Positions 1 to 36,094 of a stretch of 36,094 nucleotides of DNA are shown here, piece after piece. Each line of letters starts with the position of its first letter. Positions within the stretch are counted from its first letter, which is position 1. Both the position numbers and the translations under genes were made by a program. This DNA is from a virus. The DNA lies in IMG/VR virus record IMGVR_UViG_3300043431_000103, positions 1 through 36,094 of that record. One strand, 5' to 3'. Below the pieces are notes generated by a model. That model did not search any database. It was not told the origin of the DNA and worked only from the letters and a program-made list of their open reading frames with translations.

Positions 1-368
1 CGATGACATTCATCAATAACAACGGCACAAAACTTATCGCCAAATCGTTCTATTTTATTGTTAATACTAACTGGCGTACCAAACACCACGGGATTGGACA
101 AACAACTTTTATTAACGCTGGCGCTAAATAACGAACAAGGATTGCCTGTTTCACGGTATTTTTCAGCGTTTTGTTCTAACAATTCCTTGGACGGGACAAT
201 ACACAGAATTGATTTCCCGTGGCTTACCGTATGCAATGTATTAGCAATAGCCGCCACAATATGGCTTTTGCCGCTACCTGTTGGCAGTTCCAACAGGCAC
301 GGTTCAATTGACTTCTTAACCCAATCTATCGCAGCATCGTGGGCTTCTTGTTGATACCATCTAAGCAT
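1..368 (-). CDS. Superfamily 2 DEAD/DEAH-type helicase, N-terminal part (cut by window edge)
   Basis: Reading leftward from ATG at 368, the frame stays open to the window edge (about 122 residues). The start MLRWYQQEAHDAAIDWV is the Q-motif-like beginning of SF2 helicases. Motif I is LPTGSGKSH, motif Ia is IVPSKELLEQ, and motif II is VVIDECH just before the edge. This is typical of phage helicases of the type III restriction/UvsW-like group, which unwind or remodel branched DNA. The start codon overlaps the stop of the upstream exonuclease (TGATG), so translation is probably coupled. The enzyme would act with the exonuclease, SSB-like and Sak4-like proteins of the same leftward operon in recombination-dependent replication. 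The exact subfamily cannot be decided without the C-terminal half. Confidence 0.85.
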   Translation of the reverse strand, partial: MLRWYQQEAHDAAIDWVKKSIEPCLLELPTGSGKSHIVAAIANTLHTVSHGKSILCIVPSKELLEQNAEKYRETGNPCSLFSASVNKSCLSNPVVFGTPVSINNKIERFGDKFCAVVIDECH

Positions 369-1237
369 CAGCTTAACTTCCAATACTCAGTTGGCTTGCC
401 TTTGTAGGCGGATAAATCGGCATCAGGCGCTAGGTCTTTAATGGCTTTGGCATAAGATATAGCGCCTTCACGAACGACTTTTGTCAGTTTGTGTCCATTG
501 ATAACGCTATCTTGTTCACCGCAAACCTGTACAAGCTCATCTAGCAAACCTTTTTTCTGGGCTTCAAGGTCTTTGATAGCTTCGTTAATTTCTTGGTACT
601 TAATCACCAACTGTTCGGCAATTTCACTGCCTAATTCTTTATGTTTTGGTGCTAAATAATCTTCTGGCTGTTCACGCTCAATCAAATACTTTGCGTAAAA
701 ATCGCCAATCTTTGGCAAGTTTTCATCAAGCCATGCTTCATTAATCTCTACACGCTCAAGCTTATGCCCATGCGCTGACCATTGATAAAAGTCGCACCAT
801 TTACGATCTGTACAATAAAGTTGCAATTGTATTTGCGCGTAATAATGCGGTTGCTCATCAATGCTTTTAAAGACAGGCTCTAAATCGTCCTTTTTGCTAA
901 ATGGACATTTAATTTCAACCAATCCATCATCGCCAATCAATCCGTCTGGTGATGCACCCAAAGACGAACCTTTTGGGAAAAACCCGCATAGTTCGACCTT
1001 GTTATATTCCAGTTCATAATCAGCCAACGCCAATGGCTCATGGTTAGTGCCGTAGTTGGTGGCTGTGTTGCCTTGGAATTCACGTTCTGCCCCGTGGTAT
1101 TCACGCACCATCTGACGCATAACGTCTTTTGGTTTCATAAAAGGCGACAATCCAAGGATTGCACCAACAATTGAGCCTGTAATCCGGTTCTCTCTGGCTT
1201 TAAACCATTCTTCTGTTCTTTGTTCTGGATTGTTCAT
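368..1237 (-). CDS. YqaJ-type viral recombinase / lambda-exonuclease-like nuclease
   Basis: A 289-residue protein of the YqaJ/lambda-exo PD-(D/E)XK family. Visible family features are the N-terminal RTEEWFKARENRITGS block (the usual R..W...R...ITAS), NYGTNHEPLALADYE (G...E motif), SPDGLIGDDGLVEIKCP (the D...ExK catalytic core) and QPHYYAQIQLQLYCT (the Q..Y..Q motif). Family enzymes digest one strand of double-stranded ends 5'-3' to give ssDNA for annealing. A longer frame begins at 1279, but the ATG at 1237 has GAGAGG eight bases upstream and overlaps the previous stop as ATGA, so it is preferred. The C-terminal third is helical. The Sak4-like and SSB-like genes upstream complete a single-strand-annealing set. 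Confidence 0.9.
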   Translation of the reverse strand: MNNPEQRTEEWFKARENRITGSIVGAILGLSPFMKPKDVMRQMVREYHGAEREFQGNTATNYGTNHEPLALADYELEYNKVELCGFFPKGSSLGASPDGLIGDDGLVEIKCPFSKKDDLEPVFKSIDEQPHYYAQIQLQLYCTDRKWCDFYQWSAHGHKLERVEINEAWLDENLPKIGDFYAKYLIEREQPEDYLAPKHKELGSEIAEQLVIKYQEINEAIKDLEAQKKGLLDELVQVCGEQDSVINGHKLTKVVREGAISYAKAIKDLAPDADLSAYKGKPTEYWKLS

Positions 1238-1521
1238 CGTTTGAGCCTCTCGATCTCTTCGTTTGTTAGCGGTGTCCACTCATCAGGACTAATCACGCTT
1301 AACAATAAACGAACCGTATTTGACCATTTACTCCGCGCCAAAACCCCATGTTCCGGTATGTTCTCCCACCACTCAGGTTCTTTAGGTTTGATACGGTATT
1401 CGCAGTCGGGCTTGAATATGTAGTGAGGCTCAATAAGTTCTCGCCATTCTCCAAGATCATTTGATTCTAGTACCGCGCCATTAGCCCAAGCGATAATCAG
1501 ATCTGCGTGTTTGTGTCTCAT
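1234..1521 (-). CDS. Phage hypothetical protein, Trp-rich, 95 aa
   Basis: Unknown function. The 95-residue protein starts MRHKHADLIIAWANGA, followed by a spaced set of tryptophans (WREL, PEWWENIP, SKWSN, DEWTPL) and a central YRIKPKEPEWW. The HADLI..WA.GA...E start with a later YRIKP is recurrent in short proteins of proteobacterial phages; I know of no function for them. It ends in ATGA overlapping the exonuclease start, so the two are probably translationally coupled. There is a GAGAATGAG purine stretch upstream of the start. No membrane segment or metal site is seen. Confidence 0.75.
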   Translation of the reverse strand: MRHKHADLIIAWANGAVLESNDLGEWRELIEPHYIFKPDCEYRIKPKEPEWWENIPEHGVLARSKWSNTVRLLLSVISPDEWTPLTNEEIERLKR

Positions 1522-1532
1522 CTCATTCTCTC

Positions 1533-1679
1533 CTACCTCTGATGTTTAATTAACGGTTCTTGGCCTTTGTCTAATTCCCACGGGTATTCTGTCCTGCACT
1601 CTACGCACAGCTTTTTCCGTAACGAATAAAGTAACAACATGCCAACTTTGCATTTAGGGCATAAGTTTTTAGGGTTCAT
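1533..1679 (-). CDS. Small zinc-ribbon protein, 48 aa
   Basis: A 48-residue frame between the pentapeptide gene and the 95-aa gene: MNPKNLCPKCKVGM, then RKKLCVECRTEYPW. The two CxxC pairs (CPKC, CVEC) about 15 residues apart form a classic zinc ribbon. The trailing EYPW.L..GQEPL resembles a family of tiny phage zinc ribbons whose role is unknown. The start overlaps the end of the pentapeptide gene by 11 bases. No strong Shine-Dalgarno site is visible, so expression probably depends on coupling. The cysteine spacing, the conserved tail and the exact fit between neighbours support a real gene. Confidence 0.75.
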   Translation of the reverse strand: MNPKNLCPKCKVGMLLLYSLRKKLCVECRTEYPWELDKGQEPLIKHQR

Positions 1680-2502
1680 TACACAATTCAATTGTTTTAA
1701 AAATATGATCTTTCCACTTTCTCCACCATTCCAAAGCTTTATTGTCCATTTTATTTATGATTTCATCATCAAATGTTTTCCACTTTTCAATCAAATGTCT
1801 CTGGCAGCCTATTTGCAAGGTGTCTTTTGTAAATCCTATGTGCCAAGTGTCAAGTTGAATTGTAAAAATACGCTGCATATCCCCCACGCACAAAAGATTG
1901 GCTTCAGTCAGATTGGCTTCAGTCAGATTGGCTCCATACAGATTGGCTTCAGTCAGATTGGCTCCGCGCAGATTGGCTCCGCGCAGATTGGCTGCTCGCA
2001 AATTGGCTTCAGTCAGATCGGCTTCAGTCAGATTGGCTTCAGTCAGATTGGCTCCATACAGATTGGCTTCAGTCAGATTGGCTCCGCGCAGATTGGCTCC
2101 GCGCAGATTGGCTGCTCGCAAATTGGCTCCATACAGATTGGCTTCAGTCAGATTGGCTCCATACAGATTGGCTTCAGTCAGATTGGCTCCGCGCAGATTG
2201 GCTCCGCGCAGATTGGCTGCTCGCAAATTGGCTTCAGTCAGATCGGCTCCGCGCAGATTGGCTCTATACAGATTGGCTTCAGTCAGATTGGCTCCGCGCA
2301 GATTGGCTCTATACAGATTGGCTTCAGTCAGATTGGCTTCAGTCAAATTGGCTCCATACAGATTGGCTTCAGTCAGATTGGCTTCAGTCAGATTGGCTCT
2401 AGCTTTTACAGCTAACTCTAAAGTGATTCTAATCGTATTGTTTTCTTGCTCGTGAGCAAACAATACTTCACCCGAGTATCTTGATTTAATTTCAATTTTC
2501 AT
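1669..2502 (-). CDS. Pentapeptide-repeat protein
   Basis: A 277-residue protein in three parts. Residues 1-35 (MKIEIKSRYSGEVLFAHEQ...) are a small N-terminal domain seen in phage pentapeptide proteins. Residues 36-200 are 33 gapless A(N/D)Lxx pentapeptides using only a few unit types (TE, YG, RG, RA, YR). Residues 201-277 (VGDMQRIFTIQL...IGCQRHLIEKW...ALEWWRKWK) are a conserved C-terminal domain found behind such repeats in many phages. Pentapeptide repeats fold as a right-handed four-sided beta helix. In Qnr/MfpA proteins that helix mimics DNA and binds gyrase, but nothing here proves gyrase is the target. A leftward terminator candidate lies immediately upstream. Confidence 0.9.
   Translation of the reverse strand: MKIEIKSRYSGEVLFAHEQENNTIRITLELAVKARANLTEANLTEANLYGANLTEANLTEANLYRANLRGANLTEANLYRANLRGADLTEANLRAANLRGANLRGANLTEANLYGANLTEANLYGANLRAANLRGANLRGANLTEANLYGANLTEANLTEADLTEANLRAANLRGANLRGANLTEANLYGANLTEANLTEANLLCVGDMQRIFTIQLDTWHIGFTKDTLQIGCQRHLIEKWKTFDDEIINKMDNKALEWWRKWKDHIFKTIELCNEP
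1903..2397 (-). repeat. Near-perfect 15-bp tandem repeats encoding the pentapeptide array (33 units)
   Basis: 495 bp of 15-bp units with the plus-strand core CAGATTGGCT plus a variable five-base part (TCAGT, CCATA, CCGCG, GCTCG, CTATA). There is no indel across 33 units. A longer unit (TE-RA-RG-RG-TE-YG-TE order in protein) recurs about three times, so whole blocks were duplicated. Near-identity at synonymous sites implies recent expansion or gene conversion. Confidence 0.95.
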
Positions 2503-2518
2503 AGTTTTTATCCAGTTT

Positions 2519-2547
2519 TAAAAAAATGGCGGCAATTAAGCCGCCAT
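2519..2547 (-). terminator. Rho-independent terminator on the minus strand between SSB-like and pentapeptide genes
   Basis: Read leftward: stem ATGGCGGC (2547-2540), loop TTAATT, stem GCCGCCAT (2533-2526), then a run of T (plus-strand A-run from 2519). It lies just after the SSB-like stop and about 20 bases before the pentapeptide start, so it would attenuate the downstream half of the leftward operon. Confidence 0.8.
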
Positions 2548-2559
2548 GATGGTTAATGA

Positions 2560-3093
2560 TTACCAAGGAATATCATCATTGAAATCATCCGCTGGCGCTG
2601 GCGCTGGTTCTGCGGATTTTCTCGGTGCTGGTTCTGCGGCTTGTGCTGGCGCTTTACCTGGGCGCGGTGCTACTGCCGATACCCAATTGCCTTTTTTGTC
2701 GTTCATTTCCCATTCCATTACCTTGATTAACATGGGTTTGTTAATCAACGCTTTGGTCAAAGCCATATCGGTTGGTTCTTCACCAGACGCAACCAATTTA
2801 CCACCAGCATTAGCATCAATTGCTGCCAGCATTTTCTTGGCTTTGTCGGCTTTCTTAGTATCGGCATCGTGTACACGCACCTTCTGAAATACCTTGCGGT
2901 TTGCGTATTGTTTTGGCTCTAAAACTAACCATCTGAGGTTGATATATTCATCACCTTGGTACTCTGCCCAACCAGCTTCGTCAATCATAGCCAAACAAGT
3001 CGTATCGTTTGGAATGGTTGCACTGCCTGTATCAACTTCAAACTTACCATCTGTGCTGACAGCACTGTTATCACTTAAATCAAAAAATGACAT
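2560..3093 (-). CDS. Phage single-stranded-DNA-binding-like protein with SSB-type acidic tail
   Basis: 177 residues. The first 110 or so are a compact beta-rich domain (GKFEVDTGSATIPNDTTCLAMIDEA..., INLRWLVLEPKQYANRKVFQKVRV) similar to phage DUF669-like DNA-binding proteins. Then comes a Pro/Ala-rich linker (APAQAAEPAPRKSAEPAPAPA) and a C-terminus ending DDFNDDIPW. That end mimics the bacterial SSB tip (DDDIPF), which recruits host repair and replication proteins. The ordering (core, disordered linker, acidic aromatic tip) is the SSB plan. RBS AGGAG lies eight bases before the start, and the gene begins four bases after the Sak4-like ATPase. Known Sak4 annealases work with a partner SSB, so the pairing is meaningful. 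Confidence 0.8.
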   Translation of the reverse strand: MSFFDLSDNSAVSTDGKFEVDTGSATIPNDTTCLAMIDEAGWAEYQGDEYINLRWLVLEPKQYANRKVFQKVRVHDADTKKADKAKKMLAAIDANAGGKLVASGEEPTDMALTKALINKPMLIKVMEWEMNDKKGNWVSAVAPRPGKAPAQAAEPAPRKSAEPAPAPADDFNDDIPW

Positions 3094-3096
3094 TAT

Positions 3097-3855
3097 TTAT
3101 TCTCCTAATGTTGGAATGTATTGTGTTAATGGGTTTGTATTTGGCGTTACGATAATATCTTCCGTAATGCCGAATCTGTTCTTACTGATATTTGCTGCGG
3201 TTGCATAAGTGACTAATAAACGTGTGCCGTCTGAAATGGCCTTTTTGCGATCACCATCGCCTTGAGTAAAGGTTTCTAGCTTTAGATACCCAACCATGTC
3301 GACATTATCAACGTAGTGACTAACTGATTTCTTTTGCATCCGAATGTTATACCTAGTGTAAGGGTCTGCGTCCGGTAGTTCGATGGTTTCCGTTTCCGCA
3401 TGAGCAATAAATATAATATTCATGCCTTTCTTTTCATTTAGAATGCCTGCCGCTTTACGGACACGACCATGCAGTGATGACAACATCTGAAAGCCTGCGC
3501 CATATCCACCCAAGGCTTGGGCAATGCTTTTCGGCTTTTTTGGGTCTGTGTCTACAATGTAATTGGTGAATAGCGTATCAAGCTGTGTAATAGAATCGAT
3601 CACCAAGGTTTGGTAATCGTGATCTTCCTTAATCAAAGCACCTAACTGATCCCATAAATCTTCGACTGAAGATAAAACGGGAAAAGCATCCGGTCTTGAT
3701 GCTAATGGGATAGCCTGTAATCCATCCTCTGCTCTGATGAATATAGGCCTTGGGAATGTGGCTGCCAGGCTTGTTTTGCCAAGGCCAGCATCACCAGTGA
3801 TTGTAGCTATTATGCTACGGTCTTTTGGTTTTGAAATAGAGCTTAATCCGCTCAT
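3097..3855 (-). CDS. Sak4-like RecA-fold ATPase (AAA_24 type)
   Basis: 252 residues from ATG 3855, chosen because GGAG lies six bases upstream; the frame is open back to 3930. Walker A is TGDAGLGKTSLA. The Walker B-like strand is TLVIDSITQLDTL. Strand IIFIAHAETETI resembles the sensor region of RecA-core enzymes. Sak4 proteins are truncated RecA/Rad51-like ATPases that promote single-strand annealing in phages. In this operon the protein is followed by an SSB-like protein and a YqaJ exonuclease, the usual phage recombination cassette. First gene of the leftward operon, divergent from the HTH gene at 3966. Confidence 0.85.
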   Translation of the reverse strand: MSGLSSISKPKDRSIIATITGDAGLGKTSLAATFPRPIFIRAEDGLQAIPLASRPDAFPVLSSVEDLWDQLGALIKEDHDYQTLVIDSITQLDTLFTNYIVDTDPKKPKSIAQALGGYGAGFQMLSSLHGRVRKAAGILNEKKGMNIIFIAHAETETIELPDADPYTRYNIRMQKKSVSHYVDNVDMVGYLKLETFTQGDGDRKKAISDGTRLLVTYATAANISKNRFGITEDIIVTPNTNPLTQYIPTLGE

Positions 3856-3893
3856 TTTGTTCTCCATCATTGTGGTTAAAAATTTCTCTCTGG

Positions 3894-3927
3894 TTGTGCA
3901 TTCTATCAATATGAAATAGAATTGCAA
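3894..3927. promoter_or_regulatory. Divergent promoter candidates with overlapping inverted-repeat operator
   Basis: ATTCTAT (3900-3906) and ATAGAAT (3916-3922) form a 7-bp inverted repeat with a 9-bp spacer. It overlaps the -10 boxes of two back-to-back promoter candidates. Leftward: TTGCAA (3927-3922), 16 bp, TAGAAT (3905-3900). Rightward: TTGTGC (3894-3899), 17 bp, TAGAAT (3917-3922). A protein bound here would block both early operons. The small HTH product encoded at 3966 is the natural candidate. Confidence 0.45.
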
Positions 3928-3965
3928 CAACTGAATAAATATTTTTCGCAGAGGGATAAATTAAC

Positions 3966-4136
3966 ATGATGACATTAGAAGAAGTAATCCAGAGATTAGC
4001 GCCAATGAACTTAGCCAAAGTTGCTAAAGAAACCAATCTTCCTTATGTGACGGTTTGGAAAATATCAAGTTCACGCCATAAAAATGTGCCTTATTCTGCG
4101 GTCAAAGCCATTAGTGATTATTTGGAATCTCTATGA
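3966..4136 (+). CDS. Small helix-turn-helix regulator, 56 aa
   Basis: A 56-residue protein, first gene of the rightward operon. The segment NLAKVAKETNLPYVTVWKIS fits a helix-turn-helix: an A.......N.......W pattern, with residues PYVTVWKIS as the recognition helix. It is followed by VPYSAVKAISDYLES, the usual dimerisation helix of Cro-like phage proteins. GAGGG lies about ten bases upstream of the first of two ATGs. The stop overlaps the primase start (ATGA). Its place beside a divergent operator suggests a Cro- or repressor-like switch. The target site is inferred, not shown. Confidence 0.7.
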   Translation: MMTLEEVIQRLAPMNLAKVAKETNLPYVTVWKISSSRHKNVPYSAVKAISDYLESL

Positions 4137-6016
4137 TTTACGAGTTACAAGAAGCGATCAAATCAGTAGGATTTGAACCGCCTGAACATATAGTTGCTGG
4201 TAAGGTTCATCGGTTTTCAACTAATGGCAAGAGATCCGACAAATCAGGTTGGGTGTTGTTGTTTTCTGATGGTGAAGGTGCAGCTTTTGGATGCTGGCGA
4301 ACAGGTGAAGTTCACAATTGGTTTGCTAACCGACTGTCACAAGCTGATCCTAATGAACAAGAGCGGATGAAGCGTGAGTTTGAGAAAGCCAAAGCTAAAG
4401 CCAAGCAGGAATTGGAAGACTCTTATCGTTTAGCGGCTACTGAAGCCAAAGCCATTTATGATACAGCTCGTCCTGCACTGGAGCATGATTACCTATCATT
4501 GAAAGGTATTCGTCCTAACATGGCGAGGATATTTGGTGGCAAGCTTATTTTGCCTATTTATGATGCGCTTGGAAACATTCAGTCTATTCAATCAATCTTC
4601 AGTGACGGCACAAAGCGTTTCCATGCAGGTGGTAAGATGCAAGGTGGTCATTGTTGGATTGGCGACCCTAAGAATTCAGATACCATTCTAATAGCCGAAG
4701 GATTCGCCACCGCTGACTCTTTGGCACAAGCAACAGGTTATGCAGTCTGTATCGCGTTCAACGCTGGCAATCTTAAACCCGTTGCAGACATGGTGTATGC
4801 AGAACATGGTGGCAAGCGATTATTAATTTGTGCTGACAACGACAAACATGGTGCTGGCGCAGACAAAGCTATTGCCACGGGTTATGAATACATTATTTGT
4901 CCTGTTGATGGTGACTTTAACGACATGGCTTTAGCCTCAGGCTTGGAGTCGGTAAAAAACGCCATTGATGGTGTTGCACAGCCTGAATCTTTTTTGGTGA
5001 ATGTTGAAGACATAATGAAGTCAGTCACAAAGCCAGACTGGATCATTAAAGGCATATTAGAGCGCAACAGTTCGAACTTATTATTTGGCGAACCTGGTGC
5101 TGGCAAATCCTTATTCGCATTAGACTGGGCTTTCTGTATCGGCACAGGTCGTTCATGGCATGGTCATCTTGTAAAAGAACCCATGTCAGTGGTTTATATT
5201 GCTGGTGAAGGTCATCGTGGTTTAGCGATGCGTATGCAAGCTTTGTCGCAAAAGTATGACGATAAGCCAAAAAACATCTTCTTTTCTCGAAAGTCTGTCG
5301 ACATGATTTCGGACGTACAAGTAGAAGTCATCGCCAAGATTGTAAAAGAAACCTGCGCTAACCCTGCTGTTGTATTCATTGATACTTTGCATCGCAACAT
5401 GGTTGGCGATGAAAACTCGTCTGAAGACATCGCCAAATACTTTAAGTCAATTGAACACCTTCAAAAACAACTGGGCTGTGCCATTGTTACCGTTCACCAT
5501 AGTGGTCATGGTGACAAAACTCGCGCTCGTGGTTCTTCGTCAATAAAAGCCGGTGTTGACGCTGAATTCTGTGTTTCAAAAGAAGGCAAATCAGCCGTTT
5601 TTGCCTGCACCAAATCGAAAGACTTTTCAGCAGGCAGCGACATGCGTTTTGGTATTTTAGAAGTCTCATTAGAAGGCCCAACCTTTTATGACGATGACGA
5701 AGACAAGCAAGTCACCTCGGTCTACCTCGACTACCTCGGTGTAGAAAAAACCGAACCTGAACTACAACAAAACCACGCTATTGTTCTTGATCTTATCCGT
5801 CAATCCATCACTGAAGCTGGAACCTCGGGGGCGGGGAAGACAATCAGAGGCGAACTTGAAACGGTTGTCACAAAAGACATCGTTAAGAGCTATGTTTTTG
5901 AAGTATTTACCGATAAGAATCGCTGGCGTAAATTTGACGCTTCTATAAATTACCTTATGAAACAATCACTTATATTTGTTGATGGTGATTATATTTGGAC
6001 TACCTCACCTCAGTAA
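4133..6016 (+). CDS. Toprim primase / RepA-like replicative helicase fusion
   Basis: 627 residues. The N-terminal part (1-85) includes GWVLLFSDGEGAAFGCWRTGE, seen in phage and plasmid primase-helicases, followed by a charged helical spacer. The Toprim-like domain spans about 140-280, with ILIAEGFATADS (Glu189) and LLICADND (the DxD-type metal site). The C-terminal ATPase is of the RepA/DnaB-like AAA_25 kind: Walker A GEPGAGKS (319-326), Walker B VVFIDTLH (Asp417), and a VTVHHSGHGDKTRARGSSSI segment. The protein would prime and unwind DNA at the phage origin. Start overlaps the HTH gene stop, so translation is coupled. The C-terminal 100 residues look like a winged-helix DNA-binding tail. Confidence 0.9.
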   Translation: MIYELQEAIKSVGFEPPEHIVAGKVHRFSTNGKRSDKSGWVLLFSDGEGAAFGCWRTGEVHNWFANRLSQADPNEQERMKREFEKAKAKAKQELEDSYRLAATEAKAIYDTARPALEHDYLSLKGIRPNMARIFGGKLILPIYDALGNIQSIQSIFSDGTKRFHAGGKMQGGHCWIGDPKNSDTILIAEGFATADSLAQATGYAVCIAFNAGNLKPVADMVYAEHGGKRLLICADNDKHGAGADKAIATGYEYIICPVDGDFNDMALASGLESVKNAIDGVAQPESFLVNVEDIMKSVTKPDWIIKGILERNSSNLLFGEPGAGKSLFALDWAFCIGTGRSWHGHLVKEPMSVVYIAGEGHRGLAMRMQALSQKYDDKPKNIFFSRKSVDMISDVQVEVIAKIVKETCANPAVVFIDTLHRNMVGDENSSEDIAKYFKSIEHLQKQLGCAIVTVHHSGHGDKTRARGSSSIKAGVDAEFCVSKEGKSAVFACTKSKDFSAGSDMRFGILEVSLEGPTFYDDDEDKQVTSVYLDYLGVEKTEPELQQNHAIVLDLIRQSITEAGTSGAGKTIRGELETVVTKDIVKSYVFEVFTDKNRWRKFDASINYLMKQSLIFVDGDYIWTTSPQ

Positions 6017-6147
6017 AATATGGCGAGGTAGTATAGAGGTGAACCTCTGAGGTAGCGACCTTCACAATCACCTCGCCTCACCTCTCCCCCCTATAAAGGG
6101 GAGAGGGGGGCGAGGTAGAGGTAGAGGTGGTGTGTGAGTTGAGTGTT
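6017..6147 (+). other. Non-coding GC-rich hairpin region after the primase-helicase
   Basis: An extended imperfect stem: ACCTCGCC (6070-6077) plus CCTCTCCCC (6081-6089) pair with GGGGAGAGG (6098-6106) plus GGCGAGGT (6109-6116), giving 17 base pairs around the loop CCTATAAA. There is no T-run after it, so it is not an ordinary intrinsic terminator. AGAGGTGAACCTCT just upstream is another short hairpin, and GGCGAGGTAG occurs on both sides. It could be a transcript-stabilising or pausing structure, or a single-strand initiation site. Confidence 0.6.
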
Positions 6148-6156
6148 TGCTATAAT
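6148..6156 (+). promoter_or_regulatory. Extended -10 promoter (TGCTATAAT) ahead of the small RNA
   Basis: TGCTATAAT is a perfect extended -10 element. No good -35 hexamer sits 16-18 bp upstream, which extended -10 promoters can tolerate. Predicted transcription start is near 6162-6164, at the first stem of the structured RNA described next. Confidence 0.65.
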
Positions 6157-6157
6157 G

Positions 6158-6271
6158 ATTTCAGGCCGTAGGAAGCCTGAAATAAAGAGAGATTAAACAA
6201 AACCGTTGTCTATTGCTGAAGCCTAAATCTTTCAGGCTAATTCCTACCAGCAATAGAAAGCGGTTTTTTTT
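6158..6271 (+). ncRNA. Structured small RNA candidate with loop-bulge pseudoknot and intrinsic terminator
   Basis: Stem 1 is ATTTCAGGC/GCCTGAAAT (6158-6166/6175-6183) with loop CGTAGGAA. Stem 2 is AAAACCG/CGGTTTT (6199-6205/6261-6267), then CTATTGCTG/CAGCAATAG (6210-6218/6248-6256), then AGCCT/AGGCT (6220-6224/6234-6238), and ends in eight T residues (6264-6271). The 3' bulge of stem 2 (TTCCTAC, 6241-6247) is exactly complementary to loop 1 (GTAGGAA, 6168-6174), giving a 7-bp pseudoknot. A consensus extended -10 precedes it and the next gene starts after the T-run, so it looks like an independent transcript of about 105-110 nt. No family is recognised. It could instead be a leader or attenuator for the AP2 gene, since stem 1 and stem 2 segments can also pair in alternative ways. 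Confidence 0.65.
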
Positions 6272-6284
6272 ATGGGTGTTAAAA

Positions 6285-6527
6285 ATGTTTACTAGATTTA
6301 AGAAAAAACCAAATTTGAAATCTTTGATTCAAGTTCTAAAAATACGCAGTAACAACACTAGCGGATATACGGGTGTTTATTTTCATAAACCATCCAGAAG
6401 ATGGAGGGCAGTTGGAATAGGTAAAGAAAGAAAAACGATTGGTAATTTTTTGCGTATAGAGGATGCTATTGAAGCAAGAAGAAATGAAGAAATTAGACAA
6501 GGCTTCATTGTGGCTGACAATGGATGA
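6285..6527 (+). CDS. Free-standing AP2-domain DNA-binding protein, 80 aa
   Basis: The ATG at 6285 (MFTRFKKKPNLKSL) is preferred; the frame is open back to 6213, but that part lies in the RNA and terminator. The segment SNNTSGYTGVYFHKPSRRWRAVGIG...KTIGNFLRIEDAIEARRNEE is a clear AP2 domain: (N.SGY.GV), (RW.A.I), (K.(I/L)G.F...E.A..AR). In phages AP2 domains usually follow an HNH nuclease as the DNA-binding part. Here no HNH is present, so it is either a remnant of a homing endonuclease or a small regulator in its own right. There is only a weak ribosome binding site. Confidence 0.75.
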   Translation: MFTRFKKKPNLKSLIQVLKIRSNNTSGYTGVYFHKPSRRWRAVGIGKERKTIGNFLRIEDAIEARRNEEIRQGFIVADNG

Positions 6528-6690
6528 AGATGTCAGGAAGTTTGTTAAGATGATTGATGAGGGTTTTGGAAGGCCGAAGTCTGTTTTAGTAGAGTCTGTT
6601 TTGGTAGAGTCTGTTTTGGTAGAGTCTGTTTTGTTTAAGTGGGAGCGTAAAGATGTCGATGTTAATAAAAACAACAAAAGCGTTAAGTAA
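6484..6690 (+). CDS. Small hypothetical protein with VESVL pentamer repeat
   Basis: Unknown. From ATG 6484 the product is 68 residues: MKKLDKASLWLTMDEDVRKF...DEGFGRPK, then three VESVL pentamers, then a basic end. It overlaps the AP2 gene by 44 bases and dUTPase by 38. ATG 6520, in frame and abutting the AP2 stop, is an alternative start; neither has a strong ribosome binding site. The start TMDEDVRKFVKMIDEGFGR looks like an ordinary helical phage protein. The repeated part may be a slippage product rather than a folded element. Confidence 0.5.
   Translation: MKKLDKASLWLTMDEDVRKFVKMIDEGFGRPKSVLVESVLVESVLVESVLFKWERKDVDVNKNNKSVK
6578..6633 (+). repeat. 15-bp tandem repeat, 3.7 copies
   Basis: Units AGTCTGTTTTAGTAG, then AGTCTGTTTTGGTAG twice, then a partial unit. 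The repeat is coding (VESVL) and keeps frame. The period equals that of the pentapeptide array at 1903-2397, but the sequence is unrelated and lacks the A(N/D)Lxx pattern. Confidence 0.9.
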
Positions 6691-7063
6691 GGCGCATAAG
6701 TGGGATGCTGGGTTTGATGTGGAAGCTGAGCAAGAGGTGGTGATCCCTGCGGGTGAATCTCGATTGATTGGGACGGGTTTGCATCTGGAGATACCCGAAG
6801 GTTGGGTTGGAGTGTTAAAATCGCGTAGCGGTCTTTCAGTGAAGTTTAATTTGGAAGTTGGCGCGGGTGTGATTGATTGCGGTTACATCGGACATGTGAA
6901 AGTGCATTTGTATAATCATGGGACAAATGATTACAAGGTGATGGAAGGTGATCGCATTGCACAGATGTTATTTGTGCCTGTGCCTGAAATTGATTGGTTG
7001 GTGGTAAGTGATTTGGATGAAACTGATCGAGGAGAGAATGGTTTTGGTTCGAGTGGTGTTTAG
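6653..7063 (+). CDS. dut: Deoxyuridine 5'-triphosphate nucleotidohydrolase (dUTPase)
   Basis: 136 residues, the normal length of trimeric dUTPases. All five motifs are present: AGFDVEA (1), KSRSGLSVK (2), GAGVIDCGYIGHVKVHLYNHG (3, with the catalytic Asp in VIDCGY), GDRIAQMLFVPV (4), and RGENGFGSSGV at the C-terminus (5, the flexible arm). The enzyme converts dUTP to dUMP and pyrophosphate, keeps uracil out of phage DNA and feeds dTMP synthesis. GGAG lies eight bases before the start. The gene overlaps its neighbours on both sides. Confidence 0.95.
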   Translation: MSMLIKTTKALSKAHKWDAGFDVEAEQEVVIPAGESRLIGTGLHLEIPEGWVGVLKSRSGLSVKFNLEVGAGVIDCGYIGHVKVHLYNHGTNDYKVMEGDRIAQMLFVPVPEIDWLVVSDLDETDRGENGFGSSGV

Positions 7064-7139
7064 TGTATTGGCGATACTAGCCATCGTGATGGTGGGCTTG
7101 TTTCAGTTGGTGTTTGAAATACTGTTGGGGTCTGAATGA
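7038..7139 (+). CDS. Single-span membrane microprotein, 33 aa
   Basis: The frame MVLVRVVFSVLAILAIVMVG continues LFQLVFEILLGSE. GGAGAG lies directly before the ATG, which starts inside the end of dut. The stop overlaps the next start (ATGA). Almost the entire product is one hydrophobic helix, with Arg near the N-terminus and Glu at the end. The strong ribosome binding site and exact coupling make expression likely. Function unknown; it could modulate a membrane enzyme or aid lysis. Confidence 0.6.
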   Translation: MVLVRVVFSVLAILAIVMVGLFQLVFEILLGSE

Positions 7140-7420
7140 TTGGTAAAAAGTTGGATGGCGATAAGCTGGACTATTCGTTGATGCCTTGGTCGGCAATGGA
7201 CGAAGTTGTTAAGGTTTTGATGTTTGGCGCAAGGAAGTATGACGAAGATAACTGGAAGTATGTTGCCAATGGCAAAAGAAGGTATCTGTCGGCTTGTTAC
7301 AGGCACGTTAATGCAATGGCTGAGGGTGAGTGGCTTGATAAAGAAAGCGGCTTACCACACGCAGCACACGCGGTTTGTTGTTTGATATTTATTTTGTGGC
7401 TTAGAGATGATGAAACCTAA
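7136..7420 (+). CDS. dATP/dGTP diphosphohydrolase N-terminal-domain-like protein (MazG-like)
   Basis: 94 residues. KLDGDKLDYSLMPWSAMDEVVKVLMFGARKYDEDNW is the conserved start of the phage dATP/dGTP diphosphohydrolase N-terminal domain (often listed as DUF5664). Then come HVNAM..GEWLDKESGLPHAAHAVCCLIFILWL, with the metal-site His and Glu/Asp residues of helical nucleotide pyrophosphatases. Relatives in some phages trim purine deoxynucleotide pools, including those that replace adenine with 2-aminoadenine. No PurZ is seen here, so a base change is not implied. It sits directly after dut, consistent with a nucleotide-pool role. Confidence 0.75.
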   Translation: MIGKKLDGDKLDYSLMPWSAMDEVVKVLMFGARKYDEDNWKYVANGKRRYLSACYRHVNAMAEGEWLDKESGLPHAAHAVCCLIFILWLRDDET

Positions 7421-7553
7421 ATTGTTTAAAAGGCATGATGTTTGGTTCTGTATGAGCCCCGAGTTGACAACCGTAGGCGCAACTATGTGTGACGCTTGGA
7501 AAGCATGGCAATGGGGAAAATCGCTAGGATTTAGAGATTCTCTGTATGGATGA
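7407..7553 (+). CDS. Hypothetical protein, 48 aa
   Basis: A short gene that fits exactly between its neighbours, overlapping the previous by 14 bases and the next by 8: MMKPKLFKRHDVWFCMSPEL, then TTVGATMCDAWKAWQWGKSL. The DVWFC.SP....G.T..DAW..W pattern recalls small phage proteins that accompany nucleotide-metabolism genes; function unknown. Two in-frame ATGs mark the start. Confidence 0.6.
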   Translation: MMKPKLFKRHDVWFCMSPELTTVGATMCDAWKAWQWGKSLGFRDSLYG

Positions 7554-7746
7554 GATCGATGTGGCTAATGGCTATGCCGAGAAAGCGATAGAAATTGCTA
7601 TCGCTAATCGCGCTAGTGCTGTATTGGTTGATGATGGCTCTGGTGAATGTGAACAATGTGAAGAACAAGCCACTCGGTTGGTCGGTGGGCTATGCGTGGC
7701 TTGTCGGAAGATTGAAGAAAAACGGTATAAGGTGTTGGGTTGGTAG
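7546..7746 (+). CDS. TraR/DksA-type zinc-finger protein, 66 aa
   Basis: MDEIDVANGYAEKAIEIAIANRA forms the N-terminal helix, followed by CEQCEEQATRLVGGLCVACRKIEEK. The C-x2-C...RL...C-x2-C finger and length match phage and plasmid TraR proteins. Those are half-size DksA analogues that enter the RNA polymerase secondary channel and retune host promoters without ppGpp. An acidic Asp pair (DE.D) near the N-terminus fits the acidic tip used by TraR. Last recognisable early gene before the control region. Confidence 0.8.
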   Translation: MDEIDVANGYAEKAIEIAIANRASAVLVDDGSGECEQCEEQATRLVGGLCVACRKIEEKRYKVLGW

Positions 7747-7829
7747 CTTGCTTGCTGAAGGTATGCTTGCTTGCTGAAAGAGGTATAATAGGGTTTTGTT
7801 GTGTTAATTGACGATAAGGTGAAAGTGTT
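7747..7829 (+). promoter_or_regulatory. Possible promoter with a 14-bp direct repeat
   Basis: GCTTGCTTGCTGAA occurs twice (7746-7759 and 7765-7778), followed by TATAAT at 7784-7789. No proper -35 box is seen, so the direct repeat may be an activator site. The downstream gene at 7830 has its own AAGGTGA ribosome binding site. Confidence 0.3.
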
Positions 7830-8024
7830 ATGAGTAATGGGTTGGTATACGATGATGCAAGTCCACAATCACTAGGCGGTAAAGCAAGAGCCGAAGCCTT
7901 GTCACCAAATAGACGATCTTCGATTGCAAGCGAAGGCGGTAAAAGTCGAGCAAATGTATTATCAAGCGAACGTAAGTCTGAGATCGCGTCACAAGGCGGT
8001 AAGGCTCGGAGTGAAGGAAAGTAG
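7830..8024 (+). CDS. Small basic protein with repeated LSPxRRSxIAxxGGKxRA motif
   Basis: 64 residues built on an 18-residue repeat: GGKARAEALSPNRRSSIASE, then GGKSRANVLSSERKSEIASQ, then GGKARSEGK. The LSPERR.EIA..GGK.RA pattern is widespread in short bacterial and phage proteins and often ends DNA-binding or regulatory proteins. It is probably helical and basic; function unknown. AAGGTGA lies upstream at good spacing. This is the last rightward gene before the DnaA-box region. Confidence 0.65.
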   Translation: MSNGLVYDDASPQSLGGKARAEALSPNRRSSIASEGGKSRANVLSSERKSEIASQGGKARSEGK

Positions 8025-8100
8025 GGCAGGTTTTTGTGGCTGGTTTGTGGTTTTGTGGTGGATATAGAGCCTAAATGATTCTCATTCTCATTTAGAATAG

Positions 8101-8204
8101 TTATCCACAGATTTGAGTTATCCACAGGCAGGGGGGTCAGTTATCCACAGGCAACCTGTGATTATCCTGTGGATAACTATTTTTTAGTGATTATCTGTGT
8201 ATAA
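8101..8204. other. Replication origin candidate: five consensus DnaA boxes
   Basis: TTATCCACA occurs at 8101-8109, 8118-8126 and 8141-8149 on the plus strand. TGTGGATAA (8168-8176) and TGTGTATAA (8196-8204) are on the minus strand. All match TTATNCACA. About one such site would be expected by chance in the whole window on both strands, so five in 104 bp is strong clustering. Host DnaA probably binds here. Confidence 0.7.
8139..8185 (+). terminator. Terminator-like hairpin for the rightward early operon, overlapping DnaA boxes
   Basis: AGTTATCCACAGG (8139-8151) pairs perfectly with CCTGTGGATAACT (8166-8178), with a 14-base loop, followed by six T (8180-8185). The same arms are DnaA boxes three and four, so termination and DnaA binding would share this DNA. 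Confidence 0.5.
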
Positions 8205-8393
8205 GTGCCTGTGCCTAGTATAGTTAAAACCTATGCTTATTTGGGCGCTGTAGGCTTGTTTAAGCGTGGTTTTATGTAAGGCAATGCAATTGCATAGGTT
8301 TAGTTTTTAAAGAGCTTAGGCGCGTTTAGGCGCGTTTATGTGAGTTTGTACTGGTTAGCGGCTCTTGATATGCTGGATAGAAAACGATAGGCA

Positions 8394-8438
8394 TAAAAAA
8401 AGCGGATAATCAGCACTGTTAATGCTAATTAATCCGCT
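8394..8438 (-). terminator. Leftward intrinsic terminator (second)
   Basis: Read leftward: AGCGGAT (8438-8432), an inner AGCA/TGCT pairing, ATCCGCT (8407-8401), then seven T. It is a backup for the terminator at 8525-8547 and shields the DnaA-box region from transcription of the ArdA module. Confidence 0.75.
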
Positions 8439-8524
8439 TGATGTAGGGATATTGTGCCAGAACTGTTAATGACGTTCGGCTAAGGTTTACATTTTCGCAT
8501 TGATAAATATTTTTTGCAATATGT

Positions 8525-8547
8525 AAAAAAGCCCGCTTGGTGCGGGC
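8525..8547 (-). terminator. Leftward intrinsic terminator (first) of the ArdA module
   Basis: Stem GCCCGC (8547-8542), loop ACCAA, stem GCGGGC (8536-8531), then TTTTTT on the minus strand. It lies just after the last leftward gene (stop at 8566). Confidence 0.85.
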
Positions 8548-8565
8548 TTGGTTGGTTGGTTGGGT

Positions 8566-8817
8566 TTATATAAAAGATATATAATTTATATCTAATTGAC
8601 TAGCAGCATTAGCTAATCTTAATGACGCCTCATAAGCATCAGTAAAATCACCATATTTTTTTTGATACCAATTTAAAAATCTTAATAATTTCAAGGCTTT
8701 GGTTTTATTTGAAAAGTTGCCAATCGTTAATGATGGATTTTCAATTGTTGAATTTCCTATCCAAATTAATGAATGGCGGTATTTTTTAGAATCTTTATTA
8801 AATTTAATAGTTATCAT
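8566..8817 (-). CDS. Hypothetical protein, 83 aa
   Basis: Unrecognised. Starts MITIKFNKDSKKYRHSLIWI, then a small beta-rich N-terminal part and a helical middle (KTKALKLLRFLNWYQKKYGDFTDAYEASLRLANAASQLDI). It is AT-rich and lacks cysteines and membrane segments. It is the last gene of the leftward ArdA module, a position where small anti-defence proteins are often found, but nothing in the sequence proves this. Confidence 0.6.
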   Translation of the reverse strand: MITIKFNKDSKKYRHSLIWIGNSTIENPSLTIGNFSNKTKALKLLRFLNWYQKKYGDFTDAYEASLRLANAASQLDINYISFI

Positions 8818-8831
8818 TGTTTTTTTGTTTT

Positions 8832-9032
8832 TTATTTTTTGTTAGCGGCTAATACTTCAAGACAATACTGAGCAGAATATGGTATCGACGGAACCGCTAC
8901 CCAGTTTCTTACAGTTCGATCATTAACGCCTATTAATCTTGAAAAATGGCGCTGGCTTAAATTGGCTTTGTCCAGTAATTCGCGGATATAAATTGGATCA
9001 TTATTGTGGTTTTTAATATCTGGTAATTTCAT
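8832..9032 (-). CDS. HTH regulator, Cro/C1-like, 66 aa
   Basis: IRELLDKANLSQRHFSRLIGVNDRTVRNWVA is a clear helix-turn-helix: A.LSQR.FS.L.GV..RTVR.W is the XRE-type core, with the recognition helix DRTVRNWV. The protein is short, with no separate dimerisation domain beyond the C-terminal helix (SAQYCLEVLAANKK). It is probably the regulator of the leftward accessory module. Confidence 0.8.
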   Translation of the reverse strand: MKLPDIKNHNNDPIYIRELLDKANLSQRHFSRLIGVNDRTVRNWVAVPSIPYSAQYCLEVLAANKK

Positions 9033-9050
9033 TATTATTTATCCTGTTAA

Positions 9051-9614
9051 TTAAACTAAATTACCGTTTTCGGTGAATTCATAATCGTTAGCTTGGATTG
9101 TTTCTAAAATCGCTTGTTCTGATGTTAGATAGTCGTATCCAGATTCTAATTTTTTATAAATCCAACGGGCATAATCTCGTAACAAATTAGAAAAACAATC
9201 TTCATTTCCGTTTTCAATGTCAATGTACATTGTGTTTTCATGGTAATATCGGCCTTGTTGTCTGATGTTGGCGGTTGATTTGTAAAAGTTTATAGACTGT
9301 TCATTTTGCAAAGCTTTTACAATATCGTGTAGTTCAGTGTCTTGCGGTGCGTATTCTTTAACCGCTTTTAATCCGCCTTTTTTATAGCAATAATCGCCCT
9401 CAAAACTTGCACCGTCTCCTTGCGACCAGAATCCTGAAAAATAGATTTTTTCTATATCAAGCCCGAATAGTCGTCCGATAGTGGTTGCATCTTCAAAAAT
9501 ATCATCGTACCAGTCGTGATTTGTGTTTATATCGCGTAGGTTTTCAATCGCTTTTTGTTGTGCCTGTACAGTCAACTCTTCAAATTTATAAATGTTTGTT
9601 TTAATTTTTCTCAT
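9051..9614 (-). CDS. Conserved phage/plasmid protein of unknown function, 187 aa
   Basis: Starts MRKIKTNIYKFEELTVQAQQ, then KAIENLRDINTNHDWYDDIFEDATTIGRLFGLDIEKIYFSGFWSQGDGASFEG in overall order. The pattern (I.....F.EL...A...A...........W.......A...G......I.F.GF.SQGDGA.F.G) belongs to a family common in phages and often annotated vaguely. The protein is acidic. It lies between ArdA and an HTH gene, so an anti-defence role is possible. AGGGG precedes the start. No catalytic signature is visible. Confidence 0.75.
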   Translation of the reverse strand: MRKIKTNIYKFEELTVQAQQKAIENLRDINTNHDWYDDIFEDATTIGRLFGLDIEKIYFSGFWSQGDGASFEGDYCYKKGGLKAVKEYAPQDTELHDIVKALQNEQSINFYKSTANIRQQGRYYHENTMYIDIENGNEDCFSNLLRDYARWIYKKLESGYDYLTSEQAILETIQANDYEFTENGNLV

Positions 9615-9628
9615 AGTGTTTACCCCTG

Positions 9629-9673
9629 TTATTTGTTGTTGTTTGGTTTTTGTAATAATAAGTTAATGTTCAT
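9629..9673 (-). CDS. Possible 14-residue micro-ORF
   Basis: MNINLLLQKPNNNK, with AAAGGA nine bases upstream, lies between ardA and the 187-aa gene. It could be a leader that keeps ribosomes on the message; it may also be chance. Confidence 0.25.
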   Translation of the reverse strand: MNINLLLQKPNNNK

Positions 9674-9689
9674 TATAATTTGTCCTTTT

Positions 9690-10184
9690 TTAATAGTTGG
9701 CGTAGAAATAAAATCCGTTGTCTTCGAGAAAATCCATACCCAAATCACGACCAAAAGCTTGGTAATCAAAATAGTTAGTGATCGTGTCGGGAACGCCTTG
9801 TAATAATCCCGTGCTTTCTATGTATTCATAAGCCAAATCTGTGTCATTATCAAATTGACCATAATAAGAGTCTTCTAGTTTGTCGAGCGGGATATCTAAA
9901 GATAACCCAGTATTAACCGCTTCAATGCTTAAATGTGTATGATTGATAAAATCAATATAATCGTAAATAGCATCAATATTTCCGCTTTCAGAATATAAAG
10001 ACTTGGGAAAATTCTCGAAGTCTTGGAACATAAATTCTGGGTCTTGCTCGTCTTTATGTAGCTCTTCGCAAGCTTTATAAAATTCTTGGCTTGTTTGATA
10101 ATCAGTTAAGTCTATCCAAGCGCCAAAAATTGAGCCGTTGTTGTATTTTGCGTAGGTTCCTACGTAGATTGATGGGTTGTTCAT
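9690..10184 (-). CDS. ardA: Antirestriction protein ArdA
   Basis: 164 residues, the family's usual length. It starts SIYVGTYAKYNNGSIFGAWIDL, the hallmark of ArdA (I.VG.YA.YN.G...G.W.DL). Further conserved parts are DPEFMFQDFENFP, SIEAVNTG, YYGQFDNDTDLAYEYIE and FDYQAFGRDLGMDFLEDNGFYF. ArdA is an elongated acidic dimer that mimics bent B-form DNA and occupies type I restriction-modification enzymes. The high Asp/Glu content is plain. It would protect phage DNA soon after entry. A consensus leftward promoter lies upstream of the module (10612-10640), consistent with early expression. Confidence 0.93.
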   Translation of the reverse strand: MNNPSIYVGTYAKYNNGSIFGAWIDLTDYQTSQEFYKACEELHKDEQDPEFMFQDFENFPKSLYSESGNIDAIYDYIDFINHTHLSIEAVNTGLSLDIPLDKLEDSYYGQFDNDTDLAYEYIESTGLLQGVPDTITNYFDYQAFGRDLGMDFLEDNGFYFYANY

Positions 10185-10378
10185 TATTTTTCTCCGATGA
10201 TTTTGTATTTACCGCTGATAACAACGGGTTTATTTTTGTTGCGTTCTGATTGTTCTTTATTCAATCCCCATTGCACTAGCGGCAAGGCGCAGGCAAAAGC
10301 AATTGAGAAGATTAATAAATCCCAAAACATGCGGGATTGCACGTCTGAGTAAAAGATTGAAATGCAGTCGTTAATCAT
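10184..10378 (-). CDS. Small membrane protein, 64 aa
   Basis: MINDCISIFYSDVQSRMFWD, then the hydrophobic segment LLIFSIAFACALPLVQWGL, then a basic tail (NKEQSERNKNKPVVISGKYK). One transmembrane helix. The stop overlaps the ArdA start by one base (TAATG), so translation is probably coupled. Function unknown. Confidence 0.65.
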   Translation of the reverse strand: MINDCISIFYSDVQSRMFWDLLIFSIAFACALPLVQWGLNKEQSERNKNKPVVISGKYKIIGEK

Positions 10379-10393
10379 GATGTTTTTTCCTTG

Positions 10394-10552
10394 TTAATTA
10401 GATAAATCAATTGCTTTGATGCTCAAATATGAGCAAGGAACCATTGATAATAAAGAAATGACAAAAACTTGCTCACTATTGTCGGCCATAAAAGGCGCAA
10501 CCATAGCGGCTAGCATTGGCAAGATAAAGATGATTAAACCTAATGTTTTCAT
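10394..10552 (-). CDS. Small membrane protein, 52 aa
   Basis: First gene of the leftward module. MKTLGLIIFILPMLAAMVAP forms one hydrophobic helix and VFVISLLSMVPCSYLSI a second. GGAG lies seven bases before the ATG. It sits about 50 bases downstream of the promoter candidate at 10612-10640. It could be a superinfection-exclusion or moron-type envelope protein; that is inference from size and topology only. Confidence 0.6.
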   Translation of the reverse strand: MKTLGLIIFILPMLAAMVAPFMADNSEQVFVISLLSMVPCSYLSIKAIDLSN

Positions 10553-10574
10553 TTGATTACTCCAGTTTGTTGTT

Positions 10575-10591
10575 GGTTGGTTGGTTGGTGG
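10575..10591. repeat. (GGTT)3GGTGG repeat, copy of the one at 8550-8564
   Basis: GGTTGGTTGGTTGGTGG here and GGTTGGTTGGTTGGG at 8550-8564 have the same orientation and bracket the leftward module. In its transcript they give CCAACC-rich stretches near both ends. Confidence 0.7.
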
Positions 10592-10611
10592 TTGTTGTTG
10601 GTACGGTTTGA

Positions 10612-10640
10612 ATTATACGGGCATTATTTTCCTAGCGCAA
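10612..10640 (-). promoter_or_regulatory. Leftward sigma70-type promoter of the ArdA module
   Basis: Minus strand: TTGCGC (10640-10635), 17-bp spacer, perfect TATAAT (10617-10612). The transcript would start near 10605 and reach the first gene at 10552 through an unstructured CCAACC-rich leader. Confidence 0.6.
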
Positions 10641-10693
10641 GGGTTTTTTTGCCTATTTGCGAAAAAAGATTGATTTTATTGTGATGTTGCTAT

Positions 10694-10701
10694 GTGATAA
10701 T
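10694..10701 (+). promoter_or_regulatory. Candidate late promoter upstream of terminase
   Basis: TGTGATAAT reads as an extended -10 (TGn + GATAAT, 10696-10701). The -35 is poor; TTGATT (10670-10675) is 20 bp away. The first late gene starts at 10748. Confidence 0.35.
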
Positions 10702-10747
10702 GTTGCATGCAAACAAAATACCGTCAAAATACTGGTAAAAATAAATA

Positions 10748-11173
10748 GTGTCTAAACTAACGTCTAAACAACAAAAATTTGCCGATTTTATCGCGCAAGG
10801 TTACGACCAAAAAACGGCGTACGCTATGGCGTACGATGTAAAAAGCGAAAGCGATAAAGGCAATCGGTCTAATGCTTCTAAGATAGCTAATAATCCAAAA
10901 ATCATCGAAGCGATTGCTGAATATAGGCAACCGATTATTCAACAGATAGGAATCACGCTAGAATCGCATCTTCAAACTTTGAGCGATATAGCTCGCGAAG
11001 CGCGGGAAGCTGGGCAATATAGCGCGGCGGTTGCGGCGGAGGTGGCAAGAGCTAAGGCGGCTGGAATACATATAGATAGGTCAGAGCAGACTATAAAAGG
11101 CATGATTGGTCACATAACTGTGCCACCTGACCAACTAAAAGACGTAGCCGCGCGGTTATTATCAAAGGTTTAA
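10748..11173 (+). CDS. Terminase small subunit
   Basis: 141 residues with a GTG start. LTSKQQKFADFIAQGYDQKTAYAMAY is the N-terminal HTH of Terminase_2-type small subunits (LT.KQ..F...Y...G...A...AY), and the rest is the helical oligomerisation part (SKIANNPKIIEAIAEYR, YSAAVAAEVARAKAAGI). It recognises the packaging start site on the concatemer and delivers DNA to the large subunit encoded next. The start has only a weak ribosome binding site. Functional assignment is firm from motif and position. Confidence 0.85.
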   Translation: MSKLTSKQQKFADFIAQGYDQKTAYAMAYDVKSESDKGNRSNASKIANNPKIIEAIAEYRQPIIQQIGITLESHLQTLSDIAREAREAGQYSAAVAAEVARAKAAGIHIDRSEQTIKGMIGHITVPPDQLKDVAARLLSKV

Positions 11174-11458
11174 TCCAATAAAATCAATGACTTAGGATAA
11201 AAGAGTAGGGCTGTTAGTTCGCATAATCAACATTATGTTAAATAGCAAAAGTTATACACAGGATAGGCTGGAGTAGGGCGTTTTGACCTTTTTGGGGCTG
11301 GAACCCACGGTTTTCGGGCATACCCCCCCCCCTACCCCTCCGGTGGCTATAGAAAAAATCGACTACCTTAACCCCCCACAAAAAATTTCCAAAAAACCCA
11401 AACACTAGGCAGAAAAAACCTATATGCCATACCCTCAACAAAAAATTTCAAAAATACC
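11174..11458 (+). other. Non-coding gap between small and large terminase; packaging-site candidate
   Basis: 285 bp without a supported gene. It holds one lone DnaA-like 9-mer (TTATACACA, 11252-11260), a run of ten C (11323-11332), a G-poor A/C-rich stretch (about 11345-11458), and the direct repeat ACAAAAAATTTC (11378-11389 and 11438-11449). Small and large terminase genes are normally adjacent, so a gap this size may hold a cos or pac site. No Shine-Dalgarno sequence is visible before the terminase ATG. Confidence 0.5.
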
Positions 11459-13885
11459 ATGAGCAGTCTTTCTTTCGACCACAACGAAGTTGCGCTTGCG
11501 CGGGAATTTAGTCGGCAAAATTTCTATTTCTTCACGCGCTGGATGTTCCATGCCACGACCAATATCCCGTGGGACAAAGGTGGTCATCACGAAGTCATGG
11601 CAAAAGCACTAGAGCGAGTAGTAAGTGGCGATTGTAAAAGGCTGATTATTAACATTCCGCCCCGTTATGGAAAAACCCAAATGGCGGTTGTATCGTTTAT
11701 CGCATGGTGCATGGGTAGGTATCCTGATTCTGAATTTATTCATACGTCTTATTCGTCCACATTAGCGGGTGAAAACTCGTATAAGGTGCGTGAATGGGTT
11801 ACTCATGCTGAATATCAGGCGATATTTCCTGATGTGGTGTTGAAGTCTGATTCAAAGTCAAAAGACCATTGGAAAACAACCTCTGGTGGGGTTTTATATT
11901 CTGCGGGTACGGGTGGTACGTTGACTGGATACGGTGCTGGTAAAAAGCGTAAAGAGTTTGGCGGGTGTTTTCCGTATGAGCAGTTGGTTGAAACCGAGAT
12001 TGGTGCAATAAGGATTGGTGAGATTGTCGATAAGGAATTAAATGTAAAGGTCTGGTCGTACAATGAAGAAACCCAACAATGTGAATTGCGAGAAATCACC
12101 ACCTACTTCGAGAACCCTGCTAATGAAATTCTCGAAGTGATGATGGATGATGGTACAAGTTTTAGATGTACACCGAACCATAAGATTTTGACATCATCCG
12201 GTTGGATTACTGCGGAACAGCTTGCGGATATACTTAATCTGGAAAATAGAAAGTCCAGTTTCATCCATAACCTGTTGTCTGGTTTTGGTAGGATCAATCG
12301 CTATGTTGATAGTTTCTTGAGAGTGCTTAGGTTTGGAATTCCAAACTGGATCAGGCAGACTTTCAGTTATGCTTCGCCAAGTTTCGCGGAGCTTGATTTG
12401 GCGTATAACGCCAGCGCCAATACCGTACCGTTTAGCCAAGTCAGTAGTACTCTCACTGCTCGTAAAGATTTCTACGACTTTGGCTTTAGTCAATTTAGCA
12501 CCGGGACGTTTTTCGAGCAAAGGGAAAGTGCCGTGTCTAATGGCATCTTGCATATTTTCGGATTTGGTTCCCCACGCAAGATTGTCAAGTCTATTATTGG
12601 TGGAATTACCATCAAGATGCCGAGCTTCGTTCTTTTCGGGTCTAGCGCCAACAAATTCTTCCAAAACCATGTGATGAATATATTTAAGCGTCACTTTCCC
12701 ATTAATAGACAAATTAACTCGAAAATACCCTTTACCATCATCACTGGGCTTCAAAAAACGCTCTGGAGAAGTTCTTTTAACTCTACCAAAGCTGGAAATA
12801 GCGTAAAGTTCATTGGTGTTGGCAATAAAACGCCAGTTTTCGTTCGTCATGTTGGTCATGTTGATACTACCTTTTGTTTAGAAGTTGAGACTAATCATAA
12901 CTTTATTTTATCACAAAGCGGAGCAATTGTTTCAAACTGTATCATAATTGATGATCCCCATAAGGCTGACGAAGCTAGGTCTGACATTATCAGGAATTCA
13001 GTTCTGGAGTGGTTTAGGACTACGTTGGAATCGCGTAAGAATAACGGGTCTGATACGCCAATTATTGTGATTATGCAAAGGTTACATGAGCAGGATTTAG
13101 CAGGATGGTTGCTTGATGGTGGTAATGGTGAGTCGTGGGAGCATATTAATCTGTCAGCGATACAACCTGATGGCTCGGCATTGTGGCCTTCTACGCACAC
13201 GCTGGAAGAACTACGGATTATTGAGAACTCGAATCCGTATGTGTTTGCAGGACAGTATCTACAGCGCCCTGCCCCACCGGAAGGGGGGTTGTTTAAGCCT
13301 GAGAACCTAAAGGTAATTGATGCGTTACCTGCTGAGAAAATACAGTGGGTGCGAGCATGGGACTTGGCTTCATCAATTAAGGGTGACTGGACGGTCGGTG
13401 CAAAGCTAGGCAGACTGCCTGATGGTAGATTAATTATTGGTGATATTGTCCGCATACGGGTTGAGGCGCATGAACGGGATAAGGTGATGATTAATGTGGC
13501 GACACAAGATGGCTATAATGTGACTGTGTCGATACCACAAGACCCAGGTCAAGCAGGTAAAACACAGGTAGCGTACTTAACGAAAGCGTTACAAGGGTTT
13601 AAGGTGAAGTCGAGTCTGGAGTCTGGGGATAAGTACACAAGGGCTGAACCGTTCGCTTCGCAAGTCAATATTGGGAATGTGATGATGAGTCGTGGTGCGT
13701 GGAACCAGAATTTGATACATGAAATGTCCATGTTCCCGAATGGTAAGAATGATGACCAGATCGATGCGCTGTCTAGGGCATTTGCTGAGATTATCGGAAT
13801 GAATAAAAGGATGAGTATTAGTAAAAGTGCTTTGAATAAAGCAAAAAGGTATAATTACGCGCAACATGGCACGAGGTTTGCATAA
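11459..13885 (+). CDS. Terminase large subunit, interrupted by an intein
   Basis: The precursor is 808 residues: N-extein 1-169, intein 170-493, C-extein 494-808, giving a 484-residue spliced motor of normal length. The ATPase has Walker A PPRYGKT (67-73, Lys72). Walker B is CIIIDDP (494-500), beginning with Cys+1 of the C-extein. The coupling motif is MQRLHEQDLAG. The C-terminal RNase H-like nuclease has VRAWDLASS, SIPQDPGQAGKTQ and NDDQIDALSRAF. The exteins join as EFGG-CIIIDDPHKADEA, a seamless fit to uninterrupted relatives. The protein cuts concatemers and pumps DNA into the prohead. Without splicing the ATPase site is split, so activity depends on the intein. Confidence 0.95.
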   Translation: MSSLSFDHNEVALAREFSRQNFYFFTRWMFHATTNIPWDKGGHHEVMAKALERVVSGDCKRLIINIPPRYGKTQMAVVSFIAWCMGRYPDSEFIHTSYSSTLAGENSYKVREWVTHAEYQAIFPDVVLKSDSKSKDHWKTTSGGVLYSAGTGGTLTGYGAGKKRKEFGGCFPYEQLVETEIGAIRIGEIVDKELNVKVWSYNEETQQCELREITTYFENPANEILEVMMDDGTSFRCTPNHKILTSSGWITAEQLADILNLENRKSSFIHNLLSGFGRINRYVDSFLRVLRFGIPNWIRQTFSYASPSFAELDLAYNASANTVPFSQVSSTLTARKDFYDFGFSQFSTGTFFEQRESAVSNGILHIFGFGSPRKIVKSIIGGITIKMPSFVLFGSSANKFFQNHVMNIFKRHFPINRQINSKIPFTIITGLQKTLWRSSFNSTKAGNSVKFIGVGNKTPVFVRHVGHVDTTFCLEVETNHNFILSQSGAIVSNCIIIDDPHKADEARSDIIRNSVLEWFRTTLESRKNNGSDTPIIVIMQRLHEQDLAGWLLDGGNGESWEHINLSAIQPDGSALWPSTHTLEELRIIENSNPYVFAGQYLQRPAPPEGGLFKPENLKVIDALPAEKIQWVRAWDLASSIKGDWTVGAKLGRLPDGRLIIGDIVRIRVEAHERDKVMINVATQDGYNVTVSIPQDPGQAGKTQVAYLTKALQGFKVKSSLESGDKYTRAEPFASQVNIGNVMMSRGAWNQNLIHEMSMFPNGKNDDQIDALSRAFAEIIGMNKRMSISKSALNKAKRYNYAQHGTRFA
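12194..12859 (-). CDS. NUMOD4/HNH homing endonuclease encoded antisense inside the intein
   Basis: 221 residues. The NUMOD4 start is ENWRFIANTNELYAISSFGR (7-26). The HNH_3 domain has IHHMVLEEF (His62-63), RHLDGNSTNNRLDNLAWGT (His81, the Asn cluster and the N.L.W.T signature) and SENMQDAIRHG. A C-terminal HTH follows: AKLTKAKVVEIF...TTDLAKRYGIGAGVIRQIKL. This is the standard architecture of phage homing endonucleases. Start ATG 12859 has AAAGGTAG upstream; ATG 12850 is an alternative. All 16 Leu codons avoid TTA/CTA and all 16 Ser codons avoid TCA, as needed to keep the terminase frame open on the other strand. It presumably cuts intein-less terminase genes, spreading the intein. Confidence 0.9.
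   Translation of the reverse strand: MTNMTNENWRFIANTNELYAISSFGRVKRTSPERFLKPSDDGKGYFRVNLSINGKVTLKYIHHMVLEEFVGARPEKNEARHLDGNSTNNRLDNLAWGTKSENMQDAIRHGTFPLLEKRPGAKLTKAKVVEIFTSSESTTDLAKRYGIGAGVIRQIKLRETWRSITESLPDPVWNSKPKHSQETINIAIDPTKTRQQVMDETGLSIFQIKYIRKLFRSNPTG
12907..12935 (-). promoter_or_regulatory. Antisense promoter candidate for the HNH gene, inside the intein
   Basis: Minus strand: TTGAAA (12935-12930), 17 bp, GATAAA (12912-12907). Start would be near 12900, about 40 bases ahead of the HNH ATG. The entire promoter lies within the coding sequence for the intein's C-terminal block, so it would move with the element. Confidence 0.4.
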
Positions 13886-15384
13886 TGAGTACACCAGAAA
13901 CAGAACAATCCAAAAGAATACGAAAGGCAGCGGTCTATAAGGCGCAAGAGAAGCAAGGCCCTACTAATGCGTTTTTTCCACCTGAATTACCTGCTGGTGT
14001 TGTCCCCAAAGGGCGTACTGCGGCAATTGCGATGGACGATGCCATGTATAGCTATTCTTTTGTGAATAATGCAATGGTGGCTGATGCTCAAGGCTTCCCT
14101 GGCTATGCAAGACTGGCACAATTGATGACTAGAGCGGAATATCGGCAGTTTGCAGCGACATTGTCGACTGAGCTAACTCGTGAATGGATTACGTTTGATT
14201 CAACACAAGATAATGGTGATGAGTCGAATGGACGTATTGTTGAGTTAAGACGCGAGTTTGAACGGTTAAAGATTCGCAATGTGTTCCAATTGGCGGCATC
14301 GCAGGAATGTTTTTTTGGTAGAGCGCAGTTCTTTATCAATATTAAGGATGCAGACCGCTCAAGACCGCTGATTTTGTCACCAAAGACCATCAAACAAGGT
14401 TCATTGGAAAGCATTACAGCCGTTGAAGCCATGTGGACTTCACCGAGCGCGTATAACGCGATTGATCCTGCTGCACCAGACTTCTACAAACCAACAACAT
14501 GGTTTATGTTGGGACAAGAGGTTCATGCGTCACGATTGTTGACCGTAGTGACTCGTCCTGTACCGGATATGCTCAAGCCGTCTTATAACTTTAGCGGTAT
14601 GTCGTTGTCACAGTTGGCAGAACCTTATGTCAATAACTGGCTTAGAACAAGACAGTCTGTCGCTGACTTGGTGAATAACTTTAGTATTACCGCCTTGGCT
14701 ACCAGCATGGATCAAGTGCTGAATGGCGATAGTGATGGTAGTGATATTTTCGATCGAGCCGACTTGTTTACTGCGACACGTTCAAATCGCGGCATGATGT
14801 TGTTAGATAAAGAACGTGAAGAACTGTTGCAGGTGAACACACCATTGTCTGGCTTGCATGAACTACAAGCACAAGCGCAAGAACATATGTGTGCGGTGTC
14901 GCGCATACCTGCGGTGATCTTGACAGGTATTTCTCCAAGCGGTCTTAATGCGACTAGCGAAGGTGAAGTCAGAGCATGGTATGACTGGGTAGCCGCTCAA
15001 CAAGAAGCGTATTGGCGTAATCCATTAGAGATTATTACCAAAATCGTCATGCTACACTTATGGGGTGAGATAGATGAGTCTATCGTGATTAAGTTCAAAC
15101 CCTTATGGCAAATGTCTACCGATGAAGAAGCGAACATTCGTATTAAAAATGCTCAGGCTGATTCTATTTATGTGGATCGTGGAATTCTCGACCCAACTGA
15201 AATTCGTCAACGATTGGCGCAAGATCCAGACTCAGGCTATAAGGGCTTGGAGGTAGATGAGGTGCATCCACCAGCAGAACAACCTGATGCGTTTGCTGAA
15301 TTCGACAACGATGAAGATAAACCTAAGCCAATAAGACCTAATGACGAAAACCTTAAAGACCCTGCGACCTATCCACTCCAATAA
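13885..15384 (+). CDS. Portal protein, DUF1073 family
   Basis: 499 residues. The conserved N-terminus has MDDAMYSYSFVNNAMVADAQGFPGYARLAQLMTRAEYR in order, then RVELRREFERLKIRNVFQLA-like helical parts, PAVILTGISPSGLNATSEGE and YDWVAAQQEAYWRNPLEII. The dodecameric portal forms the DNA channel at the head vertex and docks the terminase. The start overlaps the terminase stop by one base. Databases sometimes label this family after the anti-CBASS protein Acb1; the genomic place right after terminase and the length leave little doubt about the portal role. The acidic C-terminal tail (FAEFDNDEDKPKPIRPND) is normal. Confidence 0.9.
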   Translation: MSTPETEQSKRIRKAAVYKAQEKQGPTNAFFPPELPAGVVPKGRTAAIAMDDAMYSYSFVNNAMVADAQGFPGYARLAQLMTRAEYRQFAATLSTELTREWITFDSTQDNGDESNGRIVELRREFERLKIRNVFQLAASQECFFGRAQFFINIKDADRSRPLILSPKTIKQGSLESITAVEAMWTSPSAYNAIDPAAPDFYKPTTWFMLGQEVHASRLLTVVTRPVPDMLKPSYNFSGMSLSQLAEPYVNNWLRTRQSVADLVNNFSITALATSMDQVLNGDSDGSDIFDRADLFTATRSNRGMMLLDKEREELLQVNTPLSGLHELQAQAQEHMCAVSRIPAVILTGISPSGLNATSEGEVRAWYDWVAAQQEAYWRNPLEIITKIVMLHLWGEIDESIVIKFKPLWQMSTDEEANIRIKNAQADSIYVDRGILDPTEIRQRLAQDPDSGYKGLEVDEVHPPAEQPDAFAEFDNDEDKPKPIRPNDENLKDPATYPLQ

Positions 15385-16108
15385 AGGGGTGGAAGCCAAG
15401 TACAGGAAAAAGTTGGACAGGCTTGTACAGGACATGAGCGCCAGCACTATTTACTGGCTTTCTGCTCAGTACAAGCAATCCCCTCCCCTGATGGCTTCCG
15501 ATGCAAGCCCTGTTGAGGGTGCTAAAAAGCGCCTGAAAAAACTGAAAGCATATTGGTTGCTGAAGTTTTCCGATGCTTATGCAATATGGTTTGTTGAGTC
15601 GGCTTTCAAAGCATCGAATAATGCGTTCAATAACGCATTGGCTGAAGAAGGTATTGCAGTTCAAAAGCAATGGACACCTGCAATGAAGGATGCGTTAAAA
15701 GCATCCGTTGCTGAGAATGTGGCGCTGATTAAATCAATACCTGAGCAATACTTTAAGAATATTGAAGGTATTGTGATGCGTAATTACATCAAAGGTGGCG
15801 ATTTAAAGAGCATGGCTGATGAAATACAGGCGCAATACCCTGTTACAAGGCGCAGAGCAGCGTTTATTGCACGAGATCAGAACAATAAGGCTAATGCCGC
15901 AGTTAATCAAACCCGAAGCCTAGAGATGGGTTTTGAGGACGCGATATGGCTACATAGCCATGGTGGAAAAGAACCAAGACCGGATCATGTAGCAGCGGAC
16001 GGCAAACGATATAAGATAAAAGAAGGCTGTTTAATTTCCGGTGAGTATATCCAACCTGGTGAACTCATCAACTGCCGATGTGTGTCCCGTGTTGTATTAC
16101 CTTTTTGA
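15341..16108 (+). CDS. Phage head morphogenesis protein, Mu gpF-like
   Basis: 255 residues, overlapping the portal end by 44 bases. The C-terminal Mu-F domain is visible: ARDQNNKANAAVNQTRSLEMG, then WLHSHGGKEPRPDHVAADG, and finally LISGEYIQPGELINCRCVSRVVLPF with the hallmark P.....NCRC. The N-terminal two-thirds is helical and lysine-rich. These proteins are minor head components needed for early head assembly, packed or attached near the portal. The ribosome binding site is weak; coupling with the portal is likely. Confidence 0.88.
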   Translation: MTKTLKTLRPIHSNKGVEAKYRKKLDRLVQDMSASTIYWLSAQYKQSPPLMASDASPVEGAKKRLKKLKAYWLLKFSDAYAIWFVESAFKASNNAFNNALAEEGIAVQKQWTPAMKDALKASVAENVALIKSIPEQYFKNIEGIVMRNYIKGGDLKSMADEIQAQYPVTRRRAAFIARDQNNKANAAVNQTRSLEMGFEDAIWLHSHGGKEPRPDHVAADGKRYKIKEGCLISGEYIQPGELINCRCVSRVVLPF

Positions 16109-16119
16109 GATGTTATAAT
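16092..16119 (+). promoter_or_regulatory. Candidate promoter for capsid genes
   Basis: TTGTAT (16092-16097), 16 bp, TATAAT (16114-16119), preceded by TGT (extended -10). It lies within a near-palindrome GTTATAATATAAC, about 20 bases before the ATG at 16139. It could boost capsid expression over the rest of the late operon. Confidence 0.45.
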
Positions 16120-16138
16120 ATAACTAAGTGCAATTAAT

Positions 16139-17488
16139 ATGCCAATTATGAAAAATATCGAACTTGCTTTTGATAGAACTGCTAGGCGCTATGATGCCGA
16201 TGGCAGACTGCACGTTGACCGTACACACATTAGTAAAGCTACGGTGAATCCTTATTATGGTGAGGAGATACCAAATTGGGCAAATTTGGGTCTTGTTGCC
16301 GATAAAATTTATCAACTTTTCAGACCACCTGAAGAGCTTGAGAAAGCCGCCCCCACCTTTAATCGTTTACCGATCCTTTCACGCCATGTTCCCGTTACCG
16401 TTGACGCTCCACAACCACACCTAATTGTTGGCGCTATCGGTTCAGATGTTGAATTCAATGCTCCTTACCTAGATGCCTCCATCACCATCTGGGACGCAAC
16501 TTCGATTGCAGGTATTGAAGAAGACATCCAACGGGAACTATCCTGCGCCTACCGTTATGTTGCGGTAATGGAAGCTGGTGAATATGAAGGTAAACCGTAT
16601 GACGGCTTTATGACGAACATTCAAGGCAACCATCTGGCTATCGTAGAAGTTGGACGAGCAGGTCACGATGTCATTGTCGCGGATGCAAACCCTTTCCATC
16701 AACAAAAGGAAAACACTCTAATGAGAAAGACCAAGCTAGGTAAGGCGTTAATCGCTGCACTTGAGGTCGCATCGCCAAAGTTGGCGGCTGATTCAGCCTT
16801 ACCAGCGTTGGTGGGTGATGCAGATCGCAAGACTTTCGATGTTGAGGCTGTTAAATCCAAGCTATTGGCTATGGATGAAAATATGACTCCCCAACAAGTT
16901 GACAACATTATTGATGCTGTTTTGGGCGTTGAACAAAATCCTGAACCTGTTGAATTAGGTGAAGGCGATAGTGAAAGCGACAAAAAACAATCATTGCCTG
17001 ACTACTTGAGAGTCAAAGGCTTAGATGAAGATTCAATCAATGAAGCTATGGGTTTGATCGCAAAAGACGCTGATTGCAGCGACACTGTGGCTCAAGACTC
17101 TGACATCGAAACTGAAGAAACAACTGAAGAAGTAGCTGAAGAAGTTATTGAAGAAGCGGTTTCTGAAGATGTTAATAGTACCATTGAAGCGGCTATGGAT
17201 TCATTCCGTAAGGAATTGAGATTGCAGTACCGCAACCTAGATCAAGCGAAACAAGAAGTCCGTAAAACAGTTGGCGAAGTATTCGGCATGGATACTGCTG
17301 AGGAAGTTTATGGTTTCGCGCTTGATCAAATGAGTGTTGAGCATGAAGGTGTAAAAGACCTTGTTGCTTTACGCGCATTGTATAAAGTAGCCGCTGAGGG
17401 CGTTTCAGTATCTAAGCCAAACGTGGCTCAAGATTCTGCTGACGCAGTTAAGCAATTCCCAGGCTTGGCAAGAATTCGCCAGCTTTAA
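16139..17488 (+). CDS. DUF2213 protein: probable prohead protease fused to scaffold
   Basis: 449 residues in two parts. Residues 1-185 are the DUF2213 domain (RRYDADGRLHVDRTHISKATVNPYYGEEIPNW, LPILSRHVPVT, PHLIVGAIGSDVEFN, RELSCAYRY, MTNIQGNHLAIVEVGRAG). Residues 195-449 are highly charged, acidic and coiled (DIETEETTEEVAEEVIEEAV, then a QAKQEVRKTVGEV helix). That is the arrangement of a capsid maturation protease followed by scaffold. It stands directly before the cement and capsid genes. The protease active site is inferred from family position; I cannot point to the catalytic residues with certainty. Confidence 0.8.
   Translation: MPIMKNIELAFDRTARRYDADGRLHVDRTHISKATVNPYYGEEIPNWANLGLVADKIYQLFRPPEELEKAAPTFNRLPILSRHVPVTVDAPQPHLIVGAIGSDVEFNAPYLDASITIWDATSIAGIEEDIQRELSCAYRYVAVMEAGEYEGKPYDGFMTNIQGNHLAIVEVGRAGHDVIVADANPFHQQKENTLMRKTKLGKALIAALEVASPKLAADSALPALVGDADRKTFDVEAVKSKLLAMDENMTPQQVDNIIDAVLGVEQNPEPVELGEGDSESDKKQSLPDYLRVKGLDEDSINEAMGLIAKDADCSDTVAQDSDIETEETTEEVAEEVIEEAVSEDVNSTIEAAMDSFRKELRLQYRNLDQAKQEVRKTVGEVFGMDTAEEVYGFALDQMSVEHEGVKDLVALRALYKVAAEGVSVSKPNVAQDSADAVKQFPGLARIRQL
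16721..17488 (+). CDS. Possible nested scaffold protein from internal start
   Basis: The in-frame ATG 16721 (residue 195 of the larger protein; MRKTKLGKALIAALEVASPK) is preceded by AAAAGGA ten bases upstream. The start falls exactly at the junction between the DUF2213 domain and the scaffold-like coil, giving a 255-residue product. Nested scaffolds of this kind occur in lambda C/Nu3 and many protease-scaffold genes. Evidence is positional; expression is inferred. Confidence 0.5.
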   Translation: MRKTKLGKALIAALEVASPKLAADSALPALVGDADRKTFDVEAVKSKLLAMDENMTPQQVDNIIDAVLGVEQNPEPVELGEGDSESDKKQSLPDYLRVKGLDEDSINEAMGLIAKDADCSDTVAQDSDIETEETTEEVAEEVIEEAVSEDVNSTIEAAMDSFRKELRLQYRNLDQAKQEVRKTVGEVFGMDTAEEVYGFALDQMSVEHEGVKDLVALRALYKVAAEGVSVSKPNVAQDSADAVKQFPGLARIRQL

Positions 17489-17504
17489 TTAGGAGATAAT
17501 TTAG

Positions 17505-17984
17505 ATGTCTTTTCAAAATTCTGTAAATATCTACAACCCATTAGCGGTCAATGGTGATTTTGCTTCTGCAAATCCTCGCGCTTCTTTTGTTGGTGTTGAA
17601 GGTGGTTATGTTGCTGGTACAGGCGGTGTAACTGTTGGTCGTTTCGTTTGGATTCAATCTGACGGTGTAACTGTATTAAACACAGGTACAGGCGCTCCAG
17701 ATGGTTTCGTACACCGTGAACAACAAGCTTTGATTACCACTTATTTGGCTGATTCTGGCAACGTAGTACCTGCTGGCTTCCCTATCACTATCATGCGTAC
17801 TGGCGATTATTACGCTACTGCAACTGTTGGTGGTGCGACTAAAGGTCAAAAAGCGTTTGCTAAATTGGCTGACGGTACAGTTCAAGCTGCTAATGCGGGT
17901 GCAACTGTTTCTGGTTTCGTGGAAACTAGCTTCGTTGTTGAACGCACAGTTAGCGTTGGCGAATTAACAGTTATCACTTTCTAA
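17505..17984 (+). CDS. Head decoration / structural cement protein
   Basis: 159 residues, beta-rich and Gly/Ala/Thr/Val-rich with no cysteines: PLAVNGDFASANPRASFVGVEGGYVAG, TVGRFVWIQSDGVTVLNTG, QALITTYL, GYYATATVGGATKGQKAFAKLADGTVQAA, and so on. This is the plan of Gp24-like cement proteins that precede the capsid gene and stabilise expanded capsids. AGGAG lies before the start. Codon use shifts here toward very regular codons, as in highly expressed genes. Confidence 0.8.
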   Translation: MSFQNSVNIYNPLAVNGDFASANPRASFVGVEGGYVAGTGGVTVGRFVWIQSDGVTVLNTGTGAPDGFVHREQQALITTYLADSGNVVPAGFPITIMRTGDYYATATVGGATKGQKAFAKLADGTVQAANAGATVSGFVETSFVVERTVSVGELTVITF

Positions 17985-17996
17985 GGGGTTTTAATA

Positions 17997-19022
17997 ATGA
18001 CTGATTTAAACGTATTAGCCAGAGATGCGGGTATTCACTTTCCGCAAGGCACTCAATTAAAGAGCGTTGCTGACGTATTGGCAATGGACGCTCAAACACC
18101 ATTAGTTACTACTAGCAACAGCGGTATTCCAGCGTTCTTGTCTACTTTCGTTGATCCAAAAATCATTGACGTATTAGTATCGCCAATGAAAGCGGCTATC
18201 ATCGTTGGTGACGAAGTGAAAAAAGGCGATTGGACTACTGAAACAGCAATGTTCCCAGTAATCGAAGCAACTGGTGAAACTGCTGCTTATGGCGATTACG
18301 CTGCAAGCGGTGTAGCTGGCGCAAACAGCAACTTCCCACAACGTCAATCTTTCCATTATCAAGTGTTGACCCAATGGGGCGAACGTGAATTGGAAAAAGC
18401 TGGCTTGGCTCGTATTGACTGGGCTTCTCGCTTGAACTTGGCTTCTGTTTTGACTTTGAACAAATTCCAAAACAAAACCTATTTCTTCGGTGTAGCTGGT
18501 TTGCAAAACTACGGTTTGTTGAACGATCCTGCTTTATCTACAGCGATTGCTCCAACAACTGAAGCTGGTCAAACCACATGGTTCGACAACTCAGGCAACC
18601 CAACAAAAGATGCTTTAGGTGTTATTGCTGACATCCAAAAGTTGTATCGTAAATTGCAAACTCAAGCTAATGGCTTGGTTCAATTAGATACTCCAATGAC
18701 TTTGGCTATGTCACCTAAGTCTCAAGTAGCTTTGACTTTCACCACTCAATACAATGTTAATGTCGAAGATATCTTGAAAAAGAATTTCCCTAACATGAAA
18801 GTTGAAACAGCGCCTGAATATAGCACTGTGTCTGGTGAGCTGGTACAATTGATTGCCGATGAAATCGAAGGTCAACGTACAGCGTCTTGCGCTTTCACTG
18901 AAAAATTAAGAGCGCACCCAATTAAAGTTGAGTTATCTTCTTTCCAACAAAAGAAATCTCAAGGTACTTGGGGTACTGTGATTTTCCGTCCGTTCTTGAT
19001 CGCTCAAATGATCGGTGTTTAA
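17997..19022 (+). CDS. Major capsid protein (DUF2184-like, HK97 fold)
   Basis: 341 residues. Conserved stretches: TPLVTTSNSGIPAFLSTFVDPKIIDVLVSPMKAAIIVGDE, WTTETAMFPVIEATGETAAYGDYA, NFPQRQSFHYQVLTQWGERELEKAG, and the C-terminal AHPIKVELSSFQQKKSQGTWGTVIFRPFLIAQMIGV. This pattern and length match capsid proteins of myophages with DUF1073 portals. AAGGGG precedes the start and the gene follows cement directly. The early N-terminal part (1-35) may be removed or act as a delta-like segment. Confidence 0.9.
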   Translation: MTDLNVLARDAGIHFPQGTQLKSVADVLAMDAQTPLVTTSNSGIPAFLSTFVDPKIIDVLVSPMKAAIIVGDEVKKGDWTTETAMFPVIEATGETAAYGDYAASGVAGANSNFPQRQSFHYQVLTQWGERELEKAGLARIDWASRLNLASVLTLNKFQNKTYFFGVAGLQNYGLLNDPALSTAIAPTTEAGQTTWFDNSGNPTKDALGVIADIQKLYRKLQTQANGLVQLDTPMTLAMSPKSQVALTFTTQYNVNVEDILKKNFPNMKVETAPEYSTVSGELVQLIADEIEGQRTASCAFTEKLRAHPIKVELSSFQQKKSQGTWGTVIFRPFLIAQMIGV

Positions 19023-19047
19023 TCAATAGTATAATTAGGAGAAGAAA

Positions 19048-19365
19048 ATGGCAGGTTCAGTTGTTGTAGGATGCAGGCTTCCACATGGGTTATTACTCCA
19101 AGTGGATGCAGTCGAAATCGAGTTGAAAGGCGCTAATCGCTCAGAAATCATTGGCGGTGATTGTGGTTATACCACCGTTGATGCTGATGTATGGGCTAAA
19201 TGGGTAGAGCTGTATAAAGACTTTGCTCCATTGAAAAACGGTGCTTTATTCGCGGTAAAAGACGAAGCTGGCGCGAAAGCAAAAGCTAAGGAAGTTGCCA
19301 AAGAAAAAACTGGATTCGAGGGTGCATCGCAAAACGAATCTGGCGTTTCTTCTGCTAACGCATAA
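19048..19365 (+). CDS. Hypothetical head protein, 105 aa
   Basis: MAGSVVVGCRLPHGLLLQVD starts a small beta-rich domain. It is followed by VDADVWAKWVELYKDFAPLKNGALFAV and a lysine/alanine-rich tail (DEAGAKAKAKEVAKEKTGF). The VDA.VW..W...Y.....L..G.LFA pattern recurs in small genes behind capsid genes. AGGAG sits seven bases before the start. Function unknown; a head-completion or vertex role is suggested by place only. Confidence 0.7.
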   Translation: MAGSVVVGCRLPHGLLLQVDAVEIELKGANRSEIIGGDCGYTTVDADVWAKWVELYKDFAPLKNGALFAVKDEAGAKAKAKEVAKEKTGFEGASQNESGVSSANA

Positions 19366-19374
19366 GGTGTTGAT

Positions 19375-19785
19375 GTGGCTGTAGTTACGTTTGATCCAAA
19401 AGGTTTCAAAACAAGATACCCTGAATTTGACGGTATTGAGAATTCACGCTTGACGTTATGTTTTAATGACGCAGGCTTGTATTTGAATAACACCGACAAC
19501 AGCCCTGTATCAAACGTAGCTCGCCGCACTTCATTGTTGTGGATGCTAACCGCTCATATTGCTTTTCTGGGCGGTTACATTGACTGCGGCAATAATGGAC
19601 AGCCTAAGCCAGTAGGTCGAGTTTCTAGCGCCTCTGAAGGCTCTGTTAGTGCTGATTTAGACTATATGCAAGCCACACCAGGCTCAGGCGCATGGTTTAA
19701 CCAAACTCAATATGGCGCTGCTTTTTGGCAGGCCACTACCAGTCTTCGCGGATTTAGATACCGCGCAAGACCAACTATGTACTGA
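19375..19785 (+). CDS. Head-tail connector, DUF4054-like
   Basis: 136 residues with GTG start after AAGG. FDPKGFKTRYPEFDGIENSRLTLCFNDAGLYLNN matches the F...YPEF......L......A......N pattern of DUF4054 and related helical adaptors. WMLTAHIAFLGG and the tail GSGAWFNQTQYGAAFWQAT follow. Such adaptors bind the portal from below and prepare the vertex for tail joining. The capsid-to-tail position agrees. Confidence 0.8.
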   Translation: MAVVTFDPKGFKTRYPEFDGIENSRLTLCFNDAGLYLNNTDNSPVSNVARRTSLLWMLTAHIAFLGGYIDCGNNGQPKPVGRVSSASEGSVSADLDYMQATPGSGAWFNQTQYGAAFWQATTSLRGFRYRARPTMY

Positions 19786-20234
19786 TGGCAATAGCAAATT
19801 CACTCGATGGCGCAGCCAAAAGACTCGAACTAAGGCTACAGCAGTTAGCAAGTGGGATGTCTGGCTCAGTTGAAGTTGGATTTGAAAAAGGCGCTACTTA
19901 TGATGATGGTATGCCAGTTGCACAAGTGGCTTTTTGGAATGAGTACGGTACTCGAAAAATTCCAGCCAGACCTTTTTTTAGGACAATGCTGGCAAAACAA
20001 GCCAATACATTGCCGAAAAGTCTTGCTAAATATCTAAAAGAAACAGGTTTTCAAGGCGAGAAAACGCTGAATATCATTGGGCAAAAGTTACAAGACGAAT
20101 TGGTAGTCAGTATTCGTAATTGGACGACTCCACCTAATGCGCCCTATACAATTAACAAAAAAGGTTTTAATAAGCCTTTGGTTGATACAGCACACATGAT
20201 GAGATCGGTCAGTTTTAAGGTGAGCAATGATTAA
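19785..20234 (+). CDS. Neck / tail completion protein, HK97 gp10-like
   Basis: 149 residues. VEVGFEKGATYDDGMPVAQVAFWNEYGTRKIPARPFFRTML is the hallmark (VGF......Y.....VA..A..NE.GT..IPARPF.R). The C-terminus has TTPPNAPYTINKKGFNKPLVDTAHMM (PN...T...KG....L.DT..M). These proteins complete the tail or neck so the connector can accept the tail tube. The start overlaps the previous stop by one base. Confidence 0.85.
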   Translation: MAIANSLDGAAKRLELRLQQLASGMSGSVEVGFEKGATYDDGMPVAQVAFWNEYGTRKIPARPFFRTMLAKQANTLPKSLAKYLKETGFQGEKTLNIIGQKLQDELVVSIRNWTTPPNAPYTINKKGFNKPLVDTAHMMRSVSFKVSND

Positions 20235-20598
20235 TGTCAGAGGTTTAGCCAACAATATTGCTAATGTCATCAACGACAATTGCCCTGTTACGATTTTAAG
20301 ATCCGATGGATATACCATTGGTGACGGCAGAAAACAAATCCCAAAGTATGAATATCCTATTTCTGGCAACGCACAAGTACAAGCTTTAGATCATGCCGAT
20401 TTAAAACAGCTTCAAGGCTTGAACATGGAAGGTGTTTATCGAGCCATTTACTTATGCGGATCACTTCACGGTGTTATTAGAAAAACCGGAGAAGGCGGAG
20501 ATTTGGTAAAATATAACAATCAAACTTGGTTAATTACCAAGATTCTTGAAACATGGCCTACATGGACTAAGGCTGTCATCTGTCTACAGGTTGATTAA
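20227..20598 (+). CDS. Head-closure (stopper-like) protein
   Basis: 123 residues overlapping the previous gene by eight bases. Pattern: VTILRSDGYTIGDGRKQIPKYEYPISGNAQVQALDHADLKQLQGLNMEGVYRAIYLCG, then WLITKILETWPTWTKAVICLQ. The beta-rich form with VQ.L...D...L.GLN..G.YRAIYL.G is shared by small neck genes of myophages with DUF3383 sheaths. Assignment as stopper comes mainly from position. Confidence 0.65.
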   Translation: MINVRGLANNIANVINDNCPVTILRSDGYTIGDGRKQIPKYEYPISGNAQVQALDHADLKQLQGLNMEGVYRAIYLCGSLHGVIRKTGEGGDLVKYNNQTWLITKILETWPTWTKAVICLQVD

Positions 20599-20600
20599 AT

Positions 20601-20936
20601 ATGAGCAACAATACTGTTTTGAATCCTGGGTTTGGTGGTGACACTATATCCACAGAAGATTTGGGCGCAAGCAAAATACAAAGAGTAAAGATTGCATTAG
20701 GCACATCAGGCGTTGATGGCGGCAATATTAGCGGCTCTAATCCATTGCCTATCACCAATGGGCCTATTATTGGCGGCAATCAAATTAATATCAATGCGGC
20801 TACCAATCAATCTTGGAACTGGACTGGCGGAGTGTTGCAAAATATTCAATACACAATCGGTGCTAATGTTTATCAAAAAACCTTTACTTACACATCAGGA
20901 AACTTAACCAATATCACTTGGAGCCAAATTGCATGA
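20601..20936 (+). CDS. Hypothetical virion protein, 111 aa
   Basis: Pattern SNNTVLNPGFGGDTISTEDLGASKIQRVKIALGTSGVDGGNISGSNPLPI in the first half (D.I.T.D.G..KIQRVK...G..G......PLP), often found in phage structural proteins that sit at fibre bases. The second half is repetitive and Asn/Thr-rich. It overlaps the fibre gene as ATGA, so this protein may be a partner or mount for the fibre encoded next. Role uncertain. Confidence 0.6.
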   Translation: MSNNTVLNPGFGGDTISTEDLGASKIQRVKIALGTSGVDGGNISGSNPLPITNGPIIGGNQININAATNQSWNWTGGVLQNIQYTIGANVYQKTFTYTSGNLTNITWSQIA

Positions 20937-23173
20937 GTAATATTGAAAGCTGGTGGGAAGGTTATCAGGTATTTAAAGGACAAGTATCAACAGGCGGAAC
21001 ATCTGGATACTCTGGATATTCAGGTCAAAGCGGTTTTTCAGGTTACTCTGGATTTTCTGGTAGTGGTATTTCAGGCTATTCTGGGGAAAGCGGCTATTCC
21101 GGTGCTAATGGTGTTTCTGGCATCTCAGGTTTTTCAGGCTACTCTGGGAGTGGTATTTCAGGTTACTCTGGAAGATCTGGTTTTTCAGGCGCTAATGGCG
21201 TTTCAGGTACTTCAGGTTATTCTGGATATTCAGGAAGTGGTATCTCAGGGTACTCTGGATTTTCAGGATATTCAGGCGCTGTTGGCGCAAGCATTGCTAT
21301 TAAAGGCACTGTGGCTACAGTGGCTAATTTACCATCAAGCGGTAATTTAAAAAATGATGCCTATGTTGTAACTGCTGATAGTCATTTATATGTTTGGACT
21401 GGATCGGCATGGAGTGATGCTGGACAATTTACAGGCACTTCAGGTTTTTCAGGTTTTTCTGGTTTTAGCGGATACTCTGGAAAATCTGGTTTTTCTGGAT
21501 ATTCTGGGATCAATGGTACGAATGGTGCATCAGGATTTTCTGGTGCTGCCGGTGCTTCTGGTTTTTCTGGGTATTCAGGTATTAATGGCTTGTCTGGCGT
21601 ATCAGGATTTTCTGGTCAAGTAGGTGGATCAGGTATCTCTGGTTATTCTGGCTTTTCTGGGTATTCAGGATCAGGGGTTTCAGGATACTCTGGAAAATCT
21701 GGTTTTTCTGGTATTTCAGGTTTTTCTGGGTATTCAGGCGCTTCCGCAAGCAGTTTATTTGTCAGTATTAAAGATTTTGGAGCGGTAGGTAATGGAACCA
21801 CAAATGATACTACTGCAATACAAAACGCCTTAAACAGCTTAGGTACAGCAGGTGGTTCAGTTTATGTGCCTAATAACTACAGATGCTTGGTCAGCGGTAG
21901 CTTAACTATCCCTAAAAATGTGTCTCTAGTTGGGCCACATTTATCGCCAGGCATGGCTGATTATTCGCCAACATCATTTAATACAATGGGTGGTGCAATA
22001 TTATTAAGCTCAGCAGCCACAATTAACTTGAGTGGATCATCGGCTATCTCTGGATTGTTGATTTATCGTGCTGGAATGACATTTCCTATTTCAAATACTT
22101 CAGGTTATGCAGGCACGGCTATTACAGGCAGTTACTCCGACTGTACGTTTGTGGAAAATTGCATCATCATTGGTTTTAATCAAGCTTGTCGAATCAGCAA
22201 TTCTGAACAATTACGATTCAACAATCTCTGGCTAGACAACATTAATGGCATTGAAATTTCTGGCGCACCTGATGTTTGTTATATCTCAAACTGTCATGCT
22301 TGGCCTTTTGCAAGTAGAGGAGGAACCGACAATGGCACAAGATCAGGCACTGCTTTTTATTACCATGATGTTGCAGATTGGATAAAAACAACCAATTGTT
22401 TTTCTTATGGATATGCACATGGATTTGAAATTAATAACGTCAATAGCGCACAGTTTATTGGATGCGGAGCAGATAACTTATACACTACTGCGCCTGGATT
22501 ACCAGGATCAATAGGATTTAACGTACTTGGCACATCTACAGGTACTGTGTTCTCTAATTGCCAAGCTGCCGCCCAAGATTATGCGGGGTTTCATTTTTCA
22601 GCATCTTCTGTATTTAATGAAGTCGTAGGGTGTAGTGCATGGGGGAATTATTCTGCAATTATTGTTAATCAAGGCAATGTCGATATTAACAGTTGTCTGT
22701 TTAATGGTAATGGATTAGCTAATAGCAGAGGCATAGCAATAGGCAATGCTGCTTCAATTGTTAATGTTGATAATTGCAACTCAAATGACATGGTATTGGC
22801 TGATATTGAAGCTTCCGTATCAACAACATTGTTAAGTGTTGCCAATACCAACTCATTAAGATCGTCTGTTCCCGTTTTGTATAACGGAAATCTTAATGCG
22901 CGTTCAATTGCTTCAGCTTCTACTATTACCATTCCTACGTCTGTTTTGGTTTGCAATGTAACAGGCACAACAACAATAAATAACGTATTGAATGGTTGGG
23001 CTGGGCGGCAAATTACATTAATTTTTAATGGAGCATTAACTGTTGTTAATAGCGCAACTGCAAATACAGGTGTTCGATTAAAAGGCAGTACAAACTTTTC
23101 GGTCAGTGCAGGAGTTAGTTTAACTCTAGTCCACAATGGTACACAATGGTTTGAAATAGGCAGAAACGCATAA
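20933..23173 (+). CDS. Collagen-like fibre / tailspike with beta-helix domain
   Basis: 746 residues; the start at 20933 (MSNIESWWEGYQ) overlaps the previous stop. Domains: an anchor (1-22); a first collagen-like block of G-Y/F/I-S triplets (about 23-118); a small domain (about 120-168: GTVATVANLPSSGNLKNDAY, LYVWTGSAWSD) like those in fibre proteins; a second triplet block (about 169-274); and a pectate-lyase-like right-handed beta helix (from about 278, KDFGAVGNGTTNDTTAIQNALN...GGSVYVPNN) that runs to about residue 660. The C-terminal part ends NTGVRLKGSTNFSVSAGVSLTLVHNGTQWFEIG. It likely recognises or cuts surface polysaccharide. The gene lies between connector and tail terminator genes, an unusual place. 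Confidence 0.85.
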   Translation: MSNIESWWEGYQVFKGQVSTGGTSGYSGYSGQSGFSGYSGFSGSGISGYSGESGYSGANGVSGISGFSGYSGSGISGYSGRSGFSGANGVSGTSGYSGYSGSGISGYSGFSGYSGAVGASIAIKGTVATVANLPSSGNLKNDAYVVTADSHLYVWTGSAWSDAGQFTGTSGFSGFSGFSGYSGKSGFSGYSGINGTNGASGFSGAAGASGFSGYSGINGLSGVSGFSGQVGGSGISGYSGFSGYSGSGVSGYSGKSGFSGISGFSGYSGASASSLFVSIKDFGAVGNGTTNDTTAIQNALNSLGTAGGSVYVPNNYRCLVSGSLTIPKNVSLVGPHLSPGMADYSPTSFNTMGGAILLSSAATINLSGSSAISGLLIYRAGMTFPISNTSGYAGTAITGSYSDCTFVENCIIIGFNQACRISNSEQLRFNNLWLDNINGIEISGAPDVCYISNCHAWPFASRGGTDNGTRSGTAFYYHDVADWIKTTNCFSYGYAHGFEINNVNSAQFIGCGADNLYTTAPGLPGSIGFNVLGTSTGTVFSNCQAAAQDYAGFHFSASSVFNEVVGCSAWGNYSAIIVNQGNVDINSCLFNGNGLANSRGIAIGNAASIVNVDNCNSNDMVLADIEASVSTTLLSVANTNSLRSSVPVLYNGNLNARSIASASTITIPTSVLVCNVTGTTTINNVLNGWAGRQITLIFNGALTVVNSATANTGVRLKGSTNFSVSAGVSLTLVHNGTQWFEIGRNA
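20998..21752 (+). repeat. Degenerate 9-bp Gly-X-Ser triplet repeat region (two blocks)
   Basis: Blocks about 20998-21285 and 21436-21752, made of GGA/GGT-TA(or TT)-T/C-TCN-type codons for G-(Y/F/I/V)-S, interspersed with GAN/GKS triplets. Alternative frames are open by periodicity alone. Similar repeats recur at 34218-34695 and 35185-35415. Confidence 0.85.
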
Positions 23174-23682
23174 TGACATTATTTGTCCCGTCAATCAGTG
23201 TCGATCAAGTCATAGATGCACTAGGTGACTATGTGCAGTTGTTTACAACCGCTAAGATTGTTCGCGGTAACGTAAATAGAACTGCAATGCCATCAAGTGC
23301 ATTTATCGAGTTGACTGAAATAGCATCCGTTTCGCTCAATAAGCCAATCGAAATCTATGGCGAATCAACTGGAACATTAAATGAGCATACACGCATTGAT
23401 GTTCAGATTGATTTTTATGGATGGGAATTAAGTGAAGTAGCTAAGGCGGTTCATGCCTCATTCAGAACAATATGGGCGGTGGATAGATTCCCGTCAAACA
23501 TAGCGCCATTGTATTGCAGTGATTTACTGAAGATGCCTATCATTAATGCCGAGCAACAGCATGAACAAAGATGGACAATGACAGCTTCAATGCAATACAA
23601 CCCTGATGTAGTAGTTCCACAAGACAGCTTTGATACGCCAGGTGATATTGGCGTTATTCCTGCTGATGTATTCTATAGTTAG
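23173..23682 (+). CDS. Tail/neck terminator protein (gp12-like, LIC_12616 type)
   Basis: 169 residues. Elements: QVIDALGDYVQLFTTAKIVRGNVNRTAMPSSAFIELTEI, GTLNEHTRIDVQIDFYGWELSEVAKAVHASFRT, AEQQHEQRWTMTASMQYNPDVVVPQDSFDT. The pattern R.N....P...F..LT....... Q.DFYG......A......R is the phage neck terminator gp12-like family. It caps the tail tube and sheath before head joining. The start overlaps the fibre gene stop by one base. A distinct sheath gene follows after a 44-bp gap. Confidence 0.85.
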   Translation: MTLFVPSISVDQVIDALGDYVQLFTTAKIVRGNVNRTAMPSSAFIELTEIASVSLNKPIEIYGESTGTLNEHTRIDVQIDFYGWELSEVAKAVHASFRTIWAVDRFPSNIAPLYCSDLLKMPIINAEQQHEQRWTMTASMQYNPDVVVPQDSFDTPGDIGVIPADVFYS

Positions 23683-23726
23683 TAAAAATGGTAAAATAAC
23701 GCAACTTTTTATTTAAAGGCAATAAC

Positions 23727-25253
23727 ATGACAGCATCGATCCCTATTTCAAAAGAAGTTACCGTCATTCCTGGTGTTGTCGGAACAGGTGGTAACCCTCT
23801 TTCTTTAAACAGCATTTTCTTTACACAAAATGATATTGCGCCAGCAGAAGCACTTTTGAGCTATTCAAATGCTACTGATGTTGGTGATTATTTTGGCACT
23901 ACTTCAGCCGAATACGCAGCAGCAGTTTGTTATTTTGCAGGTTTTGAAAACGCATCAGCACTACCTGGCACGTTGTACTTTTATGGGTACAAAAATGCCG
24001 ATTCCCCTGCTTGGCTTAGAGGTCTTTCATTAGCAGGTCAGCCATTAAGCTATTACCAAGCTTTAACGGGTTCATTAAGCATTGTTGTAACAGGTGTTAC
24101 CTATACAGCAGCGTCATTGAACTTGTCTGGCGCAACCAGCATTGGCGGAGCTGAAGGCACTTCTGTTGTCAATAAAATCAAAACTGGTTTAGGTTTTTCA
24201 GGTGCAGGCGCTCCAACGATTGCTTGGGATTCCGTTAGAAGCCAATTTGTTATCACTTCTGGCACATTGGGTAGTAGTGCAAACATTGCTTTTGCAACAG
24301 GCACTTTAGCTGATCCATTGGCATTATCCGCTGGCATTTTGTCGCAGGGTGTCAATGCGTCAACACCAACAACAGAAATGGATTCTGCAATCAATTTATC
24401 GACTGATTGGGCTACATTTACAACATTGTGGGAACCAACCAATAGCGATGCCATTGAATTTGCACAATGGACTCAAGCGCAAAATGACCGTTATGCGTTT
24501 ATTGCATGGGATTCTGATGCTGGTAACAAAGTTGCTAACAATTCGGCTACTATTGGTGCTTTGATTGCTGCCGATGAGTTTGATGGCACATTGGTTGTTT
24601 ATGCTGCAACTGGTGGTCAATACTTAGCTGCCGCAGTTGCTGGTTATGCTGCTGCAATTAATTGGAAAGCATTAAATGGCAGAGCAACACTGAAATTTAG
24701 ACAACAAGCTGGCTTGTCTAGCTATGTGTCAGTTGTCAATAATGTTGCCGATGCCAATGCAATTTTAAGCAACAATGCTACTTACTTTGGTACTTATGCT
24801 GCACCAGGTATTGGCAATGCTTACAATATCTTTGCCGATGGCGCGATGAATGGCAGTCGTTTCAAATGGTTTGATACTTATATCGGTCAAATCTATTTGA
24901 ACAGCCAATTAGCACTAGCCATCTTTGAAGGTTTGCTGCAAGTCAATATGGCTCCTTATAATGAGTTAGGTTATAACCTAATCAGACAATGGTGCGCTGA
25001 TCCAATTACTGAAGCCTTAAATTGCGGCATTATTAGATCTGGTGTTTCGTTAAGCAACAGCCAAAAATCAGCTATTAACTATACCGTTGGCAAAGACATT
25101 TCAGTGCCTTTGCAAACTCAAGGTTATTTCTTAAATATTGCTGATGCTGATGCTCAAACCAGAGGTCAACGTAAAAGCCCACCAGTTAAGTTGTACTACA
25201 TGGATGGCGGTGCTATTCAACAAATTACCCTTAATTCAATCGTGGTTCTGTAA
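23727..25253 (+). CDS. Tail sheath protein (DUF3383 family)
   Basis: 508 residues. Conserved parts: VTVIPGVVGTGGNPLSLNSIFFTQN at the start; DVGDYFGTTSAEYAAAVCYFAGFENAS (D...YFG..S.EY..A..YF.G..N), LPGTLYFYGY; ALNGRATLKFRQQAG; NAYNIFADGAMNGSRFKWFDTYIGQIYLN (Y...Y..G.......F.D...G..YL); and the end GQRKSPPVKLYYMDGGAIQQITLNSIVVL. This family forms the contractile sheath. AAAGGC precedes the start. It proves the phage is a myophage. Confidence 0.9.
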   Translation: MTASIPISKEVTVIPGVVGTGGNPLSLNSIFFTQNDIAPAEALLSYSNATDVGDYFGTTSAEYAAAVCYFAGFENASALPGTLYFYGYKNADSPAWLRGLSLAGQPLSYYQALTGSLSIVVTGVTYTAASLNLSGATSIGGAEGTSVVNKIKTGLGFSGAGAPTIAWDSVRSQFVITSGTLGSSANIAFATGTLADPLALSAGILSQGVNASTPTTEMDSAINLSTDWATFTTLWEPTNSDAIEFAQWTQAQNDRYAFIAWDSDAGNKVANNSATIGALIAADEFDGTLVVYAATGGQYLAAAVAGYAAAINWKALNGRATLKFRQQAGLSSYVSVVNNVADANAILSNNATYFGTYAAPGIGNAYNIFADGAMNGSRFKWFDTYIGQIYLNSQLALAIFEGLLQVNMAPYNELGYNLIRQWCADPITEALNCGIIRSGVSLSNSQKSAINYTVGKDISVPLQTQGYFLNIADADAQTRGQRKSPPVKLYYMDGGAIQQITLNSIVVL

Positions 25254-25262
25254 GGAGAAATC

Positions 25263-25691
25263 ATGGCTAATATTACTTCGGCTAATGCAGTATTTCTTAT
25301 TACTGTTCCCGATTTGGCAATTGTTCACCAAGTGCAAGGTTTTGCTGCTGACGCAGCGTTTGATATTGGCGAACAAGATGTGGCGCAAAACTTGCTTGGC
25401 GTAGATGGTAAAAAATCTTCCGGTTGGATTCCACAGCTTTATACTCAAGCTATTCATTTACAAGCAGATAGTGACAGTATTAGTGTGTTTGACGCTATCT
25501 ATCAGTTTCAAAATGCCAATAAAACTGTTTACAGCATTACTGGAACTGTTACTTATCCTGGTACTGAGAAGTCATACGCATTAAGAAATGGCACATTAAC
25601 CAGCTATAAACCGTTTGCTGATTCTAAATCAGTGTTACAGCCACAAGATTTCTCGATTGTTTGGGAAAAAGTACAACCTACTTTGATCTAA
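25263..25691 (+). CDS. Tail tube protein (DUF3277-like)
   Basis: 142 residues. The tube signature is GFAADAAFDIGEQDVAQNLLGVDGKKSSGWIPQLYTQAIHLQADSDSISVFDAIYQFQNANKTVYSITGTVTYPGTEKSYALRNGTLTSYKPFADSKSVLQPQDFSIVWEKVQP, read as segments: GF..D..F......V......GVDG..S.G..P, L...S.S...F, Y.I.G....P...K.Y...NG.L........K..L.P....I.WE. AGGAG lies before the start. It forms the rigid inner tube inside the sheath. Confidence 0.88.
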   Translation: MANITSANAVFLITVPDLAIVHQVQGFAADAAFDIGEQDVAQNLLGVDGKKSSGWIPQLYTQAIHLQADSDSISVFDAIYQFQNANKTVYSITGTVTYPGTEKSYALRNGTLTSYKPFADSKSVLQPQDFSIVWEKVQPTLI

Positions 25692-25692
25692 T

Positions 25693-26070
25693 ATGAGAGA
25701 AATTAAAGATGTAGCTGGTGTCGGCAGAGATGCCGACAAGGTGTATCGCATTACTGAAATGCCTGCTGTTAAAGCTGAAAAGTGGGCATTGAAGGCTTTA
25801 TGGGCTGTTGCATCTGCTGGTGTTGATATTCCAGAAGATGTCAGTAATGCGCCATTGGCTAAACTAGCTGAATTTGGTTTAAAGGCACTTGCAAAAGTGC
25901 CTTTCCATATAGCCGAGCCTTTATTGGATGAGATGCTGACTTGTGTTGAAGTGTTAACTGATGCGGGTGTTAGAAAGCTAATTGCTGATGATTTCCAAGA
26001 TGTTAAAACCATTTTGAAATTACGCAAGGAGGTTTTATCTCTTCATGTTGATTTTTTTACACAAGATTAA
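25693..26070 (+). CDS. Tail assembly chaperone, short form
   Basis: 125 residues, helical and acidic: MREIKDVAGVGRDADKVYRI, VKAEKWALKALWAVASAGVDI, FHIAEPLLDEMLTCVEVLTDAGVRKLIADDFQDVKTILKLRKEVLSLHVDFF. The place directly after the tube and before the tape measure, and the length, fit gpG-type tail chaperones, which coat the tape measure during tail assembly. Its last codons contain the T TTT TTT slippery site of the frameshift described next. Confidence 0.85.
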   Translation: MREIKDVAGVGRDADKVYRITEMPAVKAEKWALKALWAVASAGVDIPEDVSNAPLAKLAEFGLKALAKVPFHIAEPLLDEMLTCVEVLTDAGVRKLIADDFQDVKTILKLRKEVLSLHVDFFTQD

Positions 26071-26285
26071 CGCCTGATTTTCGTATGCTTCCTCGTGGGA
26101 AGCATATTGAAGGACTATGTGAGTACGTTAATATTATCGGAATACATGGGGCGTTGATTACATCAAATCTGGCAACCTTGCATGAGCTACAGTCTATCTA
26201 TAGCGCAAAGGATGCCTATGATCTTTTTGAACTTCTTAGTGTCAACCGATATAACGAGCGGATTATAAATGGCAACAGTAATTGA
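25693..26285 (+). CDS. Tail assembly chaperone, long form by -1 ribosomal frameshift at 26052-26058
   Basis: The zero frame reads GAT TTT TTT ACA; the seven T (26052-26058) form an ideal T TTT TTT slippery site. After a -1 slip at Phe122, the frame continues open as YTRLTPDFRMLPRGKHIEGL and so on to a stop at 26285, giving about 197 residues. The downstream frame has an ATG at 26085 but no ribosome binding site, and the -1 frame before it is open across the junction. gpG/gpGT-type frameshifts in tail chaperones are near-universal in tailed phages, so this is the expected form. The long form would tie the tube protein to the tape measure. Confidence 0.85.
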
Positions 26286-27756
26286 AAGCTTAGTAGTTAA
26301 GCTCGGATTAGATGCGAAAGGCTTTAAAAACGATGTTAAAGCCGTATCTAACGGTATTGATAGCATTGATAAAAAAACTAAAAAAGCTCAAAAAGAAGAT
26401 ACGGCATATAGAAAAAAAGCCAAAAAAGAACAGCAAGAAGCCGTTAAAGAACAATTAAAATCATTTAAAGAATTTAGTACCAGCGCAACAAAGCTATTCG
26501 CCAAATTCACTGCCGGTGCTGCTCTTGGTGAATTTATATCTGACACTGTTAAATCTAGCGCAAGCCTTCAAAGACTATCATCAAGCTTAGGTACGTCTGC
26601 CGGAACATTACAGACATGGAGTACGGTTCTCAATAATATTGGAGGAAATGGCGAGGACGCTATTAATACTATTTCAGGCTTGACTGATGCGATCACCTCT
26701 TTAAAACTTGAAGGCAATTTAGAAACCGCTAGATGGCTATCAAGAATTGGTGTTTCTGCCGCAAAAGACGGTCAGAGAAAGTCTGCTTCAGAATTGATGC
26801 AAGATATTCGTAGTGGCTTGAAGGCAATTGCATCACCTGAAGAACAAAGATATGTTGCGGCAAAGCTAGGCATTGGGCCTGATTTATTATACGCAATGAA
26901 TCAAACCGATGAAGCGTGGAACACGTTAATTAACGATGCTGAACGTCAATCCAAAGTAATGGACGAACTTGGGCCTAAATCAGAAAAATGGATGAATTCA
27001 TGGAGACAATTCTCATTAGAAGTCAAGTCAGGAGCTTTAGCAACTGTATCTGATTTATTAGGCTCAGATTTTTCAAAAGCCGTTCAGCAAACAATGTCTG
27101 GCTATGAATCAGGCGATTTCTTCAAATCATTGAGTCCAGAGAACTTAGGTAAAGCTATTGACAAAGACTTATGGTCACAATGGTATGACAAATTAACCAG
27201 TAAAGAAGGCGCTGTCGGTGCGACTGGGGAATGGTTAAAAGAGAAAGCCGAGAACTTGCTGAAAGGCGATACAAAAGGTAGTTTTAAGGAATTTATTAAT
27301 GAATCAGCAAAGAAATATAATGTTGATGAAAGGATTTTATTCAATCTAATAAAAACAGAAAGTGGCTTTAATAATGCGGCTGTATCGCCAAAAGGCGCAA
27401 AAGGTTTGGCGCAGTTCATGCCAGATACCGCACAACAATATGGCGTTGATGTAACAGACCCAAGATCATCGACATTGGGCGCAGGTCATTATTTAAGTGA
27501 TTTGCTAAAAATGTTTGGTGGCGATTATCAAAAAGCATTAGCTGGTTATAATTGGGGACAAGGTAATGTTATGAAGTCCATAAAAACGTATGGTAATGAC
27601 TGGCTATCTCATGCTCCAATGGAAACGCAAAAATATGTTGCTAGTACAATGTCTATTGGTAATGTAACAATCAATACACAAGCAACAGATGCCGCTGGAA
27701 TTGCTAGAGATTTTAAAGGAAAAATGGCGGCTTTATCTGAAAACGGGATGAAATAA
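26269..27756 (+). CDS. Tape measure protein with lytic transglycosylase domain
   Basis: 495 residues. The N-terminus (VIESLVVKLGLDAKGFKNDVKAVSNGIDSIDKKT) is the classic tape-measure start, followed by a charged coil (KAKKEQQEAVKEQLKSFKEF) and a hydrophobic part (KLFAKFTAGAALGEFI). Residues about 345-455 form an SLT domain: NVDERILFNLIKTESGFNN (Glu364), KGAKGLAQFMPDTAQQYGV, and ALAGYNWGQGNVMKSIKTYG. It sets tail length and opens the peptidoglycan at DNA entry. At about 1.5 angstroms per residue the tail would be near 70-75 nm. It overlaps the frameshifted chaperone by 17 bases. Confidence 0.9.
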   Translation: MATVIESLVVKLGLDAKGFKNDVKAVSNGIDSIDKKTKKAQKEDTAYRKKAKKEQQEAVKEQLKSFKEFSTSATKLFAKFTAGAALGEFISDTVKSSASLQRLSSSLGTSAGTLQTWSTVLNNIGGNGEDAINTISGLTDAITSLKLEGNLETARWLSRIGVSAAKDGQRKSASELMQDIRSGLKAIASPEEQRYVAAKLGIGPDLLYAMNQTDEAWNTLINDAERQSKVMDELGPKSEKWMNSWRQFSLEVKSGALATVSDLLGSDFSKAVQQTMSGYESGDFFKSLSPENLGKAIDKDLWSQWYDKLTSKEGAVGATGEWLKEKAENLLKGDTKGSFKEFINESAKKYNVDERILFNLIKTESGFNNAAVSPKGAKGLAQFMPDTAQQYGVDVTDPRSSTLGAGHYLSDLLKMFGGDYQKALAGYNWGQGNVMKSIKTYGNDWLSHAPMETQKYVASTMSIGNVTINTQATDAAGIARDFKGKMAALSENGMK

Positions 27757-28598
27757 TGGCAAACGGTATTCCACAATTATTAGTTCCAAAATCAGCATCC
27801 GACATTGGACGAAGTGCATTGACACTTGCTCAGGGCGCTCTATGGGATTACTTAACCACTGAAACAAAGTGGGGTGTTTATTATTCAGGAACAACATATC
27901 CAGTTGTTCTTGGATATGTAGAGCCAAGCAGTATTAGCGGTGTATTAGGTCAGGCTACATCATTAGCAGGTGCTAAAGCATTGCTTAATGGCAACCTGTT
28001 AAGCCAAGAAGTGTTGATTGATAGCGTGGTCTCTTTATCTCAAAAGAAAGGATCTGAATTATCTAATTACCGTTTAGAAACAGGCAGCTTTGCGACTTTC
28101 AACAAAGTTGAAAAACCTAGACAAATTCAAATTAGATTAACGAAAGGTGGAACTGAAGAAGAACGTGGATTGTTTCTCACTTGGCTTGAAACAAGAGCAA
28201 AAGGTTTCACAACAGAAGTCACAACCTATCCAAAAAAGAAACTCAGTCAAATAAACCTTGATAATCAGCTAGGCGGCAATACATTGTCACTGACTCAGAT
28301 TAATACCCCAAGGCTTCACGAGAATAACCTGTTTGATATTTATGTGCCAGAAGTTAATTACACCAATATGACGTTGGTTGATTACGCTATTACTAGAGAA
28401 TCAAGGTCGGGTGTTAGCTTGATTATTGCGGATTGTACATTTCAAGAAGTCGTTGAAATTACATTTCAATACAAGAAATCATCAACCGATAACTCTAAAG
28501 CACCTGAAAATCAACCTGCTTTGCCAACTTCATCAGTATTGGCTAATAAGCCATCAAAAACAGGTCTTGATAAAATAAAAGGATTGTTGAAAATATGA
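27756..28598 (+). CDS. Baseplate protein, Dit-like
   Basis: 280 residues. Parts: IPQLLVPKSASDIGRSALTLAQGALWDYLTTETKWGVYYSG, DSVVSLSQKKGSELSNYRLETGSFATFNKVEKPRQIQIRLTKGG, RGLFLTWLETRAK, NTPRLHENNLFDIYVPEVNYTNMTLVDYAITRESRSGVSLIIADCTFQEVVE. The S.K..S....Y.LE.G.F..FNKV..P.....RL...G....R..FL pattern is that of phage tail proteins with a Dit-like N-terminal fold, typically at the tube tip. The C-terminal tail is proline-rich. It forms part of the hub ring below the tape measure. Confidence 0.8.
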   Translation: MANGIPQLLVPKSASDIGRSALTLAQGALWDYLTTETKWGVYYSGTTYPVVLGYVEPSSISGVLGQATSLAGAKALLNGNLLSQEVLIDSVVSLSQKKGSELSNYRLETGSFATFNKVEKPRQIQIRLTKGGTEEERGLFLTWLETRAKGFTTEVTTYPKKKLSQINLDNQLGGNTLSLTQINTPRLHENNLFDIYVPEVNYTNMTLVDYAITRESRSGVSLIIADCTFQEVVEITFQYKKSSTDNSKAPENQPALPTSSVLANKPSKTGLDKIKGLLKI

Positions 28599-28891
28599 CA
28601 ACTTTGCAGATACCTGTTGAGCCTGTTGCATCGCAATCGGTAGCAATTGTTCTAAATAATCAAAAGTGCATCATATCCTTAAAAGAAATGACAGGCAGGC
28701 AATATTTAAGTTTGTCATCGAATGGAAAAATCATTTGTCAAAATGTCTTATTGCAAAATAATTCTGTAGCCATTGGCGCAGCTTATACTGGTTTTGTGGG
28801 TGAAATTGTTGCTGAAGATTTACAAGGGAACGATGCGCCAATCTATACTGGATGGGGGGATAGATGGGTTCTTTTGTACAACGTAGATTAA
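28595..28891 (+). CDS. Baseplate plug protein (Pam3 gp18-like)
   Basis: 98 residues: QSVAIVLNNQKCIISLKEMTGRQYLSLSSNGKIICQNVLLQNNSVAI, then GFVGEIVAEDLQGNDAPIYTGWGDRWVLLYN. The pattern (Q......L....C...........Y..L..NG..I..N......N.....Y..F.G......D..G...P.Y.G.G.R..L.Y) fits the small OB/jelly-type plug of compact contractile baseplates, as in cyanophage Pam3. It overlaps its neighbours at both ends. Confidence 0.8.
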   Translation: MTTLQIPVEPVASQSVAIVLNNQKCIISLKEMTGRQYLSLSSNGKIICQNVLLQNNSVAIGAAYTGFVGEIVAEDLQGNDAPIYTGWGDRWVLLYNVD

Positions 28892-29751
28892 GTTTTGAGT
28901 TTACGCTTGCCAACAATTTAACATTTGACGGAACTAATGATACCGTAATCATTAGTGATGTTAAGTCGCAATGCGCTATTGATATGCCAGGCAGCGAATC
29001 AATGCCATCCGCTTCCATACAGATTTACGGTATCGACAAAAAGACCATGGACGCATTAACTTTATATCCTTGGTCTGATAACTCAATTACTAGAACGCAA
29101 ATTATCATAAGAGCTGGCACAAGCCAAAAAGATATGAGCGTAATTTTTTCAGGTCAAATATTTTCAGCGTTTGCCAATTATGAATCTGCACCTGAAGTTG
29201 CGTTCATTATTAGAGCGCAAACGGCTTTAGACAGTTCATTGGCAGCAGTAGACCCCTATTCATTTCCAGGGGTTGTACCTGTTGAAACTATTGCTAAAAC
29301 ATTAGCAAACGACCTCGGAGTTACGCTAATCAATACTGGTGTAACAAAAGAATTGTACACATTGACTGATGAATATTTAGCAGGAACAACTACGGCAAAA
29401 TTGTGGAAACTTAGAAAGGACGCTAATATTGATGTGTATTTTGTGCCTCCAAACATGGAAATATGCGCCAAAAATATGCCAAGAAAAACTGATAATGTGG
29501 TGGTTATAGCGCCAAATACAGGCATGATTGGTTGGCCTGTCCCAGATGGAGCAGGCTTTGTTTATCTAAATGTTCTTTATAATCCAGCTATCTTTCATGG
29601 TGGTGAAATTGAGATACAATCAACTTATCCAAACACCAATGGTATTTGGTACGTTATTTCAATGACACATCAACTTGAAGCACAAGTATCTGGTGGTGCA
29701 TGGATGAGCAAACTCATTCTTGGTCGAACTCAAAATAGCATCAGAACATAA
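28864..29751 (+). CDS. Baseplate hub protein (gp27/XkdQ-like)
   Basis: 295 residues. RLSFEFTLANNLTFDGTNDTVIISDVKSQCAIDMPGSESMPSASIQIYGIDKKTMDALTLYPW sets the first hub barrel, followed by QIIIRAGTSQKDMSVIFSGQIFSAFANYESAPEVAFIIRAQTA and the second barrel (GMIGWPVPDGAGFVYLNVLYNP...IWYVISMTHQLEAQVSGGAWMSKL). This pattern is found in trimeric hubs which hold the central spike. Last line ends LILGRTQNS. The overlap of 28 bases with the plug gene suggests coupled translation. Confidence 0.85.
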   Translation: MGSFVQRRLSFEFTLANNLTFDGTNDTVIISDVKSQCAIDMPGSESMPSASIQIYGIDKKTMDALTLYPWSDNSITRTQIIIRAGTSQKDMSVIFSGQIFSAFANYESAPEVAFIIRAQTALDSSLAAVDPYSFPGVVPVETIAKTLANDLGVTLINTGVTKELYTLTDEYLAGTTTAKLWKLRKDANIDVYFVPPNMEICAKNMPRKTDNVVVIAPNTGMIGWPVPDGAGFVYLNVLYNPAIFHGGEIEIQSTYPNTNGIWYVISMTHQLEAQVSGGAWMSKLILGRTQNSIRT

Positions 29752-30392
29752 TGGCAGACACAATATTAGAACCTGTTGAGGTTACAGCGCAGTATCAACG
29801 ACAAGCCGAACGTCAGGATTGGGCTAGTGAATACAACGAATTAAATTTTGTCATTCAGCAAAAGATTAGCCAACTACAGACTTCATCGCCTGTAAAAGTG
29901 GTTGCGGTAAGGCCAAGCAATACATTTACAGGATTTGTCGATATTTTGCCAATGGTGAGTCAGATTACAGCATCTGGTGTTCCGGTTGAACATCAAACAA
30001 TCTTTAACGTGCCTTACTTACGATTACAAGGCGGTGTCAATGCAATTGTGATTGATCCTGTTATTGGTGATATAGGGATTGCTTGTTTTGCATCAAGAGA
30101 TATATCGGCTGTTAAAAACTCAAGACAGCCATCACCACCTGGAAGCAAAAGATCGTATGATTTTTCAGATGCTCTCTACTTAGGTGGCATACTGAATTCT
30201 GCGCCAACACGTTTTATTCAGTTTACAGAAACAGGTATTATTATTGAAGCAAACGACCAGCTAACCATCAACAGTAATGTAACAATAAATGGTAATGCAA
30301 CAATAAATGGTACTTTGACTAATAATGGCATCAATATGACAACACATAAACATAACGACCCGCAAGGCGGTCAAGTATCAGGGCCAGTATAA
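29751..30392 (+). CDS. Membrane-piercing central spike (Gp138-like) with C-terminal HxH metal motif
   Basis: 213 residues. The N-terminal OB domain (VKVVAVRPSNTFTGFVDILPMV, VEHQTIFNVPYLRLQGGVNAIVIDPVIGDIGIACFASRDI) is Gp138-like. The spike then forms a beta-helix of short strands (LTINSNVTINGNATINGTLTNNG). It ends in INMTTHKHNDPQGGQVSGPV, where H-x-H (HKH) would, in a trimer, bind a metal ion in an octahedral six-His site, as known for P2 gpV and phi92 gp138 spikes. It pierces the outer membrane during contraction, so a Gram-negative host is supported. Confidence 0.88.
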   Translation: MADTILEPVEVTAQYQRQAERQDWASEYNELNFVIQQKISQLQTSSPVKVVAVRPSNTFTGFVDILPMVSQITASGVPVEHQTIFNVPYLRLQGGVNAIVIDPVIGDIGIACFASRDISAVKNSRQPSPPGSKRSYDFSDALYLGGILNSAPTRFIQFTETGIIIEANDQLTINSNVTINGNATINGTLTNNGINMTTHKHNDPQGGQVSGPV

Positions 30393-30751
30393 TGTTTGAC
30401 ACTTTATATCTTGATGTAGACAGTTGGGATTTGACTTTAGATGCTGATGCTAACATTGCGATGGCAAGTGCGCCTTATGCTGCGGCACAGGATGTGGCAT
30501 CAGCTTGTCGATTATGGTCTGGTGAATATATTTACAACACAACCCGTGGAATTCCCTATCAAGACGCTATATTGGGTCAGATGGTTCCTGTGAATGTGCT
30601 AACAAGTTTGTACAATAAAGAAGCACAAACCGTGCCTGACATAGCGACAGCTTCAACGCTTTTACAGTATAATAGACAAAGCAGAGCATTATCCGGTCAA
30701 ATTCAATTAACGCTAGTGGATGGGTCTAATCTAAATGTCAACGTCATCTAA
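30392..30751 (+). CDS. Baseplate wedge protein, gp25/W-like
   Basis: 119 residues: LYLDVDSWDLTLDADANIAMASAPYAAAQDVASACRLWSGEYIYNTTRGIPYQDAILGQMV. The pattern D...WDL..D..GNIA......Y...QDVA...R...GE.Y.....GIPY....LG is typical of gp25-like proteins. The C-terminus ends in the strand IQLTLVDGSNLNVNV. Small gp25-like proteins join sheath and wedge. The gene is followed, with 17-bp overlap, by the J-like wedge. Confidence 0.8.
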   Translation: MFDTLYLDVDSWDLTLDADANIAMASAPYAAAQDVASACRLWSGEYIYNTTRGIPYQDAILGQMVPVNVLTSLYNKEAQTVPDIATASTLLQYNRQSRALSGQIQLTLVDGSNLNVNVI

Positions 30752-31955
30752 TGTACCCGCATTAACCATTACTACGACAGGCGCTAGTGTTCCAGCAACT
30801 GAGGATATTCTTAATGGCGTTTTACAAGACTTAAATAGTGCTTTTGGTGGTAACTTAAATATCACCAATGTTGCTACTCCTCAAGCATATCTCGCTGAAA
30901 ATATTACCAATTATCTAACTACGCTTAATTTCTCATTGGCGTATCTGTTAAACCAAATTGATCCGCTATATGCCGAAGGAAGATGGCAGGATGCTATTGG
31001 TCGTTTATATTTTATGACTCGCAATCCTGCGACAGCTACGGTCGTGTCATGCGACTTGATTGGTCAACCAGGATCAACATTAAACGCTGGCGCATTGGCA
31101 ACTGATGGCACATACAGCTATCAATCATTAGGCACTGTTACATTTTCTACAGGCGGCACAGCAGCCGTTGAATTTGCTTGTACGACTTTAGGTGCTATTG
31201 CTTGTCCTGCTAATACATTAAATCGTATCGCCTTAGCCGCACCAGGTTGGGATGCAATCAACAATTTATCTGCTGGTGTAGTTGGTAATGATGTTGAAAA
31301 TCGCGTTGATTTTGAATATAGAAGGCAACAATCGGTTGCTCAAAACGCCAATAGTTCCTCGCAATCAATTATTGGTGCTGTTTCAGATGTGTCTGGCGTA
31401 TTAGATTGCTATGTCTACGAAAACTTTACCAACGCTGCGGTTACTGTTGGCAATACATCTTATTCTGTTCCAGCGCACAGTATTTACATTGCAGCAGTTG
31501 GTGGTGTTGATGCTGATGTAGCTACAGCTATTTGGACAAAAAAATCCATTGGTTGTAGCACAGTGGGTAACACTGCGGTTACAGTAACCGACACATCATC
31601 ATTGGCAAGCCCTCAACCAACATACAGCATTAATTTTGAACGACCTGATGCGCTGCCAATTTACTTTGCAGTCAGAATTGCTGACCATCCTAATGTGCCA
31701 TCAAATATTGTCGAATTGACACGCGATGCCATTATTAACGCATTTAATGGTGGTGATGGAGAAGGGCGAGCAAGAATTGCATCGGATATTTACGCAAGCC
31801 GTTTTTATCAAGATGTAATTGCTATATCACCATACGTTAAATTGTTATCAATCTTGATTGGTACGACCTCAACACCGACATTGACTGAGGTTTTAGTAGG
31901 TATTGACCAAGTGCCAACTATTGATGCAACTAATATTTCTGTGACTTTAGTCTGA
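30735..31955 (+). CDS. Baseplate J-like wedge protein
   Basis: 406 residues. TPQAYLAENITNYLTTLNFSLAYLLNQIDPLYAEGRWQDAIGRLYFMTRNPA is the J-like start (P.....E........L......P..A.G..LD..G...G..R..A). The pattern continues as CDLIGQPGSTLNAGALATDGTYSYQSLGTVTF, the NRVDFEYRRQQSVAQNANSSSQSIIGAVSDVSGVLDCYVYEN block, the SIYIAAVGGVDADVATAIWTKKSIGCSTVGN loop (similar to G....GG...........K..G..T.G) and the C-terminal NAFNGGDGEGRARIASDIYASRFYQDVIAIS segment. It forms the wedge dimer of the baseplate. Confidence 0.88.
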   Translation: MSTSSNVPALTITTTGASVPATEDILNGVLQDLNSAFGGNLNITNVATPQAYLAENITNYLTTLNFSLAYLLNQIDPLYAEGRWQDAIGRLYFMTRNPATATVVSCDLIGQPGSTLNAGALATDGTYSYQSLGTVTFSTGGTAAVEFACTTLGAIACPANTLNRIALAAPGWDAINNLSAGVVGNDVENRVDFEYRRQQSVAQNANSSSQSIIGAVSDVSGVLDCYVYENFTNAAVTVGNTSYSVPAHSIYIAAVGGVDADVATAIWTKKSIGCSTVGNTAVTVTDTSSLASPQPTYSINFERPDALPIYFAVRIADHPNVPSNIVELTRDAIINAFNGGDGEGRARIASDIYASRFYQDVIAISPYVKLLSILIGTTSTPTLTEVLVGIDQVPTIDATNISVTLV

Positions 31956-32578
31956 TGTTGCCGTTACTCAATAACCTACCTGAAGGCATCCCAAGCATTA
32001 CTGAATCACCTAAGATTCAGATGCGCCAATATGATGCTTCACCAGTTATTCAAGCCATATTGGACTATTTGGGCGAAAACTTTTCAACTGCTGTTATCAA
32101 TTCTATTTATAACCAATGTTGGAATATCCAAACTTGTTATGGATTATGGCTTGATATTTGGGGTAGAAAAGTGGGTGTCGATCGCAATATGCGAATCCCA
32201 GCTCAAGAAGAATGGTTTGGTTTTGATAATGCTAACGATGACTGGTTTCCGTTTAATGACGGCATTTTTTATACTTCAGGTTTAACAGAATCCTATAGTT
32301 TGTCTGACGAAGCCTTTCGATTATTAATTTTATCAAAAGCTGCCGCAAACATTACCAACTGCACGGCTCAAGCAATTAATAACTGGCTTAGCATATCATT
32401 TCCCAATCGAGGAAATTGCTATTGTGAAGATTTAGGCAACATGGCTGTTAGATATGTTTTTGAATTTAGTTTAGAAATTTTTGAAATTACAGTTTTAACC
32501 AATGGCAAGGTGTTACCAAGACCTGCTGGTGTTCGAGCAACTTTAGTAGTTAATGGAGTGACATATAATGTCAATTAG
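31955..32578 (+). CDS. DUF2612 baseplate/tail protein (gpI-like)
   Basis: 207 residues. Pattern: VIQAILDYLGENFSTAVINSIYNQCWNIQTCYGLWLDIWGRKVGVDRNMRIP, with W.......L..W...W....G..G.D.R..., then FAEEWFGFDNANDDWFPFNDGIFYT-like aromatic-rich insert, SDEAFRLLILSKAAANITNCTAQAINNWLSISF, and a C-terminal domain with LPRPAGVRATLVVNG. DUF2612 proteins attach to the J-like wedge and mount fibres. The start overlaps the J-like stop by one base. Confidence 0.85.
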   Translation: MLPLLNNLPEGIPSITESPKIQMRQYDASPVIQAILDYLGENFSTAVINSIYNQCWNIQTCYGLWLDIWGRKVGVDRNMRIPAQEEWFGFDNANDDWFPFNDGIFYTSGLTESYSLSDEAFRLLILSKAAANITNCTAQAINNWLSISFPNRGNCYCEDLGNMAVRYVFEFSLEIFEITVLTNGKVLPRPAGVRATLVVNGVTYNVN

Positions 32579-33539
32579 TACCCCCAATAAAATCACTGTA
32601 CCGTTTGCTAATAGCGGCAATAAGAATACAATCCCAGTCCCTTCGCAAATTGCTATTACAACAGGGGCTGCTAGTTTCACTGATGGTTTTCCTCCATTGA
32701 CCATGACACCAAAAGCATCAGGTGGTGTACCTCCTTTTGGTCAAGACATGAACGGCATTTTGTTTGCTGTAACTCAGGCATTACAGTTTAGCCAAGCAGG
32801 TGGTTCATTTGTTTATGACTCAGTCTATGCGGCATCGGTTGGTGGTTATCCGCAAGGCGCAACTGTTGCGGCATCTGATTTTTCTGGATATTGGATTAAC
32901 ACTATCGCCAATAATACGGCTGATCCTGAAGCATTTGGTTCTGGATGGAAACCGTATTGGCAATATGGCGCTACGCCATTAACCATGACCAATGCCAATA
33001 TTACGTTGACTGCATTGCAAGCGGCAAAGCCATTGATTACGATTAGCGGTACGTTGACCGCTAACCTTAACTTAGTGCTTCCAACTTGGTTAAGCGAATG
33101 GACGATTACTAATAATACCACTGGTAATTACACTATTACTGCTAAAACTGCGGCTGGATCAGGTGTCGCATTGTTACCTGGTGCTAATCAAGTTTATGGT
33201 AATGGTACTAGCATTTTATACAACTTCCCTTCTGCATTAATTGCTAATGATGGATACCAACCATTGCCATCGGGTTTAATTGTTCAATGGGTTGAAGGCA
33301 TAACAAAAACTAGCGGTGTTATCGAAGAAACATGGCCTAAAGCTTTTCCTAATGCCGTTTTGAATGTTGTTATTACAGAAGCTAATGCTTCTGGATGGGG
33401 TACAAACTCAGTCACAACTTTTGGTCAAAGCAGCTCAACTTTAACAACATTGAAAGGTAGAGGCGCTAGAGTTATGAATGGCGGCTCGATTATTTATGAT
33501 ACAGGTTTATCTTTTTATGCGGTCGCAATAGGTTATTAA
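32568..33539 (+). CDS. Tail fibre protein with gp53-like C-terminal domain
   Basis: 323 residues. The N-terminal part (MSISTPNKITVPFANSGNKN, then PLTMTPKASGGVPPFGQDMNGILFAVTQALQFSQAGG) is a common mount of proteobacterial phage tail fibres (F...G.....I............ P....... GG..P.GQDMNG....). The C-terminal GLIVQWVEGITKTSG...AFPNAVLNVVITEANASGWG...VMNGGSIIYDTGLSFYAVAIGY is the gp53-like receptor-binding tip. It lacks the collagen-like repeats of the other two fibres. It is encoded with an 11-bp overlap to the DUF2612 gene. Confidence 0.85.
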   Translation: MSISTPNKITVPFANSGNKNTIPVPSQIAITTGAASFTDGFPPLTMTPKASGGVPPFGQDMNGILFAVTQALQFSQAGGSFVYDSVYAASVGGYPQGATVAASDFSGYWINTIANNTADPEAFGSGWKPYWQYGATPLTMTNANITLTALQAAKPLITISGTLTANLNLVLPTWLSEWTITNNTTGNYTITAKTAAGSGVALLPGANQVYGNGTSILYNFPSALIANDGYQPLPSGLIVQWVEGITKTSGVIEETWPKAFPNAVLNVVITEANASGWGTNSVTTFGQSSSTLTTLKGRGARVMNGGSIIYDTGLSFYAVAIGY

Positions 33540-33541
33540 TC

Positions 33542-33751
33542 ATGGCAGAAATCGATCCGGTAACATTTGGTGAATTGAAGGCTGAGGTTTCGTATTTAAA
33601 AACCGAAGTAACCAAACTTCGTGAAGATATTGAAACTTTGCTTGAATTAGCCAATAAGTCTAAAGGTGGTTTCTGGACTGGCATGACAATTGCAGCGACT
33701 ATTGGTTCTGTACTCACACTCATTGTTACTAATATTAGTAACTTCAAGTAG
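33542..33751 (+). CDS. Small coiled-coil membrane protein, holin/XhlA-like candidate
   Basis: 69 residues: a coiled coil (ELKAEVSYLKTEVTKLREDIETLLEL), a short basic linker (ANKSKGG), then one transmembrane segment (FWTGMTIAATIGSVLTLIVTN). The plan matches XhlA-type lysis accessories, which help holins. No endolysin is seen beside it in the window, so the lysis role is not proved. Confidence 0.6.
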   Translation: MAEIDPVTFGELKAEVSYLKTEVTKLREDIETLLELANKSKGGFWTGMTIAATIGSVLTLIVTNISNFK

Positions 33752-33759
33752 GCATAAAA

Positions 33760-34128
33760 ATGGCTCAGTTTCTTCAGGATATACGCCAAGGCGATGAATA
33801 CATCATCAAAATTAATTTTGGCACTACAAACAACATTACTGGTTTTGAGTTCTGGCTAACTATTAAATCAGATTTTGATTTACCTGATAGCGAAGCGGTT
33901 TTACAGTTTACGACAACTGCCGGAGATTATGTAGGTGATGATCCAGTTCATGGAATTGTGTATTTAGTTGTGCCATCAGCAATAACAGGTGCGGCTGAGG
34001 CTGGACATTACTTTTATGACTTGCAAGTTAAAACACCAACGGGTGAGATTACAACCATAGTGCCTCCAGTTGATAGTTATAAAGACAGAATTCTTATTGC
34101 ACCTGAAGTAACAAAGGCAACATCATGA
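33760..34128 (+). CDS. Hypothetical structural protein, Ig/BppU-N-like
   Basis: 122 residues: DIRQGDEYIIKINFGTTNNITGFEFWLTIKSDFDLPDSEAVLQFTTTAGD, then HGIVYLVVPSAITGAAEAGHYFYDLQVKTPTGEITTIVPP. The strand pattern (RGD.....V.......I.GY.F..T.K............. G.....L....T.....G.Y.YDI......G...T) is found in proteins mounted on baseplates or as fibre bases, similar to BppU N-terminal domains. It is adjacent to and overlaps the collagen-like fibre by four bases and so may be its attachment protein. Confidence 0.7.
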   Translation: MAQFLQDIRQGDEYIIKINFGTTNNITGFEFWLTIKSDFDLPDSEAVLQFTTTAGDYVGDDPVHGIVYLVVPSAITGAAEAGHYFYDLQVKTPTGEITTIVPPVDSYKDRILIAPEVTKATS

Positions 34129-35870
34129 CACAAACTACTATCGTTGAAAACTGCGACAGCGTAATAGAAATTACTAGCGGTATTGATACTCAGATTGACA
34201 TTAGTTGGTCTGCCGGATTGCCAGGGCCAAGAGGCATATCAGGCGATTCTGGATTTAGTGGATACTCTGGTTATTCAGGTATCTCTGGTTATTCAGGTAT
34301 CTCTGGGTATTCAGGTTACTCAGGTATCTCTGGTTATTCTGGCGCTTCCGGTTTGTCAGGATTTTCTGGGTTTTCTGGAATAAGCGGTTATAGCGGTTAT
34401 AGCGGCTATAGTGGCTCAGGTATCAGTGGGTATTCAGGTTATTCTGGGGTTCAAGGCATACAAGGCATATCAGGTTACAGTGGTCGCTCAGGTTATTCAG
34501 GCGCACAAGGTGCAAGTGGTGTTTCCGGCTATAGCGGCTATTCTGGATCAGGCTTGTCTGGATATAGCGGTTATAGTGGCTCTGGCATATCTGGTTATTC
34601 AGGTTACTCTGGTGCTGTTGGTGCTTCTGGTTTATCTGGATACTCTGGTTTCTCAGGCTATAGTGGCGCACAAGGCGCAAGTGGTGTTGGTGGTGCTTTA
34701 GGTTATTGGGGTTCGTTTTGGGATACCACGGATCAAGTTGCTGCCGCTGCCAATACGCCTTATTCAGTTACTTTAAATCAGTATGATGCTGATAATCTAG
34801 GAATTACGGTTGTATCTGGCAGCAGGATTACGTTTGCTAATACGGGCATTTACAGTCTGACTTTTTCTATTCAGTTTGCAAACCCAGATAGTCAGATTCA
34901 CGATGTCAATGTGTGGCTCCGTAAGAATGATTCTGGCTCAACTGGTGACGTACCAGATTCAGATACAAAATTAAGTTTACAGCAAAAGCATGGCTCAACA
35001 GATGGTTATGGTCTAATGACTGTGAACTATATGATGAAGCTCAATGCTGGCGACTTTATTGAGATGATTTGGTCGTCAGACCATGCTGGTATATCTATTC
35101 AATCAGTTCCTGCTGGTACTGCACCAGTATCACCATCAATACCTGGTGTTATTTTTACTGCTCAACAAGTAATGAATACTCAGTCTGGATTTAGTGGATT
35201 TTCTGGTATCTCTGGATTTAGTGGCATTAGCGGGTTTTCAGGCTACAGCGGCTCTGGTGTTTCTGGCTGGTCTGGCATATCAGGTTATTCTGGTGCTGCT
35301 GGCCCACAAGGAATTAGTGGATATTCAGGTTATAGTGGCTATGTTGGTATAAGCGGTTATTCAGGTTATTCAGGTGCTGTAGGTCAGTCTGGATTTAGTG
35401 GTTATTCTGGGGCAACAGGCCCTACAACATATCCCACTTTAGGTGTGGCTGTATCATCAGGCACAGCATGGGGGACATCGCTAACAGCCCCGACTGGCGC
35501 TTTGGTAGGCACATCCGACACACAAACATTAACTGGCAAAACCGTTACCAACGTGGTGTTTGATGGCAACTACACGGAGGAGGTGTACGCCATTGTTGAT
35601 GGTGCATCGGTTGACTTAAATCCTGCTAATGGCACGGTGCAGACTTGGACACTTGGCGCAAGCCGTAGTCCTACTGCTACTGGCTTTCAATCAGGTCAAT
35701 CAATTACGTTGATGATTGATGACGGTTCAGCCTACACGATTACTTGGCCTAGTGTGACTTGGAAAACTAACGCTGGTGTTGCACCAACGCTAAACTTGAC
35801 AGGATACACAATCATTCAGTTGTGGAAAGTTGGGTCAGTACTGTATGGCGCTCGTGTAGGAGACGCATAA
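34125..35870 (+). CDS. Collagen-like fibre with C1q/TNF-like jelly-roll domain
   Basis: 581 residues. The short N-terminal mount (about 1-31) is followed by a first G-X-S triplet block (about 32-191), starting with a true collagen-type GLPGPRG. Next is a jelly-roll domain (about 192-350; LGYWGSFWDTTDQVAAAANT, GITVVSGSRITFANTGIYSL, VWLRKNDSG, LNAGDFIEMIWSS), then a second triplet block (about 354-431). The C-terminal fibre part (TLGVAVSSGTAWGTSLTAPTG...LTGKTVTN...YTEEVYAI...ITLMIDDGSAYTITWPSVTWKT) matches the tips of many phage fibres. It shares the triplet repeats with the fibre at 20933, suggesting a shared origin or recombination between them. Confidence 0.85.
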   Translation: MTQTTIVENCDSVIEITSGIDTQIDISWSAGLPGPRGISGDSGFSGYSGYSGISGYSGISGYSGYSGISGYSGASGLSGFSGFSGISGYSGYSGYSGSGISGYSGYSGVQGIQGISGYSGRSGYSGAQGASGVSGYSGYSGSGLSGYSGYSGSGISGYSGYSGAVGASGLSGYSGFSGYSGAQGASGVGGALGYWGSFWDTTDQVAAAANTPYSVTLNQYDADNLGITVVSGSRITFANTGIYSLTFSIQFANPDSQIHDVNVWLRKNDSGSTGDVPDSDTKLSLQQKHGSTDGYGLMTVNYMMKLNAGDFIEMIWSSDHAGISIQSVPAGTAPVSPSIPGVIFTAQQVMNTQSGFSGFSGISGFSGISGFSGYSGSGVSGWSGISGYSGAAGPQGISGYSGYSGYVGISGYSGYSGAVGQSGFSGYSGATGPTTYPTLGVAVSSGTAWGTSLTAPTGALVGTSDTQTLTGKTVTNVVFDGNYTEEVYAIVDGASVDLNPANGTVQTWTLGASRSPTATGFQSGQSITLMIDDGSAYTITWPSVTWKTNAGVAPTLNLTGYTIIQLWKVGSVLYGARVGDA

Positions 35871-35871
35871 T

Positions 35872-36094
35872 ATGTTGGCTACTAAAGCTAGGTCTGCGGC
35901 CGTATCGACAACAATATCTGAGTACATAGCTGTTACACACAGTAATTCACCCTTCGTTTCAGCTTATCCTTGGTCTGGTTCAGGGTTTGGTACTAAATAT
36001 GCAAATCCTACAACGCTACCTACTGGCACTGGATATGGCGTAGCCTTTAGCCCTGATGGTTCTGCTATAGCTATTGCACACAATGCTTCACCTT
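35872..36094 (+). CDS. Beta-propeller-like protein, N-terminal part (cut by window edge)
   Basis: The frame from ATG 35872, with AGGAG ten bases upstream, runs to the edge (74 residues): SEYIAVTHSNSPFVSAYPWS, GFGTKYANPTTLPTGTGYGVAFSPDGSAIAIAHNASP. The repeated YIAV.H..SP....YPWS..GFG..Y..P...P...G..V.FSP.G..IA.AH..SP is typical of phage WD40/propeller-like virion proteins coded after collagen-like fibres. The full length is not visible. Confidence 0.75.
   Translation, partial: MLATKARSAAVSTTISEYIAVTHSNSPFVSAYPWSGSGFGTKYANPTTLPTGTGYGVAFSPDGSAIAIAHNASP

Follow-up and report, generated by a model that had tools for sequence, protein, structure and literature searches.

The CI RNA of phage P4 and the c4 RNAs of phages P1 and P7 are leader-derived RNAs with paired segments, which end transcription before downstream genes, including ant. 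In the AbiF/RCd22 system of Clostridioides difficile phage phi027, a 100- to 130-nt RNA is accompanied by a mapped read-through transcript (PMC12373285). RNA structure is also found just 5′ of phage homing endonuclease ORFs (I-TevI, segB, mobE, and seg43(25)), where it hides the ribosome-binding site (RBS) on read-through transcripts or consists of a single hairpin (PMC2988022). The lambdoid moron-site sRNAs of the AgvB/EcOnc family are short phage RNA genes tied to moron sites; they are Hfq-bound anti-sRNAs of 51 to 60 nt that occur as convergent pairs beside the moron (PMC4104026).

Here, we analyzed a 36,094-base IMG/VR virus record (the window), in which the initial annotation had singled out a noncoding promoter-to-terminator RNA with a loop-bulge pseudoknot. 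As in AbiF/RCd22 (PMC12373285) and the type III toxin-antitoxin systems (ToxIN, CptIN, and TenpIN), the locus has its own promoter, a structured RNA of about 100 nt, a rho-independent terminator, and an RBS; it is likewise phage borne, with an ORF presumably reached by read-through, and ToxI RNA is also pseudoknotted. Comparison with homologous sequences supported the annotation and the conservation of the pseudoknot. On the same comparison, we regard the RNA as a real, newly recognized family with no counterpart in Rfam 15, in which a terminator is enclosed by two covarying pseudoknots. No prior description was recognized in the literature searched; most subscription-journal papers and a 2017 list of 224 candidate RNAs lay outside the comparison, and thus priority is not established.

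Layout and predicted fold of the window RNA

The RNA unit, of which the window holds one copy of about 108 nt, sits between a primase-helicase gene (4133–6016) and a small ORF; its features are collected in Table 1. The extended −10 element, both stems, and the U8 terminator described in the initial annotation were all found in place, and the predicted fold of 6158–6271 (−39.9 kcal/mol, z = −5.66) was more stable than every one of 200 shuffled sequences (0/200 equally stable). Judged by the −10 spacing, transcription probably begins near 6163, which could leave a 5′ hairpin of just 4 bp (6163–6166/6175–6178); the fold of 6163–6271 was calculated at −32.5 kcal/mol (z = −3.88). Beyond the loop-bulge pseudoknot (PK1), which pairs at 7/7 positions in the window, we noted a second pseudoknot (PK2) between linker and apical loop, which pairs at 8/8, and an ORF whose start lies 13 nt past the U-run.

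Table 1. Positions of the promoter, RNA elements, and cargo ORF in the window
Feature	Position	Strand	Basis or remark
Extended −10 promoter element, TGC-TATAAT	6148–6156	+	Sequence; no good −35 by eye at 16 to 18 bp
Hairpin 1, 8-nt loop	6158–6183 (arms 6158–6166/6175–6183)	+	9 bp in DNA; predicted fold
PK1 5′ side (A), GUAGGAA in loop 1	6168–6174	+	Paired 7/7 in 34/34 distinct RNAs, 12 sequence types
PK2 5′ side (B), GAGAGAUU in linker	6187–6194	+	At least 7/8 paired in 34/34
Core motif UUAAACAAA, between linker and terminator stem	6193–6201	+	In IMG/VR members, partly by scan construction
Stem 2, intrinsic terminator hairpin	6199–6271	+	Arms 6199–6218/6248–6267, apical hairpin 6220–6238, U8 6264–6271
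PK2 3′ side (B′), AAUCUUUC in apical loop	6226–6233	+	Pairs with B
PK1 3′ side (A′), UUCCUAC, immediately 5′ of terminator 3′ arm	6241–6247	+	Pairs with A
13-nt gap with Shine-Dalgarno-like GGGUG (6274–6278)	6272–6284	+	Sequence; ATGGGTAAAAT-like gap in most members
Cargo ORF, 80 aa	6285–6527	+	Putative AP2-like DNA-binding remnant of HNH-AP2 endonuclease

From 5′ to 3′, loop 1 (A) is followed by the linker (B), the 5′ arm of the terminator (C), the apical loop (B′), the bulge (A′), and the 3′ arm of the terminator (C′); in the window, A′ adjoins C′ with 0 nt between them. This order corresponds to a predicted H-type pseudoknot in which the terminator forms the second helix, plus an extra linker-loop helix, B:B′. 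An alternative 15-bp pairing of the 3′ side of stem 1 and its loop with the 3′ side of the apical hairpin and the bulge was rejected as specific to the window, being lost, by eye, in the homologous contig L013.

Elsewhere in the window, the large-terminase ORF (11459–13885) carries, by eye, a long intein-like insert, inside which an antisense ORF (12194–12859, minus strand) looks like a NUMOD/HNH endonuclease. A pentapeptide-repeat protein with many near-identical ANLTEANLYG units is encoded at 1669–2502 on the minus strand (Pfam E = 2.6e-67), and tail-region ORFs at 20918–23173 and 34125–35870 have long GYSGYSG collagen-like repeats.

Family members and covariation of both pseudoknots

Through the primase, we reached three contigs (L013, L014, and L015) that have the RNA at the same place, their copies being identical to one another and unlike that of the window. 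In the window-L013 alignment, four pairs were altered on both sides, one in hairpin 1 and three among the outer pairs of stem 2. R1, a covariance model built from the window and L013 RNAs, revealed divergent copies in L085, whose hairpin 1 stem is wholly different from the window's, and in L081, where loop GUGAGAG and bulge CUCUCAC stand instead of GUAGGAA and UUCCUAC. The family was gathered by two IMG/VR motif scans and by R1 searches, and it comprises at least 67 sites that represent 34 distinct RNAs.

The first scan (at least 119 loci among the matches listed) required TATAAT, and the second (73 stretches) did not. Since the scan patterns demand TTAAACAAA, part of the apparent constancy of the core follows from the search itself; the motif differs in L411 and in both isolated phages described below. 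PK2 was never a selection criterion. PK1 was a filter in two screening steps, and its scores also ordered one candidate table, after which the sources of some R1 searches were chosen; other searches took all of the at least 119 first-scan loci unselected. Five of the 69 match lines behind the alignment of 67 sites were added by hand, and L395 and L410 fell out through parsing. L082, overlooked by R1, shows the poorest PK2 pairing, with 5 contiguous pairs.

Eight of the 73 stretches from the second scan (L348, L349, L362, L364, L371, L386, L387, and L409) were judged to be chance matches. A loop-bulge pattern gave 56 matches, of which only L013, L014, and L015 were real, with L043 and L065 sitting in tRNA arrays, and another pattern yielded real matches only in the same three contigs and L158 (the L085 contig). 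An 18-mer match in a Verrucomicrobiales MAG (L016), located at a contig end, diverges at once and was dismissed as chance, and minus-strand model matches over the RNA (e.g., window 6300–6194), due to the near-palindromic hairpin, were not counted as copies. The exact 24-mer of hairpin 1 was absent from IMG/VR, BLASTN of the window RNA against phages and plasmids returned nothing of weight, and the L240 and L352 RNAs gave only matches of about 24 to 30 nt in BLASTN against phages.

Segment A, a 7-mer aligned on the GU within or next to loop 1, takes 12 different forms among the 34 distinct RNAs and pairs with A′ at 7/7 positions (G-U allowed) in all of them. The complementarity of loop GTAGGAA and bulge TTCCTAC, originally read from the window, was thus borne out. 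Segment B, which is the linker end and takes in the first UU of the core, pairs with B′ at 7/8 positions or more in 34/34 RNAs, with 18 sequence types. Both-side changes, counted as sequences with related RNAs included and not as independent events, were found at PK1 positions 3 to 7 in 18, 19, 23, 8, and 16 cells, respectively (five of seven positions), and at PK2 positions 1 and 3 to 6 in 18, 15, 10, 15, and 16 cells, respectively; PK2 position 2 is invariant, and position 8 is paired in just 12/34. These changes in both pseudoknots across the 34 RNAs agree with the earlier claim that the tertiary contact is more than chance, and the homologues keep both the stems and the complementarity while the letters change.

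In fixed positional windows, a PK1 score of at least 14 was reached by the RNA's own pairing in 34/34 cases versus 30% of pairings across RNA types, and a PK2 score of at least 13 was reached in 33/34 versus 22%. Among 74 sites with common short motifs, both pseudoknots were present in 35/36 family sites versus 2/38 other sites; one of the latter two, L395, is a family member omitted from the key list, which makes the control figure 1/37. A −10-like hexamer occupies the promoter position in 34/34 distinct members (TATAAT in 31, TGn in 20), and the family members tabulated have a U7–U9 tail.

A pseudoknot-free model, R2, was built from alignment A8 (41 rows), which left out the window and both isolates and included L013; one antisense match, L013 (minus), remained among the rows and so entered R2. 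The model matched the window RNA over its full length (114.8 bits, E = 1.6e-24, L013 having been an A8 row), as well as 47/47 member records, 0/21 primase relatives without the RNA, and 2/18 public phage records. Salicola phage CGphi29 was matched at HQ634153.1 14265–14379 (E = 9e-9) and Idiomarinaceae phage 1N2-2 at KJ847052.1 8278–8388 on the minus strand (E = 1e-5); the hosts of both are Gammaproteobacteria. CGphi29 has GUAGCAG/CUGCUAC as PK1 and GGCAGGAU/AUCUUGCC, with one G-U, as PK2, and 1N2-2 has GUGAGAA/UUCUCAC and UUAGAGAA/UUCUCUAA; both isolates share the fold, and their pseudoknots occupy the corresponding positions within it. As the model is free of pseudoknots, the two isolates provide independent confirmation of the predicted pairings.

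Rfam 15 at curated thresholds gave no match in the window, in ten family loci, or over the RNA in L013 to L015, in line with the initial annotation, which had recognized no known family. Weak matches to Rfam microRNA precursors fell far under the cut-off and were discarded as reflecting the long hairpin only.

Insertion as a unit and exchange of cargo ORFs

The minus-strand L332 copy is a 514- to 524-nt insert and the L230 copy a 421- to 461-nt insert, each compared with seven loci lacking the insert; both inserts replace 21 to 61 nt and are flanked on either side by a gene of the opposite strand. At L085, about 388 nt, from the −10 hexamer to the cargo stop, are absent from L086 and L078. As befits a moron, the unit has its own promoter (by consensus only) and, for L332, L230, and L085, lies between genes that are neighbors in relatives. 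Many members are located 100 to 440 nt past a primase-helicase gene, and the L332, L230, and 1N2-2 copies are located between structural genes (in 1N2-2 antisense, between the major capsid and tail-connector genes); the L280 copy follows an unrelated gene. Two to three copies per record occur in L332's contig, G001, G008, and G012, and every copy that could be read precedes an ORF of its own. We discarded orthogonality as a reading of the unlike PK1 sequences in copies of one genome, for which chance alone gives about 0.49.

Following the primase gene, short repeats cluster around a palindrome in the window (6003–6130) and in L005, L008, L072, L093, and L102, with a repeat unit that varies by lineage (GAGGT, GGTAT, GTCC, ATCC, CATACATA, or CCCACC). 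The repeats and palindrome may be a replication origin, with the repeats changing together with the helicase-primase. Structured-looking stretches also precede HNH genes in Alteromonas phage PB15 (L419 307–373) and Pseudoalteromonas phage AL (L418, about 300–400), the gene order at these HNH genes being like that of 1N2-2.

An ORF starts 9 to 19 nt past the U-run in 30/32 distinct members versus 7/37 control terminators from the same loci. Over 72 instances, the chosen start was at 11 to 19 nt in 59 (13 or 14 nt in 51) and at 0 to 2 nt in 7; three instances had no ORF, and three (L313, L378, and L385) had their sole start at 29 nt. The cargo ORFs form 15 BLASTP clusters, and they are exchanged between RNA types: the MDLRD family (18 instances) follows three RNA types, and five cargo clusters follow RNA type GUUCGCG. 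Phages reuse the RNA before homing endonucleases of the HNH or HNH-AP2 type (L280, L383, and 1N2-2 ORF 11) and the GIY-YIG type (L319), AntA-P63C and Rha antirepressor-type regulators (L366, L352, and L369), an MT-A70 methylase (L360), and many ORFs of no assigned function. With regard to a riboswitch, no common metabolic gene was seen among the cargo.

The cargo of the window matched the HNH endonuclease family PHROG 99 (E = 3.5e-13, profile positions 206–258 of 383) and clustered in BLASTP with the HNH-AP2 cargo of L280, L383, L361, and L369, with a weak Pfam AP2 match; we assign it as a predicted AP2-only relative of that cluster. By eye, the CGphi29 cargo, SLPG_00018 (L416 1596–2525), begins like an HNH protein, and it matched Transposase_20 weakly. 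Its N-terminus lacks what we take to be the features of IS110 catalytic domains, and hence we make no claim of a guide RNA. A recurrent cargo of 90 to 108 aa (L085, L229, L238, L240, L356, and L405) has a W-NFKL...K-NFWL-YN-like motif; no Pfam model scored above the cut-off for this family, and no PHROGs match was found for the three members tested.

A putative attenuator leader and other readings

On the observed structure, covariation, position, insertion as a unit, and cargo exchange, we propose with moderate confidence that the RNA is the promoter-plus-attenuator leader of an exchangeable phage moron, whose pseudoknots set read-through into the cargo. One transcription unit would comprise the promoter, the structured leader of about 108 nt ending in the intrinsic terminator, the RBS, and one cargo ORF. 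Most transcripts would stop at the U-run and give a short stable RNA, and a minority would read through, so that the cargo is expressed. A:A′ and B:B′ could form with C′ still inside RNA polymerase, and the two-pseudoknot fold would govern C:C′ pairing and with it the level of read-through, with a sign that could be either way. We infer some leakage at the terminator, gating of the terminator by the pseudoknots, and the action of a signal (a protein, a ligand, the polymerase state, or a phage factor) on the leader. The lack of a conserved seed together with an interchangeable ORF at a fixed distance points to a leader acting in cis. The terminator hairpin is very stable, and thus the cargo is perhaps expressed at trace level or not at all; cargo near the primase could also be transcribed from upstream. 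How morons stay quiet or switch on becomes a question that can be tested at the bench in two isolated phages, and the RNA is a marker for phage accessory genes in metagenomes.

It is doubtful, although worth weighing, that the terminated leader is itself the product and acts in trans, either as an Hfq-type sRNA or, like P4 CI or P1 c4, by pairing with other leader copies. The promoter-terminator unit with a U7–U9 tail and an A-rich single strand (U8 and an A-rich strand being the Hfq-relevant features visible in the window sequence) and the two self-complementary segment pairs changing in concert are consistent with such a role, and E. coli prophages are known to carry sRNA genes at moron sites (PMC4104026). 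However, no seed is conserved among the 12 PK1 and 18 PK2 types of the 34 RNAs, and the unlike PK1 sequences of same-genome copies would arise by chance with a probability of about 0.49. In a 7-mer search of the window, GTAGGAA occurred once on the plus strand and TTCCTAC only at 6241, 10157, and 22932, with none seen at an ORF start. The pairing with host or phage targets suggested at the outset was not supported. We think it improbable that the covarying hypervariable segments constitute an RNA recognition code, by which the terminated leader would act in trans on nascent leaders of the same type, so that each cassette would sense the number of cassettes of its kind in the cell and close or open its cargo to match; if true, exchangeable phage genes would possess an RNA-based means of incompatibility or superinfection sensing.

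Still harder to sustain is a type III toxin-antitoxin or AbiF-like system, in which the pseudoknotted RNA would bind and restrain the protein encoded downstream. The layout of promoter, RNA, terminator, RBS, and ORF is that of AbiF/RCd22 (PMC12373285), but the diversity of the cargo (15 BLAST clusters) and its exchange between RNA types argue against neutralization of a protein by the RNA. Moreover, ToxN, CptN, TenpN, and Abi_2 models were absent among the cargo tested (Pfam, PHROGs, and PADLOC), and the RNA is a single unit without tandem repeats, with one sense-strand model match per site.

A primer or origin regulator beside the primase gene would fit the many members located 100 to 440 nt past the primase-helicase gene and beside the repeat-rich palindrome, but we consider such a replication RNA very unlikely, as other copies lie between structural genes (L332, L230, and 1N2-2) or after unrelated genes (L280), and 21/21 primase relatives without the RNA were negative over whole records, with the palindrome kept in those read. 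Chance complementarity within a plain promoter and terminator, which the view of a single sequence leaves standing, is scarcely credible and is refuted, as far as the comparative data reach, by covariation, own-versus-cross pairing scores, the R2 search, and the comparison of motif-sharing sites.

The putative attenuator leader shares with the P4 CI and c4 systems the presence of antirepressors among its cargo, but the partner sites of those RNAs lie outside the RNA, whereas here both partners lie within one terminated unit. The int-alpA RNA of Rfam (RF02996) has a sub-threshold match in PB15 upstream of the HNH gene (32 bits versus a cut-off of 35.8); it does not match the window RNA or the family, nor does R2 match the int-alpA-like stretch of PB15. 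Some of the cargo here are HNH and GIY-YIG enzymes, as at the homing endonuclease hairpins, yet unlike those described in PMC2988022, the structure is a terminator with two pseudoknots, the RBS lies outside it, and the cargo extends beyond endonucleases. Compared with AgvB/EcOnc (PMC4104026), the RNA here would be the moron's own 5′ leader. Finally, whereas AbiF (PMC12373285) and the type III toxin-antitoxin systems combine one toxin family with repeated RNA motifs, the present family has a single RNA unit with another fold, placed before many unrelated cargo genes.

Follow-up and report, generated by a model that had tools for sequence, protein, structure and literature searches.

We have identified, in the large terminase (TerL) gene of a viral genome, what is very probably a mobile intein in which one strand encodes the splicing function and the other, over the same stretch of DNA, the endonuclease. 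The window analyzed is the whole of this stretch, positions 1 to 36,094 of IMG/VR virus record IMGVR_UViG_3300043431_000103. Both genes are observed directly, as are their conservation, the lock between their reading frames, the handover of selection from one strand to the other, the recurrence of the layout at other loci and the stages of its decay. The window is a myovirus-like phage genome, with genes for the terminase small subunit, portal, head morphogenesis protein, protease, major head protein and contractile tail sheath found at 10748-11173 and 13885-25253.

Organization of the terminase intein and the antisense HNH gene

The TerL gene is a continuous open reading frame of 808 amino acids (11459-13885, plus strand) that contains an in-frame intein at 11966-12937. 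The features of the locus are as follows.

11459-11965, plus strand: TerL N-extein, ending in KEFGG (phrog_4758 TerL, 1.6e-71)
11966-12193, plus strand: N-terminal splicing part of the intein, blocks A-B, with Cys1 and with TPNH at 12170-12181 (TIGR01445, 2e-10)
12197-12856, plus strand: intein linker in the sense reading, stop-free, no recognised domain, predicted to be disordered (AlphaFold2 (AF2), identity comparison)
12857-12937, plus strand: C-terminal splicing part of the intein, blocks F-G, GHVDTTFCLEVETNHNF...VSN (TIGR01443, 0.0034; intein alignments)
12938-13885, plus strand: TerL C-extein, starting with Cys+1-IIIDDPHKA, the Walker B motif (Terminase_6C, 1.2e-11; TIGR01630, 1.4e-22; phrog_38, 4e-100)
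12194-12859, minus strand: NUMOD4/HNH homing endonuclease gene, 221 amino acids (HNH_3, 5.5e-12; NUMOD4, 2.3e-10; phrog_59 HNH endonuclease, 4.8e-45)
12707-12841, minus strand: NUMOD4 motif of the antisense HNH, residues 7-51 (domain search)
12548-12685, minus strand: HNH_3 nuclease motif RHLDGN..NNRLDNLAWGT, residues 59-104 (domain search)
12869-12873, minus strand: AAGGT resembling a Shine-Dalgarno site, roughly 10 nt before the HNH start codon (sequence match)
12894-12899, minus strand: TATGAT, a candidate -10 element that lies 40 nt ahead of the HNH start codon and opposite the codons for Asn-His in block G

The intein matched the N-terminal and C-terminal splicing profiles listed above and also PF14890 (E value 7.8e-12). 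The junction between N-extein and intein was placed by alignment with the TerL proteins of Escherichia phage BUCT618 and of an intein-free Bordetella phage, the latter reading FGG-AIIIDDPHK; the insertion is thus in frame, at a conserved TerL motif, and is missing from the Bordetella phage homologue. In an alignment of 13 inteins, Cys1, C68-T69 and H72 of blocks A and B and the C-terminal Asn (N324) were invariant, and Cys+1 was found in the complete members listed. When the window intein was modelled with AF2, the splicing blocks were predicted with pLDDT values of 73-90 (residues 1-90), while linker residues 92-277 fell below 50, and Foldseek matched the modelled splicing blocks to the NpuDnaE and RecA inteins (E about 1e-6). 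The model therefore meets the expectation of a Hint fold for the splicing domain and predicts that the linker, some 190 residues in the sense reading, is disordered. By every sequence feature tested the element is a class 1 (Cys1) intein, its splicing activity being inferred.

The antisense gene has the NUMOD4 and HNH_3 motifs with catalytic His and Asn that are required of an I-HmuI-family HNH endonuclease. H81, N89 and N93 were invariant in an HNH alignment and aligned with I-HmuI; the window HNH is 58-64% identical in amino acids to the HNHs of loci L002, L008, L009 and L023. Its AF2 model (pLDDT 82.6) had I-HmuI (1u3e) as the closest fold (1.6e-7), and a profile search also matched I-HmuI (5e-22). 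These data indicate that the window HNH is an I-HmuI-type homing endonuclease, with site-specific cleavage inferred from the family. It carries additional C-terminal HTH motifs beyond those of I-HmuI. In the HNHs of L095, L097, L098, L100 and L105 this C-terminal HTH repeat region is doubled (two profile matches, positions 128-179), so the DNA-binding tail varies in repeat number.

A first-pass annotation of the window had claimed intact splicing blocks (Cys1, TPNH, NHNF, terminal Asn and Cys+1), a slot between them without any sense-strand endonuclease, and a complete NUMOD4/HNH gene antisense to the intein linker. All five splicing elements were found, a domain search of the sense frame detected no endonuclease in a linker that is predicted to be disordered, and domain matches confirmed the 221-amino-acid gene at 12194-12859 on the minus strand. 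The further claims that the two genes are codon-in-register and that the overlap is free of stops on both strands were also borne out, as described in the next section.

Codon register and stop avoidance

The intein and HNH reading frames share a codon register, positions 12857 and 11459 both being 2 mod 3. On the minus strand, the HNH begins with an ATG that pairs with CAT at 12857-12859, the His codon of the GHVD motif that immediately precedes block F of the intein; the HNH stop codon falls just past intein block B. Because the registers coincide, a TTA, CTA or TCA codon would stop the gene on the opposite strand: the HNH if it stood in the sense frame, the intein if it stood in the HNH frame. 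Of the three frames antisense to the HNH, the in-register one contains no stops, the other two 4 and 23. None of the 32 Leu/Ser codons of the window HNH is TTA, CTA or TCA, although 12.2 would be predicted from the codon usage of the same phage (log10P -6.7). The three codons are likewise missing from all 626 Leu/Ser codons in 19 intact antisense HNHs, and for 12 of these genes approximately 98 would have been expected. Most of 24 free-standing HNH homologues carry one or more such codons, up to 15. The probabilities of stop avoidance are not independent, since the sequences are related. A chance antisense ORF is ruled out by the lack of in-register stops and of forbidden codons and by the recurrence of the layout in about 31 other loci. 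A synonymous-recoding test of sense-linker composition was nearly circular because it used each gene's own codon counts, and it consequently gives little information on any additional constraint upon the linker.

Selection within the overlap

To determine on which strand selection acts, codon-position variability was compared among members at 58-68% HNH identity. Outside the overlap, variability at sense positions 1, 2 and 3 was 0.24-0.47, 0.22-0.33 and 0.59-0.69, respectively; most variation in the splicing blocks thus lies at position 3, as in ordinary coding sequence. Inside the overlap the values were 0.50-0.70, 0.18-0.27 and 0.30-0.39, the variable position being sense position 1, which is position 3 of the HNH. 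Two close pairs, L024/L025 and L010/L012, showed the same flip. The sense linkers were only 23-43% identical, compared to 58-68% for the HNH. The flip in periodicity and the low linker identity indicate that the HNH protein is conserved inside the overlap and the intein protein outside it. On the evidence of these sequence comparisons, selection acts through the sense strand on the splicing blocks and through the antisense strand on the overlap. The sense linker is merely kept open, in frame and without stops; AlphaFold agrees with this, in that the linker is predicted to be disordered and the HNH to fold.

Candidate expression signals of the HNH gene

Shine-Dalgarno-like sequences precede the HNH start in most relatives, with AGGAGG or AAGGAG in L010, L011, L012 and L022. 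On the HNH strand, TATGAT occurs at a fixed position of -40 in many members, and L010, L011, L012 and L052 have TTGAC(T/A/C)-17-TATGAT, which includes a consensus-like -35 element. The window has the -10 match without a good -35 element, and a simple promoter scan of the window found nothing. Consensus matching alone suggests that the HNH is served by a ribosome site of its own, and that many members also have a promoter-like site within the C-terminal splicing block.

Recurrence of the layout

The same antisense layout was found at about 31 further distinct loci, or about 32 with the window. The carriers are the cultured Escherichia phage BUCT618, found by tblastn, IMG/VR contigs and one Clostridia MAG; approximately 30 of the loci beyond BUCT618 came from scans of IMG/VR and GTDB contigs. 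The IMG/VR contigs are metagenomic, and a single phage represents the cultured carriers. All of the antisense-HNH inteins are found in TerL, at the Walker B motif and codon-in-register, with HNH identity among divergent members falling to about 30%. An intein frame without stops over the HNH was also found in a second set of loci. A check was also made with stops masked, so that broken copies would be revealed as well. The N and C blocks of the intein lay in one frame around every antisense HNH except at L016/L113, and this was also the sole exception among loci with both intein ends to an intein frame open across the HNH. L016/L113 (IMGVR_UViG_3300028294_000197), a close relative of L008, has a frameshift in the N block of its intein, at the edge of its 4.8-kb contig; it is ambiguous whether this represents an assembly error or a broken intein copy.

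The insertion point shifts by 0-3 codons among lineages (GG^CIIIDD, GGC^CLVDD, GML^CIDD and GAII^CDD), so the exact target may differ, but G-xxxx-DD is always restored after the inferred splicing, whichever point is used. L100 (2411-6163, plus strand) encodes a TerL with two inteins, an antisense-HNH intein at Walker B and a LAGLIDADG_3 intein at the P-loop; the latter is classical and apparently starts with Pro (PPG^PMRHDSV).

Detection of relatives depended on the search. An IMG/VR scan with a single intein sequence returned no relative, alignments being needed to find them, and a first scan of GTDB contigs returned no member, the second yielding the one Clostridia MAG. Plasmids gave only weaker HNH relatives and no full-length intein relative, no BUCT618-like allele was found in E. 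coli genomes, and among about 50,700 phage records the layout occurred in BUCT618 only.

The first-pass annotation had called for a search for related terminases with the same layout, and these were found in both close and very divergent TerLs. It had also named two results that would refute its reading. One, an in-frame LAGLIDADG or HNH domain in homologues at the Walker B site, was not encountered. The other, a broken HNH with the intein kept, was seen twice (L026 and L103), compared to about 32 intact HNHs. The antisense-HNH layout is confirmed as real, conserved and recurrent among TerL inteins, and these outcomes support the reading given by the first-pass annotation, its biochemical side being inferred.

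Stages of decay and possible mobility

At L026 the HNH contains one internal stop, and at L103 its N-terminal half is deleted and the C-terminal part kept; both retain an open intein frame, the pattern expected if an endonuclease decays in the course of a homing cycle. L114 has a TerL mini-intein at Walker B without an endonuclease, and the nearest intein-free TerL, that of Bordetella phage IFTN8, provides the empty site. Intact, stop-containing, half-deleted, mini-intein and empty-site forms are the stages expected of a homing cycle, and the full series is available for testing that model. Roughly 20 codons upstream of Walker B is the site of another endonuclease-less TerL mini-intein, at L107 (3276-5264, plus strand; SITG^CFDYD...VSN^CDAGLP), which apparently marks a neighbouring insertion site.

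Distances among HNHs, intein blocks and exteins correlate (Mantel 0.69, 0.82 and 0.43), the values for the HNH being 0.69 against the intein blocks and 0.82 against the exteins. HNHs can be about 60% identical where the exteins are 44-47% identical, a hint, not a proof, of lateral movement drawn from sequence identity. Recent mobility is only suggested, because the HNH and extein trees are broadly congruent.

Proposed mechanism and alternative explanations

We propose that, on the sense strand, TerL would be translated with its intein as one precursor, from which the Hint domain formed by the N and C blocks would excise itself and the linker, joining the exteins and restoring Walker B (GG-CIIIDD). 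On the antisense strand, a separate message would yield the I-HmuI-family NUMOD4-HNH endonuclease, whose expected target is the conserved Walker B coding sequence, or DNA close to it, in TerL genes that lack the intein; repair would then copy the whole intein, antisense gene included, into the cut TerL. Within the overlap the HNH protein would be under selection, and the sense linker would need only an open frame. Splicing, HNH expression, cleavage at the TerL site and homing are all inferences: splicing from the intact motifs and from the fact that TerL is essential and BUCT618 was cultured with this allele, cleavage and homing from the endonuclease family. We consider it likely that these elements form a widespread class of mobile inteins dual-coded with an HNH, frame-locked over large TerL divergence and with the endonuclease promoter in a splicing block, and that, together with the +1-frame DUF559 inteins at L119, L129 and L236 described below, they would reflect repeated acquisition of out-of-frame endonucleases by inteins.

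A potential concern is that the HNH is a mere passenger, a free-standing phage gene inserted backwards once into a mini-intein, and not a homing enzyme. NUMOD4-HNH genes are indeed common and free-standing in phages, and endonuclease-less TerL mini-inteins exist both at the Walker B site (L114) and at the neighbouring site (L107). A passenger would, however, have been lost or had its frame broken far more frequently than is seen, whereas about 32 loci in very divergent TerLs retain the same pairing, Walker B site, register and bounds, and the HNHs have diverged in step with the intein blocks (Mantel 0.69) and the exteins (Mantel 0.82). We regard this explanation as improbable.

Still harder to sustain is a split intein with a free endonuclease gene between its halves and a sense ORF that is continuous only by accident. 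The endonuclease is a separate gene located between the N and C splicing blocks, as such an intein would have it, but the sense ORF runs through the HNH in the window and in every complete member, and the total lack of forbidden codons (0/626) is a constraint that split inteins would not need. The least credible possibility is that the HNH ORF is a dead remnant or fortuitous and that the intein alone matters. The stop at L026 and the deletion at L103 are what a remnant would look like, but strong purifying selection on the HNH frame in the overlap already contradicts it, and the catalytic motif and fold are conserved, with ribosome sites before the HNH. A mobile intein with its two functions on opposite strands remains the explanation that we favor.

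Comparison with known systems

The usual understanding of an intein is a single polypeptide that both splices and carries an endonuclease domain; split and mini forms are seen as derived from it. The window element shares with the classical bifunctional inteins a Hint domain, the splicing blocks, an endonuclease between blocks B and F, and a site of insertion in an essential gene, at a conserved motif. In those inteins, one of which was seen in RecD2 of L115, the endonuclease is a LAGLIDADG or HNH domain of the intein protein itself, read in the sense frame and placed between blocks B and F; the window does not meet this definition, its endonuclease being a separate opposite-strand gene and its linker an open spacer. 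Antisense endonuclease genes exist in group I introns. I-HmuI (PDB 1u3e), a homing endonuclease of the NUMOD4/HNH kind from a group I intron of a phage, is the closest solved relative of the window HNH by profile and fold, but the window HNH is in an intein, is antisense, has the extra C-terminal HTH and must avoid TTA, CTA and TCA. Among split inteins, those of the 'fractured genes' reportedly described by Dassa et al. in 2009 also have the endonuclease as a free gene of its own, located between the splicing halves. They differ in that the window intein is one continuous ORF with the HNH fully overlapped on the other strand; N and C halves on separate ORFs were not found in the window or in the complete members.

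The ShiLan element, described in 2025, has a sense-strand, third-frame HNH inside an uninterrupted methylase ORF, which has no ribosome site and for which the authors found no intein motifs and no self-splicing (PMC11855218). The likeness is that a host ORF runs on uninterrupted, with an in-frame reading predicted to be disordered, over a homing endonuclease concealed in a different frame (PMC11855218). The window element differs as a recognisable intein with an antisense HNH, and so is not of the ShiLan type, defined by a sense-strand out-of-frame HNH without splicing motifs (PMC11855218). No description of an antisense endonuclease in an intein was found in the open-access full text searched; a preprint on actinobacteriophage inteins of 'non-canonical architecture' (doi 10.1101/2025.01.02.630785) is a possible precedent outside that scope. 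Within the searched open-access literature, an antisense-endonuclease mobile intein is apparently undescribed, the ShiLan HNH being the nearest case found. With about 32 distinct virus loci sharing the double-coded arrangement, we take the layout to be real as well as apparently undescribed.

When the endonuclease of an intein has its own antisense gene, kept open by the reading frame of the intein, the view of how intein mobility can be acquired changes. The arrangement also bears on regulation, since the HNH has its own ribosome site and a candidate promoter that opposes TerL transcription, and on annotation; in the cultured phage BUCT618 only TerL was annotated. As a natural example of antisense dual coding the locus is unusually clean, with selection that can be read directly from the flip in codon-position variability.

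Other overlapping intein and endonuclease genes

Antisense ORFs were also noted in L114, L115, L116 and L119; no domain was found in them and they were rejected as chance. A different arrangement was observed in two SNF2 helicase inteins, at L129 (4182-5027, plus strand) and L119 (4185-4781, plus strand), and in an intein of a clamp-loader-like gene at L236 (2959-3738, plus strand). In each, a zinc-finger/DUF559 (Vsr-like) endonuclease is read from the +1 sense frame, with PF04480 matches of 2e-11 for L129 and 2.8e-12 for L119, and the linker has an uninterrupted intein reading without a recognised domain. These +1-frame DUF559 inteins are a second kind of overlapping intein-endonuclease coding.
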